From NCBI GenBank assembly GCA_003233055.1, contig QIKP01000015.1, forward strand, positions 1 to 64,000: a stretch of 64,000 nucleotides of DNA, written 5' to 3'. Shown here piece by piece: positions 1 to 64,000 of this stretch. The position numbers and the translations under genes were made by a program. The notes under the pieces were generated by a model that searched no databases, was not told where the DNA came from, and worked only from the letters and a program-made list of their open reading frames with translations. The first letter of the stretch is position 1, and each line of letters starts with the position of its first letter. This DNA is from Planctomycetaceae bacterium (lineage in GTDB: Bacteria; Planctomycetota; Planctomycetia; Pirellulales; Lacipirellulaceae).

Positions 1-1
1 G

Positions 2-352
2 ACCTCTGGCGAGGCGTCGCGTCGCGTCGGCTACCTGCTGGCCCGATTGCGACATATTACCTCGGACGAAGGTTTTCGGCTCCACCCCGACAAGACCCGC
101 GTCCTTCGGCCCAATGCCCAGCAAACGGTGACTGGCATCGTGGTGAACGATCGCACCGGGGTTCCCCGGAAGACGATCCGTCGCCTGCGTGCGATTCTCC
201 ATAACGCCGAGCGTACTGGCCTCGCTGCGCAAAACCGCGCCGGCCACCCCCACTTCGAGTCGTGGCTTGCCGGGATGATCGCCTACGTCCGAATGGTCAA
301 CCCCGAACAGGCGTCGGGTCTCACGGATGCCTGGGAGCGGTTGCGAGTCTAG
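2..352 (+). CDS. Retron-type reverse transcriptase, C-terminal part (5' end outside window)
   Basis: The reading frame is open from the window edge to the TAG stop, so only the last ~116 residues are visible. They match the end of the palm and the thumb of bacterial retron-type reverse transcriptases: a GF-x-LHPDKTRV segment, then TVTGIVVN, which fits the conserved VTG motif of retron-type enzymes, then a helical thumb with RLRAILHNAE and a closing YVRMVNPE segment. The catalytic YADD would lie just upstream: the first visible residues (TSGEASRR) sit where the post-YADD segment normally begins. The enzyme family makes cDNA from an RNA template. Whether this is a retron, a defence RT or a group II intron remnant cannot be decided without the upstream sequence. 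No maturase or HNH domain follows the thumb, which argues against an intron-encoded protein. Confidence 0.8.
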   Translation, partial: TSGEASRRVGYLLARLRHITSDEGFRLHPDKTRVLRPNAQQTVTGIVVNDRTGVPRKTIRRLRAILHNAERTGLAAQNRAGHPHFESWLAGMIAYVRMVNPEQASGLTDAWERLRV

Positions 353-430
353 CGAGGGAACGTCCCTCCATCGTGGCACCTTCCGGCGCAAAACAACGTC
401 TTTCTTGTTCGTTGTCCGTCGCTTCCGTAG

Positions 431-450
431 CCCGACCAAGCTTGGTCGGG
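431..450. repeat. Perfect 20-bp palindrome after the RT gene
   Basis: CCCGACCAAG followed by its exact reverse complement CTTGGTCGGG, preceded by TAG. It lies in the 278-bp gap between the RT stop and the glycosyltransferase start, where I see no gene. Transcribed, it would form a 10-bp hairpin. The TAG followed by a GC-rich palindrome resembles the other intergenic repeats further right, but this core is seen only once here. Confidence 0.7.
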
Positions 451-630
451 GCAACTGGCGGGAGAGCTAGCGGTGCAAGCGACGCCAGGCGACTGGGAAA
501 CGGCTTAGCCGTTCTTCTGCGGAAGGAATTGGTTGGTGGGGAATTCTCGAATAGGTCAACTAGGATGCCCCGATTGCCGACTTTTACGAGAGACAGATCC
601 CTCTTTCCGGCCGTCTGGTGCGAGCATTGC

Positions 631-1620
631 ATGCGTACAACTTGCTTAGTGAATAACTACAACTACCGTCCTTACGTTGGCGAGGCGGTCGATAGTGCGC
701 TCGCCCAGACCGTTCCGTTTGACGAGATCATTGTCGTCGATGACGGCTCAACAGACGATAGCGTATTGTTCCTTCGTCGCGAATACGCGGCGGAACCCCG
801 CGTGAAGATCGTGGCGAAGCAAAATGAAGGTCAGCTCTCAGCGTTTAACGAAGGGGTTCGCCACGCGACGGGCGACCTCCTGTTCTTTCTGGATGCCGAT
901 GATCGCTATCGGACGGTCTACTTGAGCGAAGCGATGGCAGTCTATGAGGACCGCCCGATTGATTTTGCCATAGCGGGCGTGAAGATGTTCGGGCCAGCAA
1001 CCGAGGCGAATTTCGCGTTGCAACCTCGCCGGGATTTAGGTTATTCGGCTCTGGCGAGTCTACTCGGCCGGGCTTACGTAGGGGGGCCGACTTCGGCGCT
1101 CTCGATGCGTCGCCAGATCGCTAACTTTGTCTTGCCTTACGACCAGGTGGAAGATTGGGTTACCCGGGCGGACGACGTCTTGATACTCGGAGCGTCGATA
1201 GCGGGAGCTCGGAAGTACCATCTGGGCGATGCGCTGGTGGAATACAGGCAGCATGGGAATAACTACTATTCGGGGCAGTTGTCCAACGTGGTAGGGAAAT
1301 ATGCCCATGCATTGGCCGTGAATCGGCTGGTCCGTTGGTGCGCCGAACGGGCGGGCTTTGCCATGGACGACTTGCCGATGATGTTGCATCGCGAGTTTGC
1401 CACCATCGAGCGTCCGACCGGTCGCGAGTTGTCGGCCTACTTGTGGATGTCTTGGCGGGCCAAACTGACGCTGCGCGTTCGTGCTCGACATTGGGGGACC
1501 ATGGCATTGCATTTCGCTAAAGAAATCGCCCGGCCAAGCGAACCACCACGTGAAGCCGTTCGGGACCAGACGGAAGTGGTCCCTGGTACGATCTCGATCG
1601 AGCAGCGGCGAGCCGCGTAA
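631..1620 (+). CDS. Family 2 glycosyltransferase
   Basis: A 329-residue GT-A fold glycosyltransferase that would transfer a sugar from a nucleotide-sugar donor to an acceptor, probably a surface glycan. The N-terminus shows the family pattern directly: a VNNYNY strand, IIVVDDGSTDDS (nucleotide binding), a QNEGQLSAFNEG segment and the metal-binding FLDADD. The frame is open further upstream to 262, but that extension is arginine-rich, unlike any glycosyltransferase and runs through intergenic repeat DNA. The ATG at 631 puts the first beta-strand right at the N-terminus, as is usual for the family. An ATG at 565 is possible. No clear ribosome binding site is seen for either. No other glycan genes are adjacent, so the acceptor is unknown. 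The gene ends 18 bp from the convergent giant surface-protein gene. Confidence 0.85.
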   Translation: MRTTCLVNNYNYRPYVGEAVDSALAQTVPFDEIIVVDDGSTDDSVLFLRREYAAEPRVKIVAKQNEGQLSAFNEGVRHATGDLLFFLDADDRYRTVYLSEAMAVYEDRPIDFAIAGVKMFGPATEANFALQPRRDLGYSALASLLGRAYVGGPTSALSMRRQIANFVLPYDQVEDWVTRADDVLILGASIAGARKYHLGDALVEYRQHGNNYYSGQLSNVVGKYAHALAVNRLVRWCAERAGFAMDDLPMMLHREFATIERPTGRELSAYLWMSWRAKLTLRVRARHWGTMALHFAKEIARPSEPPREAVRDQTEVVPGTISIEQRRAA

Positions 1621-1638
1621 AACGGAACCTATTCCGTC

Positions 1639-4600
1639 TTACGAATCGATTTGTCGCAACTTGAGGGCGACGACTCCCAGCTTGTCCAGCGTTACCGACA
1701 TCGTTTGTGCGGTTTCGGTTGTCGTGGTGCCGGTGAAGAGGTTCTCGACGACGTATTCACCGGGCAGGCCCGCAATGGAGACCTCCATGGTCGACTCGGT
1801 GGAGTTGACCAGAATCAAGTAGCGTTCGTCACCGACTGCCGTGTTTAAGTAGTTCAGCGTAGGGAACTCAAAGGTCGATCCATCGTCGTGGACGTAGGTG
1901 AAGGTCGAATCGCCGTTTTCTACGGCGATCGTCAGGTCGTCGCGATCTTCGCCAAACAGAAAGGCTTCCTGCAGATTGAGTTCGCCGGTCAAGTCGTTGG
2001 CGACCGAACCGTAGGCCTCGAATTGCTCGTTCTGCGTGGTGAGGTTAGGGCGATTCTCGAAACCAGAGAAAACATTGAGGCTCTCGATGCCCTTGACCAG
2101 TGCGAGATAGGTGTCGTGGCGAATGACCCGCTCGATTTCGGTCGGATTGGTGCCCGTTAAGGGGTCGGTGAAGTCCTCAAAGAGCTGCAAGACGGCTTGC
2201 GGGGTGTTGCCAAGTTGGGTGGCGGCGTTGATGATTTGATCGAAGCTCCATGTGGCCCAACCCGCGCGCTGGGGCCCGCGGTCGTCGCGGGTGGTCAGGT
2301 AGGAACCTTTGGTCGTGATGTCCTGGAATTCTCCCGTGATGATTAGCTGCTCCGTGGTCCGGTTATTGGCTTCGTACATCCAGAGGGGGCGCTGCTCTTG
2401 GCCTCTTTCCAACTCGACTTGGCGGATCGTCTCGCTGGCGACACGAAGGTAGCGAATCTCGTCCTCGATCCAGTACCGGAGTTCCTCGGGCAGGAGCGAC
2501 CAACGAGCGACCGTCGCGTTGGCGACCGGGTCGTCGATCACGGCTTCGACCTGCTGCCGGACGTAGTCGGCGATCTCTTGGTCCGATAGCAGCGCGATGG
2601 CAGCCGGTCGGCCGTCGAAACCAATGCCGGTGAGCGACGGATGCTGACGCAATTGGTAAGTAAATTTCAAGCCCTCCGCAGCCGCTTCGTAAACGAACTG
2701 GAAGCCTTCCCAATCGGGATTGTAGTAGGGCCCAGCCAGCGTGAATCCTTCTTCGGCGACCCGCTCGATGTTGGACTTGGAGGGGTCCGCATCGTTCTGG
2801 CCGACGATCGAGTAGAGCCCGAACCCGATTTGCTGGCCATAGGGATAAATCCCTTCCGGATCGAGATTGGCAGAGGCGTCGGCGGTGATCTCAAAGAAAA
2901 GGTTGGCGTCGGGGGTTAGTGCGCCAGTTGTGCTGGCGGCGGCCGCGACGCGGATGATTTCGATCCCCTTGATCGCCGGGTTCTCTACTTCGCGGCCGAA
3001 ATCGATGTCAAGGTTCGTATCGCTTTGGATGATGAACGACTTCATCACACCGGTGTAACCACCGACCTCGGCGAAGACGTCGTAGTCGTCGAGTACCTTT
3101 TGTCCTTCGATGGTAACATCAAAGACACGCTGGCCAACGCCTTGGGCACCGTTGTAAATTTCGGCGAAGTAGAGGCGGACCTCGTAGGTCCCGGCCGTGA
3201 CGTCGAAGTCCCATTGTATCTCCTGGCCGGTTGGCGGATCCCATCGCTCGGTTTGGAAGAGCGAGGCGGGTATGCCGGCCGGTAGGCTACTGTTGCCTAG
3301 GTTGATGCCTTGCGAAGTCGAGAAGGAGTTGCTGCCCGCCGGGCCGGAGTTGGTGAAACTGGCGTCGGTCGTCCAAGTCGGATTCCCCGGAATCGCTGGG
3401 CCTCCCGCATTGACGCGGTAGACAATCGCATCGATCGTTGGGTCGACGATCACCTCTTCTTCAACGGTGATCGTCACCAACTGGCTGTCGGAGAGGGCCG
3501 GGGTGCCATCGTCGGTGGCGGTGACGGTAATCGCTAGGCTACCGATGTCGGAGATCTCGGGTGAGATCACCAGCGTCCCGGTGCCGTTTCCATTGTCGGT
3601 AAAGCTGGCGTAGGTCGGCAAATTGGTAACGCTCAGGGCAATGTCGTCGCCGTTCGGGTCGGTCGCGGTGACCAGAATCGACTGGCTATCGCCGGCCGTG
3701 ACGGTCGGGTTGCTGATCGAGGCCAATACCGGCGCGCTGTTGGTGCTCGTGGAGGCATTGTATTCGACCAGCAGGCGGGCGACGTCGCTTGTTTGGTCTC
3801 CCTCGACGACGACGGCCAGGAAGTGGTTGAGTCCTCCGTTGTTGCCATTGTCGAGTAACGTGACAGGCACGTCGACGAAGCCCGATGCGCCGATGGTGAG
3901 GGTCTGCTCGGCGAGTCCGATGACGTTGTTCGACTCGAACGGATCGACATCAAACCCGCCGCCCGGAACGCCCGCGAGGAACAACCCTGCCTCGGCTTGC
4001 AGAAGCCGAACGGTGGCGCCAGGCGTTGCTGAAACACGGATGATTTGGTTGCCGTTGGTGACGACGGTTGGCGTGTTGGGAAGGCCGAGGAATTGCAAGC
4101 TGGGGGCGGCCGGGGCGCCGACTTCCACCGTTGCCACCCCGCTGGTATTGCTACCTGACTGACGGAACAGTTCGGAAGTGACCGTCGATCCATCGTCGAA
4201 CGTGATTGTGACGAGGGAGCCGGCCAGTTCCAAGCCGGAGATACTAGCTGAGTCGCCGGGGCCTGGGGGGCTTGCTCCGCGGATGGTGCTCGGATCGATA
4301 TCGACTGCGAAGGAGAATTGTTCGCCCGGATCGAAGTCGTCGAAGGCGACTTCGAGTGCTTGGTATCCGAGGTGGAGTGGCTTGGAAAAAACGGAAGTGC
4401 TCTGGCCTGTTTGCAAGCCACCGGTGGTGGGCGAGAACCCTTGGCCAATTGGGTCGCCTACGGCGCCGTTGGGGTCAAACGCCACATCAGGCAGCATCGC
4501 GGTGTCGATATCGAATCGAATCGATTCGATTTTCTGTCCCCCCAGAGAGTTGTTCTGAATATTAAACGATCCAGCGGTGAAGGTACTTGACGAGCTGAGC

Positions 4601-7600
4601 GATCCGCCCCCATTGACTTCGACGAATGCCGAAGCATTGGTTGGCGCTGGAGCGACGCCAACGCCCGACAGGGCAACCGCGAGTGGGGAATTATTGCCGG
4701 AGTGAACCACCGACAGGTTGGCCGTGGCACCGCCCGTTGCCGACGGAGTAAACTCTATTTCGATACTGGCCGAATCACCTGGAGCGATCGAAAGCACACC
4801 GGTTGTAGTCACGGCATAGGCTGCTGCGCCACTACCTGTGATGGCAAGATTGGCTGTGTCGATGGTGATCGTCGGATCGCCGGCCCCACCCTGGTTGGTC
4901 AGCGTGAGGGTTTGGGTGACCGATTCGTCCGTGGCAACGCTTTCCCAAGCGAGGGACGTCTCGGAGCTGAGAAGCTGGTTGGGGCTGGAGCCGGCGGTGA
5001 GGATTTCGATCGCGCGGACCTGCGGGTTTTCGACGATACGGTCGAAGTCGATGTCGAGGGTCCCATCACTTTGGACCAAGAACGACTTCATCACGGCCAC
5101 ACCCCCGCCGACGTCGGCGAAGATGTCGTAGTTGTCGAGGACCAGGTTGCCTTCGATCGAAACATCAAACACGCGATTCCCAACTCCCATGGTCGGGCCA
5201 TACGTCTCGGCGAAGTAGAGGCGTACTTCGTACGCGCCAGGCGTGACATCGAAGTTCCACTGCATCTCTTGGCCACTTAGCTGGTCGTACCGCTCGGTTT
5301 GGAAGAGCTGCGAAGGGGTGCCGGTCGGAATCGATGCGTTGCTGAGACTAATGTTGGCCGAATTGCTAAACGACTGGCTACTCGCCGCCCCGCTATTCGT
5401 GAACCCGCCGTCGGTCACCCACGAAGGATTGTCCGACACCAGAGGGCCTCCGGCGTTGACGCGGTAGACCACCTCGCCCGCGACGACCAGCGGAAGTACG
5501 TTGAGCCCGACCACTTGGGTGTCGGAAAGGAGCGGGCTGCCATCGTCGGAGGCCGTGACAACGACGTTCGTGCTGCCAGCATCGTTCGCACCTGGCGTGA
5601 GCGTGAGCGTCCCGGTGCCATTGCCGTTGTCTACAAAATTGGCCCAAGTCGGCAGGTTGGCGATGTCGAGCGAGAGGTTGTCGCCGTCGGGGTCGCTGGC
5701 AGAGATGTTGACAACTTGTGTTTCGCCCACCGTGAGTGTTTGCGGGCTAATCAAGGCGAGTACCGGTGGCAGGTTCGACGGGGCATCGGCCAAGACTTCG
5801 ATCAGATCCCACGTCGCGGGAATGGCGGGAGCCGAGCCGATCGACGTCGAGATAATCCCGACCGCCATGCCTTGCGAAGTGCTGAGGAGCCAATCGGTTG
5901 GAACCGTGACGGGAGTGCCAAGGTTGATTCGCGCGCCGCCGTCGATTTGGTAACTCGCTTGGACCGTCGACTGCGTGATGTCGATGGTCAAGTACAAGTC
6001 GATCGCTGCGGGGCCTGGCAATCCGATCGGGTCGATCGTCCCGGTCGTAACGGTGCCATCGACCTCAAGCTGCGTGCTGATCCCGGTCGCGCCGACAACG
6101 ATCTTGAAGTAGTTGTCTTGGTCCCCGTTACCAATGAAGAGCCCCATCGACTGCTCGCCCTGAGGGGTCTCGCCGCTAAAGGGGGCGAGTATTCGAGTGC
6201 GAGCGGTGACCGGGGTCGTCGCCCCGGCGAGGTTGACGCCAAACTGAAAAGCTTGCTCCTGGGTGTTGAGCGCGCCGGTGGCATCTCCTTCGCTGATTTG
6301 GTCGAGGGTCAGCACTCCGGCCGCCCCGCCTGCGGTGATCTGGCTAATGTCGAAGAGGTCTTCGTAGTTGTCGACGCCATTGGTCATCAGCCCGGTGAAG
6401 CCAGCGTTGAGCAGGCCACCGTTGCTGGCTCCTTCGTTCTCCCAATCGTACGAGACGCCGACGAAAGTCGTCAGGCCGTTGTCGGCATCCAGGGCGAATC
6501 GGTCGCTGGTGTCGAGAATCGAGTCGTTGTCGTCGTCGGGGTCGAGCAGATCCGAGAGGAAGTCGCCATCGTTGTCGGCTGGGAAGTCACCCGCATTGTC
6601 GGGATTCGTGCCGTTGGCGATTTCGTCGTCGTTCGAGAAACCATCCCCGTCGCTGTCGTCATTGCTACTAGAATCCACCACGACCGCCCCGCCGTAGTCG
6701 GCCGGCTCGAAGACATGGATGACTCCGCTGCCAATCGCCGCCACCCAGATTGTTCCGGGAAAGAGTCCGTTGTCGCCAACTGCCGTCACGTCGAGTGGTA
6801 CCACACCTACGGAGCTAAAGAGTTGTTCCTCCAGGACGACGGCATCGCCTGCGGCGTTGAGCTTCACGCGTTTAATGCTGTTGTCAAAACTGGCCGCGAG
6901 AAGGTCGCCTTGGAGGGAACCCTGGAAGTTGCTTGCGGTGTACTCCGTGAGCCCATTGGTGGAGCTTCCCCAAACGTACAGTCCGCCATCCTCGGCTCCC
7001 GGCTGGCGAAAATCGGATTCGATGGGGTTCCCGACCGTGACGGGGGACTGCGGATTGGATGCGTTGAAGGTGTTGTTGGGATTCGATCGAGTTGGATTGG
7101 GATGCCCCCCGTAGTAGCCTTCGCCGGTGATGAAGTGGAGCGCGTCGCCGAAGGTCGCTCCGCCATTGTTGATGGCATTGGTGGCGTTCCCCTCCGGGCC
7201 TTCGCCTTGAGGCGTGCCGCCCCAGCCGGCGTTCGGGCCGTTGTTGATCGTGTAGAGCCGACCCTGCTCGGTCAGTACAATGTCGTAGGAATTCCGGAAG
7301 CCCGGGGCGTAGACCTGCACCGGTCCACCAGGGACGAGCAAGGCTTGGTTTTTTCCATCGTTGCCGCCGAACGGATCGGTCGTGTCGACTCCTGGTTGGT
7401 CTTCGTCGTCGAGCGTGGGCAGGTCGTACGTCGTTTCGCCGATCGCATCGAGGTCGATACTCAGGATGGCAGCCGAGAGGGCGAACTCCGGAAGATTGGC
7501 GAAGTTGTTCGACGGCGCGCCGGTGTTCGTATTCCCACCCTGGGCGATGTAGAGCGTGTTGGTCGCCTCGTCGAGTGCCAGACCATTGGCGGTATGGTTT

Positions 7601-9015
7601 TCTTCCGAACGGGGTAAACCTCGTACCAGGTCGAGCTTGTCCCATGACGAACCGTTCCAGGTGAGCCGAGAAAGGATGCCGGAGTTGGTGTCGAGGTTGA
7701 GGTCGGCTCCCGATCCGCCCCCCCCAATCCGCGGGTCGCTAGAGGTCACAAAAATCACGGGGTTTTGTATCGTTCCCGTCACGAGTAGGCCGGTGACCAG
7801 TCGGTCGGTAACGCTCGGGTTGAGCGTGCCGTCGTCGTCGCGGTTGGGAAGGTCTTGGATTTGTGTGAGGGTTTCGGTGGCGATGACTTGGTAGTCGTTC
7901 GCTGCGACGCGGTCGATGGTGTAAATCTGAATCAGCCCATCTTGCTGAGCGACGTAGAGCCTCCCATCAGGGCCGAATTGTAGCGAAGTGGGACGCGAGG
8001 AATCCTCGCCGACGAGGTCCGACTTGCCGAAGTTGATCGGCACTTCGCTTACGCCGGTGCCCGTCAGGTTGATCGACAGGGGCGAGTTGTCGCCCGAATG
8101 GGGGAGCAGAAGCTCTGCCTGCTTCGTGGTAGCGTCGGTCGGTGCGAACGTGATATTCAGGGTCGTCGAGTCGCCCGGTGCCAGGACGATCGGCGAGCCG
8201 CCCGGGAGGGTGGCGGTGAAGAGGCCCGCGTCGGTGCCGGTGATCGAAAGGTCGGCCGGGTCGATTGTCAGCGCAGGATCGCCCGATTCGCCCAGGTTGG
8301 TCAGCGTCACGGATTGCGTTACGCTGTTCCCAATAAGCGTACCGGAAAAGTTGACCGTGCTCTGCGACGAGGTTAATTGGTTGCCGACCACCACTTGCCG
8401 AATCTCGATTCCCTTGACCGCCGGGTTTTCCGTGACACGGGCGAAGTCGATGTCGAGGTTCGCATCACTGTTGACGAGGAACGACTTCATCACGCCGGTG
8501 TACCCGCCAACGTCGGCGTAGACGTCGTAGTTGTCGAGAACCGTTGCGCCTTCGATCGCCACGTCGAAGACTCGCTGGCCGACCCCTTGCGCGCCGCTAT
8601 AAATCTCCGCGAAGTAAAGCCGCACTTCGTAGGTGCCGGGCGTTACCGAAAAGTCCCACTGCATCTCCTGGCCATCGCCGCTATCCCACCGCTCGCTCTG
8701 AAACAGAGCTTCCGGCGTTCCCGTGGGAAGCGACGCATTGCTCGTGTTGATCGAGGTGGAAACGCTAAAGGGATTGCTGCTCGCCGCGCCGCTATTGGTA
8801 AACCCGCTGTCGGTCGTCCAGGCGGGCAGTCCCGCCAGCGACGGTCCCCCCGCATTCACGCGAAACAGGAGATCGGCGGTCAAGAGTTGGCGCTCTTCGA
8901 GCCGTTCGAGCGACAAGCGCTTCGGTTGCCGGCGGTGGCTACCTCGTTGAGAGTTCTTGCGATGGCGGCGGCCCGATCGGCCGCCAGAAGGCTTGCGCTG
9001 AAAAGAGAACGGCAT
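1639..9015 (-). CDS. Giant multidomain secreted protein with three malectin domains and C-terminal hydrolase-like domain
   Basis: A 2,458-residue protein. The N-terminus is strongly basic and then reads RLEERQLLTA (about residues 38-47), the LEPR-XLL-like motif that marks exported planctomycete giants. Approximate order of domains: malectin 50-208; choice-of-anchor-D/ASPM-like beta-sandwich 212-325; beta-propeller resembling soluble glucose/sorbosone dehydrogenases 325-775; acidic thrombospondin-type-3 calcium repeats 778-838 (DSDGDG, DNDGD); a lectin/laminin-G-like stretch to ~1070; cadherin-like repeat 1075-1173; malectin 1184-1341; second anchor-D sandwich 1348-1458; a further unassigned beta-rich stretch; cadherin-like repeat 1758-1855; malectin 1865-2023; and from ~2030 an alpha/beta region that reads like a TIM-barrel glycosidase with a terminal beta-sandwich. 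Malectin domains bind carbohydrate, so a role in binding and perhaps cleaving extracellular polysaccharide is inferred. No partner genes adjoin it. Confidence 0.85.
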   Translation of the reverse strand: MPFSFQRKPSGGRSGRRHRKNSQRGSHRRQPKRLSLERLEERQLLTADLLFRVNAGGPSLAGLPAWTTDSGFTNSGAASSNPFSVSTSINTSNASLPTGTPEALFQSERWDSGDGQEMQWDFSVTPGTYEVRLYFAEIYSGAQGVGQRVFDVAIEGATVLDNYDVYADVGGYTGVMKSFLVNSDANLDIDFARVTENPAVKGIEIRQVVVGNQLTSSQSTVNFSGTLIGNSVTQSVTLTNLGESGDPALTIDPADLSITGTDAGLFTATLPGGSPIVLAPGDSTTLNITFAPTDATTKQAELLLPHSGDNSPLSINLTGTGVSEVPINFGKSDLVGEDSSRPTSLQFGPDGRLYVAQQDGLIQIYTIDRVAANDYQVIATETLTQIQDLPNRDDDGTLNPSVTDRLVTGLLVTGTIQNPVIFVTSSDPRIGGGGSGADLNLDTNSGILSRLTWNGSSWDKLDLVRGLPRSEENHTANGLALDEATNTLYIAQGGNTNTGAPSNNFANLPEFALSAAILSIDLDAIGETTYDLPTLDDEDQPGVDTTDPFGGNDGKNQALLVPGGPVQVYAPGFRNSYDIVLTEQGRLYTINNGPNAGWGGTPQGEGPEGNATNAINNGGATFGDALHFITGEGYYGGHPNPTRSNPNNTFNASNPQSPVTVGNPIESDFRQPGAEDGGLYVWGSSTNGLTEYTASNFQGSLQGDLLAASFDNSIKRVKLNAAGDAVVLEEQLFSSVGVVPLDVTAVGDNGLFPGTIWVAAIGSGVIHVFEPADYGGAVVVDSSSNDDSDGDGFSNDDEIANGTNPDNAGDFPADNDGDFLSDLLDPDDDNDSILDTSDRFALDADNGLTTFVGVSYDWENEGASNGGLLNAGFTGLMTNGVDNYEDLFDISQITAGGAAGVLTLDQISEGDATGALNTQEQAFQFGVNLAGATTPVTARTRILAPFSGETPQGEQSMGLFIGNGDQDNYFKIVVGATGISTQLEVDGTVTTGTIDPIGLPGPAAIDLYLTIDITQSTVQASYQIDGGARINLGTPVTVPTDWLLSTSQGMAVGIISTSIGSAPAIPATWDLIEVLADAPSNLPPVLALISPQTLTVGETQVVNISASDPDGDNLSLDIANLPTWANFVDNGNGTGTLTLTPGANDAGSTNVVVTASDDGSPLLSDTQVVGLNVLPLVVAGEVVYRVNAGGPLVSDNPSWVTDGGFTNSGAASSQSFSNSANISLSNASIPTGTPSQLFQTERYDQLSGQEMQWNFDVTPGAYEVRLYFAETYGPTMGVGNRVFDVSIEGNLVLDNYDIFADVGGGVAVMKSFLVQSDGTLDIDFDRIVENPQVRAIEILTAGSSPNQLLSSETSLAWESVATDESVTQTLTLTNQGGAGDPTITIDTANLAITGSGAAAYAVTTTGVLSIAPGDSASIEIEFTPSATGGATANLSVVHSGNNSPLAVALSGVGVAPAPTNASAFVEVNGGGSLSSSSTFTAGSFNIQNNSLGGQKIESIRFDIDTAMLPDVAFDPNGAVGDPIGQGFSPTTGGLQTGQSTSVFSKPLHLGYQALEVAFDDFDPGEQFSFAVDIDPSTIRGASPPGPGDSASISGLELAGSLVTITFDDGSTVTSELFRQSGSNTSGVATVEVGAPAAPSLQFLGLPNTPTVVTNGNQIIRVSATPGATVRLLQAEAGLFLAGVPGGGFDVDPFESNNVIGLAEQTLTIGASGFVDVPVTLLDNGNNGGLNHFLAVVVEGDQTSDVARLLVEYNASTSTNSAPVLASISNPTVTAGDSQSILVTATDPNGDDIALSVTNLPTYASFTDNGNGTGTLVISPEISDIGSLAITVTATDDGTPALSDSQLVTITVEEEVIVDPTIDAIVYRVNAGGPAIPGNPTWTTDASFTNSGPAGSNSFSTSQGINLGNSSLPAGIPASLFQTERWDPPTGQEIQWDFDVTAGTYEVRLYFAEIYNGAQGVGQRVFDVTIEGQKVLDDYDVFAEVGGYTGVMKSFIIQSDTNLDIDFGREVENPAIKGIEIIRVAAAASTTGALTPDANLFFEITADASANLDPEGIYPYGQQIGFGLYSIVGQNDADPSKSNIERVAEEGFTLAGPYYNPDWEGFQFVYEAAAEGLKFTYQLRQHPSLTGIGFDGRPAAIALLSDQEIADYVRQQVEAVIDDPVANATVARWSLLPEELRYWIEDEIRYLRVASETIRQVELERGQEQRPLWMYEANNRTTEQLIITGEFQDITTKGSYLTTRDDRGPQRAGWATWSFDQIINAATQLGNTPQAVLQLFEDFTDPLTGTNPTEIERVIRHDTYLALVKGIESLNVFSGFENRPNLTTQNEQFEAYGSVANDLTGELNLQEAFLFGEDRDDLTIAVENGDSTFTYVHDDGSTFEFPTLNYLNTAVGDERYLILVNSTESTMEVSIAGLPGEYVVENLFTGTTTTETAQTMSVTLDKLGVVALKLRQIDS

Positions 9016-9242
9016 CGCATCGCAACCGCCCTAGTCGTTGGCGGTCCCCCGGGGAGTGGTTGGCAGGATGGGGCGGCAGAAAAGGCCGCAACATCCAGGC
9101 TAAACAACCCAAGCTTCCCAGGCAATCAAAAAGAGAGATGAGGGTAGCGATTCCCCCACTTCGGCAGGACTTTTTTGCCCGACGACCGTCGCAACCAATT
9201 CAACCGGCAGCGCCAGACTGCGGGGGCGGGGGTGCTGACGAC

Positions 9243-9347
9243 TCCGGGCGCTAACGCTTCCGGCTCGCCGGGGGAGAAAACGGCGAGCCGGAAGCGTTAG
9301 CGCCCGGAGATTTTAAAACGGCGAGCCGGAAGCGTTAGCGCCCGGAT
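9243..9347. repeat. Family A palindromic repeats, three copies
   Basis: Three copies of a unit containing GGGCGCTAACGCTTCCGGCTC: one forward (9244-9269), two inverted (about 9281-9309 and 9318-9345). The first two form a near-perfect long hairpin with a short loop. The block fills the right half of the 332-bp gap between the giant gene and the FucP-like gene; nothing else is seen in that gap. The last element abuts and supplies the stop codon of the permease gene on the minus strand (GGGCGC followed by TAA). Further copies of the same unit occur at 16686-16767, 16949-16975 and 20797-20858. Confidence 0.85.
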
Positions 9348-11138
9348 TTAGCGCCCGGTGCGGGGGTGTCGAGCGCTAAATCCGTAGATCGCGATCACAA
9401 CAAAGCAAACAAAAGAGAGAGCAAAAGAGACTCGTACACTCGGGAGAACGAGGGATCCAAATTGGAAAGCCTCCATGTCCATGATGGCGGCTTGGAAAGG
9501 TGGCATCAGGCAGCCACCGCCGATCGCCATGATCAATCCGGCAGCTCCCAGCTTGGCATCATCGCCGAGCCCTTCCAGGGCGATTCCGTAAATGGTGGGA
9601 AACATGAGCGACATGCAGGCCGACACACCCATCAAGCAATAGAGACCGGCCCAGCCACCGAGGAAGATCGTCCCAAGGATAAGCACTCCGCCACCAACCG
9701 CGAGGGTGGCGAGCAAGATTCCTGGGTTGAAGAACTTCAGCAGAAAGGTGCAAATAAATCGGCTCGACACGAAAACAACCATGGCGACGATGTTGTGCGC
9801 CTGGGCGTCATCCGCGCGCATGCCGAGTTCTTTGCCCGCGTATTGAATGATGAAGGTCCAGCACATGATCTGCACGCCGACATAAAAGGCCTGTGCAATC
9901 ACTCCGCCCACGTAACGCGGATTCGATAGCAGGCGGCTCAGCGTGGCCCCCAGGTGGAGGGTGGTGTCGGCGTTCTCCTCGTGGTCGGGTAGCTTCTTAA
10001 AGAGAAAGATCAGCAGCACGGCCAGCACGACGAGCCCGATGGCAAAGTAAGGTCCTTGCAGAACGTCCAGGTCCTTTTGCTGGATGCTTTTCCATTTCGA
10101 TGCGTCGACCTTCGACACCAGCCGACGGGCTTGCTCTTCGTCGGGAGATCCATCCAGCAGTGGCGACGTGTCCCAGTCGAACTCTTTCTCTTTTCCGCTA
10201 TGGATCGCGTCCGCTATCTTTGTCTTTTGTTCGTCGCTCAGTTTCTCGGCAAGGCCCGCACTTAGAATCTGGGCCCATTGGTCGTCGTCGGGCGTCTCCT
10301 TTTTGACGATCGCGAGCAGCTTGCCCAACCGCTTGTGCGAATCCTTCATGGCGGCTAGCGTGCCGGTCCAGTCGACCGGTTCATCGTTCTGAATTGCTGT
10401 GGTAATGTCACCCTTCTTGGAAATCCAGCTATCGATTTGCAGCTCCCCCAGCTTCGCCCACTTCATTGCGTCGAGACTCATCTTGGCTGGATCAAGCTTC
10501 TCATTTTCCAATTCAATCGTACTCTTGTCCGTCAATTGAACGACCGCCGCGACGCGCTGGATCGCTTCCTCCGCTAGGATCGGTGCAATCTCAGGGTCGT
10601 GGCTCACGGTCTGCAGGTTGCTCAGGATGAAAGTCATGGCGACAAACATGCCTGTCAGCGAACCGATCGGGTTGAAGGCTTGTGCAAAGTTCAAGCGACG
10701 GGTCGCGGTCTGTGGGGATCCCAGCGAGAGAATGTAGGGGTTGGCCGTCGTTTCCAGGAAAGAAAGGCCGCAGGTCATTACGAAGTAGGCGAGCAAAAAG
10801 ACCCAGAACGCCATCATTTGCCCCGCGATCGGAAAGCAAAGCGCCGCGCCGGCATAGAGGGCCAGACCAAGAAGGATTCCCTTCTTGTAAGAAAATCGTT
10901 TGATAAACAGCGCGGCCGGAATCGCCATGAAGCAGTAACCGCCGTAGAACGCCGCCTGCACGAGCGAACTTTGGAAGTTGCTAAGGAGCAGGATTTTCTT
11001 AAACGCCGCCACCATCGGATTGGTGATGTCGTTGGCAAAGCCCCATAACGAGAACAGCAGCGTGACCAAGACGAATGTTAGGAGGTATCGCTTCGGGATG
11101 ACGACGGTAGAATCGTCATGGGAGTTCGGATCAGACAT
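9348..11138 (-). CDS. FucP-like sugar MFS transporter with a large inserted loop
   Basis: A 596-residue major facilitator of the fucose/glucose:H+ symporter type. Recognisable parts are the first helix with LLFSLWGFANDITNP, the FLETTANPYIL segment, NFAQAFNPIG and, in the second half, GVQIMCWTFIIQYA and MFPTIYGIALEGLG. E. coli FucP is 438 residues; the excess here is one hydrophilic block at about residues 175-358, between the helix ending ILSNLQ and the next helix (GPYFAIGLVVLAVLLIF). By alignment with FucP this is the TM5-TM6 loop, on the periplasmic side. The block is rich in Lys, Asp, Glu and Trp with no motif I recognise. Substrate is unknown, probably a monosaccharide. The stop codon lies in an adjacent palindromic repeat. 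Confidence 0.88.
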   Translation of the reverse strand: MSDPNSHDDSTVVIPKRYLLTFVLVTLLFSLWGFANDITNPMVAAFKKILLLSNFQSSLVQAAFYGGYCFMAIPAALFIKRFSYKKGILLGLALYAGAALCFPIAGQMMAFWVFLLAYFVMTCGLSFLETTANPYILSLGSPQTATRRLNFAQAFNPIGSLTGMFVAMTFILSNLQTVSHDPEIAPILAEEAIQRVAAVVQLTDKSTIELENEKLDPAKMSLDAMKWAKLGELQIDSWISKKGDITTAIQNDEPVDWTGTLAAMKDSHKRLGKLLAIVKKETPDDDQWAQILSAGLAEKLSDEQKTKIADAIHSGKEKEFDWDTSPLLDGSPDEEQARRLVSKVDASKWKSIQQKDLDVLQGPYFAIGLVVLAVLLIFLFKKLPDHEENADTTLHLGATLSRLLSNPRYVGGVIAQAFYVGVQIMCWTFIIQYAGKELGMRADDAQAHNIVAMVVFVSSRFICTFLLKFFNPGILLATLAVGGGVLILGTIFLGGWAGLYCLMGVSACMSLMFPTIYGIALEGLGDDAKLGAAGLIMAIGGGCLMPPFQAAIMDMEAFQFGSLVLPSVRVSFALSFVCFVVIAIYGFSARHPRTGR

Positions 11139-11369
11139 GCGTTGGTCAGGGGAGAAGGGAGAGAAGAGGGACGATCAGCGATTGGGCCCCAATATAACCA
11201 CACGACCCGCTCCAGGGCGAGCGGTCGCCTGGCGTGGAAGGCCGCGGCGGGGTCCCCATTCCTTGCCGCTACGGTACAATTCGGGTGAGGCTCTTAAGTC
11301 CGCCCCCCACTTTTCGATCCTTTTCTAACTCCTGTCTGCCTGGAAAGGCCGACCTACTGCGAGCCGGCC

Positions 11370-12749
11370 ATGTCGCTCCTCATCAAAAACGGTCACGTTG
11401 TCACCGCTACCGACAGTTACGTCGCCGATATCTTTTGCGAGAACGGTAAAATCGCGGCCATTGGTCACGACCTGGCTGCACCGCCGGCGGAGGAGGTCGT
11501 CGATGCGACCGGGCAGTATATCTTCCCAGGGTTCATCGACCCGCATGTCCACATCTACTTACCGTTCATGGGGACCTACGCCAAAGACACCTACGACACG
11601 GCCAGTCGGGCGGCGCTGGTTGGCGGAACGACGACGCTCATCGAAATGTGTTGCCCAAGCCGCGACGAAGACCCGGTCGAAGGCTTGGACCTTTGGCTCG
11701 GCAAGGCGGAGGGACTCTCGGCTTGTGACTTTTCGTTTCACCTGGCGGTGACGAGATTTGATGAAACGACCGAGGCGAAGCTGCGGTTGATCGTCGACCG
11801 GGGCGTGGCGAGCTTCAAGGTCTTCTTGGCGTACAAAGATTTCTTTGGGCTTCAAGATACCGAGTTGTTCAAGACGCTGGCCCTTGCAAAGGAACTGGGC
11901 GTGATCGTGACGGCCCACTGCGAAAACGAAACACTGGTGACCGAGTTGCAGCAGCAATTGCTTGCCGAAGGAAAAACAGGCCCCGAGTGGCACGAACCGT
12001 CGCGTCCGGTCGAGGTGGAAGCGGAAGGGGTGCATCATTTGATGGCTTTTGCCGAGGCGACCGGGGCTCATGTCTACGTTGTCCATACGAGTTGCGAGCC
12101 AGCCGTTCGTGCGGCGGAAGCGGCACGCGCGCGAGGGGTGAATGTTTGGATCGAGACGGTGATCCCCTACCTGACGCTCGACGCCTCGTACGCCGAGCAG
12201 CCCGATTTTGAAGGGGCCAAGTACGTTATGTCGCCGCCGATTCGCGACGCCCGGCATCAACCCTTCTTGTGGAATTCGCTCCGGTCGCGATCGATCAGCA
12301 CCGTAGCGACCGACCATGCCCCGTTTGATTTCATTGACCAAAAGGAAATGGGAAAGGACGACTTCACCCAAATCCCGAACGGCCTGCCAAGCATCGAAGA
12401 CCGGGTGAATTTGCTCTACACTTATGGCGTGAAGCGGGGCAAGATCGATCTCCACACGTTCGTTGACGCAGCCAGTACGCAGGCGGCGAAGCTCTTCGGG
12501 CTCTTCCCGCGTAAGGGAACGATCGCTCTGGGGAGTGACGCCGACCTCGTGGTGTACGACCCGACCTGGCGAGGGGAGATAGCGGCCGCCACGCACCATA
12601 TGGCAACCGACTACAACCCCCACGAAGGCTGGAAGCTCGAAGGCCGACCAAGTTTGGTGACCGTTCGTGGCAAAGTACAAGTCCGCGACGGGGAGTTCGT
12701 CGGCCAGATGGGGCATGGAGAGTTTTTGAAAAGAGAGTGTACGCATTGA
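11370..12749 (+). CDS. Dihydropyrimidinase / D-hydantoinase family cyclic amidohydrolase
   Basis: A 459-residue binuclear-metal amidohydrolase of the dihydropyrimidinase group, which opens cyclic ureides (dihydrouracil, hydantoins) in the cytoplasm. All metal ligands are present: the paired histidines in DPHVH (H59, H61), the lysine to be carboxylated in VASFKVF (K150), histidines in VTAHCEN (H183) and VVHTS (H239), and the aspartate in VATDHAP (D315). Length equals that of the family. In allantoinases a different substrate loop is expected, but exact substrate cannot be read from sequence. No dihydropyrimidine dehydrogenase or beta-ureidopropionase gene is adjacent, so pyrimidine breakdown is only a family-based guess. 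The ATG at 11370 begins directly with the usual N-terminal beta strand. Confidence 0.9.
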   Translation: MSLLIKNGHVVTATDSYVADIFCENGKIAAIGHDLAAPPAEEVVDATGQYIFPGFIDPHVHIYLPFMGTYAKDTYDTASRAALVGGTTTLIEMCCPSRDEDPVEGLDLWLGKAEGLSACDFSFHLAVTRFDETTEAKLRLIVDRGVASFKVFLAYKDFFGLQDTELFKTLALAKELGVIVTAHCENETLVTELQQQLLAEGKTGPEWHEPSRPVEVEAEGVHHLMAFAEATGAHVYVVHTSCEPAVRAAEAARARGVNVWIETVIPYLTLDASYAEQPDFEGAKYVMSPPIRDARHQPFLWNSLRSRSISTVATDHAPFDFIDQKEMGKDDFTQIPNGLPSIEDRVNLLYTYGVKRGKIDLHTFVDAASTQAAKLFGLFPRKGTIALGSDADLVVYDPTWRGEIAAATHHMATDYNPHEGWKLEGRPSLVTVRGKVQVRDGEFVGQMGHGEFLKRECTH

Positions 12750-12789
12750 AAGTGTATGCAATGAGAGAGGGGGGGAGGGGGGGCGTGCG

Positions 12790-12822
12790 TCCGACGAGGC
12801 GTAGCTCGTCGGCTATTGGGGG
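12790..12822. repeat. Family B palindromic repeat
   Basis: A unit reading GACGAGGCGTAGCTCGTC (near-perfect palindrome) followed by GGCTATTGGGGGGAGC. It lies between the hydantoinase stop and the MazG start and is followed directly by an A/C-rich tract rich in CTGACAACCAA. Similar units are at 13186-13252, 15628-15660, 19682-19717, 19979-20014, 41124-41149 and 62356-62384. Confidence 0.85.
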
Positions 12823-12866
12823 GAGCTTTCTACTGACAACCAACAACCAACCACTGATCAATAGCC

Positions 12867-13181
12867 ATGCCCAACGAATCCCCCACGCTTGCCGATTTCC
12901 AGCATCTGATTCGCGACATGTACCTCGAGAAGGACATCGCGAGGGGGGTCGATGGGACTTTCATGTGGTTGATCGAGGAAGTTGGCGAGCTGGCCTCGGC
13001 GCTTCGCGAAGGGACGCCTGAGGAGCAGCGGGGAGAATTCGCAGACGTCCTCGCGTGGCTTACGACGATTGCCAACGTCGTCGGCGTCGATCTGAGCGAA
13101 GCCGTTCGAGAGAAATATGGTACCGGCTGCCCCGGCTGCGGTCACCTTGTCTGCCACTGCGATGATTCGGAGAAACCTTGA
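12867..13181 (+). CDS. MazG-like nucleotide pyrophosphohydrolase with C-terminal zinc knuckle
   Basis: A 104-residue all-alpha NTP pyrophosphatase of the MazG superfamily, which hydrolyses (d)NTPs to monophosphate and pyrophosphate as house cleaning. The metal-binding core is visible: WLIEEVGELASAL, in which the EExxE glutamates coordinate Mg2+, and later GEFADVLAWL with the ExxD pair. The C-terminus adds CPGCGHLVCHC, a probable zinc-binding knuckle. The leader before the ATG is an A/C-rich tract with no Shine-Dalgarno sequence. Full length for the single-domain subfamily. Its nucleotide preference is unknown. Confidence 0.88.
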   Translation: MPNESPTLADFQHLIRDMYLEKDIARGVDGTFMWLIEEVGELASALREGTPEEQRGEFADVLAWLTTIANVVGVDLSEAVREKYGTGCPGCGHLVCHCDDSEKP

Positions 13182-13183
13182 GG

Positions 13184-13252
13184 TGCCCCGACGAGGCGTA
13201 CTCGTCGGCTATTGGGGGGAGTTTAGCCGACGAGCTACGCCTCGTCGGGGGC
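13184..13252. repeat. Family B palindromic repeats, inverted pair
   Basis: Two family B units in opposite orientation: the first (13188-13221) has lost one base of the palindrome (GGCGTACTCG), the second (13224-13252) is the reverse complement of the consensus. Together they make a long cruciform-capable structure between the MazG gene and the next open frame. Confidence 0.8.
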
Positions 13253-13337
13253 TCTGCTACAAATTGTCGCATCGGCCGTGTAGAATGACGGCTCACTGTT
13301 CCGCCTGCCCGTTTTTCCTTCCTCTCGTCGGCCCGCC

Positions 13338-15596
13338 ATGCTTGCTCCCGTCTTGCGATTGCTCTCGAGTTTGCTCTTGGCGGGCCTCTTGGTCTCTTCG
13401 GTGTTTGTCTCTTCGGCGTTCGCCCAGTCACGTCCGAAGATTGAGCGGGCCGAACTTGGATTCAACGGTCGCTACAAAGTCGGCTGCTGGACCCCTCTGC
13501 GGCTGGAGCTCAAGGGCGGGGCCAAGCCGTTGACCGTCGTGGCGGAAGTGAGCCTGCCCGACAGCGATGGGCTGCTGGCGGTCGTGACTTCGCCACCGCT
13601 CCGTTTGAGCGCAGGCGAAAGGACCGTCACCCCGATGCTGGTGCGTATCGGTCAGCTCGATTCGCCCGTTAAGATAAGGCTCCTTCATGTACCGAGTGGC
13701 AAGGTGGTCGCCAAGAAGGTATTCAAGACCGTCTACGATATCGACGAGGGGGGAGTGATGTCGGGCGAACCGGCGACGGTGCGGATGATCGTCGAAGTCG
13801 GCCCCAGCCATCTTGGTGCCGCGAGTATGGAAGCCGAAAAAGAGAGCCAGCAGTGGTATTCCCAAAACATCGTTTCTCGCGTCCCCTCGCCATTGCAACT
13901 ACCGAGCCATTGGCTCGCCTACGAAGCGGTCGACACGTTGCTCCTCTCCGCTAGCGATCGCGACGCCTGGGCCGGGCTCCGTCCGGACGATCCGCGCATC
14001 GGAGCGCTCTGTGAGTGGGTCGAGATGGGAGGCCGCGTGGTCTTGTTTTGCGGCAGAAATAGTGATCAGGTGCTTGGTCCGGGAGGTCCCTTGGCCCGCC
14101 TTGCGCCGGGCGAGTTTCGTCAAATGGAGACAATCGACGACTTCAGGAAACTGGAGGCCTACGTCGGTGCAGGCGTGCCAATCCCGAGGCGAAGCCAACT
14201 CCGGCTCGCCGTGCCAAGATTGGCCCATGTCCGTGGTGACGTGGAACTGGAGCTAGGGAGTGGCGAGACAGGCCTACCGCTCATCGTTCGGGCACGCCAA
14301 GGGTTGGGGCAAGTGGTCTTCGTCGCGATGGACGCCGACCAGGCCCCGCTACGCCATTGGAAGAGTCGGGGGAAATTGGTCGATAAGCTGCTCGCGTTCG
14401 GCAACGACGATCTCCCCAAGGATACCGAAACAAACTACTACTATGGGGCCACTAACGATCTCTCGGCCGCCGTCTCGCAGCGGCTTGACCAGGAACTCGA
14501 GTCCTCCGGTATCAAGACGCCTCCTTTCCTGGCGATTGCCGGGTTGGTGGTCCTCTACATCCTGCTCATCGGCCCGGGCGATTACTTCTTCGTCAAGCAT
14601 GTTCTCAAGCGGATGGAGGCGACCTGGGTGACGTTCCCGCTCATCGTGCTCACGACGTGCCTCGCCGCTTATGGGTACGCCGACTATCTCAAGGGAAACG
14701 ATCTGCGAATCAACCAAGTCGAACTGCTCGATATCGATTGTACGACCGGCCTCGCACGTGGCACGATGTGGACCCATCTCTTTAGCCCAAGCCCGGAACG
14801 CTACAGCCTAACGCTCGACGCGCGAACGCCCTCCGGTGATTTAACCAAACCGAAGGAGGCGACCGTCGCTTGGCTCGGCCGACCGGGCGAGGGGCTCGGA
14901 GGGATGAACGCCGACGCGGGGACTTCATTCGGTCGGGCCGCCTATGCTTGGTCGACGGATCGTTCTGTCATTCGTGGAATGCCGATCGAGGTTTGGTCGA
15001 CCAAGACCTTCGCTACCCGTTGGCAAGGCCAAACTACCGACACGATCGACGCCACGCTCGCTCCCAACGGCACCGGGGGCGTGGTGGGTGATCTCGTCAA
15101 CCAGTCGGGCGTCGATCTGATCGGCTGCAAGCTCGTCTACGGCCGATGGGCCTGGAGGATCGGCGATCTGGCGGCAGGGGCTACCGCAACAATCAAGCCG
15201 CCCGGCGCGGCGAGTTCCTCCGAAGGGCCACGGAACCTGCGAGCCGCTTTTGAACAGGACCACCACTTTCAGATAGGCAAGGGAGACTACTACGAGCAGC
15301 AGACGCTCTTCCAGAAAGTCGATCTTGCGGGACTCACCGAAATGATGATGTTTCACGATGCGTTGGGGGGGTACCGGCGAACCTACCAGCGAAATCGCTA
15401 TCAGCATTTTGTGGACCTTAGCCGAGCACTCGACGGCGACACCGCAATGCTCCTCGGCCGAGTCGCCGCGCCGCGAAGTGAATTGGCTCGACTCGACTCC
15501 CAGGGGAAATCCGAGTCCATGCGGGGCGACAAAGACCTCTACGTTACCCTCTACCGGTTTTTGCTTCCCGTTACGAAAGGGAGAAGCGATCAATAG
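13338..15596 (+). CDS. Membrane-anchored protein of unknown function upstream of an ABC ATPase
   Basis: 752 residues with a clear signal peptide (hydrophobic LLSSLLLAGLLVSSVFVSSAFA, cleavage near residue 30), a long extracytoplasmic region containing beta-rich segments and an alpha/beta part (VDTLLLSASDRDAW, EMGGRVVLFCGR, GQVVFVAMDADQAP) that reads like the GATase1-like or DUF4350-type folds found next to ABC transporters. Two membrane helices follow around residues 395-450 (FLAIAGLVVLYILLIGPG and WVTFPLIVLTTCLAAYGY), and then a further soluble beta-rich domain. It lies 130 bp before an ABC ATPase and the two probably work together, perhaps like the auxiliary proteins of gliding or export transporters; that is inference. 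The stop TAG is the first triplet of a palindromic repeat. Confidence 0.75.
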   Translation: MLAPVLRLLSSLLLAGLLVSSVFVSSAFAQSRPKIERAELGFNGRYKVGCWTPLRLELKGGAKPLTVVAEVSLPDSDGLLAVVTSPPLRLSAGERTVTPMLVRIGQLDSPVKIRLLHVPSGKVVAKKVFKTVYDIDEGGVMSGEPATVRMIVEVGPSHLGAASMEAEKESQQWYSQNIVSRVPSPLQLPSHWLAYEAVDTLLLSASDRDAWAGLRPDDPRIGALCEWVEMGGRVVLFCGRNSDQVLGPGGPLARLAPGEFRQMETIDDFRKLEAYVGAGVPIPRRSQLRLAVPRLAHVRGDVELELGSGETGLPLIVRARQGLGQVVFVAMDADQAPLRHWKSRGKLVDKLLAFGNDDLPKDTETNYYYGATNDLSAAVSQRLDQELESSGIKTPPFLAIAGLVVLYILLIGPGDYFFVKHVLKRMEATWVTFPLIVLTTCLAAYGYADYLKGNDLRINQVELLDIDCTTGLARGTMWTHLFSPSPERYSLTLDARTPSGDLTKPKEATVAWLGRPGEGLGGMNADAGTSFGRAAYAWSTDRSVIRGMPIEVWSTKTFATRWQGQTTDTIDATLAPNGTGGVVGDLVNQSGVDLIGCKLVYGRWAWRIGDLAAGATATIKPPGAASSSEGPRNLRAAFEQDHHFQIGKGDYYEQQTLFQKVDLAGLTEMMMFHDALGGYRRTYQRNRYQHFVDLSRALDGDTAMLLGRVAAPRSELARLDSQGKSESMRGDKDLYVTLYRFLLPVTKGRSDQ

Positions 15597-15660
15597 CCGG
15601 ACCGCCACGCGGTCCGTGAACGGCCCCCGACGAGGCGTAGCTCGTCGGCTATGGGGGGGG
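15594..15660. repeat. Family D and family B palindromic repeats
   Basis: TAGCCGGACCGCCACGCGGTCC (15594-15615) is one arm of family D, also found as an inverted pair at 18149-18206. Its first triplet is the stop codon of the preceding gene. A family B unit follows at 15628-15660. After it an A/C-rich tract (ACTGACAACCAACCAAC) leads to the ABC ATPase start. Confidence 0.8.
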
Positions 15661-15726
15661 GAGCTGCAACGGACAACGAACGAACAACTGACAAACGATA
15701 ACACTCACCACTGACAACCAACCAAC

Positions 15727-16653
15727 ATGATCGAAATCCGTGGCCTCACGAAAAAGTATGGCGACTTGTTCGCGATCCGAGACATTCACTTGGAGCTCTC
15801 CAAAGGGGACGTCTTTGGGTTCATCGGCCCGAATGGTGCCGGCAAGACGACCACGATGCGCATCTTGGCAACGCTGCTCAACCCAACGTCGGGCGAGGCC
15901 TACGTTGGCGGGCACTCGATTTACACCAAGCCGAAAGAAATCCGCCGGATCATCGGCTACATGCCCGACTTCTTTGGTGTGTACGACGACATGAAGGTGA
16001 TCGAGTACCTGGAATTTTTTGCTGCCGCCTATCGCATCCGTGGCCCCGAGCGGCGGAAGATGTGTGAGAGCGTGCTGCAACTGGTCGACCTTACTTACAA
16101 GAGCGATGCCCTCGTGACGAGCCTCTCCCGGGGCATGACGCAGCGGCTTGGCCTCGCCCGTGTGCTCCTGCACGACCCGCAGGTATTGCTCCTCGACGAA
16201 CCGGCGAGTGGACTCGATCCGCGGGCGCGCATCGAGATCCGGGGTCTGCTGAAGGAACTCCGCAACATGGGCAAGACCATCATGGTGTCGAGCCACATTT
16301 TGCCGGAGCTGGCCGACATTTGCAACAAGGTCGGCATCATCGAAAAGGGGGAGTTGATCGTCAACGCGAGTGTTGACGAAGTCATGAAGCAGGTGCGGCA
16401 GCAGAAGGTGTTCAAAGTGGCCGTTGCGGGCGACTTCCAGTCCGCCTTCGAGCTCGTACGGTCGCATCCGAGCGTCGAGACCGCCGAAGCCGACGACACC
16501 GAGATGACCGTCACGCTAGTCGCAGAGGCAGAAGACCCAGGCGACTTGGCTTCCGCCCTGGTCGGAGCGGGCCACCGGCTCACGATGCTCAAGGAAGACG
16601 AAATCAATCTCGAAACGGCCTTCATGGCACTGACGAAGGGAATTACGTCGTAG
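15727..16653 (+). CDS. ABC transporter ATP-binding protein
   Basis: A 308-residue ATPase of the ABC-2/drug-export type. Visible motifs: Walker A GPNGAGKTT (about residues 34-42), signature LSRGMTQRLGLAR, Walker B VLLLDEP followed by a D-loop SGLDPRAR, and the switch histidine in MVSSHILPELADI. After the nucleotide-binding domain there is a ~80-residue C-terminal regulatory domain (VFKVAVAGDFQSAF...), common in export ATPases. Preceded by the 752-residue membrane protein; no permease follows before the tRNA gene, so the transmembrane partner is encoded elsewhere or not identified. The leader shows no Shine-Dalgarno motif. Confidence 0.92.
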   Translation: MIEIRGLTKKYGDLFAIRDIHLELSKGDVFGFIGPNGAGKTTTMRILATLLNPTSGEAYVGGHSIYTKPKEIRRIIGYMPDFFGVYDDMKVIEYLEFFAAAYRIRGPERRKMCESVLQLVDLTYKSDALVTSLSRGMTQRLGLARVLLHDPQVLLLDEPASGLDPRARIEIRGLLKELRNMGKTIMVSSHILPELADICNKVGIIEKGELIVNASVDEVMKQVRQQKVFKVAVAGDFQSAFELVRSHPSVETAEADDTEMTVTLVAEAEDPGDLASALVGAGHRLTMLKEDEINLETAFMALTKGITS

Positions 16654-16685
16654 CGCTACTTTTCGCGTTCCGTGTGTTGCCCCGC

Positions 16686-16767
16686 TCCGGGCGCTAACGC
16701 TTCCGGCTCACTCCGCGGTCGAGGACGACGCGGCTCGCCGGGTGAGCCGGAAGCGTTAGCGCCCGGA
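16686..16767. repeat. Family A inverted pair enclosing a family E core
   Basis: Two family A arms (16686-16710 and inverted 16743-16767) flank GGTCGAGGACGACGCGGCTCGC. The inner segment recurs at 30789-30812 and, inverted, at 21876-21897, so it is a repeat of its own. The arms could form a 25-bp stem. It lies in the 361-bp gap that also holds tRNA-Glu. Confidence 0.8.
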
Positions 16768-16830
16768 GGCATCCGCAGCCCTGGACTCCGACCCCCTCAC
16801 GCTCTACACTCTTGCCTCTGGACTCCCACT

Positions 16831-16903
16831 GCCCCGTTCGTCTAGTGGCCCAGGACACCGCCCTCTCACGGCGGAGACAGGGGTTCGACTCCCCTACGGG
16901 GTA
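16831..16903 (+). tRNA. tRNA-Glu (anticodon CTC)
   Basis: A complete cloverleaf can be drawn: acceptor GCCCCGT with ACGGGGT (G-U as the first pair), D-arm after TCGTCTAGTGG, anticodon stem CCGCC/GGCGG with loop CTCTCAC giving anticodon CTC (glutamate), T-arm AGGGG-TTCGACT-CCCCT. The CCA end is not encoded. A -10-like TACACT at 16805-16810 lies 20 bp before it, with CTGGAC 18 bp further up. A family A half-repeat follows at 16949-16975. Confidence 0.95.
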
Positions 16904-17014
16904 CTCTTTGGCCGGCTAACACGATCCCCTTAAACGGGGGAGGTGGCGAGCCGGAAGCGTTAGCGCCCGGAGGGAATGAACCGCGGCGTCGCTCCCACTT
17001 CGCCGGCTAACACG

Positions 17015-18106
17015 CTACCCGACGGTCAACGTCCCCTCGTCGACCAGCTTTGTCTCGCCGCTCGCCGACTCTAGCACTAGCGTTGGGCCGTAGACAATAA
17101 AGTCTTGGTGGTAGGGCACGCTGACGTTGCCGCCGAAGCTGGCGTTGTCGCCCATCGCGAGGTGGACCGTTCCAAGGATTTTTTCCGACTCGAGGATGCT
17201 GTCGCATGGCTTGGCCCGCTCGTTGGTGCCAACGCCCAGCTCCGCCAGATTCCGAGCGGACGGATGTTCGGCAAAGACGGCATCCAGCGTGGCGGCAAAG
17301 GGTGGGTCGCCCTGCACTTCGACCAGTTGGCCCCCGGCGAAACGAAACCACCACCGCCCTGGGTCTTCCGGGGGACCGACGGAGAGTTCCCCCTCGGCGG
17401 TCCCTTCGACCGGTGCGATGAACCCCTCGCCACCGGGTAAGTTGCCGAACTGGCCGACCTGGTTGATGATTCCGGTGTCGGCCAGGGCCTCGCGGCCGGC
17501 AAGCGAGAACCTTAATTCCCGCCCTCCGGCGCTTCGGACGATAGCAGTGTCGGCTGCCGTGAGTCCCTTGGCGACGGCAAGACTGCGCCGCTCGACCAGT
17601 GGCCAATCGGCCGTCATCACCCCCTCAAACATGTCGAGTTCGACGCCTGGCATGGTTGCGGCGCGAATTAGCTTGGTCCGGGTGAGTAACCCACGAAAAT
17701 TCGTATGAGAAATCGACGACGCCGAAAGTACGAGTAGGACGTCGCACGCCGCGCGCGTGCCGACAAGGTTGGTTTCGATTTGCGCGAGCTGCTCGGTGGT
17801 GAGCCTCTTCTCCAAGAGCGGCTTCTCCAACTGGTTGGCGCGCAGGAAGTCGGCAAAACCGGTCGGATAAACTGCCTCGAAGACATGCAGCGGCGGCTCG
17901 GCCCCCGACTCTTGCCCCCCCGGATAGGTGACCACCGTCACCTCGATTCCCCGCTCCCGAGCGGCCGTCGCAATCGCCTCGGCCAGTGCGACGCGCGTTG
18001 GCACTTCGTCGGTACCAGGATTTAGCGGCGCGTCGTCGGTGACAATTGCGAGCCGCTCGTCCGGCTGGCATGCCAGGTTGGCGTCGAGCAGTGAGTGAAA
18101 GTCCAT
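17015..18106 (-). CDS. M29-like aminopeptidase / NicX-type metalloenzyme
   Basis: A 363-residue protein resembling the M29 (thermophilic aminopeptidase) family, which also includes 2,5-dihydroxypyridine dioxygenase NicX. Conserved metal-site regions can be seen in the second half: LPGGEGFIAPVEGTAEG, AELGVGTNERA, LESEKILGTVHLAMGDN and YHQDFIV, supplying the expected glutamate, histidine and aspartate ligands. The first half is the nucleotide-like alpha/beta domain (LVLSASSISHT). The Tyr of classic M29 active sites may be that of PYHQD. Substrate (peptide versus aromatic ring) cannot be told. It stands alone on the minus strand, followed downstream by family C repeat sequence and tRNA-Glu, with a family D palindrome upstream of its start. 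Confidence 0.82.
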   Translation of the reverse strand: MDFHSLLDANLACQPDERLAIVTDDAPLNPGTDEVPTRVALAEAIATAARERGIEVTVVTYPGGQESGAEPPLHVFEAVYPTGFADFLRANQLEKPLLEKRLTTEQLAQIETNLVGTRAACDVLLVLSASSISHTNFRGLLTRTKLIRAATMPGVELDMFEGVMTADWPLVERRSLAVAKGLTAADTAIVRSAGGRELRFSLAGREALADTGIINQVGQFGNLPGGEGFIAPVEGTAEGELSVGPPEDPGRWWFRFAGGQLVEVQGDPPFAATLDAVFAEHPSARNLAELGVGTNERAKPCDSILESEKILGTVHLAMGDNASFGGNVSVPYHQDFIVYGPTLVLESASGETKLVDEGTLTVG

Positions 18107-18148
18107 GCGAAGAGTTCCCTTAAATTTGACCGTCTCAAAATGTTTTCC

Positions 18149-18206
18149 CTAGCCAGACCGCCACGCGGCCTGCGATGCATCACAGACCGCGTGGCGGTCC
18201 GGCTAG
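18149..18206. repeat. Family D inverted repeat
   Basis: CTAGCCAGACCGCCACGCGG and its near-exact inverse CCGCGTGGCGGTCCGGCTAG, separated by a short loop centred on GCGATGCATCAC. It lies between the M29-like gene and the SelA-like gene, so both are transcribed through or next to it. One arm also ends the gene at 15596. Confidence 0.85.
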
Positions 18207-18236
18207 GTTGGATGTTCGGGTTGGATAGTTGGATCG

Positions 18237-19619
18237 CTATTCCGTTTCGACAGCCACGTTGGGCGCGTCGAAAGCTGCCACCAGGGCGATGTCGTCGTCT
18301 GGCGCAACGATTCGCAAATCGAGCCGCACCCCTTCGCCCTCCTGCACGCCGAGGAGCCTCGGTCGGTTTTCTTCCATCTGTTTTGCAATGCGATCGAAGG
18401 AGTCTGCCTTGCATTCGATCTGGATGCCGAAGGAAGCGAGTGGTTGCGTGCCTCCCAGGTCGATCGCGGCAGGAATTTCTTTGGCAACAGCCGACGCAAT
18501 GCCAGGCTGCACGGCGATTTGGGCCGCCAAGCGTTCGGCACGCGATCGCAAGTTCTCCAGCGGCGTCGATAGGAAGGCCAAGGTCGGAATGGAAAGCGAC
18601 GCCCGATCAGGATCCCGATGCAGCCCAAGGGTCGCCTCGAGCGCCGTTGCCAGTTGCGGAGAAAGGGCAACGGTCGAGTGAAGTGGGTGGTTGGCGATTT
18701 TGGCGACCGATTTCTCATGGCCGAGTGCTAGCCCGCAAGCGGGCCCGCCAAGGTAACCATCCCCCCTCGCAACGACCAGGCTGGCTCCGCTAGCGAGGCT
18801 CTCGGTCGCGCTGATCACTTCAAGAGGAATGGCGTCGGGTAATGGAGCAAGCGGGCCGCGGCCAATATCGTGGACCAACAGACCGGAGTGCTTCGCCACG
18901 ACGGCGGCCAACTCGTCGATCGAAGGTCGGTGAGTTTGTCCGCTCACGGCATGAGGAAGCGATTCGATGCGGAGCACCATCTTCGCACCCGACGCCAGCG
19001 CTCGCTCGTAGTCGGCCAGCTCCACGGCGTCGGCGGCACCGACCTCCAGAATGGCCACCCCTGCTTGCGTGGCAAGGTCGGTCAATCGCGTACCGGCGTC
19101 GAGTGTGCCTAGTTCGCCACGCGCAACAACGATCGGCTCACCACCCGCGAGGGATGCCATCGCGAGCAGCATGGAGGCATTCGGGGAATTGAAAAGCACC
19201 GCTGCGCCGGCACCTGCTGCGCGGGCGACGGCCGACGTGGCACCCACGCCTGCGGCGACATGGTAGTGCTGCAGTGCAGCCGACAGGGCGGCGATGGCGT
19301 CGTCGGCCAGCGGCGGGCCGCTAAGCCCCACCGGCCAAAGCTGGCCCGTGGCATTGATGACTTGAGGAGGCTCGCTGACATGACGACCAAGGATAAATCG
19401 GGCAGCCCGGTCGGCCAGCTCACCAATCGACGGGATTGGCATGTCGAGCGACCGGCGGCTGACCTCTCGCCGCATCCGATCGACAAAATGCCGTACGCCG
19501 CTCGTCACATCGAGCCCCTCCACCCGGTCAATCAGCCCCTTAATTTGAGGTTTGTCGAGCAAATCACCCGCGGAGGGAAGGCGACGAATCAGGTCGGAGA
19601 GGTCTTGAGGCGTTTTCAT
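18237..19619 (-). CDS. SelA-like protein lacking the PLP-binding lysine
   Basis: A 460-residue homologue of L-seryl-tRNA(Sec) selenium transferase, an aminotransferase-fold enzyme. The N-terminal SelA helical segment (DLIRRLPSAGDLL), the INATG motif, a long small-domain loop and the VHDIGRGPL segment (carrying the PLP-ring aspartate) are present. However, the lysine that forms the Schiff base in SelA (GDKLLGGP) is replaced by glycine at residue 288: this protein reads RGDGYLGGPACG. The Asn/Thr residues of the HTNLGR segment are also changed (INATGQLWPVG). It is therefore probably not a selenium transferase, and no SelB, SelD or tRNA-Sec is in the window. What it does instead is unknown: a catalytically dead paralogue or a different chemistry are both possible. 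Confidence 0.8.
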   Translation of the reverse strand: MKTPQDLSDLIRRLPSAGDLLDKPQIKGLIDRVEGLDVTSGVRHFVDRMRREVSRRSLDMPIPSIGELADRAARFILGRHVSEPPQVINATGQLWPVGLSGPPLADDAIAALSAALQHYHVAAGVGATSAVARAAGAGAAVLFNSPNASMLLAMASLAGGEPIVVARGELGTLDAGTRLTDLATQAGVAILEVGAADAVELADYERALASGAKMVLRIESLPHAVSGQTHRPSIDELAAVVAKHSGLLVHDIGRGPLAPLPDAIPLEVISATESLASGASLVVARGDGYLGGPACGLALGHEKSVAKIANHPLHSTVALSPQLATALEATLGLHRDPDRASLSIPTLAFLSTPLENLRSRAERLAAQIAVQPGIASAVAKEIPAAIDLGGTQPLASFGIQIECKADSFDRIAKQMEENRPRLLGVQEGEGVRLDLRIVAPDDDIALVAAFDAPNVAVETE

Positions 19620-19677
19620 GCGACGACAGGGTCCACGGGGCGAGTGGCGGGCGAAGGCCCCATTCTAACCAGCAGCC

Positions 19678-19790
19678 GGCCCCCCGACGAGGCGTAGCTC
19701 GTCGGCTATTGGGGGGCGCTGTCAAGTTAGCCGGCGGGCTTGTCTCGCCGTGAAAACGTGGCGTGGCAAGCCCGCCGGCTAACACGAACA
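19678..19790. repeat. Family B unit followed by family C inverted pair
   Basis: A family B unit (19682-19717) is followed by GTTAGCCGGCGGGCTTG, a short spacer with a CGTGAAAACGTGGCG core, and the inverse CAAGCCCGCCGGCTAAC (to 19785): family C. Half units of C occur at 20731-20757, 17001-17011 and 21824-21840. With tRNA-Lys this fills the 379-bp gap between the SelA-like and FetB-like genes. Confidence 0.85.
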
Positions 19791-19811
19791 ACGAACCACA
19801 CCCCCCTGCCC

Positions 19812-19839
19812 TTCCAGTCGCGAGACAAACGCCTATAAT
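19812..19839 (+). promoter_or_regulatory. Likely promoter of tRNA-Lys
   Basis: A consensus -10 hexamer TATAAT at 19834-19839, 26 bp before the tRNA 5' end, with a weak -35 (TTCCAG, 16-bp spacer). The perfect -10 and its distance from the tRNA support the call; the -35 is poor. Confidence 0.5.
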
Positions 19840-19865
19840 CGCACCTCTCCTTCGAGTTCATTTAT

Positions 19866-19938
19866 GACCCTGTAGCTCAGTTGGTAGAGCATTCGACTTT
19901 TAATCGAATGGTCGTGGGTTCGAGCCCCGCCGGGGTCA
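19866..19938 (+). tRNA. tRNA-Lys (anticodon TTT)
   Basis: Cloverleaf: acceptor GACCCTG/CGGGGTC, D-arm GCTC-AGTTGGTA-GAGC, anticodon stem TTCGA/TCGAA with loop CTTTTAA giving anticodon TTT (lysine), T-arm GTGGG-TTCGAGC-CCCGC. CCA is not encoded. Discriminator base A. Confidence 0.96.
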
Positions 19939-19978
19939 CTTTTGCGGCGAAAGCTTTTTTGGCAATCCGTTGTTCCGC

Positions 19979-20014
19979 TCCCCCCAATAGCCGACGAGCT
20001 ACGCCTCGTCGGAC
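19979..20014. repeat. Family B repeat (inverted), overlapping the fetB-like 3' end
   Basis: Read on the minus strand this is the family B unit GACGAGGCGTAGCTCGTCGG. The last codons of the FetB-like gene (Ser-Asp-Glu-Ala-stop) are TCC GAC GAG GCG TAG, that is, the repeat itself provides the last residues and stop. Confidence 0.85.
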
Positions 20015-20712
20015 CCTTGCGGTTTCAATTGCACAAGAAATAGGGCCGCGGCGATGCCTCCCGCGCCGAAGACCAAGCACATGATCATGATTTGGTAGCG
20101 TGCGGCGATGATCGGCTCGATGCCTGCGATGATTTGCCCCGTCATGAATCCAGGAATCGAAACGACGCCGACCGCCAGAAGCGAGTTGGTGATCGTGATG
20201 AGCGAGGCGAGCATCGCTCGCTTCCGGGCTATTGCATAGGAAGCCCCGCCCGCGATTTCTGACTCGAACCGTTCGCCGGCAAGGCTCACACTGTTCATTG
20301 CCGCAGTAAAACTCATTCCGCCTAGCGTGATGACCTTCTGCGCCAGGAACCACGGCTCCAACCGCAGAACCCCTTGGGTCATCAGCGCTAGAGTCACGCC
20401 GCCGCCGATCGCAATCGCCAGGAGCGACTTGCCATACAGCGGAAGGGACTTTTCTTTCATCGGCCGAAGTGCAATCCAGCTTGCGGCTGCGAGCATCATC
20501 GAGAGCACCGCAAGGACGACGAAGGGGCTCTCAGTCTGAAAAATCGCGGCTAGCACGTACCCGACCAGCAGCAACTGGACAAGCATTCGCCCCGTGGCGT
20601 AGAGCGTGCCGCCGATGCCAATCGACCAGCGATGCACCACCACGACGACCAGCACCGGCAAGAAGGCGAGTGCCAGGTTGACCAGCGGGATTTCAGGAAC
20701 GGTAGCGATCAT
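19999..20712 (-). CDS. FetB-like (UPF0014) iron-export ABC permease
   Basis: A 237-residue polytopic membrane protein with about six or seven hydrophobic helices and the UPF0014/FetB landmarks: GRMLVQLLLVGYVL near the N-terminus, GGMSFTAAMNSVSLAGERF in the middle (the most conserved stretch of the family) and IPGFMTGQIIAG near the end. In E. coli FetB works with the ATPase FetA in iron export and resistance to oxidative stress. No fetA-like ATPase adjoins it here, so its partner must be encoded elsewhere. The last four residues and the stop codon lie within a family B palindrome. Confidence 0.87.
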   Translation of the reverse strand: MIATVPEIPLVNLALAFLPVLVVVVVHRWSIGIGGTLYATGRMLVQLLLVGYVLAAIFQTESPFVVLAVLSMMLAAASWIALRPMKEKSLPLYGKSLLAIAIGGGVTLALMTQGVLRLEPWFLAQKVITLGGMSFTAAMNSVSLAGERFESEIAGGASYAIARKRAMLASLITITNSLLAVGVVSIPGFMTGQIIAGIEPIIAARYQIMIMCLVFGAGGIAAALFLVQLKPQGSDEA

Positions 20713-20730
20713 AGGCAGTCGACACCCGTG

Positions 20731-20859
20731 TTAGCCGGCGGGCTCGCCCCGCCGTGGTTTAGCCCGCTGCGTGTTTAGCTCGCTGTGTTTACTCGCTCCG
20801 GGCGCTAACGCTTCCGGCTCGCTGAACGGCCAGCGAGCTGGTAGCGTTAGCGCCCGGAC
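20731..20859. repeat. Family C half unit and family A inverted pair
   Basis: A family C half (20731-20757) is followed by the degenerate GTGTTTAGCTCGCTGTG stretch and an imperfect family A pair (20797-20820 and 20832-20858). The pair starts directly after the stop codon of the zinc-ribbon protein gene on the minus strand, with no spacer. Confidence 0.75.
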
Positions 20860-21783
20860 TCAAATATCGTCGCTGTTATCCGGCACTCGCTTCACGGCGT
20901 CGTCGAATAGTTGGTCGTAACGGAAATGGAGGTGGGCGGGGCGAGGCGGGCGGACGCTGCCGAAGGTGAGTTCGATGGTCGACGTGGGGCTGCTCCAGGT
21001 GACGATGCGGGGCTTCTGGGTCTCGCTGGTCGGGCTGCCGTACTTCTTGCGTAGTGATTGTTGGATAACGGTAAACTCTTGCGTCGAAAAGAGCGCTTCG
21101 ATTTGGAAGAGCTTGCCATCCAAGAAACGGTAAATCACGCTCTCGGTCGCCACCCCCGCGATCGGCGGCGAGTCGTTCTCTGCCGGCATGTCGAGCCGGC
21201 AACTGACGATCTGAGCGCCGGTGTGCCACGCTTCGGCCCGAAGCGCGGGGATCTCTTTATCGGGCATTTCATCGGAGCACCAAGGCATCGATTTTCCGAG
21301 GCCGGGGATTTCTCGCCGGTGATTCTCTTTGAATTCGGCGAGGTCCATGCCAAGGCGATCGTCCTTCAACGCGTAGAGTCCGGTCGTATCGCCGGTCGCC
21401 TCTTCGAGCCGTCGGGCTTGCTCTTGCTTGGCTTGCTCTGCCAGTTGGCCAAAGAGGTGGCAGACGTTTTCGTTCGTCAGGTCGCCCGTCTTAAGGCAGT
21501 GGAGACCTCGTCGCGGCTTGGTGTTGGAGTCCGCATCCTCTTCGGCGGGGGGATCGCTGTAGGCCAGCACCGCGCTAATTTTTCGCCGGGCCAGCTCCGC
21601 GATCATCTGTCCGGGCGACGCCTTGGTGAGCGAAAGGAGGTTGGTCGCCAGCAAGCTTGGCTCGCCGATGCCGGGGACCGTCACCTTGGCCCCGCATTTT
21701 TTGCACTTCCCACTCCGACCGGCGAACGAATCGTTCACCTCGAAGGTGGCGCTGCAGTCGGGGCAGGTGACGGTGATGGGCAT
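20860..21783 (-). CDS. Zinc-ribbon protein of unknown function
   Basis: A 307-residue protein. The first ~40 residues form an MJ0042-type zinc ribbon: TCPDCSATFEV and GKCKKCGAKV supply four cysteines; proteins with this ribbon are common in planctomycetes and myxobacteria. The rest is charged and soluble, without signal peptide or membrane helix, and I do not recognise a domain; the C-terminal third (VIYRFLDGKLFQIEALF, QQSLRKKYGSPT, TIELTF) looks like an alpha/beta module that measures or binds something. The frame is open 42 codons further upstream, but the ATG at 21783 places the zinc ribbon at the N-terminus as usual, and the extension is coded by repeat DNA. It stands alone. Confidence 0.75.
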   Translation of the reverse strand: MPITVTCPDCSATFEVNDSFAGRSGKCKKCGAKVTVPGIGEPSLLATNLLSLTKASPGQMIAELARRKISAVLAYSDPPAEEDADSNTKPRRGLHCLKTGDLTNENVCHLFGQLAEQAKQEQARRLEEATGDTTGLYALKDDRLGMDLAEFKENHRREIPGLGKSMPWCSDEMPDKEIPALRAEAWHTGAQIVSCRLDMPAENDSPPIAGVATESVIYRFLDGKLFQIEALFSTQEFTVIQQSLRKKYGSPTSETQKPRIVTWSSPTSTIELTFGSVRPPRPAHLHFRYDQLFDDAVKRVPDNSDDI

Positions 21784-21821
21784 GGCACGAGCGATAAAAG
21801 GGCAAGGCTGGTTGTCAATTG

Positions 21822-21900
21822 TTAGCCGGGGAACTCGCCCGCCGTGTTTGTTAGCGCCCGGAGGGGAACCGGTCAGCGAGCCGTGTCGTCCTCGACCGCC
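21822..21900. repeat. Degenerate family C, A and E repeat fragments
   Basis: A mosaic between the zinc-ribbon gene and acnA: GTTAGCCGGGGAACTCGCC (C-like), TTAGCGCCCGGAGGGG (A half) and GCGAGCCGTGTCGTCCTCGACC (E core, inverted; compare 16718-16740 and 30789-30812). The mosaic suggests repeated insertion or recombination at the same gap. Confidence 0.65.
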
Positions 21901-21909
21901 GGAGAGCAC

Positions 21910-24666
<2,757 letters not shown>

Positions 24667-24680
24667 TGGGGTGTCGGGGG

Positions 24681-24708
24681 CTGGTGGACTGGTGGACTGG
24701 TGGACTGG
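24681..24708. repeat. 8-bp tandem repeat upstream of acnA
   Basis: CTGGTGGA repeated three and a half times, ending in CTGGGGG. It starts 15 bp upstream of the aconitase start codon on the opposite strand, so changes in copy number would alter the spacing of the acnA leader. Confidence 0.75.
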
Positions 24709-24854
24709 GGGCCAGAGGAGAACGATTCTAGCCGATTTGGCGTGGAACGTGCAGGCGGGGCTGGCCTGCCTCGATGGCGAGAAGAAGGGTACAATGCTTT
24801 GGTAGCTTGTCCGTTACCTCAATTTAGTTGAGTTCTTTCAGGAGGTTATCTCAA

Positions 24855-25088
24855 ATGTCAATTGCAGAGAAAGCGAAGGAGTTCTACGAAGAGAGACTCC
24901 GGGTGCAATTGGAGGCGGAGCATCACGATGAGTTTGTCGCGATTGAGCCGGTGTCAAAATCTTTCTATCTTGCCGAGACGTTCATCGACGCGGCTCTAGC
25001 AGCGAAGCACGCAAATCCCGATCGGAAGTCGTTTGTGATTCGTGTTGGCCATGACGCAGCGTTTCATCTTGGGGCGAGTACCCTATGA
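24855..25088 (+). CDS. Small protein coupled to an aspartic protease
   Basis: A 77-residue acidic soluble protein (MSIAEKAKEF...) starting 9 bp after a strong Shine-Dalgarno GGAGG at 24841-24845; the frame is open slightly further upstream but this start is clearly preferred. Its stop overlaps the start of the next gene (ATGA), so the two are translationally coupled. Similar small partners are often seen before clan AA aspartic proteases. I do not recognise a domain. A toxin-antitoxin-like or regulator-protease arrangement is possible but unproven. Confidence 0.75.
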   Translation: MSIAEKAKEFYEERLRVQLEAEHHDEFVAIEPVSKSFYLAETFIDAALAAKHANPDRKSFVIRVGHDAAFHLGASTL

Positions 25089-25447
25089 TCGGCAAGGTCG
25101 ATGGGCAAGGGCGTGCGCTGTTGGCTTTACCGGTCAGCGCTCATCCACAAGGCACCTTCAAGGAAGTGACAGCCTGGATTGATACCGCGTTCGATGGGCA
25201 TTTGGTCTTTTCGATGCAGTTGATCGTGGAACTCCAACTCGATTCGTTGGCAGACACGGAAGCTATTTTGGCCGATGGATCCAAGGTCATTCTGGAGACC
25301 TTCCTTGGCTACATCGACTGGTTCGGGAAGCGGGTCCCCCTCCAAATTGTGGCTAACGACGGCCACTACCCGCTACTTGGTACAGGACTGTTACAACAAC
25401 GAATATTGCACATCGACTACGTGCAGCAGCAACTCAGCTTGGAGTGA
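25085..25447 (+). CDS. Clan AA (retropepsin-like) aspartic protease
   Basis: A 120-residue single-domain retropepsin-like protein. The family motif DTGFDG appears as WIDTAFDGHLVF, with alanine in place of the usual glycine after DT; the second half has VPLQIV, followed by PLLGTGLLQQRILHIDY, the hallmark of the bacterial clan AA subfamily. Such proteins should act as homodimers, each subunit giving one aspartate. The four-base overlap with the 77-residue gene points to joint expression. Substrate is unknown; the DTA variation is known in pepsin-like enzymes with altered pH behaviour and does not by itself mean inactivity. Confidence 0.82.
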   Translation: MIGKVDGQGRALLALPVSAHPQGTFKEVTAWIDTAFDGHLVFSMQLIVELQLDSLADTEAILADGSKVILETFLGYIDWFGKRVPLQIVANDGHYPLLGTGLLQQRILHIDYVQQQLSLE

Positions 25448-25482
25448 CTCGCGGAGACGCCGAAAATCCCAAAAAATCGCTA

Positions 25483-25513
25483 TTGGAGAATCTCCCTGCT
25501 AGCACCCTATAAT
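25483..25513 (+). promoter_or_regulatory. Possible promoter of the peptidase-MA gene
   Basis: Perfect -10 TATAAT at 25508-25513, with TTGGAG (25483-25488) as -35 but a long 19-bp spacer. A small palindrome GGAGAATCTCC overlaps the -35. It lies about 70 bp before the start codon at 25582. Confidence 0.4.
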
Positions 25514-25581
25514 CACCCGCTCAAGTGCTGAGGGACTGCCATGGATGGCGGTTCCATGACTGGACAAGGAGGTTCAGAAAA

Positions 25582-26382
25582 ATGTTGCAAGGATTGCAAC
25601 GCGCGACAGAGGGAATTGCCCTCTTGGTTTTCTTGTGCGGTACGATGTCGGACAAAGCCACGGCGACGGCGGTGGCTTCGTCCGCAAATTTCACCGTGCT
25701 CGCACCGACGCAACGGCTGGCCGACAAGGTGGTCGGCCATGCCGATGCGTTTCGGCGAGAAATCGCCGAAGAATGGTTGGGCGACGAGCTCCCGGTGGCT
25801 ACCCGTCCCGCCGCCATTCATATCGAAATCGACGACACCCGGTCGTTCGCCCGAACGGTGATCGACGCGACCCAAGGCCGGCATCTGGTTTGGCTGGTTG
25901 GTTCCGAAGAGGGGGTCACCCAGTCTTTACTCCAGCACGAAGTGGCCCACGTCGTGATGGCCGCCCGGTTTGGCGATGCGATGCCGATTTGGGCCAACGA
26001 GGGAATCGCCAGCCGATACGACAACTCCCGACGTCACGCGATTCGCCAACAGCAACTTGCGGGCTTCGTCGCTATCGACAGTTGGCCCCACGTCGACCGA
26101 CTTCTGAAAGAACCGGTCCGCCAGAAGTGGACTTACGCGGCCGCCGTCTCGATCACGGACTTCCTGGTGGACCAGGGTGGCAAAAAGAAGTTCCTCGACT
26201 TCGTTGCTAGTAGCACAGAAGTCGCTAGCAGCACAGGAAATGGCTGGGCCACCGCGCTTCGCAAGCATTACGCCATCGCGTCGGTCGCCGAGCTGGAGTC
26301 GCAGTGGCACCGCTCGGTGCGGGATTCTATCACGCTCCGTGAGCCCGTTCCAGGACAGGCATCAGGACGCTTGTTTCGGTAG
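25582..26382 (+). CDS. Peptidase-MA-like metalloprotease, secreted
   Basis: A 266-residue gluzincin-type peptidase. The zinc motif is LLQHEVAHVVM (HExxH), and the third ligand is expected in PIWANEGIAS, the typical WxxEG of the peptidase-MA family. The N-terminus (LQRATEGIALLVFLCGTMSDKATATAVASS) resembles a short export signal. AAGGAGG at 25564-25570 precedes the ATG. The last 53 bp overlap the end of the convergent gene on the other strand. Substrate unknown. Confidence 0.83.
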   Translation: MLQGLQRATEGIALLVFLCGTMSDKATATAVASSANFTVLAPTQRLADKVVGHADAFRREIAEEWLGDELPVATRPAAIHIEIDDTRSFARTVIDATQGRHLVWLVGSEEGVTQSLLQHEVAHVVMAARFGDAMPIWANEGIASRYDNSRRHAIRQQQLAGFVAIDSWPHVDRLLKEPVRQKWTYAAAVSITDFLVDQGGKKKFLDFVASSTEVASSTGNGWATALRKHYAIASVAELESQWHRSVRDSITLREPVPGQASGRLFR

Positions 26383-27097
26383 GCTCGGGTTCCACGTTTT
26401 CGCCTTTGCTTTCACCTGCCCCCTCCTCGGGAGCCTTCTTGCTCGATTCCCCCAGTCGGTACTCGAGTTCAAGCTGATCGGTCTCGTGGTTCTCGTTCCA
26501 TTCTTGGATCCCCTTGAACGTCGGCGAGTCGGAGCTTTCGCTCACGAACGACACCATGCCAACTGGCACGAAGATGTAAGTCTCGCCCATCAAGACGGTC
26601 CAGGGGGTGCCATTGATGTAGAGGACTTTATTTTCCCCCGTCTGGTTGATGAGCCGGAGTTTTCCTTGCAGCATCTGTGCAAGGCCGCTACGAAGCTGCG
26701 AATCTTCGGCCATCGCGCCGAGCGCGCTGCGACTTAGCTCGCTTTGGTCTTGGGAATTGGCGAGCGCCTGCTGGAGCGCTGCGACGGTTGCCTTGAGGCC
26801 TTCGACTTCGGTTTGCAACGCTGCCATTCGCGATGTCAGATCATGAACCGAAGCTGGCGCTGGCGCGGCGACTTCAGCGGCATGGGGCGCTTGCCCCGCT
26901 TCCACGAGTGGGGCGTCTTCTGAAGCCGCCGTGACCGACGATGGTTCGGCGCTGGTCCCCTTCTCCACCCAACGATCGGCAACAGGTTCGTTGGCCGGAT
27001 GCACCGAAGCGGGCTGCTGCCCCCAACTGCATCCCGGCGCGGCAACGATCGAGGCAACAAGGGCAAAACTCAAAACAGAAATCGATCGCACGACCAT
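26330..27097 (-). CDS. Probable lipoprotein with coiled coil, unknown function
   Basis: A 255-residue exported protein. The signal peptide (VVRSISVLSFALVASIVAAPGC) ends in a lipobox-like AAPGC, so membrane anchoring by Cys is likely. A Pro/Ala/Glu-rich linker precedes a coiled coil (MAALQTEVEGLKATVAALQQAL, about residues 95-130), then a small beta domain (LRLINQTGENKVLYING, TYIFVPVGMVSFV) and an acidic low-complexity tail. No enzyme motif. The start at 27097 was chosen because it gives a standard signal peptide; ten more codons are open upstream. Its 3' end overlaps the peptidase-MA gene by 53 bp on the opposite strand. Confidence 0.7.
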   Translation of the reverse strand: MVVRSISVLSFALVASIVAAPGCSWGQQPASVHPANEPVADRWVEKGTSAEPSSVTAASEDAPLVEAGQAPHAAEVAAPAPASVHDLTSRMAALQTEVEGLKATVAALQQALANSQDQSELSRSALGAMAEDSQLRSGLAQMLQGKLRLINQTGENKVLYINGTPWTVLMGETYIFVPVGMVSFVSESSDSPTFKGIQEWNENHETDQLELEYRLGESSKKAPEEGAGESKGENVEPEPTETSVLMPVLERAHGA

Positions 27098-27243
27098 CGG
27101 ACTGCTCCCGCTCGAAAAAAAAAACAAGTAAAGGGCTCCCCATTGCAGGGAATGTATCGCCCCAGGGACTCCAGCGTCGCTGGGGATCTGGCCAGTGTCA
27201 AGCGCGGGCGAAGAGCCGGCAGGAGAACTGCAAAGTCATTTTT

Positions 27244-27457
27244 GAACCGCCAAGATCGCCAAGGCGCCAAGAAAAATGTTGACCGAAGCAGAGAAACCTC
27301 GGATTGTTAATCCCGTCACCGTTCCTGAGTCGAAAGTAAAGAAACCACGAGTTGGTGTTGATTTGCACGAATTCGTGGTTTTCCCTGCCTCCGATTCGGT
27401 GAACGGTTGCCTCTCTCCTCCAACTCTTCTTGGCGTACTTGGCGCCTTGGCGGTTTC
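27244..27457. repeat. MITE-like inverted-repeat element built of GCCAAG units
   Basis: Arm 1 (27244-27276) and inverted arm 2 (27427-27457) each hold three GCCAAG motifs spaced by three bases. The interior has its own palindrome, AAACCACGA (27342-27350) with TTCGTGGTTT (27372-27381). There is no credible gene inside (an 81-codon open frame spans it by chance). The element occupies the 443-bp gap between the lipoprotein and the ClC gene. It looks like a non-autonomous mobile element or a large structured RNA. Confidence 0.7.
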
Positions 27458-27540
27458 TTTTAATTCGGCGACTTTGCAAGCGTCCTGGAAGAACCGCCTG
27501 GAATCTGGCGAAACTGGGTAAGAAGTGCTGGCTATCTGCC

Positions 27541-29481
27541 TCACCGCCCGGTGAGCATTTCTTGCCGGTAGCGGGCCATCACGTCGCTTCGCAGCAGCAG
27601 CCCCACCAGCCGGCGGTTGGCACCTTTGCCCACTTCGACCGGCAAGGTTTCGACATCGCGGCTGCCGAAGTCGCGGAGGGCTTCGATCAGATTGGCGGTT
27701 GGGGGGACGGCGAGCGAGGCGCGTAGGGCAATGTCCTCGGCGTTGACGAGACTCGGGGAAATATCGCTGTCGAGGACGCGGTGAAGGTCTTCCGCACGGA
27801 TGATGCCGATCAGTTTGCCATCGCCATCGAGTACCGGCAGGCTTTCGATCTGGGGATTCTCTTTCGCGACGCGAACGATGTCGAGTACGGTATCGGAATG
27901 CGAGAGAAGCGGGAAATTTCGGACCATCACGTCGCGGACCATGACATGTTCGAGATGATGCAGGTCGTGCCCCCGGGCGATCTGTTCGCCCCGTCGGCTT
28001 AGTTTTTTGTAGTAAATGCTTTCGGGATCGATCGCCTTGGCCACCACGCTGGCGAGACCAGCGGTCACCATAATCGGAAGGATGATTTCGTAACGATCGG
28101 TCATTTCATAGACGATTAGAATCGCGGAGAGCACGCCATGCGTGGTGCCAGCAACGACCGCTCCCATGCCAACAATCGCGTAGACGCCGGGCGAAGTGGC
28201 GTAGTCGGGGGCAATCGAGTTGGCGAGGATGCCGAGGCACGCGCCGAGTAGGGCCCCCAGGTAAAGCGATGGCGCAAAGATGCCGCCCGACCCCCCACCA
28301 GCGAGCGTCAGGCTGGTAAGGAGTGGCTTGAGAAAGACGAGCGGCAAGAGCCAAAGGAACTCGGCCATCATGTCCTGCCGCTCGACGCGCACCTGCATCT
28401 CTTCCGCGTCGCTAGCACCATGATTTTCGTCGGCCTCTTCGGTAGCGTTGCCCGCATACTGCAAATGCAAAGCATGGTCGACCACGCCGTAGCAGACGCC
28501 CATCAAAGGGGGCAACGGTCGGTCGCCCGCTTTGGTGGTTTCGGCAGATTGGGCTGAGACGACGGGCGGGGCAAGGGGATAAGTCGCACCGACAACACCG
28601 ATGGTAAGGCCAAGCACCAAGGCTTTGATCCACCAAGCTGGGAGCCAACGGTCGACGATGTCTTCGGTCGCGTAGAGCAGACGCGTGAACGACACGGCGG
28701 CCACACCGGCGACGAGTCCAAGAAGAATGAACGAAGGGAGCTGGTTCCACTCGCCGGCGAAGTCGTAGTTGAGGTGCTGAAACGCGGGTTCGAATCGGTG
28801 TTCGCCCGCATGTTGCTGGACAACGTCCGCCATGACGCTGGCGATGACGATTGGGGTGAGCATTTCGACGGCAAAACTACCGAGGATGATCTCGCTGGCG
28901 AAGATCACGCCGGCAAGTGGCGCGTTGAAAGTGGCGCTGATGCCTGCCGCTGCACCGGCAGCAAGAAGGACTTTGAGATTCCTCGAGGAGAGCTTGAAAA
29001 TCTGCCCCGCAAGGCTGCCGAGCGTTGCACCGATTTGGACGATCGGCCCCTCTCGACCGATTGACCCGCCGGTGCCGATACAAATGCCACTCGCAAAAAT
29101 TTTGACGATAGCCACCGACGGTCGGATGACTCCGTCATGCCGGGCAACCGCCGTAATCACCTCCGGCACACCATGGCCTTGCGCTTCCGGGGCAAAGGTT
29201 CGTGTTAGATAGGAGACAAGGAGCAGCCCCAAAGCAGGGCTGACGATCAGGGCAAGGGTCCAGAGCGAGGTCTCTTCTCGCAAGTCGTTGGCCAGGCCGT
29301 AGGTCTGTTCGGTAACGGCATGGATGATCGTCGTAAACAGCACCGCAGCCCAACCGGCCAAGACCCCAATGCAGGCGGCCAGGAGGATGACAAGCGTGCT
29401 TCCCTCGATCGATCCCCGTCGTGTGAAGGCGCTGCACCAGGTTGCCATGGTCTCGCAGAGTTTCCGAATGGGCCAGGGCAT
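27541..29481 (-). CDS. ClC-type chloride channel/transporter with CBS pair
   Basis: About 646 residues. Selectivity-filter motifs of ClC proteins are all present: GHGVPE (variant of GSGIPE), GREGP carrying the gating glutamate, and GGIFAP within GGGSGGIFAPSLYLGA. An acidic hydrophilic insertion (EEADENHGASDAEEM) sits between the two halves of the membrane domain. After the channel come two CBS domains (VMVRNFPLL... SLPVLDGDGKLIGIIRAEDL; then ALRDFGSRDVETLPVEV), which usually bind adenine nucleotides and gate the channel. The gating glutamate suggests an H+/Cl- exchanger. The start is uncertain: a GTG at 29592 would add 37 residues unlike the family; the ATG at 29481 is preferred. Confidence 0.92.
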   Translation of the reverse strand: MPWPIRKLCETMATWCSAFTRRGSIEGSTLVILLAACIGVLAGWAAVLFTTIIHAVTEQTYGLANDLREETSLWTLALIVSPALGLLLVSYLTRTFAPEAQGHGVPEVITAVARHDGVIRPSVAIVKIFASGICIGTGGSIGREGPIVQIGATLGSLAGQIFKLSSRNLKVLLAAGAAAGISATFNAPLAGVIFASEIILGSFAVEMLTPIVIASVMADVVQQHAGEHRFEPAFQHLNYDFAGEWNQLPSFILLGLVAGVAAVSFTRLLYATEDIVDRWLPAWWIKALVLGLTIGVVGATYPLAPPVVSAQSAETTKAGDRPLPPLMGVCYGVVDHALHLQYAGNATEEADENHGASDAEEMQVRVERQDMMAEFLWLLPLVFLKPLLTSLTLAGGGSGGIFAPSLYLGALLGACLGILANSIAPDYATSPGVYAIVGMGAVVAGTTHGVLSAILIVYEMTDRYEIILPIMVTAGLASVVAKAIDPESIYYKKLSRRGEQIARGHDLHHLEHVMVRDVMVRNFPLLSHSDTVLDIVRVAKENPQIESLPVLDGDGKLIGIIRAEDLHRVLDSDISPSLVNAEDIALRASLAVPPTANLIEALRDFGSRDVETLPVEVGKGANRRLVGLLLRSDVMARYRQEMLTGR

Positions 29482-29594
29482 CAAAGAGTTTCGGTTCGAT
29501 TTTTCAAAAGGGCTGTTAGAAAGGACGCGTCGAAAACAACCGCAGGAAGCCAGGGCGGCCTCCGAGTCGGCAGCTTGGCGTGGCGATCCCACCC

Positions 29595-29623
29595 CTGACC
29601 GCCCATTGCTACCACGCTACAAT
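29595..29623 (+). promoter_or_regulatory. Possible serC promoter
   Basis: CTGACC and TACAAT (29618-29623) with a 17-bp spacer, 50 bp before the serC start codon. Reasonable fit to a sigma-70 promoter; no activity data. Confidence 0.4.
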
Positions 29624-29672
29624 GCCGAGTGATCGAATACTACTGTCCACCCTCCAATCGCCCCGATGATTC

Positions 29673-30761
29673 ATGACGACGCGCAATTTCAACTTTTCAG
29701 CAGGACCGGCAGCCTTGCCGGAATCGGTGCTCCGGCAGGCCCAGGAAGAGATGCTCTCGCTGCCTGGCGTGGGGGCGAGCGTGCTGGAAATCAGCCATCG
29801 TAGCCCGGCTTTCATCCAGATTGCCGAGGCAGCGGAGGCGAATCTCCGGTCGCTGCTTTCCATTCCTGACGACTACACAGTGCTGTTTCTCCAGGGAGGA
29901 AGTCGGCTTCAATTCTCCATGGTGCCAATGAACCTGCGGGCGGCCGGGCAGTCGGCCGACTACCTGCTGACCGGTAGCTGGAGTAAAAACGCTCTTAGCG
30001 AGGCGAAAAAGGGGGGCGACACTTCGGTCGCCTTCACCGCTGCAGAGACCAATTTTGATCGCCTCCCCAAGACCGGCGACCTCAAGCTCCACCCCAACGC
30101 CGCCTACGTCCACTACACGTCGAACGAGACGATCCAGGGTGTCCAGTTCAAGGCGGAGCCGGAGGTTGGCGGGCTGCCGCTTGTTTGCGACGCCTCCAGT
30201 GAGTTCATGTATCGACCACTCGATATTTCTAAGTACGGGTTGCTCTACGCTTGTGCCCAGAAGAATGCCGGCGCTGCGGGCCTGACGGTGGTGATTCTTC
30301 GCAAGGAGTTGCTCGACCGTTCGCCGAGTGACCTGCCAGGTTACCTGAGCTACAAGACTCATGCCGATGCCAACTCGATGTGGAATACCCCGCCAACGTT
30401 TGCCATTTATATCTTGAAGCTGATTACCGAATGGCTGAAGAACGACATCGGGGGCCTCACCAAGATGCACGAGCAAAACCAGCGGAAGGCCGCGATGCTC
30501 TACGACGTGGTCGACGCGAACGCCGACTTCTATCAGGGGCACGCCCAGAAGGATTGTCGGTCGTTGATGAACGTTACCTTCCGCCTTCCCTCGGACGATC
30601 TGACAGCCAAGTTCGTCACCGAGGCGAAGGAGCGGCGACTCACGGATCTCAAAGGGCATCGCTCGGTTGGTGGCATTCGCGCGTCGATTTACAACGCCAT
30701 GCCAGTCGCCGGTGTCGAATCGTTGCGTGATTTTATGGTTGAATTTGCCAAGAAAAATTGA
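29673..30761 (+). CDS. serC: Phosphoserine aminotransferase
   Basis: A 362-residue class V PLP aminotransferase converting 3-phosphohydroxypyruvate and glutamate to phosphoserine. The N-terminal FNFSAGPAALP, the substrate loop EISHRS, and the PLP-lysine segment YACAQKNAGAAGLT are characteristic; the C-terminal GGIRASIYNAM is the closing signature. Full length. It is followed 94 bp later by serA in the same direction, giving the first two steps of serine synthesis side by side. A family E repeat lies between them. Confidence 0.96.
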   Translation: MTTRNFNFSAGPAALPESVLRQAQEEMLSLPGVGASVLEISHRSPAFIQIAEAAEANLRSLLSIPDDYTVLFLQGGSRLQFSMVPMNLRAAGQSADYLLTGSWSKNALSEAKKGGDTSVAFTAAETNFDRLPKTGDLKLHPNAAYVHYTSNETIQGVQFKAEPEVGGLPLVCDASSEFMYRPLDISKYGLLYACAQKNAGAAGLTVVILRKELLDRSPSDLPGYLSYKTHADANSMWNTPPTFAIYILKLITEWLKNDIGGLTKMHEQNQRKAAMLYDVVDANADFYQGHAQKDCRSLMNVTFRLPSDDLTAKFVTEAKERRLTDLKGHRSVGGIRASIYNAMPVAGVESLRDFMVEFAKKN

Positions 30762-30788
30762 CTGAAGAATGGTTGATTGTTGAGCAAC

Positions 30789-30812
30789 CGGGGTCGAGGA
30801 CGACCCGGCTCG
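30789..30812. repeat. Family E repeat core
   Basis: GGGTCGAGGACGACCCGGCT and the following CGC between serC and serA. GTCGAGGACGAC recurs at 16718-16740 and, inverted, at 21876-21897. In this copy GGGTCG...CGACCC makes a short palindrome. Confidence 0.65.
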
Positions 30813-30855
30813 CTAATTTCCTTACCCCTCACCCCTCACCCCTCTCAGCTCTGCC

Positions 30856-32478
30856 ATGCCCAGTGTTATAGTTCTTGATAAACTTGCCCAGGAAGGTCTC
30901 GACATGCTCGAGGCCGCGCCGGGGATTGAATACGTCGTCAAGACCGGCCTCAAGGGGGACGATCTCCGAAACGCTCTCACCGAGCACGACGGCGCGATCC
31001 TTCGGAGTGGTGCCAAGCTGACGGCTGATGTGCTGACCGGCAATCGTCGTCTCAAGGCGATTGTCCGCGCGGGCGTTGGTACGGATAACATCGACAAACC
31101 GGCCGCCACGCGCGCTGGCATCGTCGTCATGAACACACCGGCCGGCAACACGCTCAGCACGGCCGAGCATGCGATCGCCCTGATGCTGGCGTTGTCGCGA
31201 AACATTGCCCCCGCCTACCAAAGCCTGATCGAAGGGCGATGGGACCGTGGGAAATTCATGGGAAGCCAAGTCGCTGGGAAAACGCTTGGCGTCGTTGGGT
31301 TGGGGCGTATTGGTTTGGCGGTAGCGGCGCGGGCACAGGGGCTCGAGATGCGCATTCTCGGCTACGACCCCTTCATGACGCAGGAGAGGGCGAAAGACCT
31401 TGGTATCGAACTCGTCACGGCGGTTGACCAGATGCTGCCAAGCGTCGACTACCTTACGGTTCACACCCCCCTGACCGACGAAACACGCAACCTGTTCGAC
31501 ATGCCCCAACTCGAACTCATCAAGCCAGGCGCGCGACTCGTCAACTGTGCTCGAGGTGGCATTTACAACGAGCAGGCACTCGTCGCGGGGCTTGAGTCGG
31601 GAAAACTCGCCGGCGTCGCGCTGGACGTGTATGGCGAGGAACCTTGCACCGATAGCCCGCTCTTTGGAATGCCGGGCGTCGTCTGTACTCCGCATCTCGG
31701 CGCGAGTACCGAAGAGGCACAAACTTCCGTCGCCATCGAAGCGGTTGAGCTGCTTACCGCGTTCCTCATGACCGGTGCGATTCGCCACGCGGTCAACGTC
31801 ACGCCGCTCGATCCCAAGACGCTGGAGTCGTTGCGTGGTTACCTCGACGTCGCCTATCGCCTGGGCCGCCTCGCCGCTGGATTGCAGCCGAGCGGGCTGG
31901 CGAGCTGCCAGATTTTGTATCGTGGAGAGATCGCTGGTCGCGATACGAAGCTCCTCACGTCGGCGTTTTCAGTTGGACTCTTAGAAGGGGTTCTCGACGA
32001 GCCAGTGAATTTGGTCAATGCCGAGATGATGCTTCACGACCGGGGCATTCAATTGGTCGAGCAGTGCAATAGTGATATGGGTGCGTTTCGGGCTTCGATG
32101 GCGGTGGAACTGGTGGCGGGTGAGACGAAGCGGACCGTCGCTGGCACGCTCTTCGGCAAGGAAATGCCACGGCTCGTGGCGGTCGACGATCAGCGACTCG
32201 AGGCGTATCTCGATGGCTTGATGCTCGTCTTCCATCACCGCGATCGGCCCGGCATCATCGGCGCGGTCGGCACCACCTTGGGCGAGCATGGCGTCAACAT
32301 CGCCCAGATGGCGGTCGGCCGCAGCACGCCGGGCGGTGAGGCGGTCGGCGTGTTGAATCTCGATGGCGAGCCCTCCGCCGCTGCCCTTGCGGCGGTCGAA
32401 GCGCTCGAGCATGTCACGAGCGCCACGGTGGTGAATCTGCCGAAGGCAGGGGAACTCCCCGCCTGGCTGGCGGGGTAG
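30856..32478 (+). CDS. serA: D-3-phosphoglycerate dehydrogenase
   Basis: A 540-residue long-form PGDH, which oxidises 3-phosphoglycerate to 3-phosphohydroxypyruvate. NAD-binding GVVGLGRIGLAVAARA, catalytic arginine in NCARGGIYN, glutamate in YGEEPC and histidine in TPHLGAS are present. The C-terminal half has the intervening ASB-like domain and an ACT domain (LVFHHRDRPGIIGAVGTTLG), so serine feedback control is likely by family knowledge. Downstream of serC, probably co-transcribed. Confidence 0.96.
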   Translation: MPSVIVLDKLAQEGLDMLEAAPGIEYVVKTGLKGDDLRNALTEHDGAILRSGAKLTADVLTGNRRLKAIVRAGVGTDNIDKPAATRAGIVVMNTPAGNTLSTAEHAIALMLALSRNIAPAYQSLIEGRWDRGKFMGSQVAGKTLGVVGLGRIGLAVAARAQGLEMRILGYDPFMTQERAKDLGIELVTAVDQMLPSVDYLTVHTPLTDETRNLFDMPQLELIKPGARLVNCARGGIYNEQALVAGLESGKLAGVALDVYGEEPCTDSPLFGMPGVVCTPHLGASTEEAQTSVAIEAVELLTAFLMTGAIRHAVNVTPLDPKTLESLRGYLDVAYRLGRLAAGLQPSGLASCQILYRGEIAGRDTKLLTSAFSVGLLEGVLDEPVNLVNAEMMLHDRGIQLVEQCNSDMGAFRASMAVELVAGETKRTVAGTLFGKEMPRLVAVDDQRLEAYLDGLMLVFHHRDRPGIIGAVGTTLGEHGVNIAQMAVGRSTPGGEAVGVLNLDGEPSAAALAAVEALEHVTSATVVNLPKAGELPAWLAG

Positions 32479-32699
32479 TCGGATTGGCCCGTTCCGGGGG
32501 GAGGCCGCCCTTTACGGACTTGAGGAAGTCTGCGCAATCCGCATAGATGGTATTTTTCTACCACCTTTCGCAAATTCTCTAGCCGGCAGAAGGTGCGTGG
32601 CTCACGCAGGCGCTCCAGAGCGACCGATGCTCTTATTAGCGGCGGCATAGTGCCCCGTCTTCTTCCCTCCCAGCATCCGTCCACCGGAGCCCCACCGCC

Positions 32700-32930
32700 A
32701 TGCTCGAGACCGTTCATCAAGTCCCCGACCTACTCGCCCGTATTTCCTCGGCCCTTGAATCGAGCCCCCACATTTCTCGGGGAAAGATACGGGTTGAATC
32801 GGGTGCCTCTGGTGAATTGCGTTTGCATGGCAAAGTACAAACCTTCTTTGAAAAGCAGATGGCGCAAGAAACGATTCGAGGCCTCGTCGGGACGCAGTCG
32901 ATTGAGAATCTGGTCGAAGTGACTTGGTAG
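32700..32930 (+). CDS. Small BON-domain protein
   Basis: A 76-residue protein made of a single BON-like domain: ISSALESSPHI, then ELRLHGKVQTFFEKQMAQETIRG and ENLVEV. BON domains bind phospholipid or other proteins; a stand-alone cytoplasmic copy without signal peptide is typical for planctomycetes. The stop region contains a 14-bp direct duplication (GTGACTTGGTAGG), repeated immediately after the stop. An alternative frame covering the same bases on the plus strand is less convincing. Confidence 0.7.
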   Translation: MLETVHQVPDLLARISSALESSPHISRGKIRVESGASGELRLHGKVQTFFEKQMAQETIRGLVGTQSIENLVEVTW

Positions 32931-33215
32931 GGGTGACTTGGTAGGGAATATCGCATCCCCCTGCCCCCCCGCTGCCTGCTAACCATCGGCGCTGCTTCGC
33001 CTTTCGTAGGAACGGACAACTCTCCGCTCGACGCGCCGCCGCTGAAGCGGCATCGCCAACGGACAACCGTCTCGATCCGATTGTGGGCAAATCTGCGATT
33101 TGCGGATAGGATAGAATCTGGTCGGCCCTCTACGATGGGGGAAGCCAGCCGGCCAACATGGCCCCCCTGTCCAACTCCCGTCCGTTGTCTTCGCAGCGGA
33201 GTGTTTTGATTGCCG

Positions 33216-33926
33216 ATGATCGTCCCTGCCTATTGCCGACCGAGCGCTTTCGAGGCGCTCGCCTGCGAATTGCCATTGCTGAGCACCCGGCGCGGATTGG
33301 TGAGGGCCGCCTGTGCGGTGGCGTCGCACGAACATGCGGAGCTGAAGGCTCGTTCGACGCTAGAATCGCTTGACTTGGTGGTTACGACGGTCCGACGGCG
33401 AGCCCCTTCGGCCTCTCCCAACGCGCAGCTTGCGCACCTCCATGACATGCTTTTCGACGTACTTGGTTTTCGTGGAAATAGCGAGGACTACTACGATCCC
33501 GCCAATAGCTACCTGCCTGACGTGGTTTCTTCTCGGAAGGGACTGCCGATCACGCTATCGCTTGTCTACAAATACGTCGCCGAGGAATTGGGGTTGAGAA
33601 CGCATGGAGTGAACGCACCGGGGCATTTTCTCGTGGCCGTTGAAATGCTGGAGGGAGCCAATCGATCGCTCATGTTCGTCGATCCTTTCTATGGCGGTAC
33701 GCTGCTCTCACTCCCGGAAGTCTACATGCGGATCGAAGAGGCAACGGGGAGACCGGTTTACGCCGATCCTGGATTGCTTGCTCCCGCGAGTCACCACGCA
33801 TGGATCACGCGAATGCTCGGCAATCTCCAAGCGATCTTCGCCCGATCAGGCCGGGAAAAGGACCTCTACGCCATGCAAGAAATGCAAATGCTGGTCGAAT
33901 CGCGATCCGAGGGGGACGGGGGATGA
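33216..33926 (+). CDS. SirB1-like transglutaminase-fold protein
   Basis: A 236-residue member of the SirB1/YchA family (transglutaminase-like domain 2). The conserved core reads LHDMLFDVLGFRGN, YYDPANSYLPDV, SSRKGLPITLSLVYKYVAEELG and GVNAPGHFLV. Members are often associated with tetratricopeptide repeats or proteases; no catalytic triad is expected in this branch. A TTG two codons earlier is open, but the ATG at 33216 is the better start. Its stop overlaps the start of the following metzincin gene (ATGA at 33923), implying coupled translation. In the 285-bp gap upstream I see no gene. Confidence 0.82.
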   Translation: MIVPAYCRPSAFEALACELPLLSTRRGLVRAACAVASHEHAELKARSTLESLDLVVTTVRRRAPSASPNAQLAHLHDMLFDVLGFRGNSEDYYDPANSYLPDVVSSRKGLPITLSLVYKYVAEELGLRTHGVNAPGHFLVAVEMLEGANRSLMFVDPFYGGTLLSLPEVYMRIEEATGRPVYADPGLLAPASHHAWITRMLGNLQAIFARSGREKDLYAMQEMQMLVESRSEGDGG

Positions 33927-35779
33927 GAGCCGCAAGTTTCACCGTTCTCCCGAGGAGCCGTGGGCGTCGACCCAATGGTTGGTTTGCGGAGAAAAGGGGC
34001 ACCCCCGACTTCCGCCGGTGGCTCGCCTCCCTTTTTTTGAGTGTTGTAGTGACCCCGGCGACCACCGTTGCCGAGGTCGTGGTGGTAGCGAATCGAACGC
34101 CGCGCAAAATGGTGCTGGAAGTCACGCTTTCTGGCCAAGTCCCCTGGAGCGTCAAGCTCGCTTCGGGAGAGTCGCGGCCCATCTTCTCGGATGGCGGCGT
34201 GGAGATTGCCTTTGAGCGTTTTCCCGGAACCGCTCGTTACCAACTCGACTCGGGGGCCGCCTATTATCTTGGAATGAAGCAGGATGGCACGATCGATCTG
34301 CAAAAAATTGGGCTGGGGGATCCTGAGGGGGAGACACGTGCGGGTCAGCTTCCCGGCAAAGCCGCGACGGCGCCGGCTGCTACGGTTCTGGTAAAAATAC
34401 TCGTCGACGAGGAAGAACTCTCCCGAAGGCATCTCTGGGAGCCCAAGCTGCGAAGGCGAATGGAGGCGGCCTCCGATATCTTGCATCGTCATGCGATGGT
34501 CCAGCTAAGTGTCGTCGCGGTCGGTCGGTGGAACTCGGACGACTCGACCCGTCAGTTCCGCGCCTCGCTATCGGAGTTTGAAAAAGAGGTCGACGCCTCG
34601 CCAGCGACACTCGCTATCGGATTCTCTAGCCAGTACCACGTGGTTCGTGGCCGCGTTCACCTCGGAGGAACGCGTGGGCCTCTGAAACCTCATATTCTCC
34701 TTCGAGAGTGGTCCGCGCATGTAAGCGAGTCGGAGCGGCTCGAGCTTCTATTGCACGAGTTGGGCCACTACTTGGGGGCATCCCACAGTCCCGAGCCCGA
34801 CAGCGTGATGCGGCCAGTGCTCGGTGATCGACAATCACGACGCACCGGGTTCGTTGTGAAATTCGATCCCGTCAATACCCTCTTGATGTCGATGATGGGC
34901 GAAGAAATCCGTCGACGGCGAGTCAGGGATTTTGCGTCGGTGACCACCGAAACGAAAAATCGAATGGAGCAGGTCTACAAGGTCCTTGGTCTGGCCCAGC
35001 CAAGAGACACTTCTCCTCGGCGGCTTGCCCAGCAACTGCGTAACCAACCGAGCGATCCGCTCTTCGACGGGGCGAAGCGAATTCTAGCAAGGATCACTCG
35101 AGTGGCGCGAGACAACAGCCGCGCCCCCAAGCAGCCCAGCCGATCGGGGCCAGCACGACTGCAAGGGGATGATTTGCTGAACGCCTATCTCCGCGCCGCG
35201 GCCAAGGAGGCGAGCAAGGTGCCGGACGAGGTCCGTTCCAAAGCGTTTCTTCTGGCGATTGGTGTAGGAATCGGTGACTCCGATCAACTGCGAAAGCTTC
35301 CAGCACTGCGACCCCTGGTCGCTCGGCTGGAGACGCCCGCCGATCGCTCGGTTCGACGGAATTACCTCGGCAAGCCATCGATTCAGGGTCGAAACGATCT
35401 CGCGAGGCATTTCTGTGGGGCGGCGATGCTGGTCGCCACCTCCGGTGCTTCGACCGCGGAAACGCTTAGCCTTGCGAAAGAAATCATGGATTCCCAAGGG
35501 GGGACCGGATTCAGCTTTGCCGACCTTGCGGCAGACAAAGCAGGTATCGCCTTCGCTTTGCGATTGCTTGAGGGGAAGCTCACGGTGGAAGCCATCGCTG
35601 CCCGGTTCCGTTCTGCCGATTTTGTTCCACCCGTTGGCGACTTGCCCGAAGGGATGTCGACGCCGCAGTTCATGGAACAGTTTGGCGGCGCACACGACGA
35701 GCGTTACCAGCAAGTCGTCGAGGAAATTGACCAAGCGATTCAAGCCATGTTCGCGGAGCGCCACCCAACGGCCCCGTGA
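33923..35779 (+). CDS. Metzincin-type secreted metalloprotease
   Basis: A 618-residue protein. A hydrophobic segment (WLASLFLSVVVTPATTVAEVV, about residues 31-51) after a basic N-terminus acts as signal or anchor. The zinc motif LLHELGHYLGASH is a perfect HExxHxxGxxH, and PDSVMRP gives the Met-turn 8 residues on, so this is a metzincin (matrixin- or astacin-like). Ahead of it is an insert of beta character; after it is a ~300-residue helical domain without known motif. The start at 33923 overlaps the SirB1-like gene and follows the G-rich GGGGACGGGGG. Substrate and whether it works with the SirB1-like protein are unknown. Confidence 0.83.
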   Translation: MRAASFTVLPRSRGRRPNGWFAEKRGTPDFRRWLASLFLSVVVTPATTVAEVVVVANRTPRKMVLEVTLSGQVPWSVKLASGESRPIFSDGGVEIAFERFPGTARYQLDSGAAYYLGMKQDGTIDLQKIGLGDPEGETRAGQLPGKAATAPAATVLVKILVDEEELSRRHLWEPKLRRRMEAASDILHRHAMVQLSVVAVGRWNSDDSTRQFRASLSEFEKEVDASPATLAIGFSSQYHVVRGRVHLGGTRGPLKPHILLREWSAHVSESERLELLLHELGHYLGASHSPEPDSVMRPVLGDRQSRRTGFVVKFDPVNTLLMSMMGEEIRRRRVRDFASVTTETKNRMEQVYKVLGLAQPRDTSPRRLAQQLRNQPSDPLFDGAKRILARITRVARDNSRAPKQPSRSGPARLQGDDLLNAYLRAAAKEASKVPDEVRSKAFLLAIGVGIGDSDQLRKLPALRPLVARLETPADRSVRRNYLGKPSIQGRNDLARHFCGAAMLVATSGASTAETLSLAKEIMDSQGGTGFSFADLAADKAGIAFALRLLEGKLTVEAIAARFRSADFVPPVGDLPEGMSTPQFMEQFGGAHDERYQQVVEEIDQAIQAMFAERHPTAP

Positions 35780-35814
35780 TGCGCTAGGGAGGGCTACCTG
35801 CGCCGGTCACCGGT

Positions 35815-36756
35815 CTACCGTCGCAGCAGCTTGTGGACTTCTGCCACGTCGTCGCGCTCGTCCCGTAAGGTCTTGGCGATCTTTTCGTGCCCCTGCTGGC
35901 TCTGCGTGATGGCAATCGCACGCTTAGCTGGGTGGGCCTGGATCCCCGCCTCTGCGGGCCACGTCGTGAGCGGTGCGCGTAGCAGGGTGTCGATGATCGG
36001 AATAAAATCAGAGTCGACAAGCTCCGCATCGGTTTTCTCAACCGCGTACGGCTCCAAGAGGTCGGCGACGCTGTATACCACCGTATAGAGTTTTTGATCG
36101 TCTTCGGTCTCGGGGTCGGTTGCCGTCAATGGAGTAATCGCGGCTTCGTTGGGATTGATTTCGTCGATCGTTAATTGAGCCGTCAGATCGGCTTGCGTTG
36201 ACGAAGGGCCGCATCGTAATTCAACCGTCTCCCCCAGAGAGAGGGTTCGCACCAACCGCCGGGCATGGACGACCGATTCCAGCGTTTGCAGTGTCGTCGT
36301 GTTGTTTTCTCCATCGCCGGCAGGGATCGTAACTTCCTCGACTTTGTCGATCGTCGCATGTTGGACCATCGCGTCGACCTGGACTCGCTTGCCGTCGAGC
36401 GGAGTTACCATCACGGTCAGTTCGATTCCTGCTTTCAAGTTGGTGATGATCGGGTCGAGCAGGCCTTCGCGGTCCTTCCGAATTCCGGTAACGAAGGGTG
36501 TCTCCGTTTGCATGCTGACCGTAGCCGATTGGCCTTCGTGGACGACGATTCGGGGACTGCTGATGATCTTTGCGTTGTCGGCGCCTTGGTCCGTTACCAA
36601 CTGGCAACGGACAACGAATTGGCGCACGTCCTTTTTGGCGGTTGCATCGTGATTCACCGCAGGAGGGACGGTCGCCTTGATCGGTTCATGCCCTCGAACG
36701 GGTTGAACGGAAACTACCGCCAGTCCCAAAATGGCCGCTATGCTCATCCAATGCAT
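35815..36756 (-). CDS. Secretin-domain-like periplasmic protein
   Basis: A 313-residue exported protein: signal peptide (MSIAAILGLAVVSVQPVRG), then a segment resembling the C-terminal core of type II/III secretins (KIISSPRIVVHEGQSA, followed by TPFVTGI and GIELTVMVTPLDG). True secretins are far longer and have N-domains; here the N-domains and the outer-membrane lip cannot be identified, so this is a family outlier and may not form pores. The ATG at 36756 has GGAGG 8 bp upstream and beats an alternative 28 codons earlier. Such short secretin-like proteins recur in planctomycetes; function unknown. Confidence 0.72.
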   Translation of the reverse strand: MHWMSIAAILGLAVVSVQPVRGHEPIKATVPPAVNHDATAKKDVRQFVVRCQLVTDQGADNAKIISSPRIVVHEGQSATVSMQTETPFVTGIRKDREGLLDPIITNLKAGIELTVMVTPLDGKRVQVDAMVQHATIDKVEEVTIPAGDGENNTTTLQTLESVVHARRLVRTLSLGETVELRCGPSSTQADLTAQLTIDEINPNEAAITPLTATDPETEDDQKLYTVVYSVADLLEPYAVEKTDAELVDSDFIPIIDTLLRAPLTTWPAEAGIQAHPAKRAIAITQSQQGHEKIAKTLRDERDDVAEVHKLLRR

Positions 36757-36826
36757 CGAGATCGCCTCCAAGAACGGAATCGACGGTCGAGCCCGACCGC
36801 CAGGATCGCGGAGAGTAGAAGACGGG

Positions 36827-37102
36827 CTAGCGGAGGTCAACAGCGACCGTTGCTATCGCTGCACGCGGGCCAAAACAGCTTGCCAAGTTGGCCGCCGCGT
36901 TGTACTCACCTCCCGAGACATGCACCTCGAACGACCGAGCGTGAGGAAAGGGAATCGTCTCCGGATCAAGCCGGTGGACCAGCGCGCCGAGCGAAAGGAA
37001 ATCCAGCTGGCAGTTGTCGGTGCGTATGGAGAACGGCAGGGGAATTGAAAGATGCTTTGGGAGGAATGCGGTGGATCCCTCATTGTAGCTTTGGCCTGCC
37101 AT
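36827..37102 (-). pseudogene. N-terminal remnant of a PfkB-type sugar kinase
   Basis: On the minus strand, about 60 codons (from ~37009 down) match the N-terminus of planctomycete PfkB-family kinases of the 2-keto-3-deoxygluconate type: DFLSLGALVHRLDPETIP, then FEVHVSGGEYNAAANLA and RAAIATVAVD, ending in a stop at 36827. A complete kinase needs ~300 residues; the sequence beyond (nucleotide-binding DTxGAGD motif) is absent in all frames of the next few hundred bases. The ATG at 37102 is a guess at the original start. Either a truncated relic or an unusually short derived protein. The 459-bp gap here otherwise holds nothing recognisable. Confidence 0.6.
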
Positions 37103-37215
37103 GCCGCAACCGGTTGCTATTCGCGGCTTCGCCGCCCCTTGCCCCTTGCCCGAAGAACACCGATCATTCCTGTTTGGCGAATACCAGTTCGGGAGCAAAT
37201 AGGGAATTAACAGTC

Positions 37216-38661
37216 ATGTCCAATTTATGCGATTTTGGCCTGATCGGCCTAGCGGTGATGGGAGAAAACCTTGCCCTGAATGTCGAAAGCCGGGGCTACC
37301 GGGTGGCGGTCCACAACCGGACGACCAGCGTGGTCGACGACTTCATCGCCGGTCGCGCGAAGGGCAAACAGTTCGTCGGCTGTTCGACGATCGAAGAACT
37401 GGTCAAGAATCTGGCCCGACCGCGCAAGGTGATGATGCTCATCAAGGCGGGGCCGGCAGTCGATGCGGTGATCGAATCGCTCCTGCCGCTGCTCGACCAG
37501 GGCGACATCATCATTGATGGAGGCAACACCTTCTATGCCGACACCGAGAGGCGAACCAAGTACGTCGAGGAGAAGGGCCTGCTGTACGTCGGTACCGGCG
37601 TCTCCGGAGGCGAAGAAGGGGCGCTCAAAGGCCCCAGCATGATGCCGGGCGGCAGCCCCGCAGCGTGGGAAGAGGTGAAGCCGATCTTCCAAGCGATCGC
37701 CGCCAAGGTCGGCCCCCAGGGTGACATCCCCTGTTGCGAGTGGGTCGGCCCCCGCGGCGCGGGGCACTACGTCAAGATGGTGCACAATGGCATCGAGTAT
37801 GGCGACATGCAGCTCATCTGCGAAGCCTACTTCTTGATGAAAGAGGCGCTCGGTCTGTCAAACGACGAACTGTACGATGTCTTCGCCGACTGGAACCGAG
37901 GGGAACTCGATAGCTACCTGATCGAAATCACTCGCGACATCTTTAGCGTGAAAGACAGCGACGGATCACACCTCGTCGACAAAGTGTTGGACCGAGCCGG
38001 CGCGAAAGGGACCGGCAAGTGGATGAGCCAGCTCGCGCTCGACCTGGGGGTGCCTAGTACGCTGGTGACCGAGGCGGTTTACGCCCGAAGTCTCTCCGCA
38101 CTCAAGGAGGAGCGGGTCCGCGCGAGCCAAGTCCTCCAAGGTCCGAAGTCCGAGTACGAGGGTGACAAGCAAGCGTTCATTGAAGCGGTTCGGCAGGCGC
38201 TCTACGCCTCGAAGATCGTCAGCTATGCCCAAGGTTTCGTGCAATTGCAGGCCGCCGCTGCGGAGCATGACTGGCCGCTCAACTATGGCGACTGCGCCAT
38301 GCTATGGCGTGGCGGCTGCATCATCCGTGCGGTCTTCCTCGACCGGATCAAGGAGGCGTTCGACAAAGACTCCGGCCTTGAAAACCTGCTCCTCTCGCCT
38401 TACTTTGGCGAAGCGGTCGACCAATCGCAAACCGCGTGGCGGCATGTCGTCGCCACTTCAGCCACCTTAGGTATCCCCGTCCCGGCGTTCGCCACCGCGC
38501 TCGCCTACTACGACGGCTACCGCCGCGACCGCCTACCGGCAAACCTGCTGCAAGCCCAGCGGGATTACTTCGGCGCCCACACGTACGAGCGCATCGACAA
38601 GCCGCGCGGCGAGACGTTTCATACGGATTGGCTGGGCGACCGGCGCTCGCCCGATTCGTGA
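37216..38661 (+). CDS. gnd: 6-phosphogluconate dehydrogenase, decarboxylating
   Basis: A 481-residue enzyme of the oxidative pentose phosphate pathway (6-phosphogluconate to ribulose-5-phosphate, CO2, NADPH). NADP-binding FGLIGLAVMGENLALN, the HNRTTS segment (2'-phosphate contact), GPSMMPGGSPAAW and MVHNGIEYGDMQLI (catalytic lysine KMVHNGIEY) are all present, and the C-terminal tail ending in HTDW is typical for the long dimeric form. The frame is open 317 codons upstream, but those are not coding; the ATG at 37216 is right at the dinucleotide-binding strand. zwf follows 326 bp later; the gene is flanked by two fragments of other sugar-metabolism genes. Confidence 0.97.
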   Translation: MSNLCDFGLIGLAVMGENLALNVESRGYRVAVHNRTTSVVDDFIAGRAKGKQFVGCSTIEELVKNLARPRKVMMLIKAGPAVDAVIESLLPLLDQGDIIIDGGNTFYADTERRTKYVEEKGLLYVGTGVSGGEEGALKGPSMMPGGSPAAWEEVKPIFQAIAAKVGPQGDIPCCEWVGPRGAGHYVKMVHNGIEYGDMQLICEAYFLMKEALGLSNDELYDVFADWNRGELDSYLIEITRDIFSVKDSDGSHLVDKVLDRAGAKGTGKWMSQLALDLGVPSTLVTEAVYARSLSALKEERVRASQVLQGPKSEYEGDKQAFIEAVRQALYASKIVSYAQGFVQLQAAAAEHDWPLNYGDCAMLWRGGCIIRAVFLDRIKEAFDKDSGLENLLLSPYFGEAVDQSQTAWRHVVATSATLGIPVPAFATALAYYDGYRRDRLPANLLQAQRDYFGAHTYERIDKPRGETFHTDWLGDRRSPDS

Positions 38662-38713
38662 AAACAAAGGAATAACCACGGAGAACGCGGGGGAAACCGT
38701 TGAATCTTTGACC

Positions 38714-38920
38714 ATGCCAAATGAAATGACCTACCTAGAAAAACTATTCAGATTCCGAGACCAAGTCGCCGACATCTTGCGACACACACCGATGGACCGC
38801 TTGGGTGCACCAAGCGAACGGATCGGCACAACGCTGCTGCTACTCTCCAAGACGGCCGGCAGTTTTATCACCGGCGAGGCGATTTACGTCGATGGCGGTT
38901 TTACCTTGATGACGATTTAG
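38714..38920 (+). pseudogene. C-terminal remnant of a short-chain dehydrogenase/reductase
   Basis: A 68-codon frame whose sequence is the end of an SDR enzyme: PMDRLGAPSERIGTTLLLLS, TAGSFITGEAIYVDGGFTLM. In complete SDRs this block (LGxPEE... TGxxxxVDGG) sits after residue ~200; here the Rossmann strand, the catalytic YxxxK and the rest are missing, and upstream codons do not match. It ends properly with a stop. It lies between gnd and zwf, a position consistent with a decayed gluconate or hexuronate dehydrogenase gene. Confidence 0.65.
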
Positions 38921-38987
38921 AAGCGATGACAGATACGCGACGAACCAATCGCGGTCGTCCTTATCGTTTGCCCCTTAGAGATTCGGC

Positions 38988-40436
38988 ATGGCTACTTTTA
39001 TCATTTTCGGTGCTTCGGGCGACCTGACACGGCGGAAGCTCATCCCGGCGCTCTACCAGTTGCATCGCAAAGGTCGGTTGCCGGTGGGGACTCGCGTTGT
39101 TGGGTTTTCTCGTACGCAGTTCTCACATGACGAGTGGCGAACGCAATTGGAGGCGAGTACCCGTGAGTTCGCTGGCGAGCGTTTTGAAGCCGAATCCTGG
39201 GAGACCTTTGCCTCCAGCATTTACTACCTGCCGGGTGATATTGGCAAGCAAGAAGACTTCGTAACGCTAGCGGATTTTCTCGAAGAACTTGAAGGAGGCG
39301 AAGAAAGTCGCCGCGTCTACTACCTCTCCACCGCTCCGCGATTCTATGCACCGGCGGCAGAGATGCTCGGTGCGGCTGGCTTGGCGGACGAGTCGAAGGG
39401 CGCCAGGACAATCGTCATCGAGAAACCGTTTGGTAACGATGAGGCCTCTGCCCGTGCGCTGAACGAGACGGTCCATCGTGTGTTCGACGAGCGACAGGTC
39501 TATCGCATCGACCATTATCTTGGCAAAGAGACGGTGCAAAACTTACTGGTACTGCGATTTGCCAACACCATCTTTGAGCCGATCTGGAATCGCAACTACG
39601 TCGACCACGTGCAGATCACCGCAGCGGAGGAAGTCGACGTCGGTAGCCGAGCGGGCTACTACGATTCGGCCGGCGTCGTGCGTGATATGTTCCAGAATCA
39701 TATCTTCCAGCTGCTGATGATCACGGCGATGGAAGTACCGGTAAGGTACGACGCCGATGCGGTGCGCGACGAAAAAGTCAAAGTGCTCCAAGCGGTGCGA
39801 GCGATGACGCCCGAGGCGATCGCCAAGGAGACCTTTCGTGCCCAATACGAGGGTTATTTACAGGCGGAAGGTGTTGCACCGGAGAGCGAGACGGCCACCT
39901 TTGCGGCGATGAAACTTTGGATTGACAACGGACGCTGGCAGGGAGTGCCGTTTTATTTGCGGAGTGGTAAAGCGATGAGTTGCCGCACCACGCAAATCGT
40001 CATCCAGTTTCGCGAGCCGCCACACAGGCTCTTTGCCGACGGCCCGCAAAGTACGTGTGAGGCGAATCGCCTAGTGATTCAGATGCAGCCAGCCGAAGGG
40101 ATGCAGCTCCACTTCGAGACGAAGGTTCCTGATGCCGGCATGAAGTTGCGGCAAACGGAGCTCGACTTTAGCTACCAACGAGAATTTCAAGGGACGATTC
40201 CGGAGGCGTACGAGCGGCTGCTCCTCGATGCCTTGGAGGGAGACGCCAGCCTGTTTGCCCGGGAGGACGAAGTCGTGGCGGCGTGGGGGCTCTGCGATCC
40301 AATTATCCAGGCGTGGGAGGCCCAAAGCGTGCCGCCCGTTTACACCTACGAGAAAGGTCTATGGGGCCCGACCGAGGCGATTGACTGGATGGCTGCCGAC
40401 GGCCGCCAGTGGTTCGACACCTGCCCCGTGTTGTAG
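38988..40436 (+). CDS. zwf: Glucose-6-phosphate 1-dehydrogenase
   Basis: A 482-residue enzyme making 6-phosphogluconolactone and NAD(P)H. The N-terminus has the coenzyme-binding GASGDLTRRKLIPAL, the substrate-binding RIDHYLGKE with its catalytic histidine, and EKPFGNDEASAR. Full length. It follows gnd with only the SDR remnant between. An inverted repeat lies directly after it (40440-40505), before ribE. Confidence 0.97.
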   Translation: MATFIIFGASGDLTRRKLIPALYQLHRKGRLPVGTRVVGFSRTQFSHDEWRTQLEASTREFAGERFEAESWETFASSIYYLPGDIGKQEDFVTLADFLEELEGGEESRRVYYLSTAPRFYAPAAEMLGAAGLADESKGARTIVIEKPFGNDEASARALNETVHRVFDERQVYRIDHYLGKETVQNLLVLRFANTIFEPIWNRNYVDHVQITAAEEVDVGSRAGYYDSAGVVRDMFQNHIFQLLMITAMEVPVRYDADAVRDEKVKVLQAVRAMTPEAIAKETFRAQYEGYLQAEGVAPESETATFAAMKLWIDNGRWQGVPFYLRSGKAMSCRTTQIVIQFREPPHRLFADGPQSTCEANRLVIQMQPAEGMQLHFETKVPDAGMKLRQTELDFSYQREFQGTIPEAYERLLLDALEGDASLFAREDEVVAAWGLCDPIIQAWEAQSVPPVYTYEKGLWGPTEAIDWMAADGRQWFDTCPVL

Positions 40437-40439
40437 AAT

Positions 40440-40505
40440 GGAATTCTTTCCGTTACCTTTGCGTTCATGTGAGGGCCGCTACCAAAAGGAACGGAGTGAA
40501 TTCCG
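40440..40505. promoter_or_regulatory. Inverted repeat between zwf and ribE
   Basis: GGAATTCTTTCCGTT (40440-40454) and AACGGAGTGAATTCC (40491-40505) pair at 13 of 15 positions with a 36-nt loop. The second arm ends 12 bp before the ribE start, so it may control ribE translation or end the zwf transcript. It is not like an FMN riboswitch. Confidence 0.5.
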
Positions 40506-40517
40506 TTTGACGTGCTG

Positions 40518-41120
40518 ATGTTCACTGGCCTGGTCCAAAGTCTTGCAAAACTTGAAATCCTTGCCCCCGAGCCGGGTGGGGTTCGGCTGGTCGTGCGCGA
40601 GCCGGAGATGGCTGCGCGGTCTGCCCTTGGGGCGAGCATCGCTCTGAATGGATGTTGCTTGACGGTGGTCGATCTTGGCGAGGGATCCATTGCCTTCCAG
40701 GCGGGAGAGGAGACCCTTTCCTGCACGAATCTGGGCCAGCTCAAGTCGGGCGACCGCGTGAATCTGGAAGCTTCGATGAAGATGGGCGACGAAATTGGTG
40801 GCCACTTGGTTACCGGGCATATCGACGCCGTCGGCACGGTCGACGAGCGCAACGAAGAGGCCGACTGGGCCACCTTTTGGTTTCGCACGCCTCGAAATCT
40901 CGTGCGGCAAATGGCGAACAAGGCATCGATCACCGTCGATGGTGTCAGCCTTACGCTCGTCGATGTGGAGGAGGATCGATTCAGCATCGCGCTGATACCT
41001 CACACGCTTGCGGTCACCACGCTAGGCTTCCGCCAGGTGGGTGACACCGTGAACCTGGAAACCGACCTGCTGGCAAAATACGTCGAGCAGCAACTGAAGT
41101 ACCGTACTGACAAGACGTAG
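40518..41120 (+). CDS. ribE: Riboflavin synthase, alpha subunit
   Basis: A 200-residue trimeric-type enzyme with two similar lumazine-binding halves: MFTGLVQSLA at the start, GASIALNGCCLTVVD and its counterpart KASITVDGVSLTLVD, plus GGHLVTGHIDAVGTV. It dismutates 6,7-dimethyl-8-ribityllumazine to riboflavin. GTG/CTG codons at 40512/40515 are open, but the ATG at 40518 gives the standard MFTG start. No other rib gene is adjacent; a family B repeat separates it from rsmA. Confidence 0.95.
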   Translation: MFTGLVQSLAKLEILAPEPGGVRLVVREPEMAARSALGASIALNGCCLTVVDLGEGSIAFQAGEETLSCTNLGQLKSGDRVNLEASMKMGDEIGGHLVTGHIDAVGTVDERNEEADWATFWFRTPRNLVRQMANKASITVDGVSLTLVDVEEDRFSIALIPHTLAVTTLGFRQVGDTVNLETDLLAKYVEQQLKYRTDKT

Positions 41121-41166
41121 CTTCCGACGAGACGTAGCTCGTCGGTTATTAACCACCAAGGACCCA

Positions 41167-42075
41167 ATGCCTGATCGCCAAACAAAATCGTTCCTCATGC
41201 AGCGGCTCCAGGAAATTGGAGTCGAGCCGGCGACGCGGCATGGGCAGAATTTCTTGATTGACTTGAACCTCGTTCAGTTGATCGTCGACTCGGCGGAGCT
41301 GGACAAACGGGACGTCGTGCTCGAAGTCGGCACCGGCACCGGCTCGCTGACCGCCATGATGGCCGAGCAAGCGGCGGCGGTTGTGACGGTGGAGATCGAC
41401 TCGCATCTGTACGAGCTCGCGAGCGAAGTATTGCTCGACATCGACAACGTGACGATGCTCCAGATCGACGCGCTAAAGAACAAGAATACGTTCCATCCAA
41501 AAGTCATCGAGGCGATTGGCGAGCGGATGGCGGAGTCGCCTGATCGGCGGCTCAAGTTGGTTGCCAACTTGCCTTACAACATCGCGACGCCAGTCATCTC
41601 GAACTTGCTCTTATGCGAGCATACTCCGTACTCGATGGTCGCGACGATCCAAAAGGAGCTGGGTGATCGCATCGTCGCCAAACCATGGACGAAAGATTAC
41701 AGTGCCCTGAGCGTCTGGATGCAAAGCCAGTGTAAGGCTGAGATCGTCCGCATCATGCCTCCCTCGGTCTTCTGGCCGCAGCCAAAAGTTGATTCCGCCA
41801 TCCTCCGGCTCGCCATCGACCCGAAACGTCGGGCAGCGATTCCTGACCGTTCCTATTTTCACCAGTTCGTCAAATCGATTTTTCTCCACCGGCGAAAATT
41901 CCTCCGGGCGAACGTGGTGGCGGCGATGAAAAAACATCTGACGAAGGAGCAGATTGATCCGATCCTCGAAGCCATGAATTTTGCCCCCGACGTGCGCGCG
42001 GAGCAACTCGACGTGGCAACGCTCCTCGCTTTCACCGAAAAAATCCGCGCCGCCGCCCCCGACTGGAAGCTCTAG
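41167..42075 (+). CDS. rsmA: 16S rRNA dimethyladenosine transferase
   Basis: A 302-residue SAM-dependent methyltransferase (KsgA) that dimethylates two adjacent adenosines near the 3' end of 16S rRNA. Motif I EVGTGTGSLTAMM, the GQNFLID segment before it, and motif IV NLPYNIATPV (the adenosine-binding NLPY) are clear. Slightly longer than E. coli KsgA. A family B repeat unit with several changes (41124-41149) is in its leader. Confidence 0.96.
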   Translation: MPDRQTKSFLMQRLQEIGVEPATRHGQNFLIDLNLVQLIVDSAELDKRDVVLEVGTGTGSLTAMMAEQAAAVVTVEIDSHLYELASEVLLDIDNVTMLQIDALKNKNTFHPKVIEAIGERMAESPDRRLKLVANLPYNIATPVISNLLLCEHTPYSMVATIQKELGDRIVAKPWTKDYSALSVWMQSQCKAEIVRIMPPSVFWPQPKVDSAILRLAIDPKRRAAIPDRSYFHQFVKSIFLHRRKFLRANVVAAMKKHLTKEQIDPILEAMNFAPDVRAEQLDVATLLAFTEKIRAAAPDWKL

Positions 42076-42204
42076 CCGCGTCGTCCCCAATCGAATACCT
42101 GGCCTACCCGCTTACCTGCCTGGCGGGCCCGCTTCAGCGGGCCGGTGAAAACCTGTTACAATACCTGGACATATCCCCCACCTCCGCGTCGAGGATCCGA
42201 AGCG

Positions 42205-42432
42205 ATGTCCTTTATCGAAATGACCGGCGCAACGCTCGACAAAATCATCAGCGAAGACGAGCTCCACCACGATAACCTTCAGGAGGCTGGTGTCGGTGAC
42301 AGCACGATTGTCCGCATCAACCGCCAGGGCGACATCGAAGTCCGACGTGCCAAAGGCTGGGATGTCGTCGGCGGGTTACTCGGGGAGTTCGAGCACCGGA
42401 TTCATGAGGAGACCGGGCTCCACTGGGCGTAG
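42205..42432 (+). CDS. Conserved small protein of unknown function
   Basis: A 75-residue protein (MSFIEMTGATLD...). I recognise it as a small family recurrent in planctomycetes, with the pattern GDIEVRR and WDVVGGLLGEFEHRI near the C-terminus, but no function is known to me. The start at 42205 was chosen over an upstream ATG at 42145 because the extra residues are proline/arginine-rich and unlike the rest. A -10-like TACAAT (42157-42162) with TTCAGC 18 bp upstream may be its promoter. The 254 bp after it hold no gene I can see. Confidence 0.7.
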   Translation: MSFIEMTGATLDKIISEDELHHDNLQEAGVGDSTIVRINRQGDIEVRRAKGWDVVGGLLGEFEHRIHEETGLHWA

Positions 42433-42686
42433 CACCACTCCTGCGGCGAACCTATTTCCCCCGGATCCGGATCGCAACGCTCCTGGATTCAGTGCCCATC
42501 AGCTTTCAGCGGATCGCTGACAACGAGAGGACTCTCGCGAAGGTGCGGGAAATAACTTGTTGCACCCTCTCGCTGGATGGATAAAGGGAAGTGGTGCTAG
42601 CGGGATCGCACGAGTGCGATTGTGGCAAAACGCAGGAAAGAGTACGAAGGGGCCCCTAGTCGGGTACGCCACGATTTTTGTAGCGC

Positions 42687-45053
42687 ATGCGTGCCGACTC
42701 TCCTCCTCTGCGGCTCCGCTACCGAAGGATTCCTTTCGTGTCTTTTCCATTTTCACGCTCGGCCTGCGCCGCTGTTGTGGCGACGCTCTTGTTGCTTGCG
42801 CCGGCGTTGGCACGTGCGCAGGGAGTCGACTATCGTCTTGGTATCGGGCACAACACGGGGAATTCCGTTGGCCTCGACGATGGGTTCACCCGTTTCGAGT
42901 CGTGGCTGCCGATCGCTCGGCCGTCGGGCGACTCGATTCTCTTCGCGGACTTGCGGATGCTGCTCTTTAACGACCAAATGGAAGCCGATGGGGCGAATAT
43001 CGGTCTAGGCGGGAGGTGGCACGATACTTTGGCCAACCGAATTTGGGGTGCGTACCTTTACTACGATTACCGCGACACGGGCCGTTCCCACTTCAACCAA
43101 ATCTCGTGGGGTATCGAGAACTTGGGCCCGACTTGGGACTGGCGAGTGAACGCCCATTTGCCGATCGGCGACACCTGGTACGATTTCTTGACTCCGGAGA
43201 CCAACACCGAATTCATCGGCCAAAATCTCTTTTTCACCGGAATTTCCCAAGAGGTCGCCTTGCGCGGTCTCCAGGCGGAAGTTGCCGAGGTGCTGGCCGA
43301 TGGTGAGTCGTGGCAGCTGCGCGGTGCGGTCGGTATGTATGGCTACTGGCACGACGAGGCAGGCATCTCGGCTGTGGGGCCGCGCGGGAGGATGGAGCTT
43401 CGCGTCGCCGATCAGCTTTGGCTCAGTGGCTACCTACAGCACGACGACGAATTCCAAACGACCGGCGGGCTCACGCTTGTCTGGCGTTACGGGCTGCGGA
43501 AGCACTTCGTTGGCGGCAGCTCGTCCGACGACCTCTCCCATCGATTGGGCGACCCAATCGAAAGGATCCAGCAGGTGGCGATCAAACGCCACTCGACTGG
43601 CGTCGGCTCGGTGCAAGTAGTGCGAAACGAACAGGGTGAGGCGTTTACCTTCCGACACGTTCGTTCCTCCGCCTCCGGTGGTGGCGATGGCAGCATCGAA
43701 GCCCCCAGTAACAGCCTCGCCGCCGCTTCGAATCAGCCCGAGGATATCGTGCTCGTCCACGGCGGCAGTGAATTCGTCGGCGAGCTTTTCGTCACGACGA
43801 CCGAAGGCCAGCGTGTCCTCGGCGAAGGGGTGGAGCATACGATTGTTTCCCAACAGTTGGGCCCAATTTTGCTCCCCACCGTGAACGCCGGCCCCGCACC
43901 AGTGATCCGCGAAGCGCCCGGAAATGCGATCATCATCGCGGCCAACGGAGTCGAGGTGTCGGGGTTTGAGGTTGTCGATCCGTTGGTACTTTCCGCCGAT
44001 GGTTTATTAGGCTTCAACAGCCGGTTTATTACGCCGATCAACGGCATCTATATTAGTTGGTGTGACTGCGCGCGGCTGGTACCGAGGGCAAATGGTATCG
44101 TTGCCGATAACGTGCGCGATATCAACGTGAATCGGAACCAAGTCTCCGGGGCAACGGGCTCGGGAATTCAAGTGAGAAGCTTGGGTGGCTACAACCGAAT
44201 CACCGATAATGTGGCCAACCAAAACCGATCGAATGGACTAGAAATACAGGACGATTTTTCCGGAAGCATTCGCGGAAATACCGCGATTGAAAATGGGCTG
44301 ACAGGTGTCGTAGCCGATGGCGATGTTACCGGAGATATTTCCTCCAACAGCACCTCCAGGAACGCGCAAGGAGTGAGTGTTTGGGGGACTTTACGCGGCA
44401 ACCTGATCGACAATCTTGCCATAGACAATCGGTCCGAAGGCATCGTGATCGGTGTTCGGAAGCGATGGAATCTAGACGAACTACCGACAACGGTTACGGG
44501 AAGCGTCGTGGGCAATGTTACGGATGGGAGTGCACGAACCGGCTTAAGCATCATTGGCCGGGTGGCTGGTGACGTCGCTCAGAACCAAGCCAACGGCAAC
44601 CGCCGCACCGGCATCAACATCCAGGGCGACGTTGGGGGGTCGGTCTTCGAAAACACGACCAACGAAACCCGCGGTTTCCCTTTCTGGAGGCTATCGGGGG
44701 AGGGAATGGTCATTCGTGGGAACGTCGCGGGCCAATTGCGAGGAAACATTGCCAATGACAATCGGAATGACGGCATCTTCATCGAGGGCGACGTCCATGG
44801 GCAAACAATGGAAAACGTAGTCAATCGCAACGGTCAAAGAGGGCTGGTTGCTCGGAATTTCTTCTCCGACGTGACGAACAACACTGCCCGTGGCAATCGC
44901 ACGGTCGGCCTGCAAGCGACCGAAGCGATCTTGGGCAGCCAATCGGGAAACGAATTGACCGAGAACGGCTCGCCGGTTCTCTTGGGCCAAGGAGAACCTG
45001 TGCGTTATGGAGGATATGGTTTCCTGAAGAGAATAACCTTCATGATTGACTAA
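42687..45053 (+). CDS. Inverse-autotransporter-like surface protein with parallel beta-helix repeats
   Basis: A 788-residue exported protein: basic N-terminus and signal peptide (FSRSACAAVVATLLLLAPAL), then a ~230-residue region resembling the beta-barrel of inverse autotransporters (intimin/invasin): SILFADLRMLLFND, NIGLGGRWHD, WGAYLYYDYRDTG, SWGIENLGPTWDWRVN. This is followed by a low-similarity linker, and from about residue 450 by many right-handed beta-helix coils with N-x-x-x-N-G patterns (IVADNVRDINVNRNQV, GNTAIENGLTGVV, NQANGNRRTGINIQG). This order, barrel first and passenger after, is that of type Ve secretion, here in a planctomycete outer membrane. No peptidoglycan-binding LysM domain is seen. 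Confident for beta-helix, moderate for the barrel. Confidence 0.75.
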   Translation: MRADSPPLRLRYRRIPFVSFPFSRSACAAVVATLLLLAPALARAQGVDYRLGIGHNTGNSVGLDDGFTRFESWLPIARPSGDSILFADLRMLLFNDQMEADGANIGLGGRWHDTLANRIWGAYLYYDYRDTGRSHFNQISWGIENLGPTWDWRVNAHLPIGDTWYDFLTPETNTEFIGQNLFFTGISQEVALRGLQAEVAEVLADGESWQLRGAVGMYGYWHDEAGISAVGPRGRMELRVADQLWLSGYLQHDDEFQTTGGLTLVWRYGLRKHFVGGSSSDDLSHRLGDPIERIQQVAIKRHSTGVGSVQVVRNEQGEAFTFRHVRSSASGGGDGSIEAPSNSLAAASNQPEDIVLVHGGSEFVGELFVTTTEGQRVLGEGVEHTIVSQQLGPILLPTVNAGPAPVIREAPGNAIIIAANGVEVSGFEVVDPLVLSADGLLGFNSRFITPINGIYISWCDCARLVPRANGIVADNVRDINVNRNQVSGATGSGIQVRSLGGYNRITDNVANQNRSNGLEIQDDFSGSIRGNTAIENGLTGVVADGDVTGDISSNSTSRNAQGVSVWGTLRGNLIDNLAIDNRSEGIVIGVRKRWNLDELPTTVTGSVVGNVTDGSARTGLSIIGRVAGDVAQNQANGNRRTGINIQGDVGGSVFENTTNETRGFPFWRLSGEGMVIRGNVAGQLRGNIANDNRNDGIFIEGDVHGQTMENVVNRNGQRGLVARNFFSDVTNNTARGNRTVGLQATEAILGSQSGNELTENGSPVLLGQGEPVRYGGYGFLKRITFMID

Positions 45054-45129
45054 CGAGCTTCTGGAACTGCACGGCTCTCGCTCAACGGCCTTGGCTCCAC
45101 TGGGCGTACCCCATACCGTCACCGCGAAC

Positions 45130-45336
45130 CTACTTGCCCTCCGTTGCCTCTTCTATCACAGCCGCGCGAGGGATCCGGATTTGGCCGCTGATTTGAACGA
45201 ACGGGAGTCGCCCGCAACGCAGGAGGCGGCGAACTTCACGGGAGGTCATTCGGCGGTCGTCGGCGAAGGCGTCGATCGCCAGTGTCGATTTCCATGGCTC
45301 CGGCTTGGCCGGGGCAGGGATCTTCATGCGAGGCAT
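45130..45336 (-). CDS. Small helix-turn-helix (excisionase-type) DNA-binding protein
   Basis: A 68-residue protein with a compact MerR/excisionase-type segment: MTSREVRRLLRCGRLPFVQI and QIRIPRAAVIEE, the pattern of HTH_17 proteins that bind DNA at att sites or promoters. The start has an excellent ribosome binding site, GAAGGAGGAG, directly upstream on the minus strand. No integrase or phage genes are near, so a role as excisionase is unlikely; a small regulator of unknown target is more probable. It is convergent with the surface-protein gene. Confidence 0.68.
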   Translation of the reverse strand: MPRMKIPAPAKPEPWKSTLAIDAFADDRRMTSREVRRLLRCGRLPFVQISGQIRIPRAAVIEEATEGK

Positions 45337-45526
45337 CTTCTCCTCCTTCGGCGGAAAAGGGGAACCGGTTGTCCCGGCTGGATCGATTATAGCTCCGTCT
45401 CGTCGCGGTCCAACCCCGGTATCTGCTGGTTGCCCTGCCCTGCCCCGCTAGCGGCTGGTACGATATTACGAATGGCGAAGCTGAACGTCGCTTTTCCGAA
45501 TTCCCCCGTACGACGAAGGCTGCATC

Positions 45527-46120
45527 ATGTCGCGCACCGCCAAAATCGATCGCCAGACCGCCGAGACCAACATCCAGTTGGAACTTAATCTCGATGGCGA
45601 GGGGCGGGCCGACCTGGCCACCGGTGTTGGCTTTCTGGACCACATGCTTACCCTCTTTGCGAAACACGCGGTTGTCGATCTCAAGATTTGTGCGAAGGGG
45701 GACCTGGAAGTCGACCAGCACCATACCGTCGAGGATGTTGGCATTTGCCTGGGCCAGGCGATTCGTCAGGCGGTGGGCGACAAACAGGGCCTACGCCGCT
45801 ATGGCCACTTTACGCTGCCGATGGACGAGACGCTCGCGACGGTGGCCATCGATCTGAGTGGTCGGCACTACTTGGTCTATAACGCGCAGACGCCAACCAC
45901 CAAGATTGGCGACTTCGATGCCGAGCTACTGGAAGAATTTTGGCAGGCGGTCAGTGCCAACGCGATGGCGAACCTGCATGTCGTACTGCACCATGGCCGC
46001 AATAGCCACCACATCGCCGAAGCGGTGTTCAAGGCGGCTGCGAGGGCACTGCGAATGGCAGTGGAAGTCGATCCCCGTTGCCCCGGTGTGCCAAGCACGA
46101 AGGGAACGCTTGGGAACTGA
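45527..46120 (+). CDS. hisB: Imidazoleglycerol-phosphate dehydratase
   Basis: A 197-residue single-function dehydratase of histidine biosynthesis. The metal-binding histidine clusters appear as [35 protein letters not shown] and [16 protein letters not shown]. It forms 24-mers with manganese in the family. No other his genes lie next to it; it stands alone before a convergent phosphofructokinase gene. Confidence 0.96.
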
Positions 46121-46161
46121 CCGATCCGCTCAACCGGCCCGCTCCGTTCACCCGGCTCTGC

Positions 46162-47487
46162 TCAACGAAGAATGTCTTCTTCGTTGACGTACGTCTCGAG
46201 GAAGCGGGTCAACTTCTGGAAGTCGCAGTCAGGTTCGATGTAACGGACCTTGGTAACGAGCGTTTCAGGGTCGACAAGTTCTTCGAACGGAACATAGTGC
46301 AATTGTAACTGCCCCGAGACCGACACCATCACCCCGTTGAGCTTCTCTTCGACCAGGGCACGAAAGGCACCGACACCCAATTGGCTTCCAAGCATCACGT
46401 CGAAGGCATGGGGAATCGCACAGCGGGCTTCGTAGCCAAGTTGCAGCGACGTGACTTTGCGTTGGTGCCCCATCTGCCTCTCGTATTCTTCCATGATGAG
46501 CTTGCCAAAAATAGTATGGAGGCTAATGGCCGAGATGTTGATGTGGCCATGCTCGTCGCGGTCGATCCCTTCGACGTAGCTATGGGGGAGTAGCTCCGCC
46601 AGTCCTTCGGCAATGACGACGATCCCGTACTCTTTTCCCTCCCGTTCGCGAGAAATCATGGTCAGTACGATCCGCTTGATCACCTGTTCCAAGTCCATCA
46701 CATCGCGAGTGGAAGGCTTCCCCGTTGTCGGATCCTTGAATTCTTCGGTGGTTCGATATTTCCCACGAATGTCTTCCACGCTAATCACCAGGCTCGCCTC
46801 GCCTGCGATGGCCACTCCGTAAGCCAGCCACCCAGCACTTCGGCCCATCGATTCGACCAGGAAGTAGCTGTTATTTGCCTCGGCGTCGGCGAGCAGGTTG
46901 CGAACCTCACGGGCAAGGAAGTCGACCGCCGTGAAGTAGCCAAACGTGAAGTCGATGCCACAGTAATCGTTATCAATGGTCTTGGGTAAGTGGACGACCG
47001 GGATGCGGGGTGCATCGTCGGGCAGCGTATCTTGATAGAGCTTGAATTTGTTAGCCGTCTTCAGGGTATCGTCGCCGCCGATGGAGATCAGAGCGTCGAC
47101 GCCTAGGGAGAGGAGGCCCTCGTAGGTCGCCTTGAGCGGAGCGGATCGCTCGGGATCTCCCAAATGGGAGGGATGGGAGACTCCCTTGCCCGGGTTGCTT
47201 CGAGCGGTCCCGATCATGATGCCCTGTTTGCTGCGAGTGCGGCTGAGCATGTCGTGATCGATGATGACATAGTCGGCCCCTTCGACTAGTGGCTTCGCCG
47301 CATCGTAGCCCGTGAGACTGGAGTATCCATGCTTGATGCCAACCACCTCGGCACCGTGGCGAAGGAAGGAGACGGCGGCTGCGGAGATCACCGCATTCGC
47401 GGCCGGGGCGGGGCCACCAGCAAACAAGATGGCTACACGACGGAGCCCACTCTGCTCGGCGTAGGGGCGGGTCAAGGATTCGGTCAT
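46162..47487 (-). CDS. Pyrophosphate-dependent 6-phosphofructokinase (predicted)
   Basis: A 441-residue phosphofructokinase. Family blocks: GGPAPAANAVISA, SIGGDDTLKTA, LPKTIDNDYCGIDFTFG, and SMGRSAGWLAYGVA. The GGDD (instead of GGDGS) and the lysine in PKTIDND mark the pyrophosphate-using form by established family rules. It would convert fructose-6-phosphate to fructose-1,6-bisphosphate reversibly, saving ATP. The frame is open further upstream, but those residues are arginine/proline-rich; the ATG at 47487 is preferred, with another at 47505 possible. Confidence 0.87.
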   Translation of the reverse strand: MTESLTRPYAEQSGLRRVAILFAGGPAPAANAVISAAAVSFLRHGAEVVGIKHGYSSLTGYDAAKPLVEGADYVIIDHDMLSRTRSKQGIMIGTARSNPGKGVSHPSHLGDPERSAPLKATYEGLLSLGVDALISIGGDDTLKTANKFKLYQDTLPDDAPRIPVVHLPKTIDNDYCGIDFTFGYFTAVDFLAREVRNLLADAEANNSYFLVESMGRSAGWLAYGVAIAGEASLVISVEDIRGKYRTTEEFKDPTTGKPSTRDVMDLEQVIKRIVLTMISREREGKEYGIVVIAEGLAELLPHSYVEGIDRDEHGHINISAISLHTIFGKLIMEEYERQMGHQRKVTSLQLGYEARCAIPHAFDVMLGSQLGVGAFRALVEEKLNGVMVSVSGQLQLHYVPFEELVDPETLVTKVRYIEPDCDFQKLTRFLETYVNEEDILR

Positions 47488-47596
47488 AGTGTCGGACAAT
47501 CGCATGGAAAGGGTGCGGGAAAGGAAGGCACCAGGCCAACGGCCCCGATTGTACCGAGAACACAACCGGGCGAGCAGGGCCCGAGGGAGCGGCGGG

Positions 47597-48943
47597 CTAG
47601 CTTTTGGAGAAAGTTCGCTCGACAAAGGTCGTGTCGATGCGCCCTTCCACGAAAGCCGTATGGCTTAGAATTTCTTGGTGCAGCTTGGTGGTCGTCTGAA
47701 TACCATCCACACGCAACTCCGCCAGAGCTCGTTTCATGCAGGCGATCGCCTCGGCTCGCGTGGGCTGATGGACGAGGAGCTTGCCTATCATGGAATCGTA
47801 ATAGGGTGGCACCACGTAGCCGCTGTAAGCGTGGGAGTCGAACCGCACGCCGAACCCCCCAGGCACGATCAGCCGGTCGATGCGGCCTGGCGATGGCTGG
47901 AAGTTGCGGTCGGGGTCTTCGGCGTTAATCCGGCATTCGATCGAAGCCCCACGTTGGACGACGTCTTCTTGCGAAAAGGGGAGCTCCTCGCCAGAAGCAA
48001 CGAGAATTTGTGTCTTGATCAGATCGATTCCGGTCACCAGCTCGGTCACCGGGTGTTCGACTTGGATCCGTGCATTGACCTCAATGAAGTAGTAATTGCC
48101 CTCGGCGTCGACGATGAATTCGACCGTGGCGGCATTCGTGTACTTGGCCATTTGAATCAATCGAACGGCCGATTCGCACATTTCTTCGCGTGTTTCGTGT
48201 GAAATGCTCGTACTGGGGCTTTCTTCAATAAGTTTCTGAAGCCGGCGCTGCACGGAGCAATCTCGTTCCCATAAATGAACCACGTTGCCATGGTGGTCGG
48301 CAATGATTTGCACCTCGACATGTCGGGGGGCGGTGATGAGTTTTTCGAGGTAGACATCGCCGTTCCCAAAGGCAGCCAGTGCCTCGGCTTTCGCTTGTTG
48401 GAGCGCCGACTTGAGTGCGAGGTCGTTGGCCGCGATACGCATTCCCTTGCCCCCCCCTCCCGCAACCGCTTTGATGAGTACCGGAAAACCGACCTCATGG
48501 GCAAATCGGAGGGCTTCTTCCTCATTCTCGATGAGGCCTTCGCTACCAGGAACCACCGGCACGTTCGCGGCGCGCGCTAGGTCCCTCGCTCGATTCTTAT
48601 CGCCAAGCTGCGACATCGATTCGGGAGAAGGGCCAATAAAGTCGATCTTGCAGCTTCGGCAGATTTCGTTGAAGTGGGCGTTTTCGGCGAGAAAGCCGTA
48701 GCCCGGGTGAATCGCTTGAACATTTCCGACTTCCGCGGCGCTGATGACGTTCGCAATTTTCAGATAGCTGTCGGCCGCTTTTGCGGGGCCGATGCAATAG
48801 GCCTCATCCGCCAGATCAAGGTAGTGAGCGCCACGGTCTCCCTCACTGAAGACCGCCACGGTTTCAATGCCAAGCTCTCGGCAGGCGCGAATCACACGAA
48901 GTGCGATCTCTCCACGATTGGCGATTAGGATTCTTTGATACAT
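47597..48943 (-). CDS. accC: Biotin carboxylase subunit of acetyl-CoA carboxylase
   Basis: A 448-residue ATP-grasp enzyme that carboxylates biotin on the carrier protein AccB for fatty-acid synthesis. [17 protein letters not shown] at the N-terminus, the glycine-rich [15 protein letters not shown] loop, [17 protein letters not shown] and ECRINAEDP are typical. Lies downstream of pepQ and accB on the minus strand, probably one operon. Confidence 0.96.
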
Positions 48944-49067
48944 CGCGGTCGTTGCGGTATTTTCAGGAAAACGGATAGGGGCGGGCTATTCGGCTCACCG
49001 GGAAAAAAATAGGTCTTGCTCGGCCCAGTCCATAACGAGGCGGGTGTTTGCAAGTGGGGCAACGAGG

Positions 49068-49553
49068 CTACTCCAATTGGAAGAGGGGTTGCCCGAATTC
49101 AACGGCATCGCCTGGTTCCACGAGCACGGCAACGATCTTTCCCGAGCACTCTGCCGGCACTTCGTTGAAAACCTTCATCGCTTCGATGATGCAGACCGTG
49201 GTATCTGCACCGACTTGATCGCCCACTTTAACGAAAGGTGCCGACTCGGGATTGGGCGAGGCGTAAAACGTGCCGACGATCGGGCTCTTGATCGATTTGA
49301 AATCCGCCACTTTCTCTTGGGCAGGAGCATCCGGAGAGGGGGAAACGACGGGCGGGGCAGCAGGTGCGAGCGGCACTGCCGGGACCGGGAGCGCCGAAAC
49401 GACTGGCTCGGCACCACGGCGGAGACGAATTCGCTGATCCGCCTGCCGAAGGTCGATTTGGGCCAGGTCGTACTCATTCATCAACTCGACAAGCCGGCGC
49501 ACCTTGCGCACGTCGAATACGTCACCTGCTTGTGATCCCGTATCTTTCGCCAT
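49068..49553 (-). CDS. accB: Biotin carboxyl carrier protein of acetyl-CoA carboxylase
   Basis: A 161-residue carrier: a charged N-terminus with helix (VRKVRRLVELMNEYDLAQID), a Pro/Ala-rich flexible linker (about residues 58-85), and a C-terminal biotinyl domain with IEAMKVFNEV, in which the lysine is biotinylated. GTFYASPNPESAPFVKVGD starts the domain. The ATG at 49553 is preferred to one 16 codons upstream. Gene order pepQ-accB-accC resembles many bacteria, but the efp gene often between them is missing here. Confidence 0.95.
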   Translation of the reverse strand: MAKDTGSQAGDVFDVRKVRRLVELMNEYDLAQIDLRQADQRIRLRRGAEPVVSALPVPAVPLAPAAPPVVSPSPDAPAQEKVADFKSIKSPIVGTFYASPNPESAPFVKVGDQVGADTTVCIIEAMKVFNEVPAECSGKIVAVLVEPGDAVEFGQPLFQLE

Positions 49554-49710
49554 GATGTTATGCTCCAACTGTGGGCATCTCGAGCCGTGCGACGCTTTCA
49601 AGTAAAAAAACGAACGCCACCATCGGACGGCTCAAAAAAGTTTGCCCATTTTATATCCCACGTCTTGTGGGGAGAGGGGAGGAAATAGGGAAGTGAATAC
49701 CGAGCAGTTC

Positions 49711-50802
49711 CTAAGCGAGACAACAATCGTCGAGCTGCTTGGGAACGTCGGTCAATACCTCGTGTCCTGTTTTTGTAACCAAAATGTCGTCCTCGATCCG
49801 AATACCGCCCCAACCGGGAAGGTAAATACCTGGCTCTACGGTTACGATCATGCCAGGTTCGAGCTGGACCTTGTTCTGCCCTTTGCCCAATCGAGGCGAC
49901 TCGTGAATTTCTAGTCCCGTACCGTGGCCAAGGCCATGTCCGAACTGTTTTCCATAATTTGCTTTGGTAATTATTTTGCGAGCGACACCATCGACGAACT
50001 CGCAATTGGCACCTGGCCGAATAGCGTCGATCGCCGCAAGTTGAGCTTCGAGAACGATTTCGTATATTTTACGGAATTTTTGCGAGAGTTTACCGGTGAC
50101 CACCATGCGAGTCAAGTCGCTAAGATAGAGCCCCGAGTTGGCTCCCCAGTCAATCAGCGTAAAATCGCTTTCACCCACACGGCGGTCGGTCGTGGTACCA
50201 TGCGGCAATGCCGAGCGAGGCCCGACGCCGACGATGGGAGCGAAGCTAAGGCCCTTGGCCCCAAAACGCCGAGCTTGGTATTCCAACTCCGCTTCGATTT
50301 GCCGCTCGGTGGTCTCTGGCGTGATTTGGGATCGCGCCGCCATGAACGCTCGCGACGCTTGATAACAAGCCAACCGGGTGGCCTCGATCTCCGATTTGTC
50401 TTTAATCGTCCGCAGTTTCTCTACCAACCGATCGGCGGCGATCAAACGAACTTGAGGCAACGCCTTCACCAGGTTGGAATGCAGCGCCACGGTCATGGAG
50501 CCGGATTCGATGGCCAGACTCTCCACCGCAGCGTCTTGGACCACCTCGGCAACGACCGGAAGCATTTTTGTGCCGGGGTTCCGCGAGACAACGTGGAGGT
50601 CGGGGCACTCCTCTTCCAACTGCGTCGTGTAACGCGGATCACTAATCAGCGTTGCCTCATCCAGCGTGACGAGCAGGTAACTATCGTCGCCGGTGAATCC
50701 GGTCAAATAGGTGACATTGACGAAGTTGGTTACCAGTAGCGCGTCGGATTTCGCACCGCGAATCTGCTGCCGAATCTTTTTAAGTCGAGTTGGGAAACGG
50801 GC
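49711..50802 (-). CDS. M24 family Xaa-Pro peptidase
   Basis: A 363-residue aminopeptidase P/prolidase-like enzyme. The five metal ligands of the pita-bread fold are visible: aspartates in LIDWGAN and YLSDLTRM, histidine in HGLGHGTGLEIHE, and glutamates in VTVEPGIYLPG and IRIEDDILVT. The N-terminal creatinase-like domain is complete (NFVNVTYLTGFTGDDSYLLV). Start uncertain between ATGs at 50811 and 50802. First gene of the presumed operon with accB and accC. Confidence 0.93.
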   Translation of the reverse strand, partial: ARFPTRLKKIRQQIRGAKSDALLVTNFVNVTYLTGFTGDDSYLLVTLDEATLISDPRYTTQLEEECPDLHVVSRNPGTKMLPVVAEVVQDAAVESLAIESGSMTVALHSNLVKALPQVRLIAADRLVEKLRTIKDKSEIEATRLACYQASRAFMAARSQITPETTERQIEAELEYQARRFGAKGLSFAPIVGVGPRSALPHGTTTDRRVGESDFTLIDWGANSGLYLSDLTRMVVTGKLSQKFRKIYEIVLEAQLAAIDAIRPGANCEFVDGVARKIITKANYGKQFGHGLGHGTGLEIHESPRLGKGQNKVQLEPGMIVTVEPGIYLPGWGGIRIEDDILVTKTGHEVLTDVPKQLDDCCLA

Positions 50803-50983
50803 CATCGGCAACATTGTCGGTTTATGTAGGGAGTGCGATCGGGGAACGCCGATCACCTCATCGGATTAGACCGCCCCCCAGCAGACGGGGGGAAGAAAAC
50901 AATATCGGCCCTGCCGAGCCGTTTGGCAAGGTGGCCTGGATGGAGAGACCTTGATGGGGGTGTTCCTCACCTGAAACGGAGGC

Positions 50984-52354
50984 CTAAGCGAAACGTCCGA
51001 ATACTTTCCAGGATCCCAGCATGGCCATGAACAGGCAGGCAATCACGACCGACGACGGCTCCGGAACGTTCAGGGGAACGTTCAGCAGCACCGCCAGGTT
51101 GAGCGATGCTCCAGCCGAGCCGCCGATGCTCTCTCGGAGAATGAGAAAATCGGCAAGATTCGTCAGGCCGTCTTGATTCAGATCGCCCTGCTTCCACGAC
51201 AAAATATTGGCTTCGGCCAACGACTGGCCCCAGCCTTCCACGAAAGCGGTGACATCGTCATTTTCCCAGAGCCCTGTTCCGTCGCCGGTGACCTGCCCAT
51301 CGAGATTGATATCGCCCGGCAGGGAGTAGTCGCTTTGAGCAAGCAGGGTGGTCAGCTCATCACGGTACAAGGAAAGGTCCGAAAACGCCGTTAGGCTGCC
51401 CGATTCCCCGCCAGACAACGAACCATACACGGCTGGCCCTGGCTGGTTGGGGAAGGTATAGACCACATGGGTGATGCCTGCCAGTTTCCATTCGCCGTCG
51501 ACTTGAGAGAAGACGCTCGAGCCAGAATCGCCAGCTACCCCTTGAGCTTCGTTGAGGCCCCCGCTGGAGCCAAATTCGACCGCCTTTAAAAAAGTATCTC
51601 TCCCGCTGATAGAAAGCGCCCAATCGTCTCCAATTTTGGTGAAGGGATTGTTGGGATTGTCGGGCATGACGGAATTCAATTCCACGTTGTTCGTTCCCCA
51701 TGCTTTCAGCCTTGGCCCGCTACCGCCAGCGAAGCCACTGAAGTCACCGCCTGATGCCGTTGGCGTCCAGGACCAATTGGGCGTCGCCGGATCGTTGTCC
51801 GGATCTGGATCGACATTCCACTGGCGAAGGTTATTCGTCCCTTTGGTCACGCCCCTGGAAAGGAACATGACTTGCGTATTGAGTCCGGGAGTCGAATCCG
51901 CAATCGATATCGGTTGGATCGGGGCACCCATCGCGTCCGCCAGCATCTCGGGCGTTCCCGACAGGCGGTCGGCAGTATCGATTCGGTAGAGAATGATGTC
52001 GGACGTGGCCGACAAGCCTAGTCCCGTCGGGTTCTTCAGATCGATACGAGATCCCGGGATCGGGACGAAAGTTCCGGAATCGAGTACGACCGTCGAAGGC
52101 ACCCCGGCTCCGATTTGGTGCCTTGTTTGCATGACCCATTGATTGCCCAAGTAGATGCCGGAAAAGTTATTGACCGCGTTGGCCCAGCCGGGGTCGGGAT
52201 TCGCTAGACCGGTTGCGGCGGTCGTGGGAGCCAAGTAATTGGACGACGCCGGATTGGGGTTCGTTACGATTAACGAATGGGCGACTCCCTCCGACAGTTG
52301 CCATGCGAAGAACGCCATCGCCACTTGGCAAAACAAAATCGTGGTTCGATTCAT
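50984..52354 (-). CDS. Trypsin-like serine protease with dockerin-like repeats and PEP-CTERM tail
   Basis: A 456-residue exported protein. Signal peptide (ILFCQVAMAFFAWQLSEGVA). Protease part: histidine in VMQTRHQIG, aspartate in SDIILYRID and the nucleophile in GDSGSSVFSQ form the catalytic triad. After it come two calcium-binding dockerin-like segments (GDINLDGQVTGDG and GDLNQDGLTNLADF) and at the very end VPEPSSVVIACLFMAMLGSW with following basic residues, a PEP-CTERM sorting signal recognised by exosortase. The start at 52354 was chosen because it begins the signal peptide; 118 more codons are open upstream but read as intergenic DNA. Confidence 0.85.
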   Translation of the reverse strand: MNRTTILFCQVAMAFFAWQLSEGVAHSLIVTNPNPASSNYLAPTTAATGLANPDPGWANAVNNFSGIYLGNQWVMQTRHQIGAGVPSTVVLDSGTFVPIPGSRIDLKNPTGLGLSATSDIILYRIDTADRLSGTPEMLADAMGAPIQPISIADSTPGLNTQVMFLSRGVTKGTNNLRQWNVDPDPDNDPATPNWSWTPTASGGDFSGFAGGSGPRLKAWGTNNVELNSVMPDNPNNPFTKIGDDWALSISGRDTFLKAVEFGSSGGLNEAQGVAGDSGSSVFSQVDGEWKLAGITHVVYTFPNQPGPAVYGSLSGGESGSLTAFSDLSLYRDELTTLLAQSDYSLPGDINLDGQVTGDGTGLWENDDVTAFVEGWGQSLAEANILSWKQGDLNQDGLTNLADFLILRESIGGSAGASLNLAVLLNVPLNVPEPSSVVIACLFMAMLGSWKVFGRFA

Positions 52355-52746
52355 TATCCTGTTCCAGCTTCCTTTGCTATCAAGCAACGTATTTTTTGTC
52401 GGTCGTGATTTAATGCGGAAGGCGACGAGAACCTTCGGTAGTGCCGGTCGGCCGGTTGGACAGCGACTGGATGGGACCGACCCCTCGTAATTCCCCATTG
52501 TAGGCGAGAATTGCGATTTGCCTATGCTTTTGGTCCGAAAAAGATCGATCAACGCCAGAGGAAATTTTTGGTAAGCAAATAAGTAAGTTGGGTCGTGATC
52601 GGCCACCATGGATGACGCCAAGAGCCTCCAGGAAACCCTTGCCAGGGGGGTGCTTAGAGGCTCTGATGGTCGAATGTCTATCTGCGTTAACCTGCATAAT
52701 GCTTGCAATCCGACTCTTCCTTGACTCCTGACGGCCAGTAATTTCC
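52355..52746. other. Intergenic region with hairpin between divergent genes
   Basis: 392 bp between the protease (minus) and queD (plus), so it must carry both promoters. A stem AGAGCCTC / GAGGCTCT (52621-52628 with 52657-52664) encloses a smaller CCC...GGG. A possible -10, CATAAT, is at 52695-52700. No preQ1 riboswitch pattern is seen before queD. No gene is visible. Confidence 0.5.
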
Positions 52747-53148
52747 ATGTACCGTGTCACTCGTGAAATTGACTTTTGCTACGGCCACCGCCTCCTCAAC
52801 TACGAGGGGAAGTGCAAGCACCTGCATGGGCATAATGGAAAGGCCATCATCACGATCGAGTCACCCCGCCTCGACAACCGGGGCATGGTGCTTGATTTCT
52901 CCGACATCAAACAGGTCGTTTCCACTTGGATCGACGAAAATCTCGATCATCGGATGATTCTTTGTCGGGAGGACCCGGTGGTCCCTCTGCTTCAGGAAAT
53001 GGGCGAACCCCTCTACTTGATGGACGAAAATCCGACGGCGGAGAGTATCGCCCGAGTTATCTTTGAAATAACCAAGGAGGCCGGTTTTCCGATCGTCGAA
53101 GCCCGCCTTTGGGAAACCTCCAAGTGCTTTGCGACTTATGTGGAGTAG
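52747..53148 (+). CDS. 6-carboxytetrahydropterin synthase (QueD family)
   Basis: A 133-residue protein of the QueD/PTPS-like family. Zinc-binding histidines lie in CYGHRLL and KHLHGHNG; the catalytic cysteine is in GKCKHLH; the aspartate/glutamate segment is MVLDFSDIKQ, and DENPTAES and WETSKCFATY complete the signature. QueD acts in queuosine biosynthesis from dihydroneopterin triphosphate; eukaryote-type PTPS activity in biopterin synthesis cannot be excluded. No other queuosine gene adjoins. Confidence 0.9.
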   Translation: MYRVTREIDFCYGHRLLNYEGKCKHLHGHNGKAIITIESPRLDNRGMVLDFSDIKQVVSTWIDENLDHRMILCREDPVVPLLQEMGEPLYLMDENPTAESIARVIFEITKEAGFPIVEARLWETSKCFATYVE

Positions 53149-53365
53149 TCGTTAAGGGAAGTGGGGCCAGCCTGCGTTGCTGGCACTGCTGCCTTCCGGG
53201 ACGATCGAGGCACTACGGCTGAGCTTTTCCGGTACTTTTCGTTCATCGGCTTTGCCGGTTGTGCCGATCTTAGGGGAGAGGGCCCACAGGTCGGCTGCGC
53301 GAAGTTTGCATGCGACGGTTCGCATGTAGCTAGCGGCGTGGCAGAAGGAGAAAGGAAGCTCCGTC
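53149..53365. other. Structured leader between queD and the ExbB-like gene
   Basis: 217 bp without a credible gene. A first hairpin (GCCAGC 53166-53171 with GCTGGC 53179-53184, loop 7 nt) lies inside outer arms GGAAG/CTTCC (53157-53161, 53193-53197) right after the queD stop, terminator-like but without a T-run. A second (ATCGGC 53245-53250 with GCCGAT 53263-53268) follows. The start of the next gene has AAGGAG about 15 bp upstream. Confidence 0.5.
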
Positions 53366-55072
53366 GTGTCGAAGATCGCATCGTTTTCTGAATGGCTCCT
53401 ACGGTCACCACTACTTTGGGGTGGCATGGCCTGCATGTTGGTGTACGAACTACTGAATCGGCAGTGGGTCCAAAGCCCTCTCTTGGAGCGCTATCTGCTC
53501 GGGCACCCGATCGAGGGAGCCACGGCCTGCCTCTTCTTCATCGCCATCGCGGCGCTGACGATCCGGGCACTTAGCCTCGCGCCTCAGTTCCTAGCCTTAG
53601 ACCGCCAGCTACTCGAACCGGCTCCTTTTGGTGGGCAGCCGGTCGAAGATGCCTCTCGACTTCTGGAGCAGCTCGAAAGTGCGCCACCCCTTTATCGTCA
53701 CTCCTATTTGGTCGATCGCCTTACCGGCGCGATCGATTACGTCCGCCGCAAGGACTCCTCCGAGACGCTCGAGAAGCATCTCCGTCATCTCGAAGAGGTC
53801 GACCTCGATCGGATGTCCTCTGGCTACGCGCTCACCAAAGTCATTGTTTGGGCGGTTCCCAGCTTGGGTTTCTTGGGTACCGTGGTCGGCATCGCTGAAG
53901 CGATCGGTCACTTGTCGTTCGAAGGCGATACGATTGTCCAGTCGCTCAAGCAGGTCATTGGTCCCCTTTCGTTTGCTTTCGACACCACCACGTTGTCACT
54001 CGCCCTGCTCTTCCCCATCATGTTCGCTTGGTACGCCGTCGAGAAAGTCGAAACCAGGCTCCTCCGACGTGTGGACGAGCGAACCGATGAAGAGCTGATC
54101 GGTCGGTTCTTTCAATACGGATCGTCCAATGATCCGCAGGTAGCCGCTGTAAGGCGGATGTCGGAGCAGGTGGTCCGAACGGTCGAAGCGATGTCGACTC
54201 GCCAGGCCCAATTGCTGGGCGACACCATCCAGGAGAGCCATAGCCATTGGACCGACCTCACCAAGGCGACTGGCAAGCTGCTAGATGAGTCGCTCCGATC
54301 GTCGCTGAAAGAGAGCCTCGAAAAACATGCCGAATCACTCAACCAGGGAACCGAGCGCCAAATCGACCTACTGAACCGGGGCATTCAGCAAAACGTCAAT
54401 GCGATCGAAAACGGCGTGGTCAATCGATTGTCGATGATCGACGATATTTTCGCTAAGCAAGTGCGTGAGGTGGAGCAACTCGTCACGAAACAAGTCGACG
54501 TGCTGGGGTTGTCGATCCAGTCGCAGTCGGAGCAGGCGCAGCAAGGAGCTGCGGACCTCGTCTCTCGGCTTCGCGACGGCTTGGAACGGATGGCCGAACT
54601 GTTAGTCGAAGCGCTTCAACAACATGGGGCGACGCTGACTCAAAGCGAGGAGGAATTTGCCCGGGAAAATCGACGTCACTTCTCGGAAGTCGAGACAGCG
54701 CTTGGCGAGTCGATGGTTCTGGCCGCGGATCGTCAGGAAAAATTGGTTCACCAAAGCGAACGTCTTCTGTCCGAAATGCAGGAAGCCCTGTTGACTTCCG
54801 CTGGCGCCACGGTCGAACAGCAGCAGCAGCTTGTTAGGCAGGGGGATATCCTTTTGCAAGTCGTCGATGCGACCGGACAAGTGAAGCAGCTGGAAGAGAC
54901 GCTGAATCAAAACCTTTCGTCGCTCGGCCGGGTGCATAATTTTGAAGAAACGTTGCTGAGCCTCTCGGCCGCCATCCAGTTGCTCAGTGCGCGGGTCGGC
55001 CGAGAGACCGCGCCCGCACCGATCGATATCCAGTCGCCCTCCACCTCTTCTTCTTCTAGTCAAGCCGCATGA
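53366..55072 (+). CDS. MotA/TolQ/ExbB-like proton-channel protein with long coiled-coil tail
   Basis: A 568-residue inner-membrane protein. Two N-terminal helices (LLWGGMACMLVYELL and EGATACLFFIAIAALTIRAL) come before a cytoplasmic stretch, and then a second pair: VIVWAVPSLGFLGTVVGIAEA (with the LGTVxG motif of ExbB/TolQ) and LSFAFDTTTLSLALLFPIMFAW, in which the FDTTTLSLALLFP segment fits the proton-pathway threonine helix of the family. After the channel comes a ~280-residue predicted coiled coil rich in Gln and Glu, much longer than in ExbB (244 aa). GTG start, AAGGAG/AAAGGAAG upstream. Next gene overlaps by four bases (ATGA). Likely part of a proton-driven complex with the two following proteins. 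Confidence 0.85.
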   Translation: MSKIASFSEWLLRSPLLWGGMACMLVYELLNRQWVQSPLLERYLLGHPIEGATACLFFIAIAALTIRALSLAPQFLALDRQLLEPAPFGGQPVEDASRLLEQLESAPPLYRHSYLVDRLTGAIDYVRRKDSSETLEKHLRHLEEVDLDRMSSGYALTKVIVWAVPSLGFLGTVVGIAEAIGHLSFEGDTIVQSLKQVIGPLSFAFDTTTLSLALLFPIMFAWYAVEKVETRLLRRVDERTDEELIGRFFQYGSSNDPQVAAVRRMSEQVVRTVEAMSTRQAQLLGDTIQESHSHWTDLTKATGKLLDESLRSSLKESLEKHAESLNQGTERQIDLLNRGIQQNVNAIENGVVNRLSMIDDIFAKQVREVEQLVTKQVDVLGLSIQSQSEQAQQGAADLVSRLRDGLERMAELLVEALQQHGATLTQSEEEFARENRRHFSEVETALGESMVLAADRQEKLVHQSERLLSEMQEALLTSAGATVEQQQQLVRQGDILLQVVDATGQVKQLEETLNQNLSSLGRVHNFEETLLSLSAAIQLLSARVGRETAPAPIDIQSPSTSSSSSQAA

Positions 55073-56925
55073 GCCGCGCTCGAGCTCAAAACAACAAGGC
55101 TGCCGCCACACTTTTTCCCTTTCTTGCTGTGCTCCTGAGCACGATGGGGGTATTGGTGGTGCTGCTCGTGGCGATGGCGAGCGTCCAGGTCGATCAGGCG
55201 AAGAAGAAACAGGAAGAGGATGCGGACCGTCACCGGCAGGCCTCCGACGCGCCGGAGCAGCAGCGGCTTCGAAAGGAGCTAGCGCACTTCCAAGGAGAAA
55301 TCGCCCAGCTCGATTCGATGCGTCTCGAGGAACGCAATGCACTCCGCGATGCTCAGTTGCGAACCAGCCATATCGAAGAGAACATTCGCCGATGGCAAGA
55401 TCGGCTCGACTCGCTCCGGTTCGCAATCTCCGAATTGACGCAGCTCAATGGCGATCACACCGACGATCGCGAACAGGCCAAGCAACGCCTTGCCGATTTG
55501 CAAGAAAAAATCGTGGCCGCTCAATCGCAAGTAGCGGACCTGAAGGAAGCGGCTGCGGAGAAACCCGAAGCGTACGCCATCCTCCCCTACGACGGGCCAA
55601 ACGGAACCAAGCGACGGCCCATCTACATTGAGTGCCTCCGCGACCGGGTGGTGATCCAGCCCGAGGGAATCGAACTATTTGCGGCGGACTTTCATCCCGG
55701 ACTTGGCGCCGGCAATCCGCTCGCCGCCGCGCTGCGCGCGGCAAGAGAATACTACCAGGCTGAGGGGCGCAGTTCCTACGAAGAGGCCTATCCGCTCATT
55801 CTTGTAAGGCCCGAAGGGATCGGCAGCTACCGAGCCGTGCTCGAGGCGATCCATTCATGGGATTCGCCTTTTGGCTACGAAATGGTAGGAGAGGATTGGG
55901 AACTCGACTACGGAGCGGCCAATCCAGAAGTGACGTTGGAGATCGCCACGGCGGTCGACAATTCCCGCAGGCGTCAAGCGAAGTTGGCAACGGCTGCCCC
56001 TGCTACGTTTGCGGGTGGGAGCCAAGATGCGTTCCAAACGCAAAGTGGACTGCTCGAAACGGTGCGATCGGGGGCACCGTTAGGGGGCGGATTCACTGCC
56101 ACCGGTGCGGGGGGAAATCGTGGCGGGCAGAGGAGTGGAAATGTGGGTCACGGAAGCGGGGCACCGACTCCTGATGACCGGCTAGCGGCCGCGCTAAAGG
56201 TGGCTACCGGTAGCGAACGAGGTGCTGGGGCTGCCGGAGTCGCTGGGGAGGAGAATTTTTCGGAGAGCCAACAAGCGGGGCTCGGCGTCGGAAGTCAGGG
56301 CCTCGCCATGGAGGAGGGGGAAGGTTCCCAGGGGCCGCATGACGGTGACTCCGAGAGCAGAAAAGAGAGAACGGGGACGGAGAGCGAAGCGGATCAACCT
56401 TCCGATGCTTTGGCTCAGGTTGGGGTAGGCAACGCCGGCGGTACCAGCCCGCCTTCCAGGGCGAACGCGAGCGGAGACGCCTCTTCGCAAGCGTCTGGTC
56501 AAAGCGGGCAGGGGTCCGCAGCCGCCAACGCCTCGGCAAGCAACGCCAGCGGAGGCGAATCGTCCAGTGGAACAGGAAACCAAAGCTCATCGCCAGGCAA
56601 CGGACTCGGGGTCCAGCGCCCGATTCAAGTCGTGGTGCGTCCTGATCGCTTGATCGTGTTACAAGATTCGGTGCGCCCGTCGGTCGAGGCGATTCACGGA
56701 AGGACCGTGCTGCTTGAAAAGAAAGGGGGTCGGGCGTCGGAGCAATTTTCCGTGGCTATTCGAGAACATATCGAGGATTGGGGCATTGCTGGTGCTGGTT
56801 CCTACTGGAAGCCCGTTTTGGTCCTCAACGTTGCCCCCGGCGGAGAGAAACTGGCCCAAGAATTGTCCATCGCGCTGCGGGCAAGTGGCATCGAGGTTCG
56901 CTTCCCCAGTACCACTCGCCGCTAA
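55069..56925 (+). CDS. ExbD-like single-helix protein lacking the proton-carrying aspartate
   Basis: A 618-residue protein with one membrane helix near the N-terminus (FPFLAVLLSTMGVLVVLLVA, residues 16-35), a coiled coil (about 42-165), a folded domain (about 165-310: YAILPYDGPNGTKRRPIYIE, ILVRPEGIGSYRAVLEAI, EVTLEIATAVDN), a long low-complexity Gly/Ser/Ala/Glu linker (about 335-517) and a C-terminal domain (VVVRPDRLIVLQDSV, WKPVLVLNVAPGGE). The arrangement of helix and periplasmic domain is that of ExbD/TolR/MotB stator subunits, but the position of the essential aspartate is alanine (A20). It overlaps the ExbB-like gene and precedes the third gene by 18 bp. Confidence 0.78.
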   Translation: MSRARAQNNKAAATLFPFLAVLLSTMGVLVVLLVAMASVQVDQAKKKQEEDADRHRQASDAPEQQRLRKELAHFQGEIAQLDSMRLEERNALRDAQLRTSHIEENIRRWQDRLDSLRFAISELTQLNGDHTDDREQAKQRLADLQEKIVAAQSQVADLKEAAAEKPEAYAILPYDGPNGTKRRPIYIECLRDRVVIQPEGIELFAADFHPGLGAGNPLAAALRAAREYYQAEGRSSYEEAYPLILVRPEGIGSYRAVLEAIHSWDSPFGYEMVGEDWELDYGAANPEVTLEIATAVDNSRRRQAKLATAAPATFAGGSQDAFQTQSGLLETVRSGAPLGGGFTATGAGGNRGGQRSGNVGHGSGAPTPDDRLAAALKVATGSERGAGAAGVAGEENFSESQQAGLGVGSQGLAMEEGEGSQGPHDGDSESRKERTGTESEADQPSDALAQVGVGNAGGTSPPSRANASGDASSQASGQSGQGSAAANASASNASGGESSSGTGNQSSSPGNGLGVQRPIQVVVRPDRLIVLQDSVRPSVEAIHGRTVLLEKKGGRASEQFSVAIREHIEDWGIAGAGSYWKPVLVLNVAPGGEKLAQELSIALRASGIEVRFPSTTRR

Positions 56926-56943
56926 CCACCGAGGCATCATTCC

Positions 56944-57960
56944 ATGGCTCGACGCCATCGCAACGACGGAAAAGACGACCTGCCTGGGCAGGATTCGTTT
57001 GTCGACATCATCGCCAACATGGTCGGGATTCTCATCCTATTGGTGGTGATCGTCGGTATTGGAGCTGCAGCGACGACGGTTGTCGAAACGTCGCCGGCCG
57101 AAGGTGTCGCTTCGCCCCTCGTCACTTCGAGCGAAGTCAAGGCGGCCCGTCTTGAGGCGATCGCCGCCGCCCGCGACACGATCGAACTCAACCGAAAAGC
57201 AGTTCGGCTGGCCGCCAATGCCGAGGAACTTGATTTCGAACGAGAGAAATTGGCAACTTACGTCACCGCCGCCAAGGAAGAGCTCGACCGTCGTCGCGAC
57301 GCACTCGCACAGGACGATCAGCAGCAGTACGACCTACGTGTTGCGCTGATTTCTGCCGAGGAGACGCTGGACGACCTGACTCGCAAACAGATGGCACTGG
57401 TGAGCGCACCGCTCGAATCGGAGCAACTCAAAAACGTGCCAACGCCCCTTGCAAGGCAAGTGGAGGGGGATGAAGTGGCACTCCGCGTGGAATCAGGTCG
57501 GGTCGCCATCGTGCCGGTCGACGCGTTCGTCTCTCAATTGGAGAGTCGGGGCGCCAACGAAATTAGGCGTTTAGAATCGCGGCGCGACCCGTTGGGGCGA
57601 ATTGGCCCGATGGGCGGATTCCAAATGCTCTACACCTTGGTGTCGCGCCAGGCGGCCAGACCGAACGGTGTGGTCGGGACGATGCACTATCTGGTGGCAG
57701 AAATTCGCCCGACCCGCACGCAAAGAGGGGAACCGGTCGACGAGGCGGTCGGCCCCGATTCCCTGCTTATGGAAGAACTCGATCGAAGGGATCCCCGAAG
57801 GACGTCGGTCACGCTTTGGACCTATCCTGACAGTTTTGAAGAGGTGACCCAACTCCGACAGGCCCTCTACGCGCGCGGCTTTGCCACCGCGATTCGCCCT
57901 CTGGCTAAAGGAACCCATATCGGGCTTTCCCCGTTCGGGTCCAAGTCGCGTGCTCAATAG
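56944..57960 (+). CDS. ExbD-like single-helix protein with conserved aspartate
   Basis: A 338-residue protein with a single N-terminal helix FVDIIANMVGILILLVVIVG. The F-V-D at its start (D21) matches the F-I-D of ExbD, whose aspartate carries the proton. A coiled coil (about 60-130) is followed by a domain of unknown fold (RVAIVPVDAFVSQLE, GGFQMLYTLVSR, HYLVAEIRPTR and SVTLWTYPDSFEEV...LRPLAKGTHIGL-like end). It resembles the second half of the middle protein of the cluster in its alternation of strands. Third gene of the presumed operon. No peptidoglycan-binding OmpA motif was seen. Confidence 0.8.
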   Translation: MARRHRNDGKDDLPGQDSFVDIIANMVGILILLVVIVGIGAAATTVVETSPAEGVASPLVTSSEVKAARLEAIAAARDTIELNRKAVRLAANAEELDFEREKLATYVTAAKEELDRRRDALAQDDQQQYDLRVALISAEETLDDLTRKQMALVSAPLESEQLKNVPTPLARQVEGDEVALRVESGRVAIVPVDAFVSQLESRGANEIRRLESRRDPLGRIGPMGGFQMLYTLVSRQAARPNGVVGTMHYLVAEIRPTRTQRGEPVDEAVGPDSLLMEELDRRDPRRTSVTLWTYPDSFEEVTQLRQALYARGFATAIRPLAKGTHIGLSPFGSKSRAQ

Positions 57961-58033
57961 GGGTCTATCTTCGAGGACAGCTGGCTTCGAGGACAGTTAG
58001 TCGAGTCGCGTGGCACTTTCTCCAGCCTTGCTC

Positions 58034-58657
58034 CTACTTCTGGCGTCGTGTTTCGCTTGCTGGTGGGGCGCCGTCTGTTTTGTCCAGAAGGGTTCTTAGC
58101 ACGAGGTAGGTTGCGCCGAGAACCAAGAGAGAATCGGCGATATTAAAATTGGGCCAGCGATACTGAGGTCCCCATTGCAGTAGTATCCAGTCCCGCACCG
58201 CGTAAGCCGATTCGCCCCGTCGGGCCGGGTCGAAGAACCACGTTTCTCCATGGAGACCAAGTCGGTCGTAGAGATTCCCCAGGATCCCCCCCATCACGCA
58301 CCCGAGCGCGAAGGTGAGCCCAAGGTCGGCGGCAGCGGCGTAGCGAAAGAGCCAGACCGGCAGCGCGATGGCTGCGATCAGGCTGAACGCCGCAAAGACC
58401 CAAACGAACCCTTGCCCCATCCCGAAGAGCGCCCCTTCGTTGAGGCTGAGCTGGAAACCAGCGTAGTCGGGCAACACCCACCAGATGTCGCCTCGCCGGA
58501 GGTCTTCTTGTAAAAACACCCACCCTTTGGAGACAAGATCGGCAACGCAACCGATGATCGCCGTCACCACAAAGAGGGCGATTCGATTGCGCGGGTAAGG
58601 TGCGAAATTCGCCGAATCACCCTGGCTGGCGTCGGGGCTCTTAGGTACATGGGCCAT
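58034..58657 (-). CDS. lspA: Lipoprotein signal peptidase
   Basis: A 207-residue four-helix inner-membrane aspartic peptidase that cleaves prolipoprotein signal peptides. The catalytic pair is in GGILGNLYDRLGL and NIADSLLVLG; LSLNEGALFG is the conserved NxGxxF segment. The loop between the catalytic helices is longer than in E. coli (164 aa), as often in planctomycetes. GGAAGG lies before the start. Confidence 0.93.
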   Translation of the reverse strand: MAHVPKSPDASQGDSANFAPYPRNRIALFVVTAIIGCVADLVSKGWVFLQEDLRRGDIWWVLPDYAGFQLSLNEGALFGMGQGFVWVFAAFSLIAAIALPVWLFRYAAAADLGLTFALGCVMGGILGNLYDRLGLHGETWFFDPARRGESAYAVRDWILLQWGPQYRWPNFNIADSLLVLGATYLVLRTLLDKTDGAPPASETRRQK

Positions 58658-58708
58658 CGTGAGAGCCTTCCGTTGCTCGTACTGTGAATAGCGGGCCGCC
58701 GATCCCGA

Positions 58709-59077
58709 TCACTCGCTTTCTTGTAGCTCAGCGCAGGCAATGCAAACAGGCGTGTAGGGGACAGCGTTGAGGCGAGTCTTTGGAATCACCTTGCCGCATT
58801 GTAGGCACTTACCAAATTCAGCGCCGTCGATGCGTCCTAACGCTTCGTCGATTCGAGAAAGTGTGCCTTCCTCGGTCGCGACCACTCCCAGCGTAAACTC
58901 CTGCTCAAAGTTGTCGCTGCCCAGCTCTGCCATGTGGATCGGCATACTGGAGGTGTCGTTTCCTTCCATGCCGGAGTGCCGAAGGGCCACTTCAGACATC
59001 GCGGTTACGTCACCTTGCAGGCGAGCTCGCATTAGCAGGAGTCGGTCTTTGTACACGTTCATGTCCGCTTTTTTCAT
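58709..59077 (-). CDS. DksA/TraR-family zinc-finger protein
   Basis: A 122-residue protein with a helical N-terminal part (MNVYKDRLLLMRARLQGDV) and the C-terminal zinc finger CLQCGKVIPKTRL...VCIACAE (four cysteines, CxxC-17-CxxC) of the DksA/TraR family, which bind RNA polymerase in the secondary channel. The coiled-coil is shorter than in DksA; the acidic tip seems to be DAL/RIDG. Probable regulator of transcription. AGGGA precedes the start. The 302-bp stretch to the thrC start holds nothing recognisable except ACCGGTACCGGT. Confidence 0.87.
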   Translation of the reverse strand: MKKADMNVYKDRLLLMRARLQGDVTAMSEVALRHSGMEGNDTSSMPIHMAELGSDNFEQEFTLGVVATEEGTLSRIDEALGRIDGAEFGKCLQCGKVIPKTRLNAVPYTPVCIACAELQESE

Positions 59078-59379
59078 TGCTGTTTTCCCTGTTGCTGCTT
59101 GGAGAAGCCCGTTGATCGTCCGTCGGCCCTAAGGGGGCTGGGAGAGACTTGTCATTGTAGCCTTAACCGCTTGCGGGGTCCACTCAAACCTACCGGTACC
59201 GGTCAGGCTCCTGGTCACTTCCGTTGCGGCCTCGCACCGACTCGACTACACTGGCGGTAACCCATGGAGTGCCTCTTTTGAGGGCTCCGTGATACTGCCG
59301 AGGAACCTCCCCGGAGCGGGTGTTGTTGAAAGTTGGGGGTTTTGCGATTTCGGCGATTTCTTCCCCGGAGACCAGGCAG

Positions 59380-60795
59380 TTGACCGCTATCGTTGCCACC
59401 CAGAAAGACCTTGCGTTTCAGCAGTGCATCTTGCCCCGTTGCGGAAAGACCTACGACGTAGGTGAAGTTCGTACCAACTGCGATGCCTGTGGGGCGTTGC
59501 TCGATGTTGTCTACGATTGGGACAAGCTGCCGGTTCCGACTTCGCTCCGAGATTTCGAGAAAAAGTGGGCCCGTCGGAACGATCCGCTCTGCCGAAGTGG
59601 CGTGTGGCGTTTCCACGATTTGTTGCCTTTTGCGCCGGCGGCCAAGGTCGTTACCATTGGGGAGGGGCAAACACCGCTGGCACCTTCCGACGGTGTCGCC
59701 CAATTTGTTGGTTCCAATCGGGGGCAACTGCTGTTGCAGTACGAAGGGATGAATCCTTCGGGTAGCTTCAAAGACAACGGCATGACCGCCGCCTTTACCC
59801 ACGCCCATACCATCGGTGCGAAGCGAGCCGCTTGTGCTTCGACCGGCAACACCAGCGCGTCGCTGGCGCTCTACTGCTCGGTCAGCAAACTGATGCAGGC
59901 GACCATTTTCATCGGCTCCGGCAAGATCAGTTACGGCAAACTTTCTCAAGCGCTCGACTACGGGGCGCTCACGATCCAAATCGTCGGCGATTTCGACGAC
60001 GCCATGCAGCGCGTCCGCGAGGTAAGCGAGAAGCTGGGCATCTACTTGGTGAACAGTGTGAATCCGTTCCGGCTCGAAGGCCAGAAGACGATCATGTTCC
60101 GTGTGCTCGAGAGCCTGGACTGGGAAGTCCCCGATTGGATCGTCGTTCCAGGCGGCAACTTGGGCAACTCCAGCGCGTTTGCCAAGGCATTTCAAGAACT
60201 CAAGCTGCTGGGGCTGGTCGACCGCGTGCCCCGTTTGGCGGTGATCAATGCCACCGGCGCCGACACACTCTACGAACTCTACGAGAATCGTGGCTTGCGC
60301 TGGAATGCTGGCGAGCCCAATGCCGATGTCGTGGATCAATACTACGCCGAGCTCGACGAAACCGGGCGGCGTGCCGATACGCTGGCCAGCGCCATCGAGA
60401 TCAATCGCCCGGTGAACCTCTTCAAGTGCCTTCGCGGCCTGGAGTCGATGCAAGGCGTCGTCCGCGAAGTGACCGATCAGCAGATTCTTGATGCCAAGGC
60501 TCAGGTCGGCGCGAGTGGCTTTGGCTGCGAGCCCGCGAGTGCCGCGAGCGTTGCCGGGGCGAAGCTGTTGCGGGAGGAAGGGCTCATCGCGCCGAGCGAC
60601 CGGGTGGTTTGTATTCTCACGGGCCACCAACTGAAAGACCCAACCGCTACGGTTGCTTATCACTCCAGCGACCAAAAGCAATTCGATGAAGTCCTCGGAA
60701 GCCGAGGCGTCAGCCGGGCCGAATTTGCCAACCGGGCCGTCCAAGTCGATAATGACTTGGACGCCATCGTGCGGGCGATTCAACTCAATAGCTGA
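59380..60795 (+). CDS. thrC: Threonine synthase
   Basis: A PLP enzyme of the fold type II group, making threonine from O-phosphohomoserine. A zinc-ribbon-like N-terminus ([19 protein letters not shown]) precedes the PLP-lysine motif [11 protein letters not shown] (K131 in this start), and [16 protein letters not shown] and [15 protein letters not shown] follow. There is no ATG in the right place; TTG at 59380 with GGAG 9 bp upstream is the most likely start (471 aa), GTG at 59320 is an alternative (491 aa). Followed by a small gene and dapB, both on the aspartate family pathway or nearby. Confidence 0.93.
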
Positions 60796-60812
60796 CTCCA
60801 GGAGACTTTCGA

Positions 60813-61082
60813 ATGAACGTACAAACTTTCCGTGATTTAATGTCGGAGCGTCCTTTTAGGCCCTTTCGACTCGTGATGTCGAGCGGACAGACGTACGAAG
60901 TGCGCCACCCGGAGATGGCAATGGTCACCAAGTCGGATCTGCTTGTCGGATTGGACGAGGACGACGAGTTGGGCGTACCGACACGATTCAAGATATGCTC
61001 GATGCTCCATGTAACGGCTGTCGAACCGCTGGAGATTTCATCGGGCGGAAGCAACGATGGCAACGGTGCCCAGCAACGTTAG
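60813..61082 (+). CDS. Conserved small protein of unknown function
   Basis: An 89-residue acidic protein starting MNVQTFRDLMSERPFRPFRL, with SSGQTYEVRHPEMAMV in the middle. I recall this small family as widespread in planctomycetes and some other phyla, without known function. It has AGGAG before the start and lies 17 bp after the thrC stop, probably in one transcript with dapB 45 bp downstream. The tail is low complexity. Confidence 0.75.
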   Translation: MNVQTFRDLMSERPFRPFRLVMSSGQTYEVRHPEMAMVTKSDLLVGLDEDDELGVPTRFKICSMLHVTAVEPLEISSGGSNDGNGAQQR

Positions 61083-61127
61083 TGTCGCCTCTCGAAACCA
61101 ATCTCTCACGACGGGAAAATCAAAAGC

Positions 61128-61940
61128 GTGCCAACCAAGATTGCCATTCACGGAGCCGGTGGTCGCATGGGCCAGCGGCTCATTGCTCTTGCCACGACAG
61201 ATCCAAGTTTCGAGGTTGTTGCGGCGATCGAATCGGCCGATCATCCACGGTCGGGCGAGGATGCAGGCCAAGTCGCTGGCGTCGGGCCGATTGGCCTGCC
61301 GATGGGACCCGACTGGCCTCATCAGGCCGATGCGGTGATTGATTTTTCGGTACCCCAAGCGACCGACGAATTGGTCGAGCAGTGCGTCAAACGGGGGCTT
61401 TCCCTGGTGTTTGCCACCACCGGTTTGAGCGAAGACCAAGAGCGACGCCTCGGGACCGCTGCGGAAGTGATTCCCGTCGTCAAAGCGGCCAGCATGAGCT
61501 TGTCGGTGAATCTCGCGATGAAGCTAGCGGAGGTTGCCGGCGGCGCCCTCAGGGATCATCCCACCGGCGCGGATGTCGAGATCATCGAGCGGCACCACCG
61601 TTTCAAGGAAGACGCCCCAAGTGGCACGGCGCTCGCCTTTGGAGAGATCATTGCCCAGGCGATGGGGCAAACCGCCCGGCGCGATGGGCGTTCCGGTCGT
61701 CCTGGCCAGCGCCCGCACGACGAAATCGGTTACCACGCCGTCCGTACCGGCGACAATCCGGGCGAGCATACCATCCTCTTTGGATTGCTCGGCGAGACGC
61801 TGGAACTTCGCGTCGCGGCGACCAATCGCGACTGCTACGCCCAAGGCGCGCTTGTCGCGGCCAAGTGGCTTCAAGGCAAGTCGCCGAAACTCTACAACAT
61901 GCAAGACGTGCTTGGGTTGTCAGTAGCCAGTAGCCAGTAG
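61128..61940 (+). CDS. dapB: 4-hydroxy-tetrahydrodipicolinate reductase
   Basis: A 270-residue enzyme of diaminopimelate and lysine synthesis. NAD(P)-binding GAGGRMGQRLIALA, substrate segment ERHHRFKEDAPSGTAL (with the catalytic His-His and Lys) and the closing VAATNRDCYAQGALVAAKWL are all present. GTG start. It follows thrC and the small gene in the same direction, both being branches of aspartate-derived amino-acid synthesis. Confidence 0.95.
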   Translation: MPTKIAIHGAGGRMGQRLIALATTDPSFEVVAAIESADHPRSGEDAGQVAGVGPIGLPMGPDWPHQADAVIDFSVPQATDELVEQCVKRGLSLVFATTGLSEDQERRLGTAAEVIPVVKAASMSLSVNLAMKLAEVAGGALRDHPTGADVEIIERHHRFKEDAPSGTALAFGEIIAQAMGQTARRDGRSGRPGQRPHDEIGYHAVRTGDNPGEHTILFGLLGETLELRVAATNRDCYAQGALVAAKWLQGKSPKLYNMQDVLGLSVASSQ

Positions 61941-61990
61941 CGTTTTCTGTTCGGACGTTCAGCAGCCCAAGAACGAATGGGTAAATCTCT

Positions 61991-62353
61991 ATGGCCAAAT
62001 GCGACGAAGGTTATCTGTGCGAAGTCTGTGGCCAAGATGTGGCCAACCTTGCCGAGAGTGACCTCTATTTACGGTACGTCATCGGCATGATCGATCCTGA
62101 GGTGCTCCATACGTCGAAAGAGCGCCACTTGCGTTGCAATCCGTCGCTTGCGCAGTTCATCGTTGACGATCGGTTGGAGCCGGTGATCGTCGAAGGGGAC
62201 TTTGATAAAAGAGGGCTGGACACTTCCTTCGTCCGTGAACGCGAAGAACTGGTCACACGAGGCTGGCGGCGGCTGCAAGAGCTTTCCTCGCTCGACCTCC
62301 CTATCCTCGAGTACCCACTTCCCGAGGTCATGGAGAAGCTTCGCGGAGGCTAG
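61991..62353 (+). CDS. Conserved protein of unknown function with CxxC motif
   Basis: A 120-residue soluble protein: CEVCGQDVANLAESDLYLRY, then HLRCNPSLAQFI, and a hydrophilic C-terminus (WRRLQELSSLDLPILEYP). The cysteines (CEVC, RC) suggest a metal site. I recall similar small proteins in planctomycetes but no function. 50 bp after dapB, possibly in the same transcript. Confidence 0.72.
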   Translation: MAKCDEGYLCEVCGQDVANLAESDLYLRYVIGMIDPEVLHTSKERHLRCNPSLAQFIVDDRLEPVIVEGDFDKRGLDTSFVREREELVTRGWRRLQELSSLDLPILEYPLPEVMEKLRGG

Positions 62354-62355
62354 GG

Positions 62356-62384
62356 CCCCCCGACGAGGCGTAGCTCGTTGGCTA
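62356..62384. repeat. Family B repeat
   Basis: CCCGACGAGGCGTAGCTCGTTGGCTAGGGG, one base off the consensus core, right after the stop of the preceding gene and before the tRNA-Ser. Confidence 0.75.
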
Positions 62385-62415
62385 GGGGAGATGCTCGCAT
62401 TCGCTAGGGGAGCAG

Positions 62416-62438
62416 TTGTCCTGTCGTCAACAGGACAA
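62416..62438 (-). terminator. Hairpin downstream of tRNA-Ser
   Basis: TTGTCCTG / CAGGACAA with a 7-nt loop, starting 4 nt after the tRNA 3' end on the minus strand. There is no T-run, so it may be a processing signal or a Rho-dependent end rather than an intrinsic terminator. Confidence 0.45.
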
Positions 62439-62441
62439 GAG

Positions 62442-62523
62442 CGGAGGGCATGGGACTCGAACCCACAACCGGTTGCCCGGCACCTGCATTCCAAGCAGGC
62501 CGCTAGCCATTCGCTTACCCTCC
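62442..62523 (-). tRNA. tRNA-Ser (anticodon GGA)
   Basis: On the minus strand: acceptor GGAGGGT / GCCCTCC, anticodon stem CCTGC/GCAGG with loop TTGGAAT (anticodon GGA, serine), a long variable arm (TGCCGGGCAACCGGTT) as required for serine tRNA, T-arm TGGG-TTCGAGT-CCCA. Discriminator G. CCA is not encoded. Confidence 0.95.
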
Positions 62524-62613
62524 GGGCGATCCAGGATTGCGAGCCATCCGGTCGAGAGATTTCTCCCTCCCAAAAAACCTTAGGCTCTCCACCCTAGACC
62601 TTCAACGCTTCTA

Positions 62614-63978
<1,365 letters not shown>

Positions 63979-64000
63979 CGGTATGCAATTCCTCAACGAA

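Follow-up and report, generated by a model that had tools for sequence, protein, structure and literature searches.

A conserved three-gene cluster of Planctomycetia encoding a putative ion-driven motor with one partner that lacks the transmembrane aspartate

In ion-driven motors of the 5:2 type, two aspartate residues of the axle interact by turns with the five channel subunits that surround it, and ExbD, TolR and MotB all need an aspartate in the transmembrane (TM) helix. ZorB likewise needs a TM aspartate, and its channel, ZorA, has a long rod-like cytoplasmic tail formed by the C-termini of five subunits (PMC11890865). In the gliding motor AglRQS of Myxococcus xanthus, a single TolQ/MotA-like channel has two TolR/MotB-like partners that differ from each other (PMC9389320), and bacteria of the PVC group, planctomycetes included, are reported to possess clusters of genes for TPR, TolQ-like, paired TolR-like and vWA proteins (PMC12204202). 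Extra terminal domains have also been noted in non-flagellar channels (PMC12505986).

The locus considered here lies on the forward strand of the window, which is the whole 64,000-nucleotide stretch of planctomycete DNA that was analysed, and consists of the three adjacent or overlapping open reading frames proposed in the initial annotation: gene A (53366-55072), with a GTG start, encodes a MotA/TolQ/ExbB-type channel protein of 568 amino acids; gene B (55069-56925) encodes a partner of 618 amino acids; and gene C (56944-57960) encodes a second partner of 338 amino acids. A single TM helix is predicted for B and likewise for C, as annotated. The end of A and the start of B have 4 nt (ATGA) in common, and 18 nt separate B from C. 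The flanks contain a PTPS/QueD-type gene, LspA, a DksA/TraR-type gene and a threonine synthase-like gene. In agreement with the annotation, which had noted no TonB, Tol or Zorya-type gene nearby, none was recognised beside the cluster for TolA/TonB, TolB or Pal, for ZorC/D, ZorE or any helicase or nuclease, for gliding, or for a vWA or TPR protein. The minus-strand gene at 50984-52708 probably encodes a secreted protein, which matches dockerin type I weakly and has a C-terminal hydrophobic anchor, after VPEPSS, that resembles a PEP-CTERM signal. The source genome encodes five other MotA/ExbB-type proteins, so that A is not its only such motor; on its contig C6 (L002), two ExbD-like open reading frames, both with a TM aspartate, are close to a minus-strand one for a MotA/ExbB-type protein of 430 residues.

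Sequence comparison indicates that A, B and C are genes and not chance open reading frames, because relatives keep them: profile searches found orthologues of A in 56 of 59 relatives, of C in 58 of 59, and of both in all 48 relatives of at least 90% completeness. C is present in 119 of the 148 genomes sampled from the class Planctomycetia; outside the class, a sample of the phylum gave weak or partial matches to C in seven genomes, and weak or partial matches to the channel domain of A (approximately 92-125 bits). The gene order A-B-C was found in almost all fetched loci, often with ATGA overlaps, B adjoining C in every locus read that has both and adjoining A in most. The flanks in Pirellulales often include PTPS/QueD-type, LspA, DksA-type and QueC genes and an aminotransferase gene, nearly all of which are absent around the cluster in other orders, where A-B-C persists. 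Since the order persists across Pirellulales and most other Planctomycetia while the flanks change, A-B-C behaves as a unit, in line with the conserved motor-like unit of planctomycetes that had been proposed. The predicted co-occurrence in related genomes also extends to joint loss: when 15 genomes without a C orthologue were searched with the A and B profiles, 14 of them (12 of family f23, together with G123 and G077) proved to lack B and any strong match to A as well. The exception, G137, has A and B at a contig end, where C was probably cut off.

A PTPS/QueD-type or QueC gene is found less than 4 kb from the cluster in 42 Pirellulales loci (52747-53148 in the window). A functional link to queuosine genes was considered and rejected, because this neighbourhood is confined to Pirellulales and not found in other orders; the proximity is probably inherited linkage. 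One contig labelled Candidatus Nealsonbacteria (L172) bears a planctomycete cluster, and is probably a mis-binned metagenome contig. The main text of a transposon-insertion study of Planctopirus limnophila (PMC10632474) does not mention MotA, TolQ or ExbB.

The annotation of A as a MotA/TolQ/ExbB-like protein with an LGTVxG motif is upheld by its match to the Pfam family MotA_ExbB (PF01618; 35.4 bits over a cut-off of 22.9, E 1e-8), and both LGTVVG and FDTTTLSLALLFP are present. The best match of its profile in the PDB is TolQ (E 3e-4), and the average hydropathy of the family has four peaks. The pore-facing threonine of the PF01618 superfamily occurs in both core helices of A: Thr172, within LGTVVG in the third TM helix (53873-53890), is found in 112 of 112 aligned channels that accompany a B protein with Ala at the Asp site, and Thr208, within FDTT in the fourth TM helix (53978-53989), lines up by eye with the pore threonine of TolQ. 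FDTT is found in 103 of the 112 aligned channels with letters at that site.

The cytoplasmic tail of A (residues 226-550; 54041-55015) is approximately 325 residues long, within a family range of approximately 157 to 376. Its hydrophobic residues have the 3.67-residue periodicity of an 11-residue (hendecad) helical repeat, which was as strong in 1 of 1000 shuffles, and the summed spectrum of the family's tails also peaks at 3.67. A classical heptad coiled coil was therefore rejected, its periodicity being 3.5; of the coiled-coil tail of approximately 280 residues in the initial annotation, the long tail stands, but its length and its type of helical repeat are corrected. At 1.5 Å per residue, 325 residues would make a rod of approximately 49 nm. 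The tip of the tail (residues 506-550; 54881-55015; NL..L...FEETLLSLSAAIQLLSAR), which comprises the 45 residues before a variable end, has a motif (NL..L...F.ET..SLSAAIQLLSA) that is recognisable across the class, in other orders and in both of the channel types described below. The C-terminus of A (55064-55072) is Ala-Ala in nearly all aligned rows and otherwise Ser-Ala, and is kept where B does not follow (L102, L103 and L107), so that the ATGA overlap is no full explanation of this ending, which may be a C-terminal signal.

The putative ion-carrying residue of C is Asp21 (codon 57004-57006) in the motif DSFLDVVxNIVG (DSFxD...N.VG), which is invariant in alignments of 22 and of 72 sequences. 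Among the N-termini of C at 163 loci, 148 fit the strict pattern and 15 do not, the latter comprising six with Asp in a slightly different motif, seven of the f21 family and two shortened open reading frames; Asp is thus present in all 154 intact N-termini outside f21. The AlphaFold2 model of C (pLDDT 87) has a TM helix at residues 16-43, a helical hairpin at 62-154 (57127-57405; pLDDT approximately 95) and an alpha/beta periplasmic domain at 176-328 (57469-57927), predicted to be TolR-like with an inserted beta region; the domain aligns with TolR 5by4 over 89 of 105 residues (Z 6.3, rmsd 3.1), a score tied by RNase H-like folds (approximately Z 7). The model of B (pLDDT 70) has a long helix through the TM segment and continues with a long periplasmic helix region of heptad (3.5) periodicity (residues 41-164; 55189-55560); a strand-rich alpha/beta domain (185-272; 55621-55884), in which the order of elements, read by eye from the model, is apparently that of ExbD/TolR; a Gly/Ser-rich, low-confidence linker (approximately 340-510; 56086-56598; pLDDT mostly below 50); and a C-terminal domain (513-611; 56605-56901) similar to the periplasmic domains of ExbD (8pek, Z 6.4, 75 of 98 residues) and TolR (5by4, Z 6.0, 82 of 105 residues), to which unrelated folds score equally. 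Neither B nor C exceeds the cut-off of any Pfam family, and neither matches Pfam ExbD or an OmpA-like domain at E 1; plain Foldseek comparison of the two models with the PDB gave no match at E 0.001, and hhalign of C with the ExbD proteins of its own genome gave a marginal similarity (E 0.007, Prob 6). The profile searches by which the initial annotation was to be checked therefore place A in MotA_ExbB, but do not place B or C in Pfam ExbD.

The TM regions of B and C align as paralogues (hhalign Prob 97, E 7e-11), with Asp21 of C opposite Ala20 of B (codon 55126-55128), so that the ion-carrying aspartate is present in the single TM helix of C and missing from that of B. The initial annotation had noted neither this absence nor its covariation with the type of channel, described below. 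The residue of B at this site in 140 aligned rows is Ala in 118, Asp in 10, Ser in five, Thr in four, Gly in two and Leu in one, although four of the five Ser rows come from short paralogues and the Leu row from f21, and some of the rows counted as Ala may be f21 proteins, for which the alignment means little. In all nine B-Asp genomes for which the channel is known, a divergent channel is present, type 2, with GTVxHFG and FNTT-like motifs as opposed to GTVxGI and FDTT; the tenth B-Asp locus has no channel on its contig, and the type-2 channel was found in no genome with B-Ala. The pairing suggests that the residue of B follows the type of channel. Type-2 channels form one clade (support 100), and on a tree of B built without the TM columns the distribution of Asp needs four changes, at least two of which are forced by starred branches; two to four independent events underlie the link. 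When 98 genomes of the class were searched with a DNA pattern for the type-2 motif, five isolated matches were found, none of them in the neighbourhood of known A, B or C genes. In one subgroup of family f1 (five loci), a type-2 channel is present in addition to the usual linked A, and these linked A proteins have lost the pore motifs, their identity to that of the window being 17-24% in the channel region and 51-59% in the distal tail, which suggests that the tail does something other than conduct ions.

A strict exchange of charge, in which FDTT becomes FNTT in A when Ala becomes Asp in B, was rejected as a general rule because paralogous clusters break it: L264 combines FDTT with Asp in the B-like protein, and L238 combines FNTT with Ser. 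Short paralogous clusters (L088:7435-11005, L235:8164-12122, L236:7463-11188, L238:7383-11031, L256, L259 and L262) encode a channel of approximately 490-600 amino acids, a B-like protein of approximately 270 amino acids that has Ser where Asp would be, and mostly also a C-like protein; the channel of L238 has a weak N-terminal zinc-ribbon match. At L257:5754-8358, L264, L265 and L266, a shorter channel of approximately 290-315 amino acids accompanies a B-like partner with Asp, and L257 has a C-like partner with Asp too. Clusters of the L257 type are possibly related to the PVC clusters (PMC12204202).

The f21 family, which we infer to be Gemmataceae-like, still has B and C as neighbours, and no orthologue of A was found in it; an unlinked A-like protein of approximately 75-100 bits remains. 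At the seven f21 loci that were read, the motor motif is missing from the N-terminal helix of B and from that of C. The loss of A together with both motor-type helices suggests that the helices of B and C are tied to the channel. At two f21 loci (L254:5956-6720 and L255:5841-6590, both on the minus strand), a small partner comes after the unlinked A-like channel; it has DSFVAVVVTKLTG, again with Ala at the Asp site and also with a Lys in the helix.

The reading favoured here, with a probability of about 0.5, is that the three proteins assemble in the inner membrane into a motor of the 5:2 type, driven by ions and made of five A, one B and one C, its axle being heteromeric. The gene set, its conservation and joint loss, the paralogy of B and C, the pattern of Asp, its covariation with the type of channel and the conserved tail tip are observed; we infer the stoichiometry, rotation, step size and ion of the motor, and the binding of the tail tip and periplasmic domains. 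The marginal match of C to ExbD, the lack of Pfam ExbD matches in B and C, the fold scores tied by unrelated folds and the small number of events behind the pairing of B-Asp with type-2 channels count against this reading. Ions would pass between the threonine ring of A and the sole aspartate of C (Asp21), and the second axle position would be filled by the paralogous helix of B, with Ala at the Asp site. If the 5:2 mechanism holds, a single Asp would meet five equivalent sites, giving five 72-degree steps per turn in place of ten 36-degree ones. On the periplasmic side, C would bear a TolR/ExbD-like domain near the membrane, and B would bear one such domain and a second on a disordered linker of approximately 170 residues; this linker could reach the outer membrane, so that B could act as the TonB/TolA-like transducer that the locus is without. 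The five tails of A would bundle into a cytoplasmic rod of approximately 50 nm with a conserved tip that may bind a partner, and the motor would couple this tail to the periplasm. A more specific version, in which B and C form an obligate heterodimeric axle with a single Asp (five ions per turn), and in which the absence of the other Asp is selected and is reversed only when the pore is replaced, is put forward tentatively, the odds being against it.

B might instead lie outside the pentamer, as a TonB/TolA-like transducer docked to a classical A5C2 motor with a homodimeric axle, its linker spanning the periplasm. Its missing Asp in most genomes, its long disordered linker and its terminal domain do resemble a force transducer, and the transducers known so far bind laterally to their motors (PMC12204202); this arrangement is nevertheless unlikely, since the helix of B is paralogous to that of C and in register with it at the Asp position, has reacquired Asp, together with a different type of channel, at two or more places in the tree, and degenerates together with the helix of C when A is lost. 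If the axle is heteromeric, Ala in B could still be neutral, a second Asp being unneeded and the pairing of type-2 channels with B-Asp being due to co-inheritance. We think such neutrality improbable, given that B proteins have stayed without Asp across a wide divergence (29-38% identity to that of the window), that Asp is seen only with type-2 channels, and that the type-2 DNA motif is isolated from A, B and C, even though the site tolerates several small residues (Ala, Ser, Thr and Gly), a single base changes Ala to Asp, and the B-Asp proteins are clustered on the tree.

In the f21 family, B and C remain adjacent and both the A orthologue and the motor-type helices are absent, which would be consistent with a structural, channel-independent role of the periplasmic pair, to which the channel is a dispensable accessory. 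The other families examined keep the three genes and the motor motifs together, and f21 has the appearance of a derived loss in which an unlinked A-like channel stays, making this a very improbable explanation. Least probable is a Zorya-like motor for phage defence: A is long-tailed and has a weak match to ZorA3 of PADLOC (E 3.5e-6), but this match covers residues 264-516 of the tail, a region in which helical repeats readily give matches, and the lack of an OmpA-like domain match in B and C, the lack of a recognised helicase or nuclease gene alongside and a universal presence in complete relatives, as opposed to the patchy distribution of defence systems, led to the rejection of Zorya membership. 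Because the gene set is core and near-universal, a standing role in the envelope is likelier than defence.

Current models of 5:2 motors have two equivalent aspartates alternating around the ring of five. If the heteromeric reading is true, a natural one-Asp motor would directly test whether this alternation is needed and how many ions pass per turn. The cluster is a near-universal, uncharacterised gene set in a class noted for unusual cell biology, the conserved tip of the cytoplasmic tail is a possible bait for its partner, and lineages without all three genes or without the channel only are ready-made controls.

In comparison with known systems, A-B-C resembles TolQR and ExbBD in the PF01618 channel, the Asp motif of C and the apparently ExbD/TolR-like periplasmic domains, but those systems have homodimeric small partners, no long tail and a dedicated TolA or TonB, and the sequence similarity of C to ExbD is marginal. 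It shares with ZorAB the long helical cytoplasmic tail of the channel (a hendecad repeat in A), whereas the homodimeric ZorB bears a Pal/OmpA-like peptidoglycan-binding domain, for which B and C have no match, and Zorya is a defence system with DNA-acting partners, none of which was recognised beside A-B-C. AglRQS likewise has one channel gene and two different TolR-like genes, but AglQ and AglS are both reported to have the conserved Asp (PMC9389320), which A-B-C has in C only. The PVC clusters also pair one TolQ-like gene with two heterologous TolR-like genes, but A-B-C is without their vWA and TPR genes as recognised neighbours, and the paralogous L257 cluster, with Asp in both partners, may be nearer to them than A-B-C is. 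The tail and the two unlike partners, which the initial annotation had held to set the cluster apart, therefore have precedents in the ZorA tail, AglRQS and the PVC clusters: long channel tails and two unlike partners are already known, and neither is new by itself. The annotation's suggestion that the motor may be undescribed agrees with our comparison, which found no matching characterised system, and with the open-access literature, in which no paper was found that describes this cluster or an Asp-less partner. The distinctive part of the cluster is that partner, B.

Follow-up and report, generated by a model that had tools for sequence, protein, structure and literature searches.

The closest described relatives of the system discussed here are the 5:2 motors ExbBD and TolQR (PF01618 plus PF02472), in which a ring of MotA_ExbB-family subunits is combined with a partner protein that has one N-terminal helix with an F-x-D motif, followed by a periplasmic domain. 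In the 5:2 motors described to date, each of the two axle helices bears one Asp, and a full turn is modelled as ten 36-degree steps driven by ten ions; in a review of these motors the 10-fold rotational symmetry is called almost certainly universal, with one predicted step per ion (PMC9389320). The two B-subunits of known stators were said to be identical in an earlier note on this DNA, which is too strong a statement, since heterologous pairs have been described (PMC9389320, PMC12204202). In the AglR-AglQ-AglS system of Myxococcus gliding, one ring gene goes with two TolR-like partners, both described with a conserved Asp (PMC9389320). Two different helix proteins beside one ring gene are also found in the TPH-vWA pairs with TolQ-like rings and, within the PVC group, in heterologous tolR-like pairs (Mol Biol Evol 2025, PMC12204202); the Asp is kept in both members of the TPH-vWA pairs, and the section consulted describes neither its loss nor a coupling to ring class. 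Zorya ZorAB, finally, has a ring protein with a long coiled-coil tail and forms a 5:2 complex with a ZorB dimer.

The locus considered here lies in a window of 64,000 nucleotides (the whole stretch of DNA that was analysed) from a Pirellulales-like genome, and is a three-gene operon in the order A, B2, B3, with the ATG of B2 overlapping the TGA of A (ATGA):

53366..55072, + strand: A subunit, MotA/TolQ/ExbB-like ring protein with a long C-terminal coiled coil (568 aa, GTG start)
55069..56925, + strand: B2, the middle protein (ORF2, 618 aa)
56944..57960, + strand: B3, the third protein (ORF3, 338 aa)

The match of A to PF01618 (E 1e-8, 35.4 bits, above the Pfam gathering score of 22.9) places it among the MotA/TolQ/ExbB ring proteins, and weak matches to TolQ, ExbB and ZorA were also obtained. 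Its coiled-coil tail is reminiscent of ZorAB, and its best sequence match in the PDB is 8vvn (E 6e-5). Membership of Zorya was considered and rejected, as A scores 20 bits with the NCBIfam ZorA model against a cut-off of 500, and the PADLOC matches are weak. The likeness to ExbBD and TolQR lies in the ring family and in the single N-terminal helix of the partners. Here, however, the partners are two different proteins, only one of which has the Asp, the coiled coils are long and TM3 of the ring contains FDTT. Furthermore, PF02472 (ExbD/TolR, Pfam) matches neither B2 nor B3, whereas it does match seven other ExbD places in the same genome. Ordinary Pfam ExbD genes also occur there as adjacent pairs (C6:17467-18398, L337 and L338; C3:113477-114489, L335 and L339). 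The A-B2-B3 order is held in most Pirellulales loci, and a relative of B3 is present in 138 of the 146 genomes of the order. Genes named by eye as queD-like, lspA-like and dksA-like flank the operon (window positions 52747-53148, 58034-58657 and 58709-59077). Together with a queC-like gene, these conserved neighbours recur next to the operon in 10-16 of about 80 loci; they resemble local synteny rather than functional partners.

In AlphaFold models, B2 and B3 share an architecture: after one N-terminal transmembrane helix come a coiled coil and periplasmic domains. The following elements can be distinguished:

55114..55182, + strand: B2 N-terminal transmembrane helix, residues 16-38 (FPFLAVLLSTMGVLVVLLVAMAS)
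55126..55128, + strand: B2 Ala20 (codon gct), by alignment the site of the proton-carrying Asp of ExbD and B3
55618..55995, + strand: B2 first periplasmic domain, residues 184-309 (YIEC...VVIQPEG...LVRPEG), AlphaFold pLDDT mostly above 80, homologous to the B2 of the paralogous cassette II described below
56044..56592, + strand: B2 linker of low complexity, rich in Gly/Ser/Ala, residues 326-508, predicted to be disordered (pLDDT below 50)
56605..56901, + strand: B2 C-terminal alpha/beta domain, residues 513-611 (AlphaFold model)
56992..57066, + strand: B3 transmembrane helix, residues 17-41 (DSFVDIIANMVGILILLVVIVGIGA)
57004..57006, + strand: B3 Asp21 (codon gac), invariant in orthologues
57469..57927, + strand: B3 periplasmic alpha/beta domain, residues 176-328 (AlphaFold, mean pLDDT 87.6)

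The fold comparisons are middling for both proteins: the C-terminal domain of B2 scores Z 6.6 with ExbD 8pek and Z 6.1 with TolR 5by4, values that unrelated folds tie, and the B3 domain scores Z 6.1 with 5by4, with unrelated folds scoring alike. A Foldseek search of the PDB with B2 and B3 gave no match with E below 0.001, and when B3 was compared with PDB entries by sequence, the matches were for the most part coiled coils.

The helix region of B2 reads TLFPFLAVLLSTMGVLVVLLV and that of B3 GQDSFVDIIANMVGILILLVV. The earlier note had placed an Asp at position 21 of the third protein against an Ala at position 20 of the middle one, and both the codons and the alignment bear this out: when the two families are aligned profile to profile (hhalign), A20 of B2 sits against D21 of B3 without a gap. 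A helix-only profile score favours this register over every other shift and over all 5000 column shuffles, so that a chance resemblance or a misalignment of the helices is ruled out. B3 thus has what is typical of an ExbD/TolR-type pore helix, namely an N-terminal helix with a conserved Asp near its start; B2 has kept the helix and mostly lacks the Asp. The alignment over many species that had been proposed as a check of the generality of this asymmetry was carried out on distinct orthologues from Pirellulales and other Planctomycetia, with Gemmataceae left out. Every one of the 160 B3 orthologues of the class Planctomycetia in which the motif could be read has Asp at position 21. Of the 147 B2 orthologues, 133 have a non-acidic residue at position 20 (Ala 126, Ser 3, Gly 2, Thr 2), the other 14 an acidic one (Asp 13, Glu 1). 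The opposite pattern, with middle proteins usually acidic or third proteins without the Asp, was not found. The absence of the acid from B2, anticipated as constant, is therefore usual rather than constant, and it can be switched with the ring, as described below. The helix residues are among the best conserved columns of B2, and Ala20 itself is at least 90 percent conserved in a 59-row alignment, amid F16, P17, F18, L19, V21, L22, C24, T25 and G27; the length of B2 varies widely between loci.

The same asymmetry is found in a paralogous cassette (cassette II, as distinct from cassette I, to which the operon belongs), where a short B2 of about 270-290 residues has a helix with FPFLS, that is Ser at the position of interest, and the helix of B3 contains LLDT, with Asp. 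The B2 proteins of the two cassettes are homologous (hhalign E 3.9e-28). Cassette II was seen at loci L288-L291, L297-L300, L329-L332 and L352-L363, in Planctomycetia and some other planctomycete families. These sequence comparisons support a conserved asymmetry between the two ExbD-like helices, which extends over Pirellulales and other Planctomycetia and recurs in the paralogous cassette. Most other lineages of Planctomycetota that were sampled have Asp in both partners, including L295/L374, where B2 also has an EC...QPxG...VRPxG domain; the lineage L292/L368 has Ser in B2. Because these distant planctomycetes mostly have Asp in both, the acid of B2 looks ancestral and its loss derived, by parsimony on a small sample of outgroups. 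In other planctomycetes (L294, L302), two adjacent proteins with SFLDA...C..GA, both with the Asp, resemble by sequence the TPH-vWA pairs of PMC12204202.

The exceptions among the B2 proteins were found to follow the class of the ring protein. Two classes can be told apart at two positions of A:

53888..53890, + strand: Gly175 in TM2 of A; beta-class A has His here
53981..53983, + strand: Asp206 in TM3 of A, part of the FDTT motif; beta-class A has Asn here

Alpha-class A, the usual one and that of the window, has GFLGTVxGI in TM2 and mostly AFDTT in TM3, beta-class A GFLGTVxHF and AFNTT. Acidic B2 was not found with alpha-class A in cassette I (0 cases); in the 15 genomes or loci with beta-class A it was found 13 times (Asp 12, Glu 1), the exceptions being L069 with Ser and L253 with Ala. 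Conversely, the A subunit of the 14 acidic B2 proteins, wherever one was found, belongs to the beta clade. One family holds both states, with beta and Asp in L049/L066, and alpha and Ala in L054/L075. Beta A is often encoded far from B2-B3; no B pair was found beside the orphan beta A genes that were looked at, and a second, beta-type A was absent from all five alpha genomes searched (G000, G013, G015, G021, G062). All beta A proteins group in a single clade (100 SH-aLRT), but their B pairs are scattered over many branches, so that the simplest reading of these sequences is that the ring was replaced, and that B2 changed with it. In a tree of B2 plus B3 with the residue-20 site masked, a quick one (LG+G4, SH-aLRT support only) with long branches, approximately eight independent changes of A class were counted; B2 turned acidic in 6-7 of them and the opposite occurred in none (sign test p 0.0156, Treekit independent pairs).

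That residue 20 of B2 evolves with the ring argues for a position of the B2 helix inside the pore, like that of an ExbD helix. The chief rival would place a homodimer of B3 inside the pore, which would supply two Asp in the manner of ExbD, and B2 outside the ring as a docked output arm similar to TonB or TolA. The Ton complex provides a precedent, with one TonB helix outside ExbB and two ExbD helices inside (PMC12215075), and the length of B2, its disordered linker and its C-terminal domain, as well as its usual lack of the acid, would suit such an arm. However, the B2 helix is in register with that of B3, its distant relatives carry Asp, and an acid returns to it with a change of ring class. 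An SHLS motif is the mark of TolA/TonB-type transducers (PMC12204202), and orthologue alignments of the B2 helix contain neither a conserved His nor such a motif. The missing His motif and the Asp of the distant relatives weigh against the outside arrangement, to which we give a rather small chance. The two readings differ in that two equivalent axle Asp are present if the axle is a B3 homodimer and absent if it consists of B2 and B3.

The drift of a dispensable site would be another way to account for the variability of B2. Ala, Ser, Gly, Thr, Asp and Glu are all found at position 20, as expected if the second Asp were no longer needed in this family, but such relaxed constraint is hard to reconcile with the strong conservation of Ala20 and with changes to acid that follow the ring class, and is considered very improbable.

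With B2 placed in the pore beside B3, the change may amount to a relocation of the acid and not to a simple loss, because Asp206 of the alpha rings is Asn where B2 is acidic. Asp206, which in the alignment lies two residues ahead of the counterpart of the TM3 Thr of TolQ, could have replaced the B2 Asp as an ion-binding group, in which case the number of protons per turn would not simply be halved. Asp206 is usual with non-acidic B2, and where B2 is acidic in distant lineages the ring has N, H, E or I at this position, with one exception (L293, Asp in both). Five alpha rings (L045, L056, L058, L060, L084), however, have Asn or Ala at 206 with B2 still non-acidic, so that a strict one-for-one substitution is ruled out, and L297/L300 of cassette II combine Asn with Ser. 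Moreover, the beta clade is split from alpha by a long branch, so that position 206 is not singled out, and one new acid per ring subunit amounts to five, not one. Relocation, which is compatible with an axle made of B2 and B3, is regarded as rather unlikely.

Gemmataceae show what becomes of the pair when the ring is lost. At 12 loci the periplasmic domains of B2 and B3 persist and no A gene is found beside them; a search of six Gemmataceae genomes yielded no cassette-I A (0/6), and only a distant A next to a different gene. The Asp of B3 is gone, being replaced by Gly in the two helices that can still be aligned (L274, L285), while the other helices no longer align; the helix motif of B2 has gone as well. 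From these sequences, the ring would seem to hold both helices in shape. The joint decay of the motifs also bears on the possibility that A forms two complexes, one with B2 homodimers and one with B3 homodimers, the former being non-conducting or regulatory. AglR could form a channel with either AglQ or AglS, and whether the latter two mix is unsettled (PMC9389320). But with one A gene per B pair and a tight linkage of the three genes a fixed stoichiometry is simpler, and where A is lost both helices decay together, so that we hold two separate complexes to be improbable. In Gemmataceae a separate ring gene (TM2 GFIGTVEGI, TM3 AFDSTLLAL) was observed to adjoin a single B-like protein (L322-L327, L349, L350), the helix of which reads GEDSFVAVVVTKLTGALLFILL in all but L325, with Ala at the position of the Asp and a Lys further on; the domain after the helix looks Ig-like by eye. 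By its sequence, this is possibly another motor without an axle acid.

Our preferred reading, which we consider somewhat better than an even bet, is that the operon encodes a proton-driven relative of the 5:2 family with an A5 ring and a two-helix axle of B2 and B3, in which Asp21 of B3 would be the sole axle carboxylate in the alpha class. Five A subunits would form the ring, with the transmembrane helices of B2 and B3 in its pore and their coiled coils and periplasmic domains carrying the movement outward. With an alpha-type ring (Gly175 in TM2, Asp206 in TM3), B3 would run the protonation cycle through the only carboxylate of the axle helices and B2 would act as a structural partner, with Asp206 perhaps taking part of the proton path on the B2 side. 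Where a beta-type A, with His in TM2 and Asn in TM3, has replaced the alpha ring, B2 usually becomes acidic again. The sequences themselves show the operon, the conserved asymmetry, the helices in matching register, the repeated link between residue 20 of B2 and ring class, and the loss of both helix motifs along with the ring; we infer the heterodimer, the rotation, the use of protons and the role of Asp206, and take the five-around-two stoichiometry from the family. The more specific proposal of a heterodimeric axle with a single proton-carrying carboxylate, which would go through a 5-fold rather than a 10-fold cycle (5 protons per turn, 72-degree steps) and which ring swaps would have switched back to two carboxylates several times, is put forward tentatively, the odds being somewhat against it.

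Heterologous TolR-like pairs were already known, and what appears to be new is a conserved and switchable loss of the Asp. A literature search with coverage of few subscription journals and preprints gave no report of a conserved Asp loss in one partner or of a link to ring class, and nothing on MotB D32N heterodimers; ExbB, ExbD, TolQ and TolR are not mentioned in the main text of the paper on essential genes of Planctopirus limnophila. If the proposal is correct, the 10-fold rule would be broken by a motor that is conserved and yet has one carboxylate on its axle, and the need for two proton sites could be tested. The ring swaps provide natural matched pairs, that is an Ala/Asp axle with an alpha ring versus an Asp/Asp axle with a beta ring, and the family would bear on the question raised for AglQ and AglS (PMC9389320), whether one ring can contain two different B proteins.
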